DNA of 64,000 nt from assembly GCF_964204865.1 (NCBI RefSeq), contig NC_135263.1, positions 15,855,426 to 15,919,425 on the forward strand, read 5' to 3'. Each line of letters opens with the position of its first letter. Positions within the stretch are counted from its first letter, which is position 1. Position numbers and translations under genes: made by a program. The notes under the pieces are model-generated. The model had not been told where the DNA came from. It saw nothing but the letters and a program-made list of their open reading frames with translations, and ran no database searches. This DNA comes from Styela clava (taxonomy: Eukaryota; Chordata; Ascidiacea; Stolidobranchia; Styelidae). This document shows positions 1 through 64,000 of the stretch, piece after piece.

Positions 1-453
1 TTTCCAATTTCGGTTCAAGAACAATTTTGAAAATGTCTTTAACATCTAATCCATTTCCATTTCGCTTGTGATCCGAAATAACACTCTTATAATGATGTTG
101 AACGAAAGCTCGAAAAAGAATAAATTGGACTGGTTGCGATATCATCAATCTGAAATTTCTAAACATATATTGTTCAGTTTGTATCTTTTGTGCTATATTT
201 TCAACTGAAGAATGAAGAAACTGATCTTGCAGCATGCCAAGACATGAATGACAAAAATGTTTTATTTCGCCACATTCACTGGAATCTAGTATTTGTTCTT
301 TGGAGAATATACTGGGCCATCTTGACATGAGGTTTTCCTCAATTTCTTCCTCTGATTTCCTCAATATTTCATCATCTTTAACATTAAGAAACATAAAAAT
401 GCATCGGGGGCATAGATTTTTACCCATCATGATGCCATGTGACAAATGATTAT
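1..453 (-). CDS. PUS10: PUS10 tRNA pseudouridine synthase, 5' coding exon (partial, runs off left edge)
   Basis: PUS10 is the archaeal/eukaryotic pseudouridine synthase acting on tRNA positions 54/55; in vertebrates it also binds primary microRNAs. The minus strand is open from a 3' splice site (T-rich tract then AG, complement at 454-455) to the window edge. It encodes an N-terminal segment with CPRCIF and, about 60 residues later, CHSCLGMLQ. These are the two CxxC pairs of the PUS10 zinc-binding N-terminal domain and align with vertebrate PUS10 (CPRCIF and CLGILQ). The catalytic domain would lie left of the window. The first usable in-frame Met codons are the adjacent ATG ATG ending near 426, just before GKNLCPRC. 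A short out-of-frame ATG precedes them. No upstream coding exon was recognised between 454 and HAUS1, so this may be the first coding exon, possibly trans-spliced. Identity is by remembered family similarity and fairly secure. Confidence 0.82.
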
Positions 454-1456
454 CTATTAAAAAAAACAATAAATTAGGAAATGGCAGTGATATGCTAAAA
501 AAACGTATACTCTTATAAAAAACGCAGTATGGTCGATTTATAGAAATGTTGATTGCAAATATGTTAATACATTTTAGAATAGCTTAATATGAGCATTCAA
601 CAAGCTCCAAGTCCATGTGGTGAATATGCAAAGTTCATATGTTGATTCTATCCAACATTCTCAAAGATTTGATGCAAAATATTTACTAAGTAGGAAGGTA
701 AATATATGATTGAAACATGGTTTGCACAGAGTCTTTTTATTTCTGGGAGAATCCACCAATACACAAAATTGAAGAAAACATGTATTTACATCCTGCCAAT
801 GCCCGATTGACATTGATTTCTATTCAAGTGAAAACAGCAACACTTCCATAAAAAATTTAACAGGGCAGTCCAAAAATCAATTATTAACAATGCATCTATA
901 ACAAAACATTTTCTATATAATAGTGATGCTGAGCAAATTTTTGAAATAACAGTCCATCTTTTCATATCTAAACTATTCAAGAAACTTGAAGGTGTACATA
1001 GGGATCACAGGCTGAAGTACCAACTCTATTCTATAAGCTTCCCAAAGGTATCTCCAACTATATTTTTCTATTTTAAGACTATGAATCAGAAATAGCTGTC
1101 ATGTTTATCACAGAAACTTTAATGTTGAATGTTTTATGCTAATTCACAACTCTGACCCTGAGCTGAAATGTCAACTCCAATGTAACACCTAAAATCACAA
1201 GTATATGACAAAAGTGAATGGCTTTGGTCTGATACCAATTTGTTACATCTTCAAAAGTGCACATTCAGACATTAACGTTCATACTATTTTATGAACTGAT
1301 CAGCATTTACATTTATGCAATTTCACATGAAAATTATTTATGCATTTCTCATTTTTAAACCAGGGAATAAGTATGGGCATTTGAGTTTACCTCAAAATAT
1401 ATGCAGACATGTGGCGCTACCTGGTAGCAAACAATACCACATGTAAAATATAGGAA
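454..1456. other. HAUS1-PUS10 intergenic / HAUS1 3' UTR region
   Basis: About 1 kb between the HAUS1 stop and the PUS10 exon, both read on the minus strand. I see no conserved exon. A complement of AATAAA near 734-739 could be a poly(A) signal for HAUS1. A stretch of T residues on the minus strand immediately precedes the PUS10 acceptor. A 64-codon open frame at 786-980 has no recognisable similarity and is left uncalled. Confidence 0.5.
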
Positions 1457-2173
1457 TCATAGACTAGGTGCATTTGCACCAATTTCACCAAGTTTATCAG
1501 AAAATTCTTTATCAACTTGTTTAAACTCAATTTTCTTTTCTTCAAGTTTTATTTGAGCTTGAGCAAGACTTGGTTGCAGATCTTTATATGAATTTAACTG
1601 AAGTCTTAACGGCTTCAATTTCATTTCCATTTCGGAAACTTCATTTCCTAAAGATACTAATGTTTCATGCGATATATTGTCTTCATAACCAGCTGATGAA
1701 AGTAATTGTTTATTTGACCGTAATTCGGCGTCATATTGTTTGATCTTTTTTGAATGAAATGAAGTTGATTTCTTTGTGTTGCTGCTCTCTTGCTGTTGCT
1801 GCTCTTCTAACGATTCAAGTCGTGACAGCTCACGTCGCCAAAACTCCTTTGTATTAAGTATATCAGAAAATTTACTTTTATAATTTTGTATTCTTTTTTG
1901 ACTTGAATCAAGCGTTATCTCAGATTCCTGCAACTCCTGGCTTAGATCGCTTAAAGCCAAAGTTAAATTCAATGCACAGGGTGTTATAACATCCAATGCA
2001 TCAGAAGTTGTTTGTAATGACTTTGCCAAGAGTTTTCCTATGTTTGATAACTCTGATGGCAAATGAACGGACGAAAGAATAGAACGAAAACGACTAGAAT
2101 CAACTTTATATTCCTCGATCTCCATCTTCATTTGATCAATTATTAACCCATAATTGGAAGACGACTCCTCCAT
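1457..2173 (-). CDS. HAUS1: HAUS augmin-like complex subunit 1 (238 aa, coiled coil)
   Basis: HAUS1 is a subunit of the eight-protein augmin complex, which recruits gamma-tubulin to spindle microtubules for branching nucleation in mitosis. The 238-residue frame is rich in Glu, Lys, Gln and Leu with heptad-like spacing throughout. Its C-terminal third matches vertebrate HAUS1: SHETLVSLGNEVSEMEMKLK corresponds to the SHQSLVALSEKLARLK region, and LQPSLAQAQIKLEEKKIEF to the P-SLAQVKIEEAKREL region, followed by the short acidic tail. Vertebrate HAUS1 is about 278 residues. The roughly 40 N-terminal residues there have no counterpart here: the frame opens after an in-frame TGA some 30 bases upstream of the ATG at 2173. 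Either the protein is shorter, or a first exon lies further right and joins upstream of this ATG. The whole visible coding region is intronless. It lies head-to-tail with PUS10. Confidence 0.8.
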   Translation of the reverse strand: MEESSSNYGLIIDQMKMEIEEYKVDSSRFRSILSSVHLPSELSNIGKLLAKSLQTTSDALDVITPCALNLTLALSDLSQELQESEITLDSSQKRIQNYKSKFSDILNTKEFWRRELSRLESLEEQQQQESSNTKKSTSFHSKKIKQYDAELRSNKQLLSSAGYEDNISHETLVSLGNEVSEMEMKLKPLRLQLNSYKDLQPSLAQAQIKLEEKKIEFKQVDKEFSDKLGEIGANAPSL

Positions 2174-2519
2174 AACATGACAGTTTCCCAGTCTTACAAT
2201 CGCTCAACATATAAAACCTAAGCTGAATACGGTAAATTCTGGCAAACCGACGCTCGACGCAGCTCACGCGGATCCTTGCTGACCTCCTACCAAGACTGTA
2301 GGAAGGAAGGCAAAATTCATATCTAACAAAATGCTAGTGAAATATCAGTAGTGGCAAAGATGTCATATTACCGTGTTCCCCAATAAAATTGCCGTTCAGA
2401 GCGAAGTTTATTCAGGACAGCCTTGACGTAGGCCGCCACGTGTGACAGAGAAATGACATTAAACAGCGTCATCGGACAGGGTAGATAACGAGTTCCTATG
2501 AATGCAAATACAACAGTGA
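2174..2519. promoter_or_regulatory. Probable HAUS1 5' flank
   Basis: This is the only segment nearby with several CpG dinucleotides (for example around 2245-2275 and 2395-2440), which would suit the promoter of a housekeeping gene transcribed leftwards. No TATA box or other defined site was recognised. An unseen first HAUS1 exon could be here. Confidence 0.3.
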
Positions 2520-3330
2520 AATTTGAGATATCATACGAAATTCAGTAATAAATGGATATCATGTATACCCCAGGAATGGAAAACTAATTTTTCAAAAACA
2601 TCACAAGTCAATCCACATCTTATTCTTAGTCTGATCGAAGATGTAAAAAGCAATGATAAAACCTCTCGATATATTTATGATAAACTTTGTAATGAAAATT
2701 TTTTGCCGCCAACTGAAAAAATAGAAAAAATGGTCAAAAGAATTGTGCAGGAACTTAGATAATTGGGTGACATTGTATGAAAAAGTCTTTTATTGCGTTA
2801 TTGAATCCAGACTTCGTTCATTCCATGTTAAATTTGTTTTGCGAGCAGTGCCCACTAATGACCTGCTATATAGAATAAATAAAACACAAAGTCCAAATTG
2901 TACATTTTGTAATTTTCATGTTGAAACTGTGTTACATTTATTTTATCTCTGTGAATTTGTGCAGCAATTCTGGGAAATAGTTAACGCTTGGTTAACCGTT
3001 GAGAATGGATTAAACCTTAATTTGTTACATAGAGAAATGTTATTGGGGGTAGGGCAAAACCAGGGTATAAACTGTGTTTTATTATGTGTCAGATATTTTA
3101 TATACAAATGTAAACTGCGTAATGGAAAGCCTCAATTTTGCCAATTTTTATATAGGATAAAAAATAATATAAACTGTGAAAAGACTATTGCAACTAAAAA
3201 TGGTAAACTGTCAATCCATAAGAAGAAGTGGAAAACTATTATGTGCTCGTTTTTTTAAAATGCAATTATATTTATGCTATTGTGGTTATATAATGTGATG
3301 TTTTTATTCATTGAAAAAAAATTGAAAAGT
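2520..3330 (+). mobile_element. 5'-truncated LINE (non-LTR retrotransposon) 3' end with zf-RVT domain, frameshifted
   Basis: Two overlapping plus-strand frames (2523-2762 and 2743-3258) together read like the C-terminal end of a non-LTR retrotransposon ORF2. The first has the WISCIPQEWKTNF segment typical after the RT domain. The second has LRAVPTNDLLYRI, then CTFC and HLFYLC, the reverse-transcriptase zinc-binding (zf-RVT) arrangement. One frame change near 2755 splits them, so the copy is dead. An A-rich stretch near 3315-3325 probably marks the 3' end. The RT and endonuclease parts are missing, as expected from 5' truncation during target-primed reverse transcription. Confidence 0.72.
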
Positions 3331-3420
3331 GTGCCAGGTGACTGACGACAAGTGACACGATCGAGTGAGACACTGTATAGGGTAACGAAGATTCGACCCT
3401 ATCTGCGTGTCCACACTCCC

Positions 3421-4098
3421 GTGTTATTGAACACACGTTAACAGAGTGTAACTCCGATCTTGATTCCTTCAGAGGTCAAAAAGCACACAATGTATTGAAT
3501 GCCAATTATTATATTGTAAAGTTGCACAATCGAATTGATCCAAATAACGAATTACACTTGAAACCTTAAAGCAAGTATATGTGATGAAACCAAATTTCTA
3601 ACTAACAAAGAACGGCAAAGACAAGCTACACTGAGTGAGAAAAATATATCATAAAGGAAATGAATTGGGACAACGACCTTGTTTCAGGCAAATAACATGC
3701 ACTACTGACAATAAGTGGTGAAAATATTAAAATACACAGTAACTATCCTTATGTACTTGTGTTATTGAACACGCGTTAACAGAGTGTAACTCCGATCTTG
3801 ACTCCTCCAGAGGTCAAAAAGCACACAATGTATTGAATGCCAATTGTTAAATTGTAAAGTTGCACAATCGAATTGATCCAAATAACGAATTACACTTGAA
3901 ACCTTAAAGCAAGTATATGTGATGAAACCAAATTTCTAACTAACAAAGAACGGCAAAGACGAGCTACACTGAGTGAGAAAAATATATCATATAGGAAATG
4001 AATTGGGACAACGACCTTGTTTCAGGCAAATAACATGCACTACTAACAATAAGTGGTGAAAATATTAAAATACACAGTAACTATCCTTATGTACTTGC
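3421..4098. repeat. Two-copy tandem repeat, period 338 bp
   Basis: 3421-3758 is repeated directly by 3759-4098 with few differences. Both start GTGTTATTGAACAC and end TCCTTATGTACTTG. No open frame or known family was recognised. The flanks (3340-3420 and after 4100) are not part of the repeat. Confidence 0.9.
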
Positions 4099-4172
4099 TA
4101 CAACTGACATTGTTCGATGAGTTCAGGCAGAGACAATGCATAACAATTTGTTTTCATGTAACATCTATGGTC

Positions 4173-4260
4173 CAGGGGTGGGCAAGGTTTTTAAACCAAG
4201 GGCCGAAAAGTTTGCCCACCTAGTCTGGCGGGCCATGTGATTGTGAAGTAAAAGGTGGGA
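4173..4260 (+). mobile_element. hAT-like terminus (fragment)
   Basis: CAGGGGTGGGCAAGG at 4173, followed by a purine-rich segment and GGCGGGCCATGTG, is the usual look of a hAT/Charlie-type 5' terminus. No matching inverted terminus was found nearby, so this is a truncated remnant, probably cut by the SINE that follows. Confidence 0.5.
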
Positions 4261-4309
4261 TTTCGAGAAAATGTATTTGACTGCTCGTCGGTGTTCGCAA
4301 TTTTCCAAA

Positions 4310-4595
4310 ATTCAAACTGCCTGAAAGAAAGACTTTGTTGCTGGGCCTTGACCTGAATATATGCCAGTACCTCGGCATTGCCAGTACTTCAGCATTAAGA
4401 TAGGATTTACATATTTATCCCGGGGGAGAGGAAAGTCGATAAGACGGCGAGGAGTCGAGTCCAGCGATCCTCTCGCACATAACCATCCCTGCATGGGATT
4501 CGAACCTACGAACCCACGCAGAGTAATTAGAGGTGCGGTGGCGAGCGTATTCCTAACGCTTATCCCGTTGAGCCACACCGCCGCGCCTTATACAT
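4310..4595 (-). mobile_element. tRNA-derived SINE
   Basis: Read on the minus strand, the element begins near 4590 with a tRNA-like head. TGGCTCAACGG fits the pol III A box and GGTTCGAATCC fits the B box about 55 bases later. An unrelated body with AGAGGATCGCTGG and CTCTCCCCCGGGATAAATA follows. Body fragments recur at about 21180-21370, 30880-30960, 31500-31680 and 48580-48790, so this is a dispersed family. The head does not fold into a credible functional tRNA, so I call it a SINE and not a tRNA gene. Confidence 0.78.
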
Positions 4596-4809
4596 TCAAT
4601 TAGAAAAACTGAAATAAAAGTTGCTTAACAACATATATATATACCACCAATCTGCCTTAATCTGTAAAATATTACATATACGAGTTTTGATCTCAGTTCG
4701 TCATCAATTGTAACCTTCAAATATTTAATGATTTTATTCTATTCAATTCTATTACTGCCAAAGCTTACTCCAAAATCAGTATTATCATGCTTTTTTATAT
4801 AAAATAGCA

Positions 4810-5190
4810 TACCGTGTTTCCCCGAAAATAAGACTGGGTTTTATTTCAATTTCCTTCCGCATAATAACACTAGGGCTTGATTTCTGGGGATTCATTAATC
4901 AAAAACAAAATTACAAAGTGGAGAATTACGAGATTTTCAAATATACAAAATATGGAAACCTATATCCAGTTACTTATAAATAAGAGTTTTTATTCAAAAT
5001 AACTTTAAAACATAGATTATCAATTATTTACAACGCGTAGTAGAGATTTCTTGCTATCGACTAGGTCTAAAAATAAATTCACTTTATTGACTAGGTCTCT
5101 TTTTAAGGGGAGGGCTTATATTAAAATCATTTTTAAAATTCAGGCTAGGTCTTATTTTCAGGGTAGGTCTTATTTTCGGGAAACACGGTA
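4810..5190. mobile_element. MITE with CCGTGTTTCCCCGAAAATAA termini, TA target duplication
   Basis: The left end CCGTGTTTCCCCGAAAATAA and the right end TTATTTTCGGGAAACACGG are inverted repeats about 20 bases long (one extra C in the left copy). TA lies on each side (4810-4811 and 5189-5190), as for Tc1/mariner-like elements. No coding capacity remains. Decayed relatives with the TCGATAGCAAGAAATCTCT core lie at about 22130-22450 and 32520-32830, inside the duplicated lectin segments. Confidence 0.82.
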
Positions 5191-5966
5191 GATTCTGTTT
5201 TGGAATATATTTGAGATAATTTATTTGCTTTAACTACCCCATTTCGAAAAAAAACTTTTTTTGCTAGATTTTGAGAGCCCGTAAGAGCAATGAACTGAAA
5301 TTACGTTCAGGTTTTGATGCAGGATTTTTTTAGTGGTTTTTGTACAAAAAAGGAAAACAGTTATAAAACATTTTAAAATCATAAACTGGATATATTTTTC
5401 AAATATTACAATCTTATTTGCCTTCATTGCGGAAAATAAACAAACCCACCTAGGCTGGTGGCTTATCTTGGTATAACGCGCTGACAAGTCAAAACGCCGT
5501 CATTCGCAGCTATACAATGGAGAATTAATGAAATGAGTGTAATAAAAACTTTTTTGAAGAAGGCTCCATAGCCGCGAACAGGAGTGCTTTTTGAAATTGT
5601 TGTCCCACAAAACATTTTGTTTTTGTTACAAAGCCTAGGCCTATGACAGAATTTACTATCATAATTCAATTCTGTACACACCCTGATTACATTTCAGCAA
5701 TAAAATTTGACCCATCAGTTAAAGTTGTGTCGTGAGTATGACTACTTACAAGTATTCGATTCTTAAAATTTTCGATCCCGATTCTCGATTCCTCGACATA
5801 GCTCACCGAGAGAATATACCCACTTAAACAATACCAAATGAAATCAAACACGAGCGCGATGTTTAAACATTTGGACACGAAGATCAGAACTAAGTAGTAT
5901 GGGTTTTCAATATGTCTTAGAGGACAAATCAGCACACAAAAAACGTATCCCAATAATCCCATAGAG
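5191..5966. other. Intergenic, repeat-derived, no gene seen
   Basis: Three short minus-strand frames are present without recognisable similarity. The part around 5750-5930 (GATTCTCGATTCCTCGA, TTTGGACACGAAGATC) resembles segments near 39270, 45060-45200 and 45900-45960, so it belongs to a dispersed repeat. Confidence 0.5.
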
Positions 5967-6462
5967 CAGGGGTTCTCAAACATTTGGTGTTGCGGAGCCC
6001 TTGAAAAGTTGAATATTATTTGCGGAGCCCCAAAATAAATGTTAAAATTGTTACTTTCAGATTAATATTCCTGGGCAAGTTAAAAGTACTTTACTTATTC
6101 AAAATGCTGAACCTTTTTTAATAGGATTAACACAAGCCATAAATGAATCTGAATTTCATACTAAAGCTGTAAATTTGACACTTGACGAACATATTAATAA
6201 ATTAGGGGTCGAATCTTTTCTCTTTTGACATTTCTGGAAGACTTAACAGGCCGCTAATAACGTGCGCGATTTTATTTTGTTACAATCGCCGATTTTTTTC
6301 GTCAGCATGGCGTGTTTTGAACATCTTTACGCCGGTGTTTATTCTCCTTAAATCAAAAATTTCCCTCGGCATATACATGTATTGTTACACAATGACGACG
6401 TTAATTAGGCTTCCCGCTGCTTGTCAGCAGGGAACCTATTGTATTCCTGTGTTTTATTATTA

Positions 6463-6513
<51 letters not shown>

Positions 6514-9106
6514 TTTTTTTTTCAAATTGGTCCTACAAACTTTAAATTCACCTCAAATGTGCAGAAGTTCTCAGCTAGCAATAAAATGCAAATTTCATGC
6601 ATGACTGACCACGCTTTCACGCTCCAGTGAGCAAAACGCGTTTTCAGTTTTTTTGCAATTTCTCAAAATTGATACATGGTATTGGGTTGAAATTCATAAC
6701 AATGATTAATGGACATGTTCCGGATACAATATGTCAAGGATACGCATGAGTGACCTCGGCGATACGCTCCAGTGAGCAATATAGGATTTTACATTTTCAT
6801 CTTCTTCTCGAGAACGACAATACTTAAAGACTTGAAATTTACATCACATGCAGATAATGAGTCTCCCATCATAACTTGCAAATTTTATGCATGACTGACC
6901 ACGCTTTCACGCTCCAGTGAGCAAAACGCGTCTTCAGTTTTTTTGCGATTTCTCAAAATTGATACATGGTATTGGGTTGAAATTCATAACAATGATTAAT
7001 GGACATGTTCCGGATACAATATGTCAAGGATACGCATGAGAGACCTCGGCGATACGCTCCAGTGAGCAATATAGGATTTCACATTTTCATCTTCTTCTCG
7101 AGAACGACAATACTTAGAGACTTGAAATTTACATCACATGCAGATAATAAGTCCCCCATCGTAAACTGCAAATTTTATGCATGACTAACCACGCTTTCAC
7201 GCTCCAGTGAACGAAACGCGTCTTCAGTTTTTTTTACGCGGGAAGCCTGTTAAAGCTGCACGCAGCTCTAGTTATTATTTATTTTTATTATTTTTTTTTC
7301 AAATTGGTCCTACAAACTTGAAATTCACCTCAAATGTGCAGAAGTTCTCAGCTAGCAATAAAATGCAAATTTTATGCATGACTGACCACGCTTTCACGCT
7401 CCAGTGAGCAAAACGCGTTTTCAGTTTTTTTGCAATTTCTCAAAATTGATACATGGTATTGGGTTGAAATTCATAACAATGATTAATGGACATGTTCCGG
7501 AAACAATATGTCAAGGATACGCATGAGTGACCTCGGCGATACGCTCCAGTGAGCAATATAGGATTTTACATTTTCATCTTCTTCTCGAGAACGACACTAC
7601 TTAGAGACTTGAAATTTACATAGCATGCAGACAATGAGTCCCCCATCATAATTTGCAAATTTTATGCATGACTGACCACGCTTTCACGCTCCAGTGAGCA
7701 AAACGCGTTTTCAGTTTTTTTGCGATTGCTCAAAATTGATACATGCTATTGGGTTGAAATTCATAACAATGATTAATGGACATGTTCCGGATACGATATG
7801 TCAAGGATACGCATGAGTGACCTCGGCGATACGCTCCAGTGAGCAATATAGGATTTTACATTTTCATCTTCTTCTCGAGAACGACACTACTTAGAGACTT
7901 GAAATTTACATCACATGCAGATAATAAGTCCCCCATCATAAATTGCAAATTTTATGCATGACTGACCACGCTTTCACGCTCCAGTGAGCAAGACGCGTTT
8001 TCAGTTTTTTTTACGCGGGAAGCCTGTTAAAGCTGCACGCAGCTCTAGTTCCTTTTTTGTTCTCGTGGGACATTATGAGTTCAATGTGAAAAACATGTTA
8101 CCATATAATAGTCATCTGCGACGAAATGTTAAAAATTATAATTAATAAAGAGATGAATCCGCAACTCAAATTTCTTGATTGAAAAACGGCATTCTAAAAT
8201 ATTGAACTGAAACTTAAAATGGAAGATCACACGTTTGGCTTCAGCAGACTCACCTCAGATTGAAAACGCTTTTATAGACATTGTAAATCACAAAATTTGG
8301 TGTTATGTGAGGTTTTCGTCGTAGTAACTGCGAAATCGAAACACAGTCAATTGTGCGCGCGATGTACCTTTTTTTCCCATTCTGAAACTACCGACGAAGC
8401 CGCACGCAATCAATTGTGCACGCGATCCACGATGTACCTTTTTTCATTCTGAAACTACCGACGGAGCCGAATGCAATAAAATAAATTCTAATTGTTCGTA
8501 TTTTGCCCAGACATTGTGATTTTTTAAACGGCGATATCCTGCTTAAAAATAATCTCAGGTGCGAAAGAACAAATCAAGTTTGACAAATCCCAAGATCGCG
8601 AAAATACGACTCCACTTTATTTATTGTTGGCAGTTTATTACATATTTTATGTTAATTTAGAATAGTATTCTTTCATTTAAGTAATACTAATACTAATCTC
8701 GAATCAAACTTGAGTAACGATGATCACAATTACATTATAACGAAGGGACACGTTGAATGCTCGCATCGGTCATGGACTGAATATTTTACGCAACAGAAAT
8801 CTCGTTATCCGTTTTTTTAATGGCGAAGAATGTTGCGCGGAAATTTCCGATTCCAATTTTGAACCACCTCCCTCTTAAGAACCCTGGCTGCGCTCCTGCT
8901 TATAAATAATGTCATTTTTAATTCAGCCTCTTTACCATATTTCGAGGCTGTATTGTTGTCAGATTTTATCAACGCTGTTATTGCTTCTTTCAACAGTTAC
9001 AAAATTTTGAGTCAGTATTTCGAAGAGTAATCGAATAGCTCGCGGAGCCCCTGGGTTTCTCTCGCGGAGCCCTGAGGCTCCGTACGGAGCACTTTGAGAA
9101 CCTATG
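5967..9106. mobile_element. hAT-superfamily element with 8-bp target duplication, hosting a Helentron-like insertion
   Basis: The left end CAGGGGTTCTCAAACATTTG at 5967 and the right end, complementary to CATAGGTTCTCAAAGTG, at 9106 are imperfect inverted repeats of the hAT type. The identical 8-mer CCATAGAG flanks both sides (5959-5966 and 9107-9114), a perfect hAT-style target duplication. Repeated GCGGAGCCC boxes lie inside each end. No transposase was recognised, so it is non-autonomous. A Helentron-like array (6405-8048) sits within it and accounts for about half its length. Confidence 0.87.
6405..8048 (+). mobile_element. Helentron/DINE-1-like element array 1 (one head, two bodies, two tails)
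   Basis: Starts with the family head AGGCTTCCCGCTGC (6407), then an (ATT)n tract (about 6456-6512), then a body of two 290-bp repeat units. A tail follows: GCGGGAAGCC, the hairpin AGCTGCACGCAGCT, and CTAG ending at 7271. A second T-tract plus body of two units and a second tail ending CTAG at 8048 come next. The head and tail carry inverted GGCTTCCCGC/GCGGGAAGCC. Only one head matches two tails, unlike the balanced pattern expected from nesting. Confidence 0.8.
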
Positions 9107-9786
9107 CCATAGAGCTCACAGAAGTTTTTGAAATACAAAAAATAAACGTAATAGCCTTCTAGAGAAAAAATGACAATTTTAAACCACTGAAAATTTCAAA
9201 GCAATAGTTCCAGTGAGAAAATATATTTTTTCATAACAATAATAAGGAAATGAGTTCTAACAACAACAACAACGAAAATATCATAATACCAACACGATTT
9301 GGATGTTCACTTTGAGTCCGAAAAATCACTGTTGTAGAAAACTGGATGTCGTAGGAAAAATATGTTGCAATTTTAATAGTTCAATTTGTTTACATGCCTT
9401 CCTGTGAGTCTCGATCGCAATTTGGAGACAGTAAGCTCCACTGAGCTAAATGCTCCTCCTGAAGCAGCGGATGTTGATGGGGCACAGAGGTACTTTTAGA
9501 CAGCAACTGCGATATTTGGGTAGGATTTTTTTCTTCGTTGCCACCATTGCAACATTTCTTCTTGGGTCGATGATATGCCATAATTTCTGTCATTCAAATA
9601 TTTTGAATTCACCAATGTTACCGCCCCTTGCTTCAAAGTTGTCAATACCATCATTGATGAGATTTTCAATATATGCTTCCTTTTTTCCATTGAAGAGCTA
9701 TTTTGCTATTCCGGTAAGCCGAAGTTTGTAAGATTTTTCAAACGGGGGCGCGGCTCAAAAAAGTTTTAAGAACGACTGTATTAGAA
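9107..9786. other. Intergenic: dispersed repeat plus decayed hAT terminus
   Basis: 9130-9290 resembles segments near 23150-23310, 33560-33800 and 46250-46500 (AATAGCCTTCT, AAAGCAATTG). 9742-9777 reads, on the minus strand, as a decayed hAT terminus (CAGTCGTTCTTAAAAC and then GAGCCGCGCCCCC). The overlapping frames at 9390-9731 on both strands show no domain and are not called. Confidence 0.5.
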
Positions 9787-10232
9787 TATTCATGTTGTAA
9801 GCTGAAATTTCTAAACAATTTTGAATTCGTATTCAGGGTATCTGCATCCTTGTTTCTAATATATGAAGATTCCAAAATATCGAATCATCATAATGCATTG
9901 AATAGGCGTTAGAAGAAACGAAAATATTCACTATAGATCGCTTATATAAGTAAAATAATTTGATTTTCATTGAATCTCCCTATTTTTTATTTATTCAAAA
10001 CCTATGGATAGAAAATACATTTATCAGCACCAGCACGTATGTCGTATGCTACTACATTTTCTAATTTGATACACCTATTGTCAATTTACAGTTAATGTTC
10101 TTCTTTTGTATGCTGTTGCGTCGCGTTTTTGTAATTTGGACTACAAACATTTGCAGTATTTTTTGTAACGTTGATGTGTATATTTTATTTGGTATATGAA
10201 TGATATTGACGTAATAATTCTCCTTTCTGATA

Positions 10233-12415
10233 TCAGTATAAACTAAAACATTCTCCTCGAATAAATTCCAATCTCATCGCAGCCACGTTATTTCATGTTT
10301 GTGGATAGATCCTGATGTATAGACATGTTATTGGAGTCGGAAATATGTTTGTAACCCTTGTGTTATCGTCTGTATTTGCTTTGAATATCTGAATAAAAAT
10401 ATTTTAGATTTGGAGTGGTCGTTAATATTCCAGGTATATATTATAAATTCCCTATATTTTGTGACACATTGTGAGTTTAGTACAATCTTCTGCTATTCTA
10501 GCTTAACTACATTCCGATCGAGCAACTGCTGCACTAGAAATATTCGGAATCCAATGCCAATTTAAAAAACTTTTTTGTGTCATCTGGCATTTGTGAGGCC
10601 ACAAACAGTATAACTGGTACAGAAATAATTTACTTATAGTTTATATGCCTTTTTGTAAATATAGGCAAGTTTCAACGAACCTGGTCAACATTTTATTACG
10701 TTTTCCATGCGAATTCGAATAAAGATAACGTTCACTCCCCCGAAAGTATAATATATCAACCTCAGGACAATGCGAACACACGAACATCATTTATATGCCA
10801 GAAGATGCTGAAATCGTGAGCAATATCGTGGGGCATTACACGTCAGTAGTTCATTACCATGGTGTATCACTTCATGTAAATCAAGCCCCAATAGCTGACC
10901 TTGTCTGACCCATTCTCAGTGACCGACTGAAACAAATCTGTTGAATTTGCGACTTTTACTTTGTAAGACGTTGTCCATTGATTGCAGCATGGTGGTCGTC
11001 CTTGCGAAACAACTCCGGCTACAGATTTTCTGGCACCTAAATCAACCTGAAACCATTCGCCAATTTGACCTAAATATTAAATCAAACAGTTTACGGCAGG
11101 TTAGGATTATTATATCAGAATAAAACGTTTGCATATGTATACGTAATAGCTGATGTGCCTACTACTCGTATACATAGCAATTTGAATGTCAGACTTATTT
11201 TTTTTAAATAAACACCAATAGAGATGAAAATACCATGGTTGTATGAATCAACAACAATTTAATCGTGTGTTGCTACCCAATTTAAGTTTGGAAACAAGTT
11301 TATATGTTTAGATTCGGTTATGGCGGGCTTCAGTTTTTAACTACTATAAAATCTTGCTCTAAAAACGCCTGATATTAATAGCGTTTCAATGGTTGAGTCC
11401 ATTTGGAAAATTGAAACTATGTCATGTGTAACTCACTTGGTTGAGGATGCCATGCCGCATACATTAATCCGCTCGATTGCTGCTCGTCCAATCTACCATG
11501 CCTTCCATTGTATTCTGGACTATATTCAGACGATACACTGATAGCAGAGTCGGGTATAGCACGTGATTTCATTCCCATAGCGCAAACATTTACTGTTAAC
11601 AAATAAAAACTATGATTCCGTGTTACATGGGGTTTATGCTGATAAGTATATGAGCTCTCAACCGTTTACTCTAATGTCACCTACAAGACGAATAAAATCT
11701 AGAGTTTTTTTCAATTACTCCAGGTATGCACAATTGACTACTTTTATATCACACTTTCCTGGTCGCAGTGACGTGAACTGCCTTAGGTACTCAATATTTA
11801 TCAACGTACAGAATTACATATACTCTATAATTTTTCATAGTCAATCTCATAGCATTTTAGTAATCGCGCGAAACTTCGGTCTTAATTTTGTGTGAGTGCG
11901 CGCGCAATTTCCTTGATAAATCCGTTAGTATTTTTCACTTACTAATTTCGCTTGGTATACTTGAAGTTATGATCTTCAGAGCAGCTGAAAAATAAAACAA
12001 AATAAACCAATCCTAACATGTATGATCGGGATCTGATAGCAAAATTTAAAAACAGAACTTACTAACAAGCTTGTTTTACCACATTGATGTAAACTATTGT
12101 AATACTGTTACTTGTAATAAATGCTTTATCTTGCGTTTTCGTTCTAATTCATTAACATAAAATACCTTCAACTCGTTTTACTTTTTCTTCAAGCTCTATT
12201 GGGAAACCAGTCGCACCGGTATCGCCTTTTATTCCTCTTGAACCGCTTGGTCCTTTTGGACCTCGTTTACCAGGAATTCCTTGACATGTGCTTCTGTCAC
12301 AAGATGTTCTCCTGTCGGACATTAACGCAGAGCAAAACTCAAAAACATTGGGAATGTCGCAAGATATCTCAGAAACAATAGCGGCGACAATAGCAAAAGT
12401 TAAAAGATATTTCAT
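10233..12415 (-). pseudogene. Collagen-discoidin (F5/8C) lectin-like gene, copy 1, premature stop in last exon
   Basis: Five exons on the minus strand: 12166-12415, 11943-11984, 11437-11592, 10900-11069, 10233-10388 (phases 1,1,1,0). Exon 1 gives a signal peptide (MKYLLTFAIVAAIVSEISC), a Cys-rich stretch (FEFCSALMSDRRTSC) and about nine Gly-X-Y triplets from GIPGKRGPKGP. Exon 2 is a 14-residue helical neck. Exons 3-5 spell an F5/8C (discoidin) domain: CAMGMKSRAIPDSAISVSS, GEWFQVDLG, NTDDNTRVTNIF, MRLEF. This suggests a secreted trimer-forming pattern-recognition protein. Codon 32 of exon 5 (10293-10295) is TGA where copy 2 has TGG, removing the last 20 residues including the final Cys. A nearby Arg (YIRI context) is also Leu here. 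It is otherwise open, so it could be a very young pseudogene or make a truncated protein. A complement of AATAAA lies near 9985. Splice sites were read by eye. Confidence 0.8.
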
Positions 12416-12461
12416 ATTTGCGTTCTTACACCTAAATGCAAATGAAGTCGTAACTGGGCGG

Positions 12462-12480
12462 TTACAGAAATATATAGGCT
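12462..12480 (-). promoter_or_regulatory. Candidate TATA box, collagen-discoidin copy 1
   Basis: CCTATATATTTC on the minus strand lies about 50-60 bases upstream of the MKYLL start codon. The same sequence occurs at the equivalent place in copy 2 (about 16664-16682). Spacing fits a TATA box with a short 5' UTR. No other promoter element was recognised. Confidence 0.35.
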
Positions 12481-12924
12481 CACTGTACAGACTTTGCACA
12501 TCAACACATTCGCCTAGAATATACTAAACGAGTCATTTTTATGCCACATTTTGCAATTACATCGGTTCATGCTGAGTTAACGAGGGCGTCCTTAAGTTGG
12601 CTACCTAGAATCATACAATAGAATAGTCTATCTGGGTTGAAAGAGGGGTGAAGATTATTATTAAGAGTCACAGGATAACCTATGACGTTATCGAAACAAT
12701 GATTGAATAGGTGTTTACTGGATTCATTCAGATACGGTAGCTAGTCGTGTCCCTGAATTAATTTTCTTCAATTGGATATTGATGAGGTCAAAAAACATGG
12801 ATGATAAACAGGAGAAAAGTCACGTTTTGATATGATTCATTTTATCAGCGTTCTTCTTTCCGTGGCCGAAGCGAAATCGTATCAATATTCTTGGTAAAAT
12901 TCCAATGTTTGGCATGCCTATAGT

Positions 12925-13555
12925 ATAGCCCGGTGGTTCCCAAACTTTAAAAAAAAAATCTTGAGCACTAAAATAAAACATTAAATAACCACAACAAAAA
13001 AATAAATGCGCCGTACGGTATAGTAAAAAACATCTCTTCACTTGCACTTACCACGATAAACCCAAACTTTACGTGAAATTCGTTGTATCTCAATTTTAGT
13101 TTTAGAAGGCATCTTGAAATTAATATTACAGAGCTGAAAACGTAAAAATATAGGCCTGCAGTTACTGTATAAGTGTATAGTGTGTGTCAAAGGCTAAATT
13201 TGATAGCTACAAACTAAAACTTAGTGCCTCTCTGGCTACGCTTTACTTACCTAATGCTATCTACCTTTCATATACTTCATAAAACTGCCTACTGTAACTC
13301 CCTCTTATATCAATAAACGTGCCATAAGGCAGCTTCAGCTATACCTCTGCAGTTAGTTAACTTGGTAATGGCATCAATTGAACTCTCTCTGTGATATCAT
13401 AAGCCCACAGCTCTGTGATTGTGGAGCAGCAAAAGGCAATAAATATGTTTTTGCAAATTTGAGCACTTAATATGAGCCATATAACAGATTTCTTTTGTGG
13501 ACCCTCCGAAAGTGCTTCACGGACCCCAAAAGGTCCGCGGACCCTAGCCTATTTA
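12925..13555. mobile_element. Decayed hAT element in the 4.2-kb unit, copy 1
   Basis: GGTGGTTCCCAAACTTT near 12931 and the GGACCC/GGTCCGCGGACCC boxes at 13497-13545 are typical of the two sides of a hAT element, but no perfect terminal repeat or target duplication remains. Copy 2 has the left end (from about 17138) but lost the right end in the deletion described for 13483-13590. Confidence 0.55.
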
Positions 13556-13975
13556 ATTAAACAATTATATATATATTGAATTTATATCATCCTTCAAGCT
13601 AATTGTCAACTTCCAGGAGTTTATGATTCAGTACAAAATTTAGGGTTGGGTCGGATACCTATATTTTTTACTATCCGGATAACGGATATATCCGGGTATT
13701 CCGTATCAAAAATATCAGGTTAACCGGATAGTTACTGCTAATTTTAAAGACCCGATTTCACAAGATTTTGCAGTTAATTGACCAAAAACCACCACATAGT
13801 TTTATTGTAAATACGCACATATGTATTATTTTTCTCGAATAGGAATGATTGTGCATTTTGATGTTGTATATATGCAAATAAAATCCGAAACAGGGCAGAA
13901 CAGTAATATATATAGACTTTCACGTCAACACATTCGCCTATATAAACTATTAGAAGAAGTTATATTCATGTATGT

Positions 13976-16900
13976 ATATTCATGTTGTAAGCTAAAATTT
14001 CTAAACAATTTTGAATTCGTATTCAGGTTATCTGCATCCTTGTTTCTAATATATGAAGATTCCAAAATATCGAATCATCATAATGCATTGAATAGGCGTT
14101 AGAAGAAACGAAAATATTCACTATAGATCGCTTATATAAGTAAAATAATTTGATTTTCATTGAATCTCCCTATTTTTTATTTATTCAAAACCTATGGATA
14201 GAAAATACATTTATCAGCACCAGCACGTATGTCGTATGCTACTACATTTTCTAATTTGATACACCTATTGTCAATTTAAAGTTAATGTTCTTCTTTTGTA
14301 TGCTGTTGCGTCGCGTTTTTGTAATTTGGACTACAAAGTTACAAACATTTGCAGTATTTTTTGTAACGTTGATGTGTATATTTTATTTGGTATATGAATG
14401 ATATTGACGTAATAATTCTCCTTTCTGATATCAGTATAAACTAAAACATTCTCCTCGAATAAATTCCAATCTCATCGCAGCCACGTTATTCCATGTTTGT
14501 GGATAGATCCTGATGTATCGACATGTTATTGGAGTCGGAAATATGTTTGTAACCTTTGTGTTATCGTCTGTATTTGCTTTGAATATCTGAATAAAAATAT
14601 TTTAGATTTGGAGTGGTCGTTAATATTCCAGGTATATATTATAAATTCCCTATATTTTGTGACACATTGTGAGTTTAGTACAATCTTCTGCTATTCTAGC
14701 TTAACTACATTTCGATCGAGCAACTGCTGCACTAGAAATATTCGGAATCCAATGCCAATTTAAAAAACTTTTTTGTGTCATCTGGCATTTGTGAGGCCAC
14801 AAACAGTATAACTGGTACAGAAATAATTTACTTATAGTTTATATGCTTTTTTGTAAATATAGGGAAGTTTCAACGAACCTGGTCAACATTTTATTACGTT
14901 TTCCATGCGAATTCGAATAAAGATAACGTTCACTCTCCCGAAAGTATAATATATCAACCTCAGGACAATGCGAACACACGAACATCATTTATAGGCCAGA
15001 AGATGCTGAAATCGTGAGCAATATCGTGGGGCATTACACGTCAGTAGTTCATTACCATGGTGTATCACTTCATGTAAATCAAGCCCCAATAGCTGACCTT
15101 GTCTGACCCATTCTCAGTGACCGACTGAAACAAATCTGTTGAATTTGCGACTTTTACTTTGTAAGACGTTGTCCATTGATTGCAGCATGGTGGTCGTCCT
15201 TGCGAAACAACTCCGGCTACAGATTTTCTGGCACCTAAATCAACCTGAAACCATTCGCCAATTTGACCTAAATATTAAATCAAACAGTTTACGGCAGGTT
15301 AGGATTATTATATCAGAATAAAACGTTTGCATATGTATACGTAATAGCTGATGTGCCTACTACTCGTATACATAGCAATTTGAATGTCAGACTTATTTTT
15401 TTTAAATAAACACCAATAGAGATGAAAATACCATGGTTGTATGAATCAACAACAATTTAATCGTGTGTTGCTACCCAATTTAAGTTTGGAAACAAGTTTA
15501 TATGTTTAGATTCGGTTATGGCGGGCTTCAGTTTTTAACTATATACTATAAAATCTTGCTCTAAAAACGCCTGATATTAATAGCGTTTCAATGGTTGAGT
15601 CCATTTGGAAAATTGAAACTATGTCATGTGTAGCTCACTTGGTTGAGGATGCCATGCCGCATACATTAATCCGCTCGATTGCTGCTCGTCCAATCTACCA
15701 TGCCTTCCATTGTATTCTGGACTATATTCAGACGATACACTGATAGCAGAGTCGGGTATAGCACGTGATTTCATTCCCATAGCGCAAACATTTACTGTTA
15801 ACAAATAAAAACTATGATTCCGTGTTACATGGGGTTTATGCTGATAAGTATATGAGCTCTCAACCGTTTACTCTAATGTCACCTACAAGACGAATAAAAT
15901 CTAGAGTTTTTTTCAATTACTCCAGGTATGCACAATTGACTACTTTTATATCACACTTTCCTGGTCGCAGTGACGTGAACTGCCTTAGGTACTCAATATT
16001 TATCAACGTACAGAATTACATATACTCTATAATTTTTCATAGTCAATCTCATAGCATTTTAGTAATCGCGCGAAACTTCGGTCTTAATTTTGTGTGAGTG
16101 CGCGCGCAATTTCCTTGATAAATCCGTTAGTATTTTTCACTTACTAATTTCGCTTGGTATACTTGAAGTTATGATCTTCAGAGCAGCTGAAAAATAAAAC
16201 AAAATAAACCAATCCTAACATGTATGATCGGGATCTGATAGCAAAATTTAAAAACAGAACTTACTAACAAGCTTGTTTTACCACATTGATGTAAACTATT
16301 GTAATACTGTTACTTGTAATAAATGCTTTATCTTGCGTTTTCGTTCTAATTCATTAACATAAAATACCTTCAACTCGTTTTACTTTTTCTTCAAGCTCTC
16401 TTGGGGAACCAGTCGCACCGCTATCGCCTTTTATTCCTCTTGAACCGCTTGGTCCTTTTGGACCTCGTTTACCAGGAATTCCTTGACATGTGCTTCTGTC
16501 ACAAGATGTTCTCCTGTCGGACATTAACGCAGAGCAAAACTCAAAAACATTGGGAATGTCGCAAGATATCTCAGAAACAATAGCGGCGACAAAAGCAAAA
16601 GTTAAAAGATATTTCATATTTGCGTTCTTACACCTAAATGCAAATGAAGTCGTAACTGGGCGGTTACAGAAATATATAGGCTCACTGTACAGACTTTGGA
16701 CATCAACACATTCGCCTAGAATATACTAAACGAGTCATTTTTATGCCACATTTTGCAATTACATTGGTTCATGCTGAGTTAACGAGGGCGTCTGCTTAAT
16801 CAGCAAAGTTGGCTACCTAGAATCATACAATAGTCTATCTGGGTTGAAAGAGGGGTGAAGATTATTATTAAGAGTCACAGGATAACCTATGACGTTATCG

Positions 16901-18062
16901 AAACAATGATTGAATAGGTGTTTACTGGATTCATTCAGATACGGTAGCTAGTCGTGTCCCTGAATTAATTTTCTTCAATTGGCTATTGATGAGGTCAAAA
17001 AACATGGATGATAAACAGGAGAAAAGTCACGTTTTGATATGATTCATTTTATCAGCGTTCTTCTTTCCGTGGCCAAAGCGAAATCGTATCAATATTCTTG
17101 GTAAAATTCCAATGTTTGGCATGCCTATAGTATAGCCCGGTGGTTCCCAAACTTTAAAAAAAAAATCTTGAGCACTAAAATAAAACATTAAACAACCACA
17201 ACAAAAAAATAAATGCGCCGTACGGTATAGTAAAAAACATCTCTTCACTTGCACTTATCACGATAAACCCAAACTTTACGTGAAATTCGTCGTATCTCAA
17301 TTTTAGTTTTAGAAGGCATCTTGAAATTAATATTACAGAGCCGAAAACGTAAAAATATAGGCCTGCAGTTACTGTATAAGTGTATAGTGTGTGTCAAAGG
17401 CTAAATTTGATAGCTACAAACTAATACTTAGTGCCTCTCTGGCTACGCTTTACTTACCTAATGCTATCTAACTTTCAAATACTTCATAAAACTGCCTACT
17501 GTAACTCCCTCTTATATCAATAAACGTGCAAAAAGGCAGCTTCAGCTATACCTCTGCAGTTAGTTAACTTGGTAATGGCATCAATTGAACTCTCTCGGTG
17601 ATATCATAAGCCCACAGCTCTGTGATTGTGAAGCAGCAAAAGGCAATAAATATGTTTTTGCAAATTTGAGCACTTAATATGAGCCATATCATCCTTCAAG
17701 CTAATTGTCAACTTCCAGGAGTTTATGATTCAGTACAAAATTTAGGGTTGGGTCGGATAACTATATTTTTTACTATCCGATAACGGATATATCCGGGTAT
17801 TCCGTATCAAAAATATCAGGTTAACCGGATAGTTACTGCTAATTTTAAAGACCCGATTTCATAAGATTTTGCAGTTAATTGACCAAAAACCACCATATAG
17901 TTTTATTGTAAATACGCACATATGTATTATTTTTCTCGAATAGGAATGATTGTGCATTTTGATGTTGTATATATGCAAATAAAATCCGAAACAGGGCAGA
18001 ACAGTAATATATATAGACTTTCACGTCAACACATTCGCCTATATAAACTATTAGAAGAAGTT
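13976..18062. repeat. Tandem segmental duplication, copy 2 (4.1 kb unit)
   Basis: Direct copy of 9787-13972. The right boundary is at TTAGAAGAAGTT (about 18051-18062), after which the sequences differ. The segment after it, 18062-18205 and 18981-19080, resembles 12540-12930 and 13570-13645 at lower identity, so a third, older and truncated copy of the upstream flank follows. Confidence 0.93.
14431..16617 (-). CDS. Collagen-discoidin (F5/8C) lectin-like secreted protein, copy 2 (257 aa, open)
   Basis: Exons on the minus strand: 16368-16617, 16145-16186, 15639-15794, 15098-15267, 14431-14586, giving 258 codons including TGA. Order: signal peptide (about 1-19), Cys-rich region with four Cys before the collagen run, GIPGKRGPKGPSGSRGIKGD collagen triplets (about 45-73), neck (about 74-97), then an F5/8C domain to the C-terminus. 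The domain starts CAMGMKSRAIPDS, contains EWFQVDLG and QWTTSYKVKV, and ends with CRYIRIYPQTW, MRLEFIRGEC. The first and last Cys are the expected domain-closing disulfide. The Trp lost in copy 1 is TGG here. By analogy with collectins and ficolins it may bind carbohydrate or lipid on microbes, but ligand and pathway are inference. The neck exon is phase 1-1, like that of the C-type lectin genes at 22.7 and 33.0 kb. Confidence 0.83.
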
Positions 18063-18205
18063 GTACGCCACATTCTGCAATTACATCGGTCATGATGAGT
18101 TAACGAAGGAAAAATTAAATCAATACTGTTGTGATATTTCAGTCGAGTTTCGTTACGTGATTTATTTTTTTTCCGTAAAATTACAATGTTTGACATGCCT
18201 TACAA

Positions 18206-18980
18206 CAGCGTTTCCCAAATTTTTCGGCCACGGAACTCTTACACTTTTTATCTCGCCTCACGGAACACCAAAAAATGAAAAGGTAAAATTAATAATGAAA
18301 AACGGTGTATGGTAGTGCTTCCTAGTGGGTTCGCCGAGGCGAGTTGCCAAATGCGCCGCGAAAACTAACAGATTTGTGTTAAACATACCTAAAATATTAT
18401 TGAATATTTCACATATTGCATTTATTATAAATGTTTTATTGTTTCTTAACTTGAATGGTGAGTATATCAATCAAAAAATGTATTCAATTTTCCATGTCGT
18501 TTACTTTCCATTACGCAATGTTTGCCTCTAATATTACGTCTACAACGTCTAAGATAGAAGTACTTGCTGCAATTTTGCAAATTGTAGTTTATTTATCTGT
18601 CGAATCGAGTTTATCAAACATGTGTAAGTTTTTCAGCATCTCAAAGTAAAACCAGGCTGGGATGGAGAAAGAATTGTTGACCTTTTGCTTTTATTCTTTA
18701 GACCTACGTGTTTGCCTATACCAAAACCAAAAGGATTGCTGTAAATTTTATAATGAACTCAATAGACAAAAAGCTGGACCGACGGTTACCAAAAATGCCA
18801 CTACCCTACCTTAGTTTGAACGCTTCAGGTCGACGGTGACGCGAGTTGGGGGACAACCTCACGATTCTCAGATCGCCACGGCGACTAATTTAGACATATT
18901 TCTGATTTCTTTTTCACGGAACACTCGGAAGACGCTCGCGGAACATTAGTGTTCTGCGGAACACAGTTTGGGAAACGCTG
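18206..18980. mobile_element. Non-autonomous hAT element with perfect 8-bp target duplication
   Basis: Left end CAGCGTTTCCCAAATTTTTC, right end complementary to CAGCGTTTCCCAAACTGTG. CCTTACAA flanks both sides (18198-18205 and 18981-18988). Inner boxes CACGGAAC near each end fit hAT MITEs. No transposase was seen. Confidence 0.88.
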
Positions 18981-20459
18981 CCTTACAACAATGATAATTC
19001 ATCAAAAATATATTGAATCTATTTCATCATTTGCGCCAATTGTTAACGTTTTGAAATTCATGATTCACTACAGATCGAAGTTCTTAAGGATCGATATTTG
19101 AAATAGGACTTGCAAAATATTCACCATAAACCGCCAGGCACATAAGAGACGGGCTACACGTAACTGTGGAATGTCGCTGTGAACGACGCATTCTTTTTAG
19201 TTTATTAAACGCATCACGTCGTCGTGAATTGCACATTTGGGTGGTCTGTTTTAATTTCACCGAAAATTTTGGCTGCACCTATGTTGGTACCCGGCTTTAT
19301 TCCGGCACCGATAAACCAAGTCATAATTTGTGATCCATGTCATCAATAACCAAAACTTTTGGGCTTGCTATTACCAGAAAGCCTATGTTGAATGAAAGTG
19401 CGACCTGCAGTTTGACTCAGTTATCTTTATCTGGTCCTCCTGTATTAAAGGTTGCACACCCTTGAGTTTAACTACTTAAATTGCTTTGCAACCTAGTTAT
19501 TCGCTGAATATTTATCATGTTTTTTTCGATTTTCGTCCTTTTTTTCTTTAATTTAGAGCAATAAGAGAATAGTTCAGGTAGCTTGTAGACTAATATGATA
19601 TGTAAAAGTTATTAATGTCCCGAACAGATGTTGACATTATCTATCGAACCAAAAAATTATTGCCCCATCCAACATGAATACTACCATATTATTTTATGAT
19701 ATTTTTATCATTCTATTGCATTTTTCTCTCCGATTTTATATGTAACTGCAATACCTTATATTTTTTTCTGCCAATATGTTTGTTATTTTATTGCAAGCAT
19801 CAATTGCTTTTACTATTTTATACCATTTTCTTTTTATTTCTATGTTAAGTTCCCAAATTTTTTTTTATCTTCAAGTCATTCGTACTTAATGATATTAGCC
19901 CGATTGAAAAAATACTACAATCACAATTTCTCAAATCATTGTGATCATATATTTTTGGCGCAGTCACTACAAAGAACATAAAGTCATGTTTTTGATGAAA
20001 TTGGTCTGCTTTACGAATGCGTCTTTTTAACAAAAATGAACGAATTGCTTCAATTGAGCATTGACTGATTGAGCATATACTATAGGTAAAGATAGTATTA
20101 TTTATTACGTAATTTGTCTACAAATATCTCATTCATTGGGGGCACATTTTCCAAACTGGAAAAAAATTCATCCCTGGCGAGTAACTTTGTCCTTTTGAGG
20201 AGTAATCGGATTTGTATTTGATGTAGCATTACTGATTTCCCAAAGTTCGCTCTGCCTACTATAATACAATGCACAAATTCAATTTGAAAATACTGGAACT
20301 GTACAAAATCGGTTTTTCAACTAGGGCAATAGACAAAGATCTAAAGAATAAATTAATACAGTTTTTGTGCATAGTGGGGGAAGAATAAAAAGGTTGAAAG
20401 ATTTGATAAGGGAGAAGTTTAACGGATAAGGTTTGGAATCACATGATTTTTACACCTAC

Positions 20460-21112
20460 ATCCAATTTTTTGCGACCCGCGTCATGGTTGGGATTTTTCC
20501 ACAAAAAACTAAATTAGTACGATGTCAACTTTTAGTAGGTTTTATCGTATCATTTATCATCAAGAGTCCGGTCCGACAAACTATAAAAAGTGAAGCAAAA
20601 TTCCCCCCTTGTTGTCCACGTTCATGTTTTATTATAGTGTTATATTGCAATTTTGAATGCCATAATTTCATTTCGCATGTTCATTGTGACAAAATAAAAG
20701 AGTTTCGGTCAGTCCATTGTGCTCGAAGAAAGGTTTGCAAAGCTAATTGCACATTCACTTTGCATACCTGCGATTTTTGGCAGTTCTTATATTTGCGAGC
20801 AGTTTTTTTAGACTATGAAAGTTAGCAAGTCAGCCCTCCGCACACGACTAATGAACGAGCATTTGTATGTTTTCTTGAGACTAGCAAACCAACGCAAAAT
20901 AAGGCCAAACATCGAGACCAAATAACCAGCACAAGTGAATGAATATATATATATATGTTTCATGTCTCGTTTGCCGTAAGATTCAAGTGTAAATTCAACA
21001 CGATACATTCAGATACCCATTTCTGTACCTAATTTATTGGTTTACGGCCGGCGTAGTCAATAATTTTCAAAAAGTGGCCCGCGACATGTTTTGAGTTGGA
21101 GACCCCTGCTCT
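20460..21112. other. Segment unique to copy A, ends in a hAT-like terminus
   Basis: No paralogous counterpart in copy B. The right edge, 21040-21108, reads on the minus strand CAGGGGTCTCCAACTC and then GCGGGCCAC, a typical hAT terminus. The left end was not found. Plus-strand frame 20433-20825 has no recognisable domain. Confidence 0.5.
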
Positions 21113-22671
21113 AACGAGTGGCATATTGAAAATTGAGGAACGCTGTCACTGATAGAGGATACGAATCATATTTATCGCGGTGGAGAGAAAAACTTATAAG
21201 ACGACTTAATCATTTGGCAAACCACGGCCTCTTGTCCGGTTACTAGTCCATGCCGGGTACCGGTAATGTTAACCAGCTATTTGTTTCAGATGTATGGACT
21301 TTGTAGTTGAGGAAGCCCTAACCCTACCATCGGTTTCGTGAACCAGCGATCCCCTCGCATAGGTTTTCCATTATTCAAAAATCGATATTAATAATATTAT
21401 TCATTTTCTATTTCAGAATCGATCATTTTTGATTGTTCTCGTCATATTTTTAAATCTGGGATTCGCGGCTATTTTTAGTCAATTTTTGTTATGACGGAAC
21501 ATAAGATGAAGAGTCAAATTTGAAAGCAGAATTCAGTATACGAGGAACGCTGCGTGGGTATACTCGATTCAATGATATCTGAATCAGAAAATGTATCAGA
21601 AGACATGTATCCTGTGTGAAAATCGGGCCGCATAATTGCATTGGTGAAAATATTGAGAGAATGGAGTTTCTCCACACTTGAAAGACAATTCTTTATAATT
21701 TATTTAATAAAACAACAGCAACGAAGATATGAAAATCCGTTCATATACTTACTCCAGAATTAACTTTCTAAAACGGAAAACGGGTATTCGTTTGAAATAT
21801 GCCTAATTTGCATGTGTTCACTCAATGTTATACAGATATTCTACTATACATTCATTGATTCAGAAGAATTTATTGTCTACTGGGTTAGAACCTTGTTCGG
21901 AGTGTACTGTTAAAATATGAATGAAAAAAACCTGCGAAATTCTGAAACAATATGAAATTTTAGAGAAGTGTTAAGTTTACTTATATATAGAATATTATAT
22001 ATTATATTTCATTTCATCGCTTACCCCCATGAAACAGAAGTCAAAGCAGTATAAGCCAGCATAAATCTGGTCAATTATACAGTCAAGTCAGTGACAGTAC
22101 AGTAAAACGAGTACTGATTCAACGTATAGTCTTTGGGGTGATGTGGGGACCTCGCCTTAAAATGAGACCTAGTTGATAGCGCGAATTTTTTTTTTTTACG
22201 TAGTCGATAGCAAGAAATCTCTCCAACACGTTTTAAATGAATAATCTGAAACGCGTGGAAGAGGAAAATGTTAGGTTATTTATGAGTAAATGGTTATCGG
22301 ATTACCAATTTTGTATATTTGAAAATCTCATCATTCTCTACTGTGTAACTTTGTTTTTGATATATATATGAAAATAAAAGACACACCCAATAAGCCCTAG
22401 TGTTATTTTTCGAAAGAAAATTGTAATAAGACACGGGGATAAGGGAAAACGGGACAAACAATAAGTTTTAAAACTCGCGTTATGTGCGAAACTGAATTAT
22501 TTGCTGTGTGCTGTTTTTCTACACCGTTAATGATAGATTTGTTACCTTTATACATTTGGATATATTTTATATGACATTTCAAAAAAAGCCTTGAAGAAAA
22601 ATGCCTCGTGAATTAGATAAAAATACAAAGTAGTCCATGTCAAGAAAATTATCCAAATCATTATTATAGCT

Positions 22672-24509
22672 CTATAATTCACATAATACGCCCTCTCTGC
22701 TGGAAGTTGGTGGACAGTTGTGAATACCAATGTTGGCAGAACTTGATGGAACTCTTTGAACAATTGTCATGTGCGTATAAGCAAGATCTTTAGCGGGATA
22801 TCCAGGATACCATTTCATAAATGGAGCTCGACTTCCATCGGAAAGTGTCACGATTCCAGTCTGTAAAGAAAAGAACACTGTTTCCTGCAACAAAGTCAAG
22901 CCTATTTTCGTTTCATAACATAGAATTAGCGACGAGGGAAAATACAAAATATTTTGCTTCAGTATACGTGTGGCATCCTGGACGTTCTTACAATATGATC
23001 ACAGATTAGAAAATTAGTATTCTCCAAACGCTCGTTTAACATATCTCTAATGAAAACAACAAGTGGAAGATTTCAAATATATATCAACACGAAGTATAAA
23101 ACGAAGTAGTTTGCCGCATCTTAGTAACTTGTCTACATGAAAATTGCGTTCTCGTGAAGGAAAAAAATGGGATAGCGAAATGTTGAATAAAATATTAGAT
23201 CTCATGGGATTCATAGAAAATTTTGGAATAAATACAAGTAATAGGCTTCTAGCGAAAACAACAGTCTTTAATCACAAAGCCTTTGGGAAATTACAAACGA
23301 TCGTCAGGTAAAGATTATCAAGAAACGTTAAAATTTGCTACAAATGCGGACTTTGTTGGAACATATTTTACTATTCAAATTGAAAAAAAATATATATAAA
23401 TATATTTACAGCTGGGTTTGTTCGCATTCCCACCCATAGGTAAATCCCATTACTCTTTGCAAATATTTTCGCTCGAAGGTATCGCATGATGACATTGTAA
23501 TGTTTTTCCGAATAAATATTCGCTGGTGAGCCATTCCGTTCTGCACATGTGGCTTCCCATCTGTCATAGCCTGTCACACCATGATCAAGACTCTCTACCC
23601 AGTAGCATTTACCGTCGAACTTTATCTCACACGCCCCTAAATAATTTAGAAATATACATAATTTTATGGTAAAAGCGGGCATGAGCTTACATGAAAGTTT
23701 GTTTACTACCAAGATGTTTACTATCAAGATTATTTAAACGATGAATTTTCGATTAGACTTTTTTTGACCGGAGTCTACATGAACGCAGCTCTATACGGTT
23801 TTAAAGATTGCTGTTGTATTTTTTTGCATACCCACTTTGCTTTCTAAAATCTTTATTCGTTCCTCCAATTTCTCAATCACCAAAGTAAGGGCGTTGTTGT
23901 TTGCAGCTGATTGACTGATAACTGCAAAAGGGTGTATGTATTTTTGAACAAGATGAAGTCAACAGCTTACAATAAAGAAAATTAAAATTGCTCCACGTAT
24001 ATATAATTGTGCTAAATTATTTTATAAAGTGGATCTGTTGCAGATGTGTTTAATGTCAAAAATCAAACGGCTTTATTATGAGTTCAGTTTTGAAAATATT
24101 AACAAGTTAAGCAAAAAGGATTTTCGAAGAAGAGTCGAGCCTTTTCATATTCGACCATAGGAATAAGGACAGCGTCTTTCATGATTTTTAATGTTTTCAA
24201 TTGTACCGCCAGCTGAAAAATTATCTTACCTGGCGTAACCTTCTCTTCTATTTCAGTTTCGATGCGTTCATAATCCACAATAGCTGGAGGCCCGACGGGT
24301 CCCGGTCGGCCTATTTCCCCCTTTTCTCCAACTGGTCCTCTCTTCCCAGGAGATCCTTGAGATGTTTCGATTCTGATTGATTTATGTGTCCCGTCTCGGG
24401 CACAGAGTGTTTGAAATAAATTTTCAATTTGCGTACAAGCTGGAGTATCATCAAATGCATTTGACCAGCTAACAAGTAAAAGCAGACCCAGCGTTTTTAT
24501 CGTTAACAT
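22672..24509 (-). CDS. Collectin-like protein A: signal peptide, collagen, neck, C-type lectin domain (261 aa)
   Basis: Four exons on the minus strand: 24230-24509, 23832-23921, 23410-23636, 22672-22860 (phases 1,1,0), 262 codons with stop TAG. Exon 1: signal peptide (MLTIKTLGLLLLVSWSNA), Cys-containing linker, collagen run GSPGKRGPVGEKGEIGRPGP. Exon 2: coiled neck (LTLVIEKLEERIKILESKV). Exons 3-4: C-type lectin domain opening CEIKFDGKCYW, with TCAERNG, the LWVGM form of the WIGL motif, SDGSRAPFMKW and terminal LCEL. The first domain disulfide (TCAE to LCEL) is kept. The EPN/QPD and WND calcium-sugar motifs are absent and the partner of the remaining Cys (HNCPP) is replaced, so classic Ca-dependent sugar binding is unlikely. 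Probably a secreted oligomeric immune lectin, though the ligand is unknown. Paralogue B is at 33.0-36.4 kb. Confidence 0.86.
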
Positions 24510-25009
24510 GATGCAGATTTATCTAATGATTCTATTTTCAATAGGCTTATGCATATGAAACTATTTTAAAAAAATAATAAAATAAAGTTTTATCCAATAT
24601 TGCTGTAGTTGAAATCAGCTTTTTCAGAAACACAAAACTGAACTCAGCATGAATACCCAATATATAAAATTTTTTCTGTTTTTTTTTAATTTAAAATTTT
24701 CAGCAATGTGCTCAGTGGTATATATATATATGACAATATATATATAGAGAAAATTTGACTATTCGGCGACATTTTATTTAATATATATAGCGGAAAGTTA
24801 GATGATTTATTCTCTTTATTTGAAACTGTTCAATACATACAATCCCATCCTTTTTCGGTGCGAAAAAAATAACTCATATAATTCCGACGACATCCCAAAG
24901 AACTCTTTTATCAGTTCCAGTCAGCATCGGGTTCTAAAAAACAACGCTTGGTCCAAAGCTTTTGCATTAGGAGTTTTTACATTTCACTCACGTGCGTATT
25001 TATAAAACT

Positions 25010-25245
25010 TTGATTAATCATATCCCAAACCAGTTTAAACGATATTTTAATTGCGGTTCCATTATCTTTGAACCCACGTACATTTGCACTCAGGGCAATT
25101 GCACCTGCATACTCTTGCACCCACGGACATTTGAACCCATGAACAATTGCACCTACATACAGATTGCACCCATAAACATTTGCACCCATAGACATTTGCA
25201 CCCACGGACATCTGAACTTATGAACATTTGCACTTTGATTATTTA
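25010..25245 (+). repeat. Degenerate minisatellite (about 16-bp unit), absent from copy B
   Basis: Variants of ACATTTGCACCCATAG recur from about 25075 to 25235. The array sits between two copies of a short flank (ATCATATCCCAAACCAGT and ATTTATATCCTAAACTAGT) that occurs only once in copy B near 36595. It therefore arose or was inserted after the A/B duplication. Overlapping open frames on both strands are repeat translations. Confidence 0.8.
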
Positions 25246-26530
25246 TATCCTAAACTAGTAGTGCCCGACGTTGAAAAAACAGCATATTGAGTACAGTATA
25301 GTGGTAATATTATTCTATGAGCAATCACAGTTGTTCATTATTCGCAATTACACAATTTAACTCAACTTTAAAAGTAAAGTTTCGAAATTGACTAAAACAA
25401 TTTCGTGATGCACCTTCTCATTGCCTATAACGAATGAAAAACGCGAAAATTTTTGCAACCTCAATTACGTTACAAAATGCAGTTTCAAATAATGGTTTCA
25501 GAAGTTCAGCAGATTTTCCTCCGTGTCGGCAGTCATGCGTTTGTTTCTTTAATGCTTTCAATCTATAGGTGATACAATGAGAGTAATTGACGCCGAGGAA
25601 ATGCAGCGTTTGGAGATTTTTAATTCGAACAACATCGTATTGGTATTAATTCTTGGAACACAAACAACACCTAGTTGACAAAATGTGATTACTTCGTTAT
25701 ATTGTGCGGATTTGAAAACATATTTCAAAGCAATTCAGGATTGAACAACGTCATCGTTCAGCGATATAGAAGTTATGATGTATTTGTGTGTTTGTTCGGT
25801 TAATTGATTAACACGTAAAATGATCAAAATGAACCTCTGGTTTCCTGGAGAGGTCTCATAACTTTTGCTTCAGTTAAGCCAACATTTTTTGTCTGTGACA
25901 TTATAATACCAAACTGTAAACTTGGGCAAAAAGAGACAACTCAAAAATCTATATATACAAAATACCGAACAACGATGAACATCTAAGCTACTTAGCTATT
26001 GCTATGAGTGTTAGCAAAGCTTCGATGACCAGACATGGCACACCTCCACACACTTTTCAAATTTGTCATAACAAAACCCATGCATTTTGAACATAATAAT
26101 CACAATTTTTCATTTAGAGTGAAGACATATTGACATAGAACAGTCTTTACATGTATATTGCACTCGATGTGCACGTCTTGTCCAAATTGAAAATATCAAA
26201 TCTACGGTCAAATATTGCAGTCCAATATGCCTAGGAGGCAATTCACTAAAATGAAAATACACTTGATGCGAACCTCGGACAGCGACACCCGTGATAAAAG
26301 TCTAACTTTGATACAGGTTGAAAAGAAAGAAGTCAAATTATATATATATTTAAAAAGATTAATGTCCAGACAAACAAATTTGTTACAAAAAAAAGAGACT
26401 CCGGGCACCGGCCAGTACCGGTGAAGTAACCACGGGTAACGTAACAGCATAGCAGCACACAGCAGACTGAGTGAAGATTTTAATTAGAACAAGTTTTTCG
26501 CGGTATACCGAGGGGTGTCCCCAAAATGTC

Positions 26531-27698
26531 GTGTCCCACTTGTCCCACGTGCACCACTCACGGGTAAGTTTTATCATATTTTTCATTTTCTAATTTTGAA
26601 TAAAGCCAACACCGTTTTTATAAATTTAGAATTGTCGAACCAGATAGGTACGACTGGTATATTTTGTATTCTATGAAAATGTTCCGACATATTGGGGACG
26701 GGGAAAATATTATTTTGACCACGTATAAATGCCATTATTGCCGATTTATTCAAGTATTTAGAATCAGTGTTTTATTCCAAAGCTGAGTTACGTGAATTTT
26801 CAACACTGAGTGTTGGAGAGATTACCAATTTGCGGAGTTTTTAATTATTAATACTGAATACGAAAGTAACACGGACACGATATAAAATTAAAAGCATAAA
26901 AAAGTCACCTATCACATTCACAAATATCGCATTCCGGGGTCAGTAATACTGTTCGCTTAAAACTGGGACCATAATTAACAAACTGTGATACAAATCCTAC
27001 AAAAAAGATTAAAAGCAGCATAAAATTAATTTGTGTTGTGAATGCACTCCCTAATAGTTGTCTTTGACATCGTCGCCGATGTGAAATCAAATTTCTGCCC
27101 AAAAAATAAAAACCAAACTGCGATATCCGCCGTTGCACGAGAATTAATATTTACTAGTGAATAAAAAGGACTTTAATATAGTTTATCATCATCAATTGGG
27201 AAGTCAAGCCGCCGAAAGGATCGCGGTGACAAAAATATTCACTGCGGTCATGGATTATGACAAAATTAGGAAATAAAAATCGCTGCATTGTTGCGAAGTT
27301 TCCAGTCTTCAAGTAAATTCCGAAAAATAAAATTGTCACGGCGATCGTTTCGGCGGCCGACATTCCAAACACGGTTGTTTGAAATGACAATACTCAATAT
27401 TTGGTGTTGTGTTCGTTGAAAATATTCGAATAATTCGACTAAAAAAACTATTTGCCCACCACTAATCACGACGCATGTTAATTATCATTGAATGGCAATT
27501 AAAAGTCAACTTGTTTAACATTAAAATCCAAGTAATAGTTTCACATTTAATGCGTTTGATCGGCGTTACATGCGAGCGTGTTTTTGTACTTATAAACGAT
27601 TTTGGCGCTACTGACATCCGCGAGTTACACTTCTCTCAAAATTATTTTACACGATTTCTAATGTTCTATTTTCGAATGCGGGTACTGCTGACTACGGA
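26531..27698. other. Unique spacer between the two lectin duplications
   Basis: About 1.2 kb with no counterpart elsewhere in the window. Minus-strand frames at 26905-27138, 27154-27390 and 27266-27469 are short, overlap in different frames and show no domain I recognise. They could be remains of a transposase but I cannot support that. Confidence 0.4.
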
Positions 27699-29083
27699 TT
27701 AAGGATCGATATTTGAAATAGGACTTGCAAAATATTCACCCTAAACCGCCCGGCACATAAGAGACGGGCTACACGTAACTGTGGAATTTCGCTGTGAACG
27801 ACGCATTCTTTTCAGTTTATTAAACGCCTCACGTCGTCGTGAATTGCACTTTGGGTGGTCTGTTTTAATTTCACCGAAAATTTTGGCTGCATCTATGTTG
27901 GTACCCGGCTTTATTCCGGCACCGATAAACCAAGTCATAATTTGTGACCCATGTCATCGATAACCAAAACTTTTGGGCTTGCTATTACCAGAAAGCCTAT
28001 GTTGAATGAAAGTGCGACCTGCAGTTTGACTCAGTTATCTTTATCTGGTCCTCCTGTATTAAAGGTTGCACACCCTTGATTTTAACTACTTAAATTGCTT
28101 TGCAACCTAGTTATTCGCTGAATATTTATCATGTTTTTTTCGATTTCGTCATTTTTTTCTTTAATTTAGAGCAATAAGAGAATAGTTCAGGTAGCTTGTA
28201 GACTAATATGATATGTAAAAGTTATTAATGCCCCGAACAGATGTTGACATTATCTATCGAACCAATAAAATATTGTCCCATCTAACATGAATACTACCAT
28301 ATTATTTTATGATATTTTTATCATTCTATTGCATTTTTCTCTCCGATTTTATATGTAACTGCAATACCTTATATTTTTTTCTGCCAATATGTTTGTTATT
28401 TTATTGCAAGCATCAATTGCTTTTACTATTTTATACCAATTTCTTTTTATTTCTATGTTTAGTTCCCTTATTTTTTTCATCTTCAAGTCATTCGTACTTA
28501 ATGATATTAGCCCGATTGAAAAAATACTACAATCACAATTTCTTAAATCATTGTGATCATATATTTTTGGAGCATTTACTGCAAAAAACATAAAGTCATG
28601 TCTTTGATGGAATTAGTCTGCTTTACGAATGCGTCTTTCTAACAAAAATGAACGAATTGCTTCAATTGAGCATTGACTGATTGAGCATATACTATAGGTA
28701 AAGATAGTATTAATTATTACGTAATTTGTCTACAAATATCTCATTCATTGGGGGCACGTTTTCCAAACTAGAAAAAAATTCATTCCTGGCGAGTAACTTT
28801 GTCCTTTTGAGGAGGAATCGGCTTTGTATTTGCTGTAGCATTACTGGTTTCCCAAAGTTCGCTCTGCCTACCATAATACAATGCACACATACAATTAGAA
28901 AATACTGGAACTGTACAAAATCGGTTTTTCAACTAGGGCAATAGACAAAGATCTAAAGAATAAATTAATACAGTTTTTGTTTTTGTGCATAGTGGGGGAA
29001 GAATAAAAAGGTTGAAAGATTTGATAAGGGAGAAGTTTAACGGATAAGGTTTGGAATCACATGACTTTTACACCTACATCTTA

Positions 29084-29600
29084 TTCATCAAATGTTTTGT
29101 CCACATGTACAATCGGTATTTTGTCCACATGTATCCCATTTATCATACATACTCAGATGTTTTGTCCACCAACAGCTCATTCATGAAATGTTTTGTTTTC
29201 ATACATTCAGGGGTTTTGTCCACCTATATCTCATTCGCCAGATATTTTGTCCGTATAAATCTCGTTTCCCTGATGAAACAACAGCTCATTCGCAGAATGT
29301 TTTCTCTCCATACATTTCGCCAAGGGGTTTTGTCCACATATATCTCATTCGCCTGATATTTTACCCACATGAATGTCGTTTATCATACATCTGATTAACC
29401 ATACATTTTTGTTCATATATATCTCGTTTCCCTGATGAAACAACAGCTCATTCGCGAAGTGTTTTCTCTTCATACATTTTGTCCATGAGTTTTGTTCACA
29501 TGTATCTTATTCGCCGAATATTTTGTCCACATGAATCCCGTTTACATACATTTCATTCACCAGATATTTTGTCTATATATATTTCGTTTCCCTCATAAAA
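29084..29600 (+). repeat. Degenerate minisatellite with TTTTGTCCACATGTATCTCA-like units
   Basis: Around fifteen imperfect units of roughly 30-35 bases containing TTTTGTCCACATG and ATCTCATTCGCC. Larger blocks such as CTCGTTTCCCTGATGAAACA recur about 160 bases apart, suggesting higher-order copying. Two long overlapping frames here are repeat translations with biased composition, not genes. Confidence 0.8.
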
Positions 29601-29890
29601 CAGTCGCCGTGACTGTTCGCTCGTTAAAAAAACGACTTTTTCAGTGAGACTCTTCTGTGGCGTATAATTGTCAATCCGTGGTAATTAACTTAATTGTGTC
29701 TACCGTAACTCGCCGTGGCTACTTTTAAATACATTGCTACTCTAAAAAAAAACAGATGTAATATGCGAACATAAACACATGAGATAAACTGTCTAATTAT
29801 ATTTAATTTTGATGGGTATGTTTGCAATCTTGCTAATTCTTTATCGCCGTTAGGAACCCGTATTTTTGCCATTTTGCGAATTAGGGACAC
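29601..29890. other. Spacer, no gene seen
   Basis: Unrecognised sequence left of the lectin-gene fragment. The minus frame 29690-29899 has no similarity that I recognise. Confidence 0.4.
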
Positions 29891-30278
29891 ATGGGACAAG
29901 TGAAAATAATTACACCCTTTTCAGTTATCAGTCAATCAACTGCGAACAACAACGCCCTCACCTTGGTGATTGAGAAATTGGAGGTACGAATAAAGATTCT
30001 AGAAAGCAGAGAAGGTATGCAGAAAAATGCAACAGAAATCTTTAAAACAGTACAGAGCTGCGTCCATGTAGACCTCGTAAAAAAACTTCCAATCGAAAAT
30101 TCGTCTTCTGAATAATCTTGGTAGTAAATTTTTTCACATAAGTTCATGCCCTCTTTTATCTCGCCGAGAGTATATAATTCAACTTAACAGTTAATTAACA
30201 CATGCATTTCCCAATATTATTCAGGGGCGTGTGAGATAAAGTTCGACGGTAAATGCTACTGGGTAGAGACTCGCTTGA
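29891..30278 (+). pseudogene. Broken collectin-like gene fragment in opposite orientation (neck exon and start of lectin exon)
   Basis: The plus strand carries a full copy of the neck exon (29925-30014, 90 bases, with its AG acceptor and GT donor: LTLVIEKLE, RIKILES). It continues through an intron like intron 2 of gene B and its acceptor, into the first 50 or so bases of the C-type lectin exon (30225 onward: CEIKFDGKCYW). Similarity stops near 30275, inside the exon. Signal/collagen exon 1 and the last exon are absent. It lies in inverted orientation between genes A and B, so it came from a separate inverted duplication followed by deletion. The single-base change KLEVRI against KLEERI shows it has drifted. 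Confidence 0.85.
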
Positions 30279-31420
30279 TTGTGGACTGTACTATCGACAT
30301 AGCCGATATTTTGTTAGAAATGCTGTTAGAATATGTTGTTAAGAATGCTGAAATGATATAGCCTATCAGTTGCTTATTTCAGGTAATTATAGTGGACAAG
30401 AACCCTTGTGATGAATGACACCGCGACAAACCAAATAAAGCAATCGTGTCTAATGCAAATAATATAAATCGTGCAATTCGAACACGCAGTTCCTGCGTTG
30501 CGTAACATGCGGCGAGGTGGCGAGCGTTTCCATCATATTAAAATTAATTAGTGCGGGGTGACAAGCAAAAATAATCTACTTCTTACTGAGTAGAGCAGGG
30601 GTTGGCAAACTGCGGACCGAGGGCCAAATGCGGCCAGCAAAGAAAAATTGAGCGGCCCGCGGAGAAGTGTCTGACGTTTTGAATGATGTACCCGCGAAAC
30701 GAGCTATTAGATTAATTAATCTGGAATGACGAGAACAATCAAAAATGATCGATTCTGAAATAGAAAATGAATAATATTATTAATATCGATTTTGGAATAA
30801 TGGAATATCGTTTTAGAAAGAAGTACTTTCCAGCGACCAGTGACACATAGGCTCGGCAGCTGGCCCGTGAGGAATGATCATATGCGAGTGGATCGCTGGA
30901 TCACAAAATCGCTGGTGGGTTAGGCCTCTCTCAACTACCAAGTCCATACATCTGAAACAAGTTTATATAATGTGTTTCGTGTCTAGTGTACCACCATGTT
31001 GGGATTACAACTAGAGCAACGACTCGCATCTGCGATCGCAGTTATGGCGACCACTTGAACGTCAAGAGCTACTAAAACAATATGAATTTATTGCGGTGAT
31101 TTATGTTCCAGTGGATCTACGCGAGGTAACAAACATTTAATTCGTTTTCTAAATATATTTTAATATTTTTTTTAACAATAAACAGGATGAAAACGAACAC
31201 ATTTCAGGAAAAGATCTCAGTAGGAACTACTCTCCTCTTCCTAGTAAATTTCGACAGAATCAGCTACGAATTTCAGCTGCAATCAAGGAAAATGATTCAG
31301 TGAGTTTCTCTACGTATATTGAAGTTCGATTAGCTGTGTCAAAGGTCGTAAACCATGTAAATTTTCCCATGGATATCTGGACGATCATGCAACGTTACAT
31401 AATTAATTTAAAGTGGTATA
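30279..31420. other. Transposon-derived spacer
   Basis: Contains a hAT-like terminus at 30596 (CAGGGGTTGGCAAACTGCGG), SINE-body pieces around 30880-30960 (GTGGATCGCTGG, CCAAGTCCATACATCTG) and A+T-rich sequence without recognisable exons. The hAT terminus has no partner nearby. Confidence 0.5.
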
Positions 31421-33047
31421 CTTTATCCTCTAACGAGTGGCATATTGAGGAACGCTGTCACTGATAGAGAATACGAATCATATTTATCGCGGTGGACAGA
31501 AAAACTTATAAGACGACTTAATCATCTGGCAAACCACGGCCTCTTGTCCGGTTACTAGTCCATGTCGAATATGGGTAATGTTAACCAGCTCTTTGTTTCA
31601 GATGTATGGACTTGGTAGTTGAGGAAGCCCTAACCCTACCATCGGTTTCGTGAAACAGCGATCCCCTCGCATATGATTATTCCCCACGTGACAGCTGCCG
31701 AGCCTATGTGTCACTAGAATGAACTTTTTACTAAAACGATATTCCATTATTCGAAAATCGATATTAATATTATTTTGTCCATTTTCTATTTCAGAATCGA
31801 TCATTTTTGATTGTTCTCGTCATACTTTTGAATCTGGGATTCGTGGTTATTTTTAGTCAATTTTTCTTATGACGGAACATAAGGTGAAGAGTTAAATTTG
31901 ATAGCAGAATCCAGTATACAAGAAAACGCTGCGGGTGTGTCTATACTCAATTCAATGATATCTGAATTGGAAAATGTATCAGAAGATATGTATCCTGTGT
32001 GAAAATCGGGCCGCATAATTGCATTGGTGAAAATATTGAGAGAATGGAGTTTCTCTACACTTGAAAGACAATTCTTTATAATTTTATTTAATAAAATAAC
32101 AGCAACGAAGATATGAGAATCCGTCCTTATACTCACTCCAGAATTAACCTTCTAAAACGGAAAACGGGTATTCGTTTGAAATATGCCTAATTTGCATGTG
32201 TTCACTCAATGTTATACTGATATTCTACTATACATTCATTGATTCAGAAGAATTTATTGTCTACTTTTCAGAACCTTGTTCGGAGTGAACTGTTAAAATA
32301 TGAATAAAAAAAACCGGCGGGATTCTTAAACAATATGAATGTATTTTTTAAAGAAGTGGTAAATTTACTTATATATAGAATATTATATTTCATTTCATCG
32401 CTTTCTCCCATGAAACAGAAGTCAAAGCAGTATAAGCCAGCGTAAATCTGGTCAATTATCCAGTTAAGTCAGTGAGATTACAGTAAAACGAGTACTGATT
32501 CAACGTATAGTCTTTGGGGTGATGTGGGGACCTCGCCTTAAAATGATGTTGATAGCGCAAATTTTTTTTTCGACGTACTCGATAGCAAGAAATCTCTCCA
32601 ACACGTTTTAAATGAATAATCTAAAACGCGTGGAAGAGTAAAATGTTAGGTTATTCATGAGTAAATGGATATCGGCTTACCAATTTTGTATATTTGAAAA
32701 TCTCATCATACTCTACTGGGTAACTTTATTTTTGATATATATATATGAAAATAAAAACACACCTATAGCGCCCTAGTGTTATTTTTCAAAAGAAAATTGA
32801 AATAAGACACGGGGAAAACGAAAAACGGGATAAACAAACAGTTTCATAACTCGCGTTATGTGCGAAACTGAATGATTTGCTGTGTGCTGTTTTTCTACAC
32901 CGTTAATAATAGATTTGTTACCTTTATACATTTGGATATATTTCATATGACATTTCAAAAAAAGCCTTGAAGAAAAATGCTTTGGGAATTAGATAAAAAT
33001 ACAAAGTAGTCCATGTCAAGAAAATTATCCGGATCAATATTATTGCT

Positions 33048-36000
33048 CTATAATTCACATAATACGCCTTCTCTGCTGGACGTTGGTGGCCAGTTGTGAA
33101 TACCAATGTTGACAGAACTTGATGGAACTCTTTGAACAATTGTCATGTGCGTATAAGCAGAAGATTTAGAAGGATATCCAGGATACCATTTCATAAATGG
33201 AGCTCGACTTCCATCGGAAAGTGTCACGATTCCAGTCTGTAAGAAAAGAATATAATATGTTCCCTGCAACAAAGTCAAGCTCTTTTTCGTTTCATAACAT
33301 AGAATTAGCGACAAGGGAAAATACAAAATATTTTGCTTCAGTATACGTGTGGGATCCTGGACATTCTTACAATGTGATCACAAATTATAAAATTGGTATT
33401 CTGCAAACGCTCGTTTAATATATCACTAACAGAGAACAACAAGGGAGCGATGATTAAATATATAATGACACGAAGTTTAAAACGAAGTAGTCTATAGTTT
33501 ACCGCATCTTAGTACCTATAGTGTACAGCGGGTACCGGTATCAAATAACCTCCGACTTTCGCATAGTACCAGTTCGTAAAAAAACGGAAAACAGCCGTCA
33601 CGCTTGGCGGATTAAAAAGCGTGTTTTCAAGAAAGAAAAATAATACAACGAAATTTTGGATGGAATATCAATGATAGCCTTTTAGCGACAACAACAATCT
33701 TTGATCACTGAAAATTTTAAAGCAATTGCTTTTGTAGCTGATGAGAAAGGCGACTTTTTTATACGGTAACAACAAGGATGCAAAATTACAAAATAATCAC
33801 TTCATTTTCAATAAAAATATGTCAAGAAACGTTAAAATGTGTTAAGAATGTGGGCTTTGTTAAAACATTTTTAACAATTTGAATTGAAAAAAGTATAAAT
33901 ATATTTACAGCTGGGTTTGTTCGCATTCCCACCCATAGGGCAATCAGATCCCTCTTTGCCAATATTTTCGCTCGAAGGTATCGCATGATCACTTCGTAAT
34001 GTTTCTCCGAATAAATATTCGCTGGTGAGCCATTCCGTTCCGCACATATTGCGACCCATCTTTCATAGCCAGTGACAAAATGATCAAGTCTCTTCACCCA
34101 GTAGCATTTACCGTCGAACTTTATCTCACACGCCCCTGAATAATATAGGAAAATACATGTGGTGATTACCTGTCAAGTTGAATTATATACTCTCGGCGAG
34201 ATAAAAGCGGGCATGAGCTTATGTCAAAGAATTAACGTCCCAGAAGTATGTGTACCAATATGGAGGTAACTAATTTTGTTCGCCTACTTTACATTGAGTT
34301 GTATGTACGCACTAAAACCTATGGGAAGGAGGTATATTCACTTGGCTAACACATACAGTCGTATAATAGAAATAAAATAAGGCAAATCGGAATAAAATTA
34401 TGCCTTAACCCAAACCTGGTACACACACTACGGGTGTACCAAAGAATCGATGTTTATTGCTACAAAGATTGTGCAGGAGATGAATTTTCGTTTGGACCTT
34501 TTTTTATTGGCCGAAGTCTACATGAACGCAGCTCTATACCGGTTTAAAGATTGATGTTGTATTTTTCTGAATACCTTCTCTGCTTTCTAGAATATTTATT
34601 CGTTCTTCCAATTTCTCAATCACCAAGATGAGGACGTTGTTGTTCGCAGCTGATTGACTGATAACTAAAAAGGATGTAAATATTTTTGAACAGCATGAAG
34701 TCAACAGCTTAGTAAAAAAAATTAAAATTGCTCCACGTGTTATATAATTATTTTATAAAGTGGATCTGTTGCAGATGTGTATAATGTCGAAAATCAAACG
34801 GTATTATTATGAGTTCAGTTTTAAAAATAATAACAAGTTAAGCAATACGGATTTTCAAAGAGTCGAGTCCTCATATTCGACCATAGGAATAGGAACTAGA
34901 GATGTACCGATACCACTTTTGTCGCCGATACCGATACCGATTAAACAATGGTCTATGAGCGTTATTCATAGTACACATTATTTGAGATTGAAAAAGAGAT
35001 ATATCAGATAAGAAATTGATGTTTGGTATCCAGATGCATTAATCGATTCAGAAGCATTGTGCACCGACGCTAGTAATCTCGGTGTTGAATTAGGAAACTT
35101 ATAAGCCGGGATGTGCAATTCCAATTTAATATTAGTATCGCGCCCTTCGATTATCGTTTTTCGTGTTCAAAAGAATAACGAATATCGCCCGCTCATTCTA
35201 GCGCCGCCGTCCTACGTTTCAATTTAAAGCATTTTTAAAATATTTTATTTGTGTTTAATCGTAATCGTCGCGGCAATAAATTACAGTCAAAGTAAAAGGA
35301 TTTCAATCAGCGCCGACTAGATGTACCTATAATACGTCGAGAATGTTTTCTATTTTACTATTTATATAATATTTACTATCGTATATTTTGATACAGTTTA
35401 GGCGGCCACGCCAATAAATCTATGAAGAAATTGTGTTTTAAACAAAATTAAAATAACTGAAATCACAATATTTAATACCTGCGTAGGGGAATAATTGTGT
35501 TGGATTTAGTTTAACGACGACGACGGACTAAATGACACTCGCGCTTGACGATAAATTGTCAGAATTCATAGCCATGTCAAAAAGTGCATGTGCTGTAAAA
35601 AAGAACTCCGATTCCACTGTATGATTTAAAACTGGGCACCTAGTTGCTCATTTTTCTGGGCTTTCTTGATATATTTATTCATAAATACTATGTATAGTAT
35701 GTAATGTTGAAATGTCAATATAAAAATTTGGAAGCGAAAATAGCCAAATTAGTTGAGGTAGTTTGGCTATGAATATCTAAAAACAGGTGAATCCTATTTT
35801 CGTTACTACTCGCGGAGGTGGGGACATGCAAGATCTCTCCAGACAAAAAATAAATTAAAAACTAGTATTTTAACCTATCTTTTAAAACATTCTGGGTCAT
35901 ATCAAAAAGGTAAATATATCGGAAATATCGGTAATATTTTAGCCGATAACGATACATGACCGATACCGAAAAATGGCCGATATTGCCGATGCCTATACCC

Positions 36001-36372
36001 GATACCGATATATCGGTACATCTCTATTAGGAACAGTGTCTTTGGTGATTTTCAATATATCAGTTGTACCGTCAGCTGAAAAATCATCTTACCTGGCGCA
36101 ACCTTCTCTTCTATCTCAGTCTCGATGCGTTCGTAATCCACAATAGCCGGAGGCCCGACGGGTCCAGGCCGGCCTATTTCACCTTTTTCTCCAACTGGTC
36201 CTCTCTTCCCCGGAGAACCCTGAGATGTTTTCATCCCGATTGATGTATGTGTCCCGTCTCGGGCACAAAGTGTTTGAAATAAATTTTCAATCTGTGCACA
36301 AGCTGGAGTATCATCAAATGCATTTGACCAACTAACAAGTGAAAGCAGTCTCAGCATTTTTATCGTTAACAT
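33048..36372 (-). CDS. Collectin-like protein B: signal peptide, collagen, neck, C-type lectin domain (261 aa)
   Basis: Four exons on the minus strand, identical in length to gene A: 36093-36372 (280), 34575-34664 (90), 33909-34135 (227), 33048-33236 (189). The 262 codons are open. Exon 1: signal peptide, CAQIENLFQTLCARDG, collagen GSPGKRGPVGEKGEIGRPGP. Neck: LILVIEKLEERINILES. Lectin domain: CEIKFDGKCYW, ICAERNGSPANIYSEKH, LWVGM, terminal LCEL. It lacks EPN/QPD and WND. The Cys kept in gene A at HNCPP is Trp here (HNWPP), so the second canonical disulfide is completely gone. Conservation of four exon lengths and phases, with replacement differences spread through the lectin exons, argues that both genes are functional. 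Intron 1 is enlarged by a 1.1-kb hAT insertion and intron 2 by another repeat. TATATAAAA (complement at 36398-36406) lies 26-34 bases upstream of the ATG; gene A has lost it. Confidence 0.87.
34220..34480. repeat. Interspersed repeat in intron 2 of collectin-like gene B
   Basis: Sequence starting CAGAAGTATGTGTACC and ending GTACACACACTACGGGTGTACC is absent from the equivalent intron of gene A. Family not recognised and no clear terminal repeats. Confidence 0.5.
34897..36026. mobile_element. hAT-like element in intron 1 of collectin-like gene B
   Basis: Perfect inverted termini TAGAGATGTACCGATA at 34897 and its complement ending at 36026. Further CCGATACCGATA boxes lie inside both ends. Flanks ATAGGAAC and TTAGGAAC differ at one base, as for an ageing 8-bp target duplication. 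Gene A shows the paralogous empty site at about 24160 (CATAGGAATAAGGACAG). No transposase frame was recognised in its 1130 bases. Confidence 0.88.
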
Positions 36373-38200
36373 GATGCAGAGCTATCTAATGATTCTATTT
36401 TATATAGACTTATGAATATAAAAATAATTTTCGGTGCGAAAGCATAACTCGTAAAATTGCGACGACACCTCAAAAAACTCTTTTATCAGCGTGAGTTCTA
36501 GTCAGCAGTGAATTTCAAAAAACAACACTTGGTCGAAATATTTTACATTAGGCTTTTTTACATTTCACCATCTGCGTATTGATAAGCTTTGAATATTTAT
36601 ATCCCAAACTAGTGCCTGACATTTAAGCAAATAACATATATATATAGTAGGCTATAGTGATATTAGTATTATATGGGCAATCACAATTGTTCATTATTCG
36701 ACATTACACAATTTACCTCAACTTTAAAAACCATCCTTAACTATATAAATAAAGTTTCAAAATTGACTTTAGGTAATTTGCGATGCACCTTCTCGTTGCC
36801 CGTAACGTAAGGCAAACGCGAGAATTTTTGCAGTTTTAAAAATAGTGGTTTCCTGTGAAGTTATTGATAGGTTCTTGCTCCTTCAGATTTTCCAGGTTCA
36901 GCTGATTTTGATTCACCCTCTCATTGCCTGCAACGAATGACAAAGGCGAAAATTTTTGCAGCCTCAATTACGTTACAAAAAAATGCATTTCCAAATAATG
37001 GTTTGCTATCGAGTTAATAATAGGTCCTCGCTCCTTCAGATTTTTCAGGTTCAGTAGATTTCGCTCCATTTCGGCAGTCGTGCGTTTCGTTAATGCTTTC
37101 TATAGGTTTACAATACAGACTGAATGACGCCCAGGAAAAGGCCGCGTTTGGAGATTTTTCATCCGAACAACAACTCGTATTGTTTTTAATTTTTGGAACT
37201 CAACAAAACCTAGTTGGCAGAATTTCATTACTTCGTTATAATATGATGATTTGAAAGATTTTTTTCAAAGCCAATTCAGAACTGAACAATGTCATCATTC
37301 AACGATATAGAAGTTATGATGTATTTGTGTGTTTTGCTTGGTTGATTGATATACACAAAAAATGATCAGAATGTACGTCTGGTTCCATGGAGAGGTCTCA
37401 TAACTTTTGCTTGAGTTAGACCTACATTTTTTTATGTCTGTGGCGTTAAAATACCAAACTGTAAACTGGGGCAACAAAAAGACAACTCAAAAATCAATAT
37501 ATACAAAATACGGAACAACGATAAAACATCTATGAGCTACTTAGCGATTGCTATGGGTGTTAGCGAGGACCTCGAGGACCAGACATGGCACATCACCAAA
37601 CAATTTGCAAATTTGTCACAACAAAACTCATGCATTTTAGACATATTAATCACAATTTTTTATTTAGAGTGAAAACCTATTGACATGAAAAACAGGTCTT
37701 CACAGGTATATTGCACTTGAGTGCAAGTTTTGTCTAAACGCCTTAAATATCAAACCTAAGGTCAAATCAAATATTGCAGCCCAATATGCCTAGGAGGCAA
37801 TTCACCAAAATGAAAATAGTCTTGATGCGAACATCGGGCAGCGACACCCCTGATAAAAACCTAACTTTGATACAGGTTGAATAGAAAGAAGTCAAACAAT
37901 ATATATAAATAAAAACAATAATGTCCGAAAAAACAAATCCGTTACAAAAAAGAGACTCCGGGCACCGTTAAGTACAGATGAGTTAACTAGGGGTAACGTA
38001 ACAGCATAGCAGCACACAGCAGACTGACTAAAGGTCTAAGTTAGAACGAGTTTTTCGCGGTATACTGAGCATAACATGAATACTCGCCTTGCGGTAAAGT
38101 TGCAGAAAAAAAGATGATTCATCTTAATTCACGACATTTTGTATTTAAGACATATAACCGATTACACACATGCGCAAATGAAATACTATATTTTAGCAAA

Positions 38201-39235
38201 TGTGACCTTTCGAAAGCATATCACCAAATACCTCTGCCCACCTTGATATAAATAAGGCTGCTTTCGTCTGTCCTGAGGGATTGTTTGGACCAATAATCCT
38301 ACCATTTGGTCTGTGGAATGATTGTTTCTCATCATTTTCTCGTTTTCTGTCGGCAGTAACTTCAGGTTTGAAATTTAGATTCCTATTCTTAGACGATATA
38401 TTAATTGCAACCAAAACTGATGGACAACATCGCCAAGCACGGAGAAAACTTTTCCTAATCCTTCGAAAATGCGGACTTGTAATACGTACATCCAATTAAT
38501 TCTGCAACGCTCTTCAGTAATCGACGCTCTTTAGTAATCGACTCCAGCCGGTTGGCACTACAGCCGTTCTTCAGGAATGAGTTGGCGGCGAATGGTCGCC
38601 TCTAGGATTCGTTTCAAAATCACTCAATTTAGCACAAAGTAACTATTTCGTGTTGATCGTGAGCTCTTAGCTGATTACGCTGTGATACGTCATTTTAGCA
38701 CAAAACTGAAATGCAGGAATATTCAGCTAGTAATAGATAACTATTCTCTTGTTAAATCCATAAAAAATCCCACCGAACCCACACACACGAATCCCACATA
38801 CATTTGAATAGAATGAATGCTTTAACACTGTTCAACGTTGATATATTAGGTCCATTTGGTTTAAGCAGAGACTACTACTACATTCGGATGTGCGTAGACC
38901 GTTTCTCACGTTGTTGCCAATCACGTTTTGGGACAACAAAAAAGATCGTCACAGATCGTGGAAAACAATTCAAATGCCAGCTTTGAGCAGAGCAACTTGA
39001 GAGCAGCCTCCTAACCAAATTCATATCTCTAAAGAACTCAGTAATGCAACACACGTACACATTCGTGCCGAATCTACAAAGGGAACACTTCATCCCGTCT
39101 ATACCGGCCCGCATGGGGGTTTTCCAGGTCCAAAAAGTATTTTACGGTCGCATTCAAGCCAAATCTTCACAACGTATCAACTTGGAACCGGTTTTCCTTC
39201 CTTTTTGTGACCTTTAGACGTCCCCAGCTGTCAAA
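38201..39235 (+). mobile_element. Decayed Ty3/gypsy retrotransposon (RT and integrase pieces)
   Basis: 38201-38499 reads in two frames as reverse transcriptase: DLSKAYHQIPL, then after a frame break near 38245 AAFVCPEGLFGPIILPFGL and RFLFLDDILIATK, where FLDD is the YxDD catalytic motif. 38804-38986 gives integrase core pieces (FNVDILGPFGLS, CVDRFSR, IVTDRGKQF). 39050-39200 gives the integrase tail (HVHIRAESTKGTLHPVYTGP) in another frame. The RNase H part between is mostly deleted and stops are frequent. No LTRs were identified next to it. Confidence 0.8.
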
Positions 39236-40560
39236 TTACACCCTGCTCGATGCTCCAATTTGAGCAATGCTCAAATATTTGGACACGAAAGTCAAAACAA
39301 AATAGTACGTGTATGCAATCTGTCACAGTAGGCTAGCGGTACGGTACCGCTCAAAACATTGCTCATAGAAATCTTAATACATAATATACAGCCCGATACA
39401 TCAAATCAAAACGCCAGGAACCCCTTAGATCAATACAAAGGTATTGTGAAAAGTTTTTTAACAACAACGTTTATGGTTCATATGTTCCATCAACACCTTT
39501 CATCATTATGACCTGCCTTATCTACAACAATTGTAATAACTACAGATATATTTACAAACACTATCAGTTTTGTTTCAGCGAGGTGTCTTAATTACACTGC
39601 AATCAAACTATCGATGGTCATTTTCGCGCTTGAGTATTAAATAAATATGTATTTTTTAAATCATTATAAACTGTAAAATATTTAATTACATTAATTTCAC
39701 AGCCGCATCCAGATGCGCAATTCTAAATAAAATATAGGATGAGACTGAGTTTAAATACAAGTTTGGACTGATGGCTTCGCTGTGGATACAGTGATTTTCC
39801 TTGCAGCTATATCTTATAATATATTATACCCACTTATGATGAAGCTCTTCCTATATCATTGGTTTACGTATCTCTTCTTTGGGCCAAGGATTTTCGAAGA
39901 CGCTTTGTTTTGCATATTCTTTAGACAAAAGTTCTAAAGAAAGTTCTGTAATAAATCGATTCCTCAGAAACAAAAATTTTGTTTATACTGTCAATCAAAT
40001 CCATCCAAGCGTGTTTAGGTAAAACACGTCAAAGATTACGGTGGAATCAATCAAAAGTAGAGGGCCTAGGAAATGTCGCTTTCATTCCGTCTTCACTGCA
40101 TTTGATTGTGGATTCATCTATGCTTGTAAAGTAGTGCTTTGGAATCATCGTGGTGAAAGCGTGGTTTTCGAAAGATTTTTTATTCTCAGGCGAAACCCCA
40201 TCAGAATATCCGGACTTGGCTGCGATTTATTTAAAATATCATTTGACAGTCTTAGTTTGAGATCAAGAATAATGTTGCCATCACGTAATTCATTTAATTG
40301 CATCATTGTAAGCCAATATGTTACAACAATATGCAACTGTTACATAACCGAGGCGGACCCGATTAAAAGGAAGGCGGTGCAGAACTTTTATTGTCATTTA
40401 TGGTAATGAATAAGAAGAGATAAATCAGGAAGTGAACCCAAAAAACCCAAATCTTGAGTAATTGAATATTGATAAGACTTGAACCGTACCAATCTACCAC
40501 ATCATTGTCATTTCTCATCAACTATTCCTCAAGGTTACTTAACTTTACTTAAATTTGATT
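39236..40560. other. 5' flank of lipocalin 1, duplicated upstream of lipocalin 2
   Basis: 39590-40560 matches 49490-50300 (for example GATGGCTTCGCTG, CTGTCAATCAAATCC, GCATTTGATTGTGGATTC). It holds no recognisable exon. The frame at 40041-40406 is not preserved in the paralogue and is rejected as coding. 39270-39320 is a fragment of the dispersed TTTGGACACGAA repeat. Confidence 0.6.
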
Positions 40561-40570
40561 TTTAATTTTA

Positions 40571-40612
40571 GCAGTAGTGGATTGCTAATTTGAAATAGAT
40601 TCATCACCAATA
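40571..40612 (+). promoter_or_regulatory. Unpaired 3' splice site upstream of lipocalin 1 start
   Basis: A T-rich tract and AG (TTTTTAATTTTAG) end 42 bases before the ATG. The same arrangement, with a longer T run, occurs before lipocalin 2 (AG at 50306-50307). No upstream exon was found. It may accept a 5' UTR exon or a trans-spliced leader. Confidence 0.4.
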
Positions 40613-43340
40613 ATGGGTTTTAATTGCTTAACGTTGGCTGTGTTTCTGTGTGGATCAGTTTCTTTGGCATTTGCGGAGAAATGCGCGCTTCCCATACCAC
40701 AAAAAGATCTTGATATTTCAAAGGTATACATTTACTATTATTCCATTTCTAAAACGAAAGAGTATCCTTCCTTTACCCTATTTCTTTATTTAAAATGTTA
40801 TCAATTCATCAATGAACTATTATGCAATCGAGGTACGTATTATTCATAAGTAGAATAAATATTTATGGATATAAATACATCTTTGACCCAAGATGAAAAA
40901 AAGTCCAACCTATTTCAAATTTTACTTACAGCTATAAGACACAGTTTGGTACCTCGGAGTTCAAACTAACGACGCCGTTTCGGCTGCCGTGACATGTGCT
41001 CGAGTGAACAATTTTACAATAACTTCTACGGGATTTAGTGCTCATATGGAGGAATTTAGTGCTGGGTAGGTTACTTGTATCCATTTCCGGACATATATAT
41101 CATAACTTTCATCGTCCTCAACAGCTTAACCTAACTCGTGAAACGCTCGATACATTTCCTGTTTCACTAATCGTTATATACAAGTTAATCAACCAATATG
41201 TAGAGAGGATTGATAGACACATGGTGATCTTCGACCGGTTTTTCATGACCATAAGAAGAAGAATACCAACAAGAACAAAAAAATAATATCATAAATCATA
41301 ACAGAACGAAACATATTTACACTTCGTGTCGAATAAGCTGTCAAAATTCAACCCAAAAACGCCCAATGAGTTTTTTGTAATAGGTGTTAGTACAAACTTT
41401 TTTGTCCTCAAATCAAGTAATATATGCATTTTAGGTCTCACAGAACTGATTTTATCAGTCACGTTATACGCCATAGACTGGGAGTTTACCACCGAAGTCC
41501 CGAAGAAGGTACGGCGTATGCATTAATTAATATATATTTACAATGTATATATATAGATAGTTACACGATACTCTCCAATTTTTATACTTTCAATCTTTTA
41601 GCTTAAAACATAATATTAATTTATATTAATTTCTAGCATACAACTAACTGTAGAACTTTTATATTACAGAACCGTCTTTAAAAGCCGCACACGAGTACAC
41701 GTTAAATGGAAAATTTAATGCCGAAGCGCGTAAAATAGGTATGTCTATACATAGGCTTAACCAACATGTTCTAATGAAATTCTGCGGCATTTGCAGTAAG
41801 ACATAAATTCTCACGTCTTTTTCCACACCATTTTTCTCTATTCTTGAACGATTTACCAAAAACCCGACGTTTCCTGACTTACTATAGCCTTTATAATAAT
41901 ATTTTTGTTGTTGTGTACTGAAGGCAGATGGGAGTGGTCCAATCCTTAGCCCTACATTACTACCATTAATCCTCTCTGCAAATAAACCAACCAAGATAGG
42001 CTATATGAAAACTTGCTCTTTTGTAGCTTGAATGACTTGGATGCTTTTATCTAGCCGTGTTCGGCTAGTATTACCTCATGATAAAAAAATCCTAATAAAA
42101 AATTACCTCATTTAGTTCTAGAATTACTCATTCTGGTATAAAAAACGATTTTCGCTTAAGGTGAAAATAATGTGGTTTGATGTCAATCGTATTCTCAACA
42201 TTCCTGAAGAATCTCAATACAAACAAGTACTCTAATGAAATCACTAGAACAAAAATGATGCAATGAAAATAACAAATACCTGATATCCCGACGTAAGAAA
42301 AACAAGATATATATATATTCAATAAAAGACCTGAATTTTGAAGACAAAACCAAAAAGAAAGTACAAAATCGTGAAAAAAACTAAAATCTGGCGCATTACA
42401 GCTAACTAACTTATTATTCACAAAATAAGCTGAAAACAACTCAATATTTTAAAAGACAATAAACACTTCCTCAGATACATAACACTTGAACAGCACTGAC
42501 AATAGGGAATTCCGTCGTAAAACCTTGAATAAAACCACAGAATTGTAATTGCACTATGATCAAACAGTAATGTCATCCTACTGACGAACTACGAAATATC
42601 TATCATAAGCTAATGACTATAAAATCAGAAATAAATACTCTTGGTATTCTAAGAACTTGCTTAGCCTACTTAACTGATTACCACAGATTGACATTGCTAC
42701 AGCGCCAGTAGTGTCTCGGACAATAAAATACAAAATCTAACATTATAACAAATAATGGTGTTATAAATTTATAAATACGGGTCGTCACACTTTAAAACAC
42801 GGATTTATTTTTTTGATTCCAGCCATTTTATGAACACTAATTTAAATTTCCAGAAAATCATTGCATAATTTTGTTGCGGAAAAGTCCATTTAGGTGATTT
42901 TAATGATGTTGGGAATTTCGTCATCCATATTAATTTAGTCTGAATTCCATCCATAAAATTAAAATTTTACTATCGATAAATGAGCGCAACCGATGGACAA
43001 ATATGTTTTATTTTCATGCTGAATATACCGTACTTTTCTTTTCATATTGTATAGTGATAACCATATATTTCAAAATTAAAATTATTCCAATTTTCCGGCG
43101 CTATTATACGTTAATACTGTTCCTACCTAGATGAGGAAACCTTGCTCGAAGACGATTTCGTTTTCATAACCGATTATTCCAATTACTTTGGAATCATATA
43201 TTGTTCCACAGAAGGTGAGTAAACTATATTTTTATTTATGAGTATCATTAACATTCTTCCGTTAAGATAGAATTATAATTCATCTTCATATGAAAAGTTA
43301 CAATATCCAATAAGCAAGCGAGCCATTCATTGACTAAGTC

Positions 43341-43900
43341 AGTGGTTCATAACCGGGGTTCCGCCGAACCCTACAGTCCGCCGAGTACAGTCCATGAGTT
43401 CCGCAAGTTTACTTTCAAATCCTAGAGTTTATATTATCATTGCGTCAAATGCGTATTGAATTTGTCGCTATTGTTTTTCCAGTATTTGGTTTGCTTTTAT
43501 ATATATTTATAGTTCGTACAATTCTTCTAACTGTCAAACGAGAATATCGGTCAGAGACCGAAGACTTATCGATCGAAAGTTAGGGGATCCCCCAAAACAG
43601 AAACTGCGGTTTCGATTCGAAAAATTCTGCATTCTGATTAGTTTTCAGCCAATATCAGAAATGCAGGAAACAATAGCCAACTCCCCATGTCGTCGAAATA
43701 CTACTCGAGAAAATACTTTTATGAAGAATTCTGCAAATCCGAACTGGATTGTTTCGATTAGTTTCCAGCCAATAGCCTATTTCTGTATTTACCAATCCTA
43801 TAGTTTGTGTTAAATACAACGGCGCTAACCCAGGTTGCGACGGCTATTCAAACACAGCCTAGCGATATTTTGGTGAGGAATTCTGGAACCCCGAACCTGA
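43341..43900. mobile_element. hAT-like insertion remnant in lipocalin 1 intron 5
   Basis: CAGTGGTTCATAACCGGGGT at 43341 is a hAT-type terminus, followed by TCCGCCGAACCC boxes. The right end is unclear (a possible GGAACCCCGAACC near 43880). Lipocalin 2 shows a degenerate equivalent around 53860-54260, so the insertion may predate the gene duplication. Confidence 0.45.
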
Positions 43901-43904
43901 TTTA

Positions 43905-44420
43905 GGGATATGGACATTGCTTAAACTTTAAGGAGTAATTTAATTATAAGTAACGAGATACGATCTCGCGGCGTGTATCCTTCGCTCTGACTCAATAGTG
44001 TGGAAAATTTCTCGAAGGAAACTTGCGCATCGCGACGACGTCAAAGTTACAAGAGAGATATGGACAAGGCTCAAAGATTAATCACTAGATACGATCTAGC
44101 GGTGTGTATCCTTCGCTCTGACTCACTAGCGTGAAAACTTGCGCATCTGATACGCACACACACATTCAGCGCGTCTCGAAAATCTCTCGATTTGTGAAAA
44201 TCCAAATCTCTTCATCACTAATTAATTAATAACTCGCTAATTATACGACATAATTCATCCAAAATCAATAGGCTTCTGGTCCGAGATATGATGAATGCAC
44301 ATGCAAAATTTGGAGCAGATTCAACCACGCCTTCGTGAGATATCGCGTGCATCTAACAGACAGACATACACACATACATACAGACATACATACAGACATA
44401 CATACAGACAAATACCTATC
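43905..44420. repeat. Duplicated repeat block ending in a (ACATACAG)n microsatellite
   Basis: Two imperfect copies of a segment containing GTGTATCCTTCGCTCTGACTC (about 43965-44035 and 44100-44140) are followed by GAGATATCGCGTGCATCTA and an ACATACAG-type microsatellite (about 44355-44412). This has the look of the 3' end of a retroposon. Confidence 0.6.
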
Positions 44421-44756
44421 AATATACTTACCGATCTTAAGATCGATAAGTAATTACGATACAATCGTAGAGAATAAATGTATTTTTTTTTACAGTTTGT
44501 GTTTTTAATATAAAAAGTTTTGAACATGTGTATTTTTATTTTATTAATCAAACTATCCATTGATGCACAATGATTCAAGATTATTTTTGATGCTTGTAAC
44601 TTAGGTTTCTATGAGTTAAAACGAGAAGTAGGCTATAGATCGAATATCTGTGACTATTGGATTGATAAGTTTTGCGGTAAACATCAGTGACATCGTATTT
44701 ATTTTTAAGTTGTCACTTGTCAGAGTAAGCTAACTTTGTACATTTTACTCCTAATT

Positions 44757-45225
44757 AGGGATGGTGGAATCGAGTCTGGATTCGATAACAGAATCGATTC
44801 TCCGCGGAATCGACTAGAATCGATTCCGATGCATTGGAATCGATTCTTAAGGTTAGAAGGTGGATTGCAAATAATGTGTAACGTTTTTTGGCATTTCCTC
44901 CACATATATATATGTATAAACTGCTTCACTACTATGCTGAGTTGCTACGACGTCGCAAACTTCACTATATATATAATATATGTGTGTATTTTTCGTTAGA
45001 AAGTATTTACCTTTCTTTATTTCAAAAGTCTCTGTGGGTTTCGTTTTCTTGTTTTGTGCGATTTTTTCTATTCACATATTTGAACATAGCTCTCGTGTTT
45101 AATTCCATATATATATGTATATATTGTTTAAGTGTGTATGTTTTCTCGGTAAAATATGTCGAGGATTCGAGATTCGGAATCGAAAATTTAGGAATCCGAT
45201 AAGACTCGAATACTTGTAGATCATA
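44757..45225. mobile_element. Repeat insertion in lipocalin 1 intron 5
   Basis: Palindrome-rich sequence (repeated GAATCGATTC) starting near TAGGGATGGTGGAATCG. It interrupts sequence that is continuous in lipocalin 2 (GTACATTTTAC, then the exon 6 acceptor). Imperfect direct repeats TACTCCTAATTA and TACTCATAATTA flank it. It shares segments with 5750-5930. Confidence 0.55.
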
Positions 45226-45405
45226 CTTAGCATTCTTACTCATAATTAACGCTTATTCACAGGAGAATGGATCCTCTGGAATTATTTCGGACAACCGAAG
45301 CCATCTCTACATAGCGTCATCAAATTCTACAACAAACTTCATGAACTTGGTGTCTCTGCTCGTTTTCATGCATCTCGTTGCAACGAAAAATATTACACCG
45401 AGTAG

Positions 45406-47099
45406 AAGATAAATAACCAAACGTTCGATACGTCACAACCTATACATTCTCTTACTTCGGATAACCAGTTACTACCTCCACTAAGATATTTAATATTCAT
45501 TGTTGCTGGAGGTTGAGCCGTGTTTCGCAATCGTACAAACATGTGTCACATCAACCATTCTCATAAACCATTTTTATTCAATCGTTGATTAATTCTATTC
45601 GGATGATTGCGATAATTAGTGCTCTGTGATAACATCTCGCTCAAAGTTCGGTATCGAAGAGATTAATATTTGCTTTGTAAAAGATATAAATATATTTTTA
45701 AAGTTCATTCTAGTTGTTCAGGTGATGGTCAATGTTTAGGATATATATCTTATATTACTGTATAATCTAGAGTTATTATAGTTCGCGTATGTTATTCGAA
45801 ACATAGGCTAATTAATAAAATTTATCCGCTAAATTGTTTGTCGTCCCAAATGTTTTTCTGATGCCGAATAAATCGCACAGTGACGCATAAGTGTTTATAT
45901 CATATTTGAAACAAGATAGCACTGCTCAAATACATTAACACGAAGGTCAAAACGAAATATTTTACCCACAATTTCCCAAAAATCATATACTGTACGAAAC
46001 TTAACCTGTGGACCATCATAGCTTACCAGTATCGATACCCGGGCTGCCCTATCTTTTTCAGACCCTGAAACAATGATGGTACATGTGCTGATGATTCTTG
46101 TGCCAATGATAATGAAAAAAACTAAATGATTCGACTCACAACTGTAGTAATTATTATTTATTAATTTGGAATACTTTACAGTACTTTTTTTACAGTAACT
46201 TATCATGTCGGCATTGAAAAACTTTCGACTTTCGCGTAGCTAGATTTTGCCAAATCAAGGCACAAGACAGTCGTGACGCTTGGCGAAATAAAAATCGTGT
46301 TCCCATGAATAAAAAAATAATACAGCGAAATTTTGATAAAATATCAGATCTCATTGGATTCATCGAAAATTTAGGAATAAATGAAAGTAATAGCCTTCTT
46401 GCAAAAAATACATGTTCAACCAAATTTTAAAGCAATTGGTCCAGTAATTAAAGAAAAAAGCGCTTTTTCATAACGATAGGTAGAAAAATTATAATATGAA
46501 GAACAAGAACAACACACAAACTTAAAGTTTCGGTATAATGCTCGCCAGTATATTTCTAGTAATCACGTTTGTGATTCTGACGTAATGAGCAATGACGTCC
46601 CTGAACAACATCTTTCTAAGACTTCCAATATACTTTAACAAGAAAATTCGCATCAGTGATTTTGACTTCATCAGTGATGACGTCGCGAATCTGATGCGTT
46701 CAGCGCCTGCCGTGTATTCGGACAACACCCGTAATTATCATTATAAGTGTACGGTACAGACGGAATAAAACAGTTTATACGAGCAATATTTACAGTGCAC
46801 AATATTTCAGCTTAAAAAATTTAATATTTCAGAAAGAAATTGATGTTTATGAAGTACATGGAGTGTCACGAGAGTTTTTATTAAAATACTGAATTAACTG
46901 CATCGTGAATTGCTTGGTCATTTTTCAACTGTATACAAAGATAGCTCTGAGTAAGATACGGCGAACATGAGCCCTTCACGCAAATAAATAATTTCAACAT
47001 CCGCATACTAACATAAAACATTCTAAAACCAGAAAGCTCAATATATCGGTGTACATTTAGCTAATATCGATACATACCTGTAGTACAGACACTCTAAAC
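45406..47099. other. Lipocalin 1 3' flank and repeat-rich spacer
   Basis: 45406-45590 matches the 3' flank of lipocalin 2 (54606-54890) and ends at the site where the large Helentron array starts in copy 2. 46250-46500 belongs to the repeat family also seen near 9130, 23150 and 33560. The minus frames at 45895-46728 show no domain. Confidence 0.55.
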
Positions 47100-48530
47100 C
47101 AGTGGTCGGCAACCACCGGGCCGCGGCCCATCGCCGGTCCGCGGAAAGGTTACTGCCGGTCCGCAGAGAGGTGACACAAAAACGGACAAGGCCGTAATAA
47201 AACCCTTCACAATCTCACCACAAACCCTACGACTAAAAAACAGCACCCAACAGAAAACCAGACAAACCCAACAGCAGGGGTCGGAAAAAATGCGGCCCGC
47301 GAGCTAATTTGTTGCGGCCCTTGAACGACCCGACATTCAATAAATAAAACAAAAATTAATCCCAAATTTAATATTGTCTCTACACGGATTTATGCGGTGA
47401 CAAGTGCTGCTGTACGCCGCTTCTTATGTAACAAGTGGTGTCGGTCGTATGTTGTTCGAGTTAATTTTGATTTTTAAAATTTGAAAATGTCTGGAAAACG
47501 GAGCGACGCGGGTCGACCATTCCAAAGTGCTTGAACGGAAAAATATTTTTCTTTCTTGCGCATTCCAAAACCAGTTTGCTCGATATGCCCAGTCAGCATC
47601 GCAGTTGTTAAGGGTTTCAATGTTAAACTCGTTACGAAACGAGTCGTCGAAAATTCGACCCCGACACCCGGGACTGCGCCACAGATCATCTGTGCGACAG
47701 TTCAAAACGTGTAATGTGCACGTTCGGAAGAACATATGGCCTTGAGCAGCTTTATCTAAAATACATTACACTTAGATTAAATTTCGTACTCGCTCGTCAT
47801 TTGGACGACGAGTTGCAATAAAAACATCATCTTTCACATTGATAATAAGTATATAAAAACAATGTATTGTTGGATAATAAAAAAAAGCCACATATACATC
47901 TCATTGGGACAGACTTTCAACACAGCAATAGAAGGGTAGCAATGCGGATACGCCATAATTTGAAGTTTAATTATGGTAGCGATTGTTCGAAGGCGGAAAT
48001 GTTGCGGCCCGCGCGCTACCAGAAATGTTTATATTTGGCCCGCAAGTACATTAAGTTTGCCGACCACTGCATAACACTATTGAGCAACATGTCTGATTTC
48101 ATAAACAATTGCCATGTCAGTATGTCGCAATAATGCTGGGTCAATTGTTTTCTCTACGCCCGTATGAGAATGTCTCTCATCAGTCCGACTAAGATCTCCC
48201 CAACAAAACATTGTTAACTTTCCCGAAATCTTAATGTGAGGCCTGGTTTTCAATATTGATAACTACAAAAACGAAATAGGCTGGAAGTAAGAAACACGTT
48301 ACGTGTGTCAATGTCGACCATATCTCGAATGTGGGAACAGTTAATGGCCATCAAACAAATACAGACATCACATTAAATAGCATCACCGTCATTTTTAGTA
48401 TATTGTCAACATAAATTTCCTAATGCGTATAATTTATTGCATAGGCTTAGTTCGTTTGTATAAAGGTGGTCCGCCAAAAGTTTGGTCAAGCTTTACCGGT
48501 CCGTCACTTGAAAAAGGTTGCCGACCACTG
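47100..48530. mobile_element. hAT element with perfect inverted ends and 8-bp target duplication, containing a second hAT
   Basis: Left end CAGTGGTCGGCAACC, right end GGTTGCCGACCACTG (perfect 15-base inverted repeat). CTCTAAAC flanks both sides (47092-47099 and 48531-48538). A second element with related ends (CAGGGGTCGG at 47275, TTTGCCGACCACTG ending 48069) lies inside. The element landed in or beside a SINE body (48540-48790). Confidence 0.88.
47275..48069 (+). mobile_element. Inner hAT element with a BED zinc-finger transposase remnant
   Basis: Plus-strand frame 47487-47714 reads as the N-terminus of a ZBED/GTF2IRD2-type hAT transposase: MSGKRSDAGRPFQSA, stop, then TEKYF, PVCSIC, AVVKGFNVK. 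This is the BED-finger segment with its first Cys pair. The stop TGA at 47532-47534 stands where these proteins have Trp. The His pair is degraded and the catalytic part is absent. The flanks CCCAACAG and CATAACAC agree at only five of eight bases, so the target duplication is doubtful. Confidence 0.68.
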
Positions 48531-48539
48531 CTCTAAACG

Positions 48540-48790
48540 ACTAAAGGTTTCTTGGACAGACCTTGTAAGCCAAACAACACCTTCGAATCAAAATCAAATC
48601 GCTGGTCGGTTACGGCTTCCTCGCCATCAAGTCCATGCATCTGGAAACAAATAACTGGATAACTATTTCCATACCAGACATGCATGGACTGGTAATCGGA
48701 AGAGGGGCCGCGGCTCGCCATATTAATACACGCCGTTCTATCAGCTTCCATCTCCCCCGGGATAAATTGTTTGAATCTTAATCTATCCTA
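48540..48790 (+). mobile_element. SINE body fragment
   Basis: Contains AAATCGCTGGTCGGTTACGG, CATCAAGTCCATGCATCTGG and CTCCCCCGGGATAAAT, shared with the SINE at 4.3-4.6 kb and with fragments at 21.2 and 31.5 kb. The pol III head is not evident. Confidence 0.6.
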
Positions 48791-49489
48791 ATGTTTCTCA
48801 GGCCGAACAACATCTCAGAGTTGTTAAAACCCGCAACTGGCTTGAAGCGCATTTTTTGAACTCGCATTCAGAAAGACAATCATTTCATAATTGGTATGGG
48901 CTTCACCGCCATGTAGTGTGAATTCGATAAAAAAAAAGTGTATAATTATGGCAAGTAATCTTCCATCCAATTTTCACATTTGACAACATAGCGAAATATG
49001 TTATGTTGATTAATCAGTCTGCCTGAGTGACCTAAACCAAGATGTCAATTGCATATAAAGCAATGTATTAGCAAAGGAATAAGATCCACCAGAGAAGTTA
49101 AATCTGCTTTTTCTCAGAACTTAAGTGATAAAAACTGTGTATCCAGTGCGCACTGACACGTTTATTCGTTTGAACAAATTCTGTGAGAAAAATACAATAC
49201 CACTTTGCTGATAATTCTGCTACAGAATCAATTATTTAGTAGGAAGTTGCTCAATTTCATGAGGAAAATTTTAGTAAATTGACTGCATTAAAAATCTATG
49301 TATTTCGCCGTTGAGGGTTGAAATAAATTGACACCTGGTCTATCCGCAAACCAAACTCAGATTAGGGAAACACAGAATGGTAAAACTACTGAACGCTGGG
49401 TAAACCCTTAGTATTTTGCAATATCAGCGAAGCAAATAGAGTCTTAAGTACACTGCAAACTATCCAACATTGAATCTGATGTTGCTGGT
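48791..49489. other. Spacer, no gene seen
   Basis: A+T-rich sequence without recognisable exons or repeat termini. The minus frame 49386-49583 overlaps the start of the duplicated lipocalin flank and is not conserved in copy 1. Confidence 0.4.
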
Positions 49490-50346
49490 CATTTTCGCGG
49501 TTTAGTCTTAATTGAACAAATATTTTTTGAATGTTTATGATTAATCTGTTAAATATAACTTCATTAACCGCATCCAGATGCACATTTCTAAATAAAATAT
49601 AGAATGAGACTCGAGTTCAGGTTTGAACGGATGGCTTCGCTGCGGAGTGCGGACACAGTAAGTAAGTTCTAAAGAAAGCTTTGTAATAAATCGATTCTTC
49701 AGGAACGAAAATTTTGTTTATACTGTCAATCAAATCCCTCCAAGTGTGTTTATGTAAAACAGGTCACGGTGAAATCCATCAAAAGTGAGATCATATAGGA
49801 AATGGCCTTTTTATTATGTCTTTACTGGCTGCATTTGATTGTAGATTCTACGCTTGTAAAGTACTACATGGGATGCTCGTGGTGAAAGTGTTGGTTATCG
49901 AAAGATTTTTTATTTTCATGCAAAACCTCATCAGAATATCTAGGATTCGCTGCGATTTAGTTAAAATATAATTTGTCAGTTTCATGCAATTGCGTCATTT
50001 TAAGCAAATATGTATGATGCGAAAATAAGAGAGATAAATGGGCTAGGCTACTTGCGTTACAGCAACTGTTACATAACAGGTGCGGACCCAATTAAGATGG
50101 AGGCGGTGCAAAAATTTCATTATTAATCCTTTATGTTATGGGAATGAGTAAGAGGAGATAAAGCAAGAAGTTTGAGTTATGGTACATAAGGACCCAAGCA
50201 TGAAGTTAATGATAAGACTTGAGTCCGTATCAATCTAGCTAGACCCATCATTGTCATTTCTTATCAACCATTCCTCCAATTTATTCAACTTTTTTTTTTA
50301 ATTTTAGCAGTAGTGTTTATAATTTGGAATTGATTAATCACTAATG

Positions 50347-53300
50347 ATGGGTTTTAATTGCTTAATGTTAGCTGTGTTTCTGTGTGGGTCAGTTTCTTTG
50401 GTATTTGCGGAGAAATGCGCGCTGCCCATCCCACAAGAAGAGCTTGATATTTCAAAGGTATAGATTAGCCATTCACTCATTTATGAAACGAAAGAATACC
50501 CTTCACCGTATTTCTATATATATTTCAAATAATTTTTCATATATATATTATTATTTGATCAATGACCTAATATGCAATCGAGATACGTATTATTCATAAG
50601 TAGAATAAATATTTATGAATATAAATAAATCTTTGACGCAAGATAAAAAGTCCAACTTATTTCAATTTGTACTTACAGCTAGAAGACACAGTTTGGTACC
50701 TCGGAGTTCAAACTAACGTCGCCGTTCCGGCTATTGTGACTTGTGCTCGTGTGAACAATTTTACGATGACTTCTACTTGATTCAGTGTTCATGTGGAAGA
50801 ATTTGGTCCAGGGTAGGTTGACGACGGATAAACCCAACTCCACACAATGAAAGATATGAACTTCTGTTCGAAATCAAAAATACAAGGTGAAAATTGTATC
50901 AAACTAAATTAAACTGATGATGTAAAACTACGAGAGAGCTTTATAAAAGACAAGGTTGAAATGCGTGTTTTTACTTATTGTTATAAACAACAAAGCAAGA
51001 ATACATGATCGAAAATCGATTAACGTAAAATTATTATCCATCAATTAGTTTGATTTAGTTGCATACTATTTTTTTCTTACTGGGACATTCGTTGTACTTC
51101 TTCTGTTCCTAATGTATAGTCCTTCTTTAACTTCTGTGGCGATATTAATTCGGATCTTAATTTCTATAAATTGTTTGATAAAAGACTTTGGGTGTTTACT
51201 CAAATTGCAACTAATCTTATGGCCAATTGATTATGCAATAGAGGTGAATATTCAGAGTTGAATTCTTGCCATTTTTAATAATTAAAATTTGACGGATGCA
51301 AACTATTTCGATTAGATAGATTTCATTAACACTGAACTATTTTTAAAAGATGATTCAAACGAGTCACCTTTTTAAGCGTTTATACCATCGTCATAAGAAC
51401 GGTGCATAAATGAGCTCATCAATATATTCGTCAAAAAACGAGTATATGACAATTTTTTTAACAAACAAAGCGCTATTTTTTATTTTTTTTCAAAGCCCGA
51501 AGCTGGCATTCTCAAAGCGCTATTTTTTCAAAAACATGAGCGATCAGTAATTCAGTGTGACGAAGTATATTGGATTGAAAGATCAGTTTTATCTGTCGAA
51601 ATCAAATTTAAAAAACAATAAATCGTCTTTTCTTTTTAATCTCTAACTCTTACTCTCATCCTATACTTCCCTCTCATTCTTAAATCCTCTTGTCCCATAT
51701 TTTTGAATTTCAGTGTGTATATTTTCAATTGTGTTTTTTTTTTCGTTTTTTTAATGTTTTATAGTGAATTTCTTAGAACGTATAGGCACCATAATTATGT
51801 CTCAAAACCCGGAATTCCATTCCAAAAGAAGGGAGTATTTTATAGGGAAAGATTAGTAATTTGGACAAACATTTTTAAATACATAGAAAAAAGCTAATTA
51901 TTAGTATTGACGAAATTCTCCGAATTCGTAAATTAGATCGATAAAAAACCCATTTTAAATTAGGCAACATATGGCAACGAAAAACAACTGGATCAATAAC
52001 GTCCAGGTGGTAATTAGTATTCAAAACTTCGATCAATAAGGCTAATGAGATCGATAGCACCATTCCAATCCTCGGAATATAGATTTATAGATCAAATCCT
52101 TATACTATTCTTTACAATTCTGATTAGGTTAAACTCCTGGGAGAGACATGATTATTGTTGGTTTTCTGTATATAAGGGTCGCTATCGCTGTAGTAATATC
52201 CAGTCTTGTAAGATGTAGTCTTGTAGTAACCAGTCTTGTAGTACAACCTTGATGTTGTGTTTACTGTACAATAAAGTAAAGAAGAATTGTCGCAATTGTC
52301 GTTTGTCTGCTATCATCTATTGTCTGCTGGGGGCGAGCGCATACATAACCGAACAACGAGATGAAGAATAATTTGAACAAGTCTAGAAGACAAGAGCCCG
52401 TGCTCCGACTAAAGAGCTACCAAAGATCTCGTACGCCGACTCAAGTTATATTTAGGACACTTATCCTAAAGCCTAAGTAAGTTGGGAAACTTCGACAGCA
52501 AATTTTTCAGGATATTGTTAAATACCGGTGGCTGTATTTGTCTAGCCTTGTATGGAGCAAAAGGCACGTGTAAGCGTCGTATTACGACATTATACAAAAA
52601 ATGAAATTGTCCCCTACCCTCTCCAAAAAAATGACAACCCCTATCTAGATGAAAAATACCTAATTTGGCTTTAAAATGACTCATTCTGTTATGAAGAGTG
52701 ATATCTGATGAGTGTGGAAATAGATAAAATTGAAAACTTAGAGTCTACATTTACATATGGCCATCCATTTTGTAGCATACCGTCAGTCTATGCGTGGATT
52801 TTAATAGTTCGAAATATCTTCTAATATGGTCTGATGTCAATCGTCTTCTCAATATTCACTTCAGTTAATGACATTTTCATCTTTTAATTAACTAACTCTA
52901 AATAGATAGCACTTGAATAGTACGGACAATAGCTAATTCTGTAATAAAACCAAAAATAAAACACCAAAATACCCGTATTTACAGTAATGTCATCCTACTG
53001 ACTGACAACAAAATAAATATGCCCATCAAAAACTAAAGACCATAAAATCAGAAATAAACACAGTTGGTATGCTACATAGGACCTAAAATAATTTTACAGA
53101 CATAAAATGCTCCAAAGTAACCACTGCTGCATTGGTAGCCACAGCTGCAACTGGTAGCCTATCCTAGAATACCAGAAGACAGATTGACAGTGCGTCAGCG
53201 CCAGTAGTGTTCCGAGCAATAAAATACAAAATTTAACAGTAGATTAAATAACGTACACGGTAATATAAGTTTACAAATACAGGTGGTCACACTTTAAAAA

Positions 53301-54605
53301 ACGGATTTTTTTTTCGTTTCAGCCGACTTATATACACAAGTTCCTATCTCCAGGCATTGCATAATTTTGTTGCAAAAAAGTCAATTTAGGTGATTTTGAT
53401 GATATTGGGAATTTCGTCATCCACATTAATTTCTGCTGAACTGCAGCCGTAAAATAAAAATGTCACAATGGATAAAAAAGCGCAAATGGCGAAATTTTTT
53501 TATTTACGTTTATGCTGAATATCCTACACTTTGAACACTTCATAGTGATAACCACTACATTTCAAAATTATAATTGGTATTATTTCAATTTCCCGGTGCT
53601 ATTATAATTTGATATTGTTCCTACTTAGATGAGGAAAACTTGCTCAAAAAGGATTACTTATTTATAACCGATTATTTCAATTACTTTGGAGTAATGCTAT
53701 GTCCCGCAGAAGGTGAGTAAACTGTATTTTTATTTTTGAGTATTATTAACATTCTTTCATTGAGCTAGAATTATAATTCAACTCTATGTGAAAAGTTATA
53801 CTAACCAATAAGCAATCCATTATGTGAAGAAATCAATGTGATAATTAAGCGGGTTTCCAAACACAGTGTAGTCCATGGGTCCCACCAGTTTACTTGCAAA
53901 CCCTAGAGTTTATATCATCATATGAACATTATTTGAATATAATCAAATACCTATTGTTCTGCCAGTATTTGGCTTGCTTTTATACATATTTATAGTTTGT
54001 ACAATTCTTCTATCTGTCAAAAACAAGACCCAATCTTAAAAGAAGGCAATTAACGACAGACTCAAGTTTATCATCGATTTATATGAGAATAAATGTAAAT
54101 TTATTTAGTTCGTATTTTTATTCTACAAAGATCTGAACATAAGTATTTTAATATTATTAATCAAATGATGTTTTGCATAGGACAAGTAAACCATTGTGCA
54201 GGGAGTCGTCGAACCTTGGAAATGTTTCAATGGTTTTCAATTCACTTGAATAACTAATAACCTAGGTCTTTGATGCACAATGGTTCAAGATTATTATTGT
54301 TGGGTGTGACTTACTATAAGTTAAAGATCGAATATCTCCCCTGCTACATATTTAATTGATATAGGTTTGCTGTGAACATCAGGAACATTACTTTATTTTT
54401 ATCTTGATAGAGTAAACTTTCTAAGTTGGTACATTTTACACATATTTATGGCTCATTTACAGGAGAATGGCTCCTCTGGAATTACTTCAACCAACCAAAG
54501 CCATCTCTCAATAGCGTCATCAAATTCTACAACAAACTTCATGAACTTGGTGTTTCTGCTCGTTTTCATGCATCTCGTTGCAATGAAAAATATTTCACTA
54601 AATAG
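50347..54605 (+). pseudogene. Lipocalin (apolipoprotein D-like) copy 2, nonsense codon and two exons missing
   Basis: Paralogue of the gene at 40.6-45.4 kb. Recognisable exons: 50347-50457, 50679-50812, 53629-53712, 54463-54605, equal in length to exons 1, 2, 5 and 6 of copy 1. An extra in-frame ATG lies at 50344. Exon 2 keeps VWYLGVQTN and VTCARVNNF but has TGA at 50778-50780 where copy 1 has GGA. No counterparts of exons 3 and 4 were found: 50820-52670 is unrelated to copy 1. Joining exon 2 (phase 2) to exon 5 (phase 1) would shift frame. Exons 5 and 6 are still open (LFITDYFNYFGVMLC; EWLLWNYFNQPKPSL). Two independent disabling changes make a pseudogene likely. Confidence 0.8.
50813..52670. 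other. Sequence replacing lipocalin exons 3-4, with a candidate LTR
   Basis: Non-homologous to the equivalent interval of lipocalin 1 (41066-42120). About 52130-52335 resembles a retroelement LTR: TATATAAGGG at about 52170, AATAAAG at about 52272, then a short downstream segment. A small frame beginning ATGAAGAATAATTTG near 52362 could be a gag start. No second LTR was found. The rest is A+T-rich without recognisable coding. Confidence 0.4.
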
Positions 54606-54894
54606 AAGATAAATGACCAAACGTTTGATACCGTCACAATCTATATATTCTTCTATTTCGTATAACCAGTTTCTATTTCCATCGAAAGTTTTCATTGGAT
54701 TATTGTCAACTAAAATACCTTATCATGTCCTAGACCTAATTAATAGACAAGTGTTCAAATCCGTGGTAGCTGTTTCATGTATTTTTATTGTTATCATCCT
54801 TGTAGAAGGCGGGCCATGTTTCATAATTGGTCATTCTTGCAAATATTTGTCACATCAATCATTCTCATAAATCATTTTTATTCAATCGTTGATT
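54606..54894. other. 3' flank of lipocalin 2
   Basis: Matches 45406-45590 downstream of lipocalin 1 and ends abruptly at TTCAATCGTTGATT, where the array begins. Overlapping frames (54453-54695 minus, 54613-54870 plus) are shadows of exon 6 and its UTR. Confidence 0.6.
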
Positions 54895-54897
54895 ATT

Positions 54898-55395
54898 AGG
54901 CTTCCCGCTGCTTGTCAGCAGGGAACCTATTGTATTCCTGTGTTTTATTATTATTATTATTATTTATTTATTATTAGGCTTCCCGCTGCTTGTCAGCAGG
55001 GAACCTATTGTATTCCTGTGTTTTATTAATATTATTTATTAGGCTTCCCGCTGCTTGTCAGCAGGGAACCTATTGTATTCCTGTGTTTTATTATTATTAT
55101 TTATTTATTATTATTATTATTAGGCTTCCCGCTGCTTGTCAGCAGGGAACCTATTGTATTCCTGTGTTTTATTATTATTATTTATTATTATTAGGCTTCC
55201 CGCTGCTTGTCAGCAGGGAACCTATTGTATTCCTGTGTTTTATTATTATTATTTATTATTATTTATTATTATTTATTATTATTATTTATTATTAGGCTTC
55301 CCGCTGCTTGTCAGCAGGGAACCTATTGTATTCCTGTGTTTTATTATTATTATTTATTATTATTTATTATTTATTATTATTTATTATTATTATTA
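54898..55395 (+). repeat. Six stacked heads separated by (ATT)n tracts
   Basis: Six copies of the same head of roughly 55 bases, each with a foldback (CCCGCTG, loop CTTGT, CAGC-A-GGG). They are separated only by ATT-rich microsatellite of varying length, with no bodies between. This is the opening side of the nested insertions. Confidence 0.92.
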
Positions 55396-55396
55396 T

Positions 55397-56115
55397 TTTT
55401 TTTTCAAATTGGTCCTACAAACTTGAAATTCACCTCAAATGTGCAGAAGTTCTCAGCTAGCAATAAAATGCAAATTTTATGCATGACTGACCACGCTTTC
55501 ACGCTTCAGTGAGCAAAACGCGTATTCAGTTTTTTTGCGATTTCTCAAAATTGATACATGGTATTGGGTTGAAATTCATAACAATGATTAATGGACATGT
55601 TCCGGATACGATATGTCAAGGATACGCATGAGTGACCTCGGCGATACGCTCCAGTGAGCAATATAGGATTTTACATTTTCATCTTCTTCTCGAGAACGAC
55701 ACTACTTAGAGACTTGAAATTTACATCACATGCAGACAATAAGTCCCCCATCATAATTTGCAAATTTTATGCATGACTGACCACGCTTTCACGCTCCAGT
55801 GAGCAAAACGCGACTTCAGTTTTTTTGCGATTTCTCAAAATTGATACATGCTATTGGGTTGAAATTCATAACAATGATTAATGGAAATGTTCCGGATACG
55901 ACATATCAAGGATACGCATGAGTGACCTCGGCGATACGCTCCAGTGAGCAATATAGGATTTTACATTTTCATCTTCTTCTCGAGAACGACACTACTTAGA
56001 GACTTGAAATTTACATCACATGCAGATAATGAGTCCCCCATCATAAACTGCAAATTTTATGCATGACTGACCACGCTTTCACGCTCCAGTGCGCAAAACG
56101 CGTCTCCAGCTTTTT
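55397..56115 (+). repeat. Representative body: 290-bp tandem units, each an ancient dimer
   Basis: The period, measured from successive GGACATGTTCCGG-type sites (55593, 55883), is about 290 bases. Within one unit GCATGACTGACC...ACGCTCCAGTGAGC and GCATGAGTGACC...ACGCTCCAGTGAGC lie about 145 bases apart, and TTGAAATTYA recurs at matching offsets, so the unit descends from a doubled 145-bp monomer. The same units fill all other bodies of the array and array 1. Confidence 0.9.
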
Positions 56116-59100
56116 TTACGCGGGAAGCCTGTTAAAGCTGCACGCAGCTCTAGTTATTTATTATTATTATTATTTTTTTTTCAAATTGGTCCTACAAACT
56201 TGAAATTCACCTCAAATGTGCAGAAGTTCTCAGCTAGCAATAAAATGCAAAGTTTATGCATGACTGACCACGCTTTCACGCTCCAGTGAGCAAAACGCGT
56301 ATTCAGTTTTTTTGCGATTTCTCAAAATTGATACATGGTATTGGGTTGAAATTCATAACAATGATTAATGGACATGTTCCGGATACGATATGTCAAGGAT
56401 ACGCATGAGTGACCTCGGCGATACGCTCCAGTGAGCAATATAGGATTTTACATTTTCATCTTCTTCTCGAGAACGACACTACTTAGAGACTTGAAATTTA
56501 CATCACATGCAGACAATAAGTCCCCCATCATAATTTGCAAATTTTATGCATGACTGACCACGCTTTCACGCTCCAGTGAGCAAAACGCGACTTCAGTTTT
56601 TTTGCAATTTCTCAAAATTGATACATGCTATTGGGTTGAAATTCATAACAATGATTAATGGACATGTTCCGGATACGATATGTCAAGGATACGCATGAGT
56701 GACCTCGGCGATACGCTCCAGTGAGCAATATAGGATTTTACATTTTCATCTTCTTCTTGAGAACGACACTACTTAGAGACTTGAAATTTACATCACATGC
56801 AGATAATAAGTCCCCCATGATAAATTGCAAATTTTATGCATGACTGACCACGCTTTCACGCTTCAGTGAGCAAAAGGCATTTTCAGTTTTTTTGCGATTT
56901 CTCAAAATTGATACATGCTATTGGGTTGAAATTCATAACAATGATTAATGGACATGTTCCGGATACGACGTGTCAAGGATACGCATGAGTGACCTCGGCG
57001 ATACGCTCCAGTGAGCATTATAGGATTTTACATTTCCATCTTCTACTCGAGAACGACACTACTTAGAGACTTGAAATTTGCATCACATGCAGATAATAAG
57101 TCCCCCATCATAAATTCCAAATTTTATGCATGACTGACGAAGCTTTCACGCTCCAGTGAACAAAACGCGTTTTCAGTTTTTTTGCGATTTCTCAAAATTG
57201 ATACATGCTATTGGGTTGAAATTCATAACAATGATTAATGGACATGTTCCGGATACGACATATCAAGGATACGCATGAGTGTCCTCGGCGATACGCTCCA
57301 GTGAGCAATATAGGATTTTACATTTTCATCTTCTTCTCGAGAACGACACTACTTAGAGACTTGAAATTTACATCACATGCAGATAATAAGTCCCCCATCG
57401 TAAACTGCAAATATCATGCATGACTGACCACGCTTTCACGCTCCAGTGAGCAAAACGCGTCTTCAGTTTTTTTTACGCGGGAAGCCTGTTAAAGCTGCAC
57501 GCAGCTCTAGTTTATTATTAGGCTTCCCGCTGCTTGTCAGCAGGGAACCTATTGTATTCCTGTGTTTTATTATTATTATTTATTATTATTTATTATTATT
57601 ATTTATTATTATTTATTATTATTATTATTTTTTTTTCAAATTGGTCCTACAAACTTGAAATTCACCTCAAATGTGCAGAAGTTCTCAGCTAGCAATAAAA
57701 TGCAAATTTTATGCATGACTGACCACGCTTTCACGCTCCAGTGAGCAAAACGCGTATTCAGTTTTTTTGCGATTTCTCAAAATTGATACATGGTATTGGG
57801 TTGAAATTCATCACAATGATTAATGGACATGTTCCGGATACGATATGTCAAGGATACGCATGAGTGACCTCGGCGATACGCTCCAGTGAGCAATATAGGA
57901 TTTTACATTTTCATCTTCTTCTCGAGAACGACACTACTTAGAGACTTGAAATTTACATCACATGCAGACAATAAGTCCCCCATCATAATTTGCAAATTTT
58001 ATGCATGACTGACCACGCTTTCACGCTCCAGTGAGCAAAACGCGACTTCAGTTTTTTTGCAATTTCTCAAAATTGATACATGCTATTGGGTTGAAATTCA
58101 TAACAATGATTAATGGACATGTTCCGGATACGATATGTCAAGGATACGCATGAGTGACCTCGGCGATACGCTCCAGTGAGCAATATAGGATTTTACATTT
58201 TCATCTTCTTCTTGAGAACGACACTACTTAGAGACTTGAAATTTAAATCACATGCAGATAATAAGTCCCCCATCATAAATTCCAAATTTTATGCATGACT
58301 GACGAAGCTTTCACGCTCCAGTGAGCAAAAGGCATTTTCAGTTTTTTTGCGATTTCTCAAAATTGATACATGCTATTGGGTTGAAATTCATAACAATGAT
58401 TAATGGACATGTTCCGGATACGACGTGTCAAGGATACGCATGAGTGACCTCGGCGATACGCTCCAGTGAGCATTATAGGATTTTACATTTCCATCTTCTA
58501 CTCGAGAACGACACTACTTAGAGACTTGAAATTTAAATCACATGCAGATAATAAGTCCCCCATCATAAATTCCAAATTTTATGCATGACTGACGAAGCTT
58601 TCACGCTCCAGTGAACAAAACGCGTTTTCAGTTTTTTTGCGATTTCTCAAAATTGATACATGCTATTGGGTTGAAATTCATAACAATGATTAATGGACAT
58701 GTTCCGGATACGACATATCAAGGATACGCATGAGTGTCCTCGGCGATACGCTCCAGTGAGCAATATAGGATTTTACATTTTCATCTTCTTCTCGAGAACG
58801 ACACTACTTAGAGACTTGAAATTTACATCACATGCAGATAATAAGTCCCCCATCGTAAACTGCAAATATCATGCATGACTGACCACGCTTTCACGCTCCA
58901 GTGAGCAAAACGCGTCTTCAGTTTTTTTTACGCGGGAAGCCTGTTAAAGCTGCACGCAGCTCTAGTTATTATTTATTATTATTATTATTTTTTTTTCAAA
59001 TTGGTCCTACAAACTTGAAATTCACCTCAAATGTGCAGAAGTTCTCAGCTAGCAATAAAATGCAAATTTTATGCATGACTGACCACGCTTTCACGCTCCA

Positions 59101-61192
59101 GTGAGCAAAACGCGTATTCAGTTTTTTTGCGATTTCTCAAAATTGATACATGGTATTGGGTTGAAATTCATAACAATGATTAATGGACATGTTCCGGATA
59201 CGATATGTCAAGGATACGCATGAGTGACCTCGGCGATACGCTCCAGTGAGCAATATAGGATTTTACATTTTCATCTTCTTCTCGAGAACGACACTACTTA
59301 GAGACTTGAAATTTACATCACATGCAGACAATAAGTCCCCCATCATAATTTGCAAATTTTATGCATGACTGACCACGCTTTCACGCTCCAGTGAGCAAAA
59401 CGCGGATTCAGTTTTTTTGCGATTTCTCAAAATTGATACATGGTATTGGGTTGAAATTCATAACAATGATTAATGGACATGTTCCGGATACAATATGTCA
59501 AGGATACGCATGAGTGACCTCGGCGATACGCTCCAGTGAGCAATATAAGATTTTACATTTTCATCTTCTTCTCGAGAACGACACTACTTAGAGACTTGAA
59601 ATTTACATCACATGCAGACAATAAGTCCCCCATCATAATTTGCAAATTTTATGCATGACTGACCACGATTTCACGCTCCAGTGAGCAAAACGCGTTTTCA
59701 GTTTTTTTGCGATTTCTCAAAATTGATACATGCTATTGGGTTGAAATTCATAACAATGATTAATGGACATGTTCCGGATACGATATGTCAAGGATACGCA
59801 TGAGTGACCTCGGCGATACGCTCCAGTGAGCAATATAGGATTTTACATTTTCATCTTCTTCTCGAGAACGACACTACTTAGAGACTTGAAATTTACATCA
59901 CATGCAGATAATAAGTCCCCCATCATAAATTGCAAATTTTATGCATGACTGACCTCGCTTTCACGCTCCAGTGAGCAAAACGCGTTTTCAGTTTTTTTGC
60001 GATTTCTCAAAATTGATACATGCTATTGGGTTGAAATTCATAACAATGATTAATGGACATGTTCCGGATACGATATGTCAAGGATACGCATGAGTGACCT
60101 CGGCGATACGCTCCAGTGAGCAATATAGGATTTTACATTTTCATCTTCTTCTCGAGAACGACACTTCTTAGAGACTTGAAATTTACATCACATGCAGATA
60201 ATAAGGCCCCCATCATAATTTGCAAATTTCATGCATGACTGACCACGCTTTCAGGCTCCAGTGAGCAAAACGCGTCTTCAGTTTTTTTTTACGCGGGAAG
60301 CCTGTTAAAGCTGCACGCAGCTCTAGTTTTTTATTATTATTTATTATTATTATTATTTTTTTTTCAAATTGGTCCTACAAACTTGAAATTCACCTCAAAT
60401 GTGCAGAAGTTCTCAGCTAGCAATAAAATGCAAATTTTATGCATGACTGACCACGCTTTCACGCTCCAGTGAGCAAAAACGTATTCAGTTTTTTTGCGAT
60501 TTCTCAAAATTGATACATGGTATTGGGTTGATATTCATAACAATGATTTATGGACATGTTCCGGATACAATATGTCAAGGATACGCATGAGTGACCTCGG
60601 CGATACGCTCCAGTGAGCAATATATGATTTTACATTTTCATCTTCTTCTCGAGAACGACACTAATTAGAGACTTAAAATTTACATCACATGCAGACAATA
60701 AGTCCCCCATCATAATTTGCAAATTTTATGCATGACTGACCACGCTTTCACGCTCCAGTGAGCAAAACGCGTCTTCAGTTTTTTTGCGATTTCTCAAAAT
60801 TAATACATGCTATTGGGTTGAAATTCATAACAATGATTAATGGACATGTTCCGGATACGATATGTCAAGGATACGCATGAGTGACCTCGGCGATACGCTC
60901 CAGTGAGCAATATAGGTTTTTACATTTTCATCTTCTTCTCGAGAACGACACTACTTAGAGACTTGAAATTTACATCACATGCAGATAATAAGTCCCTCAT
61001 CATAAATTGCAAATTTTATGCATGACTGACCACGCATTCACGCTCCAGTGAGCAAAACGCGTCTTCAGTTTTTTTTACGCGGGAATCCTGTTAAAGCTGC
61101 ACGCAGCTCTGGTTATTATTATTATTATTATTACTATTATTATTATTAGGCTTCCCGCTGCTTGTCAGCAGGGAACCTATTGTATTCCTGTG

Positions 61193-61226
<34 letters not shown>

Positions 61227-64000
61227 TATTATTATTTATTTTTAATATTTTTTTTTCAAATTGGTCCTACAAACTTGAAATTCACCTCAAATGTGCAGAA
61301 GTTCTCAGCTAGCAATAAAATGCAAATTTTATGCATGACTGACCACGCTTTCACGCTCCAGTGAGCAAAACGCGTTTTCAGTTTTTTTGCGATTTCTCAT
61401 AATTGATACATGCTATTGGGTTGAAATTCATAACAATGATTGATGGACATGTTCCGGATGCGATATGTCAAGGATACGCATGAGTGACTTCGGCGATACG
61501 CTCCAGTGAGCAATATAGGATTTTACATTTTCATCTTCTTCTCGAGAACGACACTACTCAGAGACTTGAAATTTACATCACATGCAGATAATAAGTCCCC
61601 CATGATAAATTGCAAATTTTATGCATGACTGACCACGCTTTCACGCTCCAGTGAGCAAAACACGTTTTCAGTTTTTTTGCAATTTCTCAAAATTGATACA
61701 TGCTATTGGGTTGAAATTCATAACAATGATTAATGGACGTGTTCCGGATACGATATGTCAAGGATACGCATGAGTGACCTCGGCGATACGCTCCAGTGAG
61801 CAATATAGGATTTTACATTTTCATCTTCTTCTCGAGAACGACACGACTTAGAGACTTGAAATTCAAATCACATGCAGATAATAAGTCCCCCATCATAAAT
61901 TGCAAATGTTATGCATGACTGACCACGCTTTCACGCTCCAGTGAGCAAAACGCGCTCTTCATTTTTTTTACGCGGGAAGCCTGTTAAAGCTGCACGCAGC
62001 TCTAGTTATTATTATTTTTTTTTCAAATTGGTCCCACAAACTTGAAATTCACCTCAAATGTGCAGAAGTTCTCAGCTAGCAATAAAATGCAAATTTTATG
62101 CATGGCTGACCAAGCTTTCACGCTCCAGTGAACAAAACGCGTTTTTAGTTTTTTTGCGATTTCTCAAAATTAATACATGCTATTGGGTTGAAATTCATAA
62201 CAATGATTAATGGACATGTTCCGGATACGATATGTCAAGGATACGCATGAGTGACCTCGGCGATACGCTCCAGTGAGCAATATAGGATTTCACATTTTCA
62301 TCTTCTTCTCGAGAACGACACTACTTAGAGACTTGAAAGTTACATCACATGCAGATAATGAGTCCCCCATCATAATTTGCAAATTTTATGCATGACTGAC
62401 CGCGCTTTCATGCTCCAGTGAGCAAAACGCGTTTTCAGTTTTTTTGCGATTTTTTAAAATTGATACATGCTATTGGGTTGAAATTCATACCAATGATTAA
62501 TGGACATGTTCCGGATACGATATGTCAAGGATACGCATGAGTGACCTCGGCGATACGATCCAGTGATCAATATAGGATTTTACATTTTCATCTTCTTCTC
62601 GAGAACGACACTACTTAGAGACTTGAAATTTACATCACATGCAGATAATAAGTCCCCCATGATAAATTGCAATTTTTATGCATGACTGACCACGCTTTCA
62701 CGCTCCAGTGGGCAAAACGCGTCTTCCGTTTTTTTTACGCGGGAAGCCTGTTAAAGCTGCACGCAGCTCTAGTTGTTATTATTATTATTAGGCTTCCCGC
62801 TGCTTGTCAGCAGGGAACCTTTTGTATTCCTGTGTTTTTAGGCTTCCCGCTGCTTGTCAGCAGGGAACCTATTGTATTCCTGTGTTTTATTATTATTATT
62901 ATTATTCATTTATTTATTTATTTATTTATTTTTATTATTTTTTTTTCAAATTGGTCCTACAAACTTGAAATTCACCTCAAATGTGCAGAAGTTCTCAGCT
63001 AGCAATAAAATGCAAATTTTATGCATGAGTGACCACGCTTTCACGCTCCAGTGAGCAAAACGCGTTTTCAGTTTTTTTGCGATTTCTCAAAATTGATACA
63101 TGGTATTGGGTTGAAATTCATAACAATGATTAACGGACATGTTCCGGATACGACATGTCAAGGATACGCATGAGTGACCTCGGCGATACGCTCCAGTGAG
63201 CAATATAGGATTTAACATTTTCATCTTCTTCTCGAGAACGACACTACTTAGAGACTTGAAATTTACATCACATGCAGATAATAAGTCCCCCATCATAAAT
63301 TGCAAATTTAATGCATGACTGACCACGGTTTCACGCTCCAGTGAGCAAAACGCGTTTTCAGTTTTTTTGCGATTTCTCAAAATTGATACATGCTATTGGG
63401 TTGAAATTCACACCAATGATTAATGGACATGTTCTGGATACGATATGTCAAGGATACGCATGAGTGACCTCGGCAATACGCTCCAGTGAGCAATATAGGA
63501 TTTAACATTTTCATCTTCTTCTCGAGAACGACACTACTTAGAGACTTGAAATTTACATCACATGCAGATAATGAGTCCCCCATCATAAATTGCAAATTTT
63601 ATGCATGACTGACTACGCTTTCACGCTCCAGTGAGCAAAACGCGTCTTCAGTTTTTTTGCGATTTCTCAAAATTGATACATGCTATTGGGTTGAAATTCA
63701 TAACAATGATTAATGGACATGTTCCGGATACGACATGTCAAGGATACGCATGAGTGACCTCGGCGATACGCTCCAGTGAGCAATATAGGATTTTACACTT
63801 TCATCTTCTTCTCGAGAACGACACTACTTAGAGACTCGAAATTCACATCACATGCAGATAATAAGTCCCCCATCATAATTTGCGAATTTTATGCATGACT
63901 GACCACGTTTCCACGCTCCAGTGAGCAAAACGCGTCTTCAGTTTTTTTTTACGCGGGAAGCCTGTTAAAGCTGCACGCAGCTCTAGTTTATTATTATTAC

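Follow-up and report, generated by a model that had tools for sequence, protein, structure and literature searches.

How do satellite-like blocks originate from dispersed transposons? The right end of one window of Styela clava DNA (64,000 nucleotides; NC_135263.1, positions 15,855,426 to 15,919,425 of the forward strand) raises this question directly. It holds an array of mobile-element heads and tails, which a first-pass annotation read as opening and closing brackets, left as elements of the family inserted time and again into their own ATT microsatellite. Our analysis points the same way: very probably, the array is a stack of elements built through repeated insertion into their own ATT tract.

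The elements are non-autonomous Helentrons (HINEs). First in each comes the head, a hairpin beginning with AGGCTTCCCGC. Next are an ATT microsatellite roughly 60 bp long and the body, which consists of 290-bp repeats, and last is the tail, formed by inverted GCGGGAAGCCT, a short palindrome, and CTAG. Asymmetric subterminal inverted repeats, characteristic of Helentrons and HINEs, are present: AGGCTTCCCGC stands at the 5' end, and its inverse lies 23 nt away from the CTAG terminus, whereas 38-60 bp is the corresponding distance in the mite families described in extracts of PMC4067079. The repeat occurs at 21 places in the window with at most one mismatch, against 0.27 expected. The head supplies the 5'-end inverted repeat (DNA fold −9.2 kcal/mol, z −3.37). 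The tail carries the palindrome AGCTG-CACG-CAGCT; DNA folding favours a different structure (z −0.11). At least TT flanks the elements on both sides: on the left at all 30 outermost sites, on the right at 28 of 29. A canonical Helitron, which would start with TC at its 5' end and insert between A and T, was rejected: the 5' end here reads AGGC, and insertion follows TT.

Two copies located in sister arrays encode Rep/helicase and have the family head and tail. One (C1:21931061-21941992) has a 2448-aa frame with Helitron_like_N and PIF1, the endonuclease being outside the scope of this domain search; the other (C4:10516207-10525791) has Helitron_like_N, PIF1, and Exo_endo_phos in three open stretches. 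The family includes an autonomous partner with Rep, helicase, endonuclease (from the C4 copy), and the same ends. Its frame runs against the head-to-tail direction, and a minus orientation is known for one Drosophila Helentron (extracts of PMC4067079). Exact scans found no match to the head motif in a viral contigs collection (viral_contigs) and none to the tail motif in a genome contigs collection (genome_contigs).

Similar elements are known. Features in common with HINE/DINE-1 elements, as given in the extracts of PMC4067079, are the subterminal inverted repeats, the 5' inverted repeat, a microsatellite plus central repeats, and a palindromic sequence near the 3' end, along with a T-rich target and an autonomous partner that encodes Rep, helicase, and endonuclease and shares the element's ends. 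Helentrons are expected to leave the target site unchanged; here insertion seems to add TT, and the five-base target motif is repeated in the element's own tract. Cg_HINE of the Pacific oyster (PMC7492417, PMC8268682) likewise has Helentron ends around satellite-like central repeats, a microsatellite, a TT target, and dispersed loci; nested stacks in its own microsatellite and a balance of ends are not among the features described in the available extracts.

Within the window array, a search allowing up to three mismatches (30-bp head core) located 10 heads and 8 tails, all on the plus strand. The head core is free of mismatches in all ten, and 100 shuffles gave no match. Six heads open the array: head 1 (54898..54946, 49 bp), head 2 (54976..55024), head 3 (55041..55089), head 4 (55122..55170), head 5 (55193..55241), and head 6 (55294..55342). 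Head 6, the innermost, retains an intact ATT tract and leads into body 1 (55405..56119), made of 290-bp repeat units, and tail 1 (56120..56153), whose CTAG end is followed by TT. Then come body 2 (56182..57476) with tail 2 (57477..57510); head 7 (57520..57568), body 3 (57637..58931), and tail 3 (58932..58965); body 4 (58997..60292) with tail 4 (60293..60326); and body 5 (60365..61078) with tail 5 (61079..61112), which has two mismatches. Head 8 (61148..61196) precedes body 6 (61257..61971), tail 6 (61972..62005), body 7 (62024..62738), and tail 7 (62739..62772). The window closes with head 9 (62790..62838), whose tract is cut at its very start, head 10 (62840..62888), body 8 (62947..63952), and tail 8 (63953..63986); a foreign repeat, inside the tract, begins at the window edge. 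Nesting pairs heads 6, 5, 7, 4, 3, 8, 2, and 10 with tails 1 to 8, respectively; heads 9 and 1 find their partner tails past the window, at extended positions 66017 and 67107.

This is exactly the order that the first-pass annotation gave, and depth never drops below zero. Its further statement, that every tail is followed by an ATT tract and an outer body, was too broad: this holds for four of the seven tails before the last, and in the other three ATT leads to another head. Moreover, the never-negative order in the window taken alone is weak evidence, because a random arrangement of 10 heads and 8 tails would give it with probability 3/11 (ballot arithmetic). The extension is the real test. 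Two elements are open at the window edge, so that two more body-plus-tail segments had been predicted to the right, and the next 7.2 kb indeed contain 5 heads and 7 tails, a net of minus two. Heads and tails number 15 each in the complete array, with none of the excess of tails that would have told against nesting; depth stays at or above zero throughout and reaches zero at a non-family right flank.

A 421-bp stretch separates tail 8 from the next head. It was considered as host flank or array edge, and rejected: 395 bp of it recur at 40 places (the stretch's own position counted; 40 scored of 2789 first-look candidates) with 96-100% identity, so this is another interspersed repeat.

Repetitive regions such as this one invite misjoining of repeats by the assembler. 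Nevertheless, misjoins are not expected to give an array that closes exactly, bodies and spacers that are distinct, and split tracts that rejoin in register (see below), and we give an assembly artefact almost no credence.

The target site accounts for both the nesting and its direction. Unlinked insertions define the target as T-[A/T]-A-T-T: in 30 outermost left flanks, T occupies −5 in 30, TT occupies −2/−1 in 30, A/T occupies −4 in 29, and A occupies −3 in 26. Among heads not first in their locus, 93 of 108 are immediately preceded by TTATT; nine of the 108 stand directly behind a tail (TAGTT). Within the window array, the motif reaches 189/kb in the tract, compared with 1.5/kb in the body and 7.2/kb in the background, and 0/kb on the other strand of the tract; new copies therefore enter old copies, and in a single orientation. 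Of 138 heads, none is located in a body; from body start to tail, the bodies total 120,574 bp, of which the two autonomous copies account for about 18 kb. An opposite-strand head or tail is absent from 30 of 32 loci, the remaining two being one back-to-back pair of arrays. The preference may be for ATT tracts in general or for the family's own: most of the first 100 (ATT)7 places listed, all on C1-C4, fall within family loci when set by eye against the list of heads, and the longest ATT run in 28 outermost left flanks (40 nt each examined) is two units. Comparison of an empty paralogous host repeat, CATAATTTTATTCCG, with its filled counterpart, CATAATT-element-TTTTATTCCG, reveals a gain of TT, as does a second case. 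The gained TT may be borne by the element or may be a duplication.

We propose the following model. The Rep-helicase protein of autonomous copies, whose ends the HINEs share, presumably mobilises them. Because the ATT tract is a dense run of T-[A/T]-A-T-T targets on one strand only, a new copy would enter an older one between its head and its body and lie in the same direction, with each insertion gaining TT on its right side. The older copy would thereby be split into a head, the new copy, and a body-tail. Repeated rounds would generate balanced brackets and a satellite-like block, and later recombination (deletion between heads, block duplication) would have unbalanced many arrays. Insertion would presumably proceed by rolling-circle replication; the order of insertion, and the reason why the tract is hit beyond its share of target motifs, we infer. 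Mutations in tails run in the direction expected for relative age (12 of 40 enclosing tails, 8 of 41 inner tails), without significance (p 0.31).

If this model is correct, removing each inner element together with its TT should restore an intact-like tract. The rejoined tracts were scored against a library of intact ones (38 tracts; two split pairs with foreign inserts above 100 bp were dropped beforehand). Their distance to the library is 0.058, compared with 0.053 among intact tracts and 0.066 for shuffled head-tail pairs; the real value was matched in 6 of 300 shuffles, and in 2 of 300 when shuffling was confined within arrays. Taking out 0, 1, 3, or 4 bases in place of two makes the rejoined tracts fit worse, and tract halves are negatively correlated (rho −0.40, p 0.013). 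Thus, nesting partners do better than random pairs, a comparison that the first-pass annotation had called for and that was run here on tracts, but modestly so. When three duplicated arrays are excluded, 34 of 300 shuffles equal the real pairing, and the correlation has p 0.09. Median length is 51.5 for rejoined and 62 for intact tracts (p 0.26). Only one of the 38 rejoined tracts equals an intact tract, and that one comes from the same array: the tract of head 4 is identical, at 62 of 62 bases, to that of the element at extended position 68784, 13.7 kb away. Pairing judged by close relatives gives a mixed picture. The predicted tracts of bodies 2 and 3 are related. Body 5 has a counterpart at 99.2% identity among the bodies of array C6c, yet its predicted head tract is unlike that element's, and bodies 5 and 8 of array C6a also misfit.

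Could the array have grown without transposition? An element inserted in an ATT tract has ATT to its left, inside it, and to its right, so unequal crossing-over between tracts could multiply head-ATT and body-tail-ATT units separately. Blocks of 99-100% identity in three arrays (C3a, C1_27.35, and C4), all of them unbalanced, would fit such exchange, and in the window array bodies 2 and 3, at 99.2% identity, may be a local duplicate. However, satellite DNA grown in this way should have neighbouring units most alike, and across the arrays sampled they are not: among pairs whose alignment covers more than 90% of the longer body, median identity is 95.9% between adjacent bodies (24 comparable pairs) and 96.0% between different arrays (1422 pairs; p 0.85). 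In the window array, five of 14 neighbouring pairs are comparable (99.2, 97.1, 95.7, 95.2, and 97.1%), and the five head-run spacers and the innermost tract are six distinct sequences. Nor does exchange predict equal numbers of heads and tails, as found here and in half of the multi-unit arrays. We consider it unlikely to have built the array. Self-insertion into the ATT tract is well supported by closure at zero, the dense target motif, intact-like rejoined tracts, and neighbouring bodies that as a rule are no local duplicates; the accompanying suggestion, that such blocks grow without unequal crossing-over, is half right. Self-insertion builds the arrays, and recombination, we propose, edits them.

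A separate copy in the same window (6407..8048, plus strand, non-family flanks) is an exception to the bracket grammar. It reads head-body-tail-body-tail: one head and two tails, a surplus that also speaks for exchange. Since the usual target (TAATT) precedes it and TT follows it, it looks like a one-piece insertion, which suggests a ready-made multimer, formed when Rep copies beyond the tail (terminator bypass; extracts of PMC4067079 and PMC4778049) or amplifies a terminator-less circle (Xiong et al. 2016, as described in extracts of PMC12628747). The nine heads directly behind a tail and TT are also what a rolling-circle head-to-tail product would give. A circle, though, should deliver identical spacers and bodies, whereas the head-run spacers and most bodies of the window array differ; moreover, three simple dimers (C5, C6b+, and C6c) have the tract cut 41, 6, and 43 bases in. 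Ready-made multimers are thus a very improbable source of the array. Plant Helitrons amplified by rolling circle also form arrays rich in 5' ends (Xiong et al. 2016, via PMC12628747), many of which, in the extracted description, have a single 3' end for several 5' ends; in the present array heads equal tails, and most bodies are not mutual copies.

Self-insertion also has a parallel in transposon dimers formed through insertion-site preference (McGurk and Barbash 2018, via extracts of PMC12628747), in which target preference also sets same-family copies side by side as a satellite seed. Here the target block lies inside the element, so copies nest and do not only adjoin, and one stack comprises 15 elements. 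Tentatively, we suggest that the Helentron may carry its own landing strip: its internal microsatellite could be a strand-specific target array, perhaps by selection, that steers incoming copies towards existing ones, leaves host DNA unharmed, and turns dispersed elements into ordered satellite-like blocks, some holding an autonomous element. The bracket order of these blocks would record insertion history, and the register of the microsatellite would indicate a gain of exactly TT.

History can be read from the order of ends. Each whole insertion contributes a head together with a tail, and tract exchange can add or remove one kind; head-tail balance can therefore help separate transposition from unequal exchange, also in other genomes with such elements. 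Similarly, the microsatellite register measures what insertion adds, a quantity that T-rich targets make difficult to read.

Genome-wide, 446 heads and 469 tails were found (up to three mismatches; none with a reversed-pattern control). In 16 multi-unit arrays, heads sum to 93 and tails to 88 (Pearson 0.94): eight arrays balance, five have surplus heads, and three have surplus tails. A universal bracket grammar is thereby ruled out. Array C13, whose first unit has no head, stands outside the 16; with it, eight of 17 balance. Two others stand outside because an end lies beyond the fetched stretch: C3_21.43-21.455, fetched in three parts (2 heads and 4 tails, 2 and 4, 7 and 7), and C4, strongly tail-rich with 24 heads and 37 tails in 40 kb. 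C1_20.18 (3 heads, 2 tails) was counted as fetched, its ends being uncertain: 9.3 kb upstream there is another head, and a Rep match lies in between. Elsewhere, C6a includes an 813-bp spacer, and C1_17.99 a 2.9-kb insert.

The window lies at C18:15855426-15919425 in a genome of 376.6 Mb. Heads and tails, the 5' and 3' ends of the small mobile element, were searched for with at most three mismatches and shuffled controls. The window contains 10 heads and 8 tails, all on the plus strand between 54898 and 63986; shuffled sequence gave no matches. They stand in the order described by the first-pass annotation, which read them as the opening and closing brackets of nested elements. It also had every tail followed by an ATT tract and the body of an outer element; instead, behind three of the seven tails that precede the last one, the ATT leads into another head and not a body. 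Taken by itself, the window gives only weak evidence through this bracket order: with 10 heads and 8 tails placed at random, the running head-minus-tail count (depth) would avoid going negative with an arithmetic probability of 3/11.

The array continues for 7.2 kb beyond the window, into the next stretch downstream (L009 and L010), with five more heads and seven more tails. This extension closes the two elements left open at the window edge, as had been predicted, and tails do not outnumber heads: the complete array has 15 of each, and its depth stays at or above zero throughout and reaches zero at the last tail, directly followed by non-family sequence. It comprises two balanced groups (11 and 4 elements); where they meet, the tail of one and the head of the other are separated by TT. 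The spacer between the tail at 63953 and the next head is 421 bp, of which 395 bp (window 64000 and L009:426-820) is an interspersed repeat, found at 96-100% identity in 40 places, itself included (40 scored out of 2789 first-look candidates). The most likely reading is that this spacer entered an ATT tract as foreign sequence.

Each element consists of a head, an ATT tract, a body, and a tail; on the nesting reading, an inner element splits the tract of an outer one. Using bracket partners (heads and tails paired by nesting), 38 split tracts were rejoined and compared with a library of 53 intact tracts; two more with foreign inserts were left out. Distance to the library was 0.058 for partner-rejoined tracts, 0.066 for shuffled partners, and 0.053 for intact tracts against each other, so that partner-rejoined tracts lie nearly as close to the library as intact ones do to each other, and modestly closer than random pairs. 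Shuffles did as well in 6 of 300 trials overall, and in 2 of 300 when confined within arrays. The partner halves are negatively correlated (rho -0.40, p 0.013, 38 tracts); rejoined tracts are shorter, without significance (median 51.5 versus 62, p 0.26). Similar values came from a wider set of 43 split tracts (7/300; rho -0.41) and from balanced arrays alone (7/300); with three duplicated arrays removed, the pairing was matched in 34 of 300 shuffles, and the correlation has p 0.09. The tract of head 4 (at 55122), once its two inner groups are taken out, equals another intact tract of the window array letter for letter, the sole such identity among the 38. Adjacent bodies are no more similar than bodies across arrays (95.9%, 24 pairs, versus 96.0%, 1422 pairs; p 0.85). 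In the window array, five of the 14 neighbouring body pairs could be compared, at 95.2 to 99.2% identity. Tail mutations gave no significant age difference between outer and inner elements (p 0.31).

Left flanks of the 30 outermost insertions define the target TWATT: T at -5 (30/30); A or T at -4 (29/30); A at -3 (26/30); and TT at -2/-1 (30/30). The right flank starts with TT in 28 of 29. Apart from the first head of each locus there are 108 heads, of which 93 are preceded by TTATT and 9 by TAGTT, the tail end; none of 138 heads (counting the duplicated blocks of the C4 array) lies inside a body. In the window array, 1.3 kb of tract holds 242 TWATT sites and its opposite strand none; the 13.6 kb of bodies holds 21, against a background of 7.2 per kb. 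The ATT tract is thus a block of targets in a single orientation, and this accounts for both the nesting and the single orientation of the copies. The share of motifs by itself leaves part of the tract preference unexplained, because the bodies, with 21 sites on the same strand and 56 on the other, took no insertion.

A host repeat whose pattern is matched 889 times in the genome, the forms listed being empty, carries two single copies (L021 and L023). From the empty CATAATTTTATTCCG to the filled CATAATT, element, TTTTATTCCG, TT is gained; the empty sites are paralogous, not allelic. The second of the two copies, also set against a paralogous empty site, shows the same gain. Separately, rejoined split tracts keep register best with exactly TT taken out. 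The TT may be either a target duplication or element-borne. Earlier work reported the target as unchanged on insertion, but the Ts could not be assigned (PMC4067079).

The head sequence, AGGCTTCCCGC, and the tail sequence, GCGGGAAGCCT, form an asymmetrically placed inverted pair. The head forms a hairpin in fold prediction (z -3.37); the tail palindrome is present in sequence, but the predicted fold does not favour it (z -0.11). The simple layout (head, ATT, body, tail) is seen in one-head copies on contig C1: of 13 such loci, 11 carry a single head and a single tail, and the other two lack a tail. (One of these copies, L026, and an array about 18 kb away, L035, have almost identical right flanks, which suggests a larger segmental duplication.) Helitron_like_N has 25 genome matches, and the two examined closely both lie within elements bearing the window family's head and tail. 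The C1 copy has an uninterrupted open frame of 2448 aa. Its second half, the part scanned, holds Helitron_like_N and PIF1 together with an HUH-like stretch. The C4 copy encodes OTU, Helitron_like_N, PIF1, and an endonuclease domain over three open stretches. This content fits Helentrons, not canonical Helitrons. The window elements, which have the same head and tail, are therefore their non-autonomous partners (HINEs). With its autonomous copy counted, array C1_21.94 has three heads and three tails. The coding frame of the autonomous element reads from tail to head; one Drosophila Helentron is reported to have minus orientation (PMC4067079).

Arrays were sampled from the best body matches and from head clusters (about 35 by eye among 100 heads listed), covering 17 of 18 clusters on C1, one of seven on C2, four of eight on C3 (one partially), and one of two on C4. 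Of the 16 multi-unit arrays, eight show bracket balance, five have one to four surplus heads, and three have one or two surplus tails. Blocks repeat at 99-100% identity within arrays C3a, C1_27.35, and C4. The C4 array (C4:10489500-10529499), of which 40 kb was examined, is tail-rich, with 37 tails to 24 heads; it is the biggest seen and among the least balanced. It encloses an autonomous Helentron, and its bodies are duplicated at up to 100% identity. Within the window, a family copy at 6407-8048, flanked on both sides by non-family sequence, combines a single head with two body-tail units between normal targets (TAATT left, TT right). It may have been inserted whole in this form, or it may since have lost a head. 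A head removed by deletion between two of them would produce this form, and so would bypass of the inner tail. From the imbalance, the near-identical blocks, and the 6407 copy, we infer that arrays begin by nesting and are then remodelled by recombination. The proposal of growth without unequal crossing-over would hold only in part.

Helentrons with a microsatellite and a satellite-like centre are already described (PMC7492417, PMC8268682, PMC4067079), and target preference can cluster copies and seed satellites (McGurk and Barbash, as cited in PMC12628747). In titles, abstract openings, and some passages of the open-licence literature, no description was found of stacks with balanced ends in an element's own microsatellite. 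At locus L016, two arrays of the family lie back to back in opposite orientation, with roughly 100 bp separating the outer head of one from that of the other. The window also holds, at 3421-4097, a tandem pair of a 338-bp unit whose copies are 97% alike.
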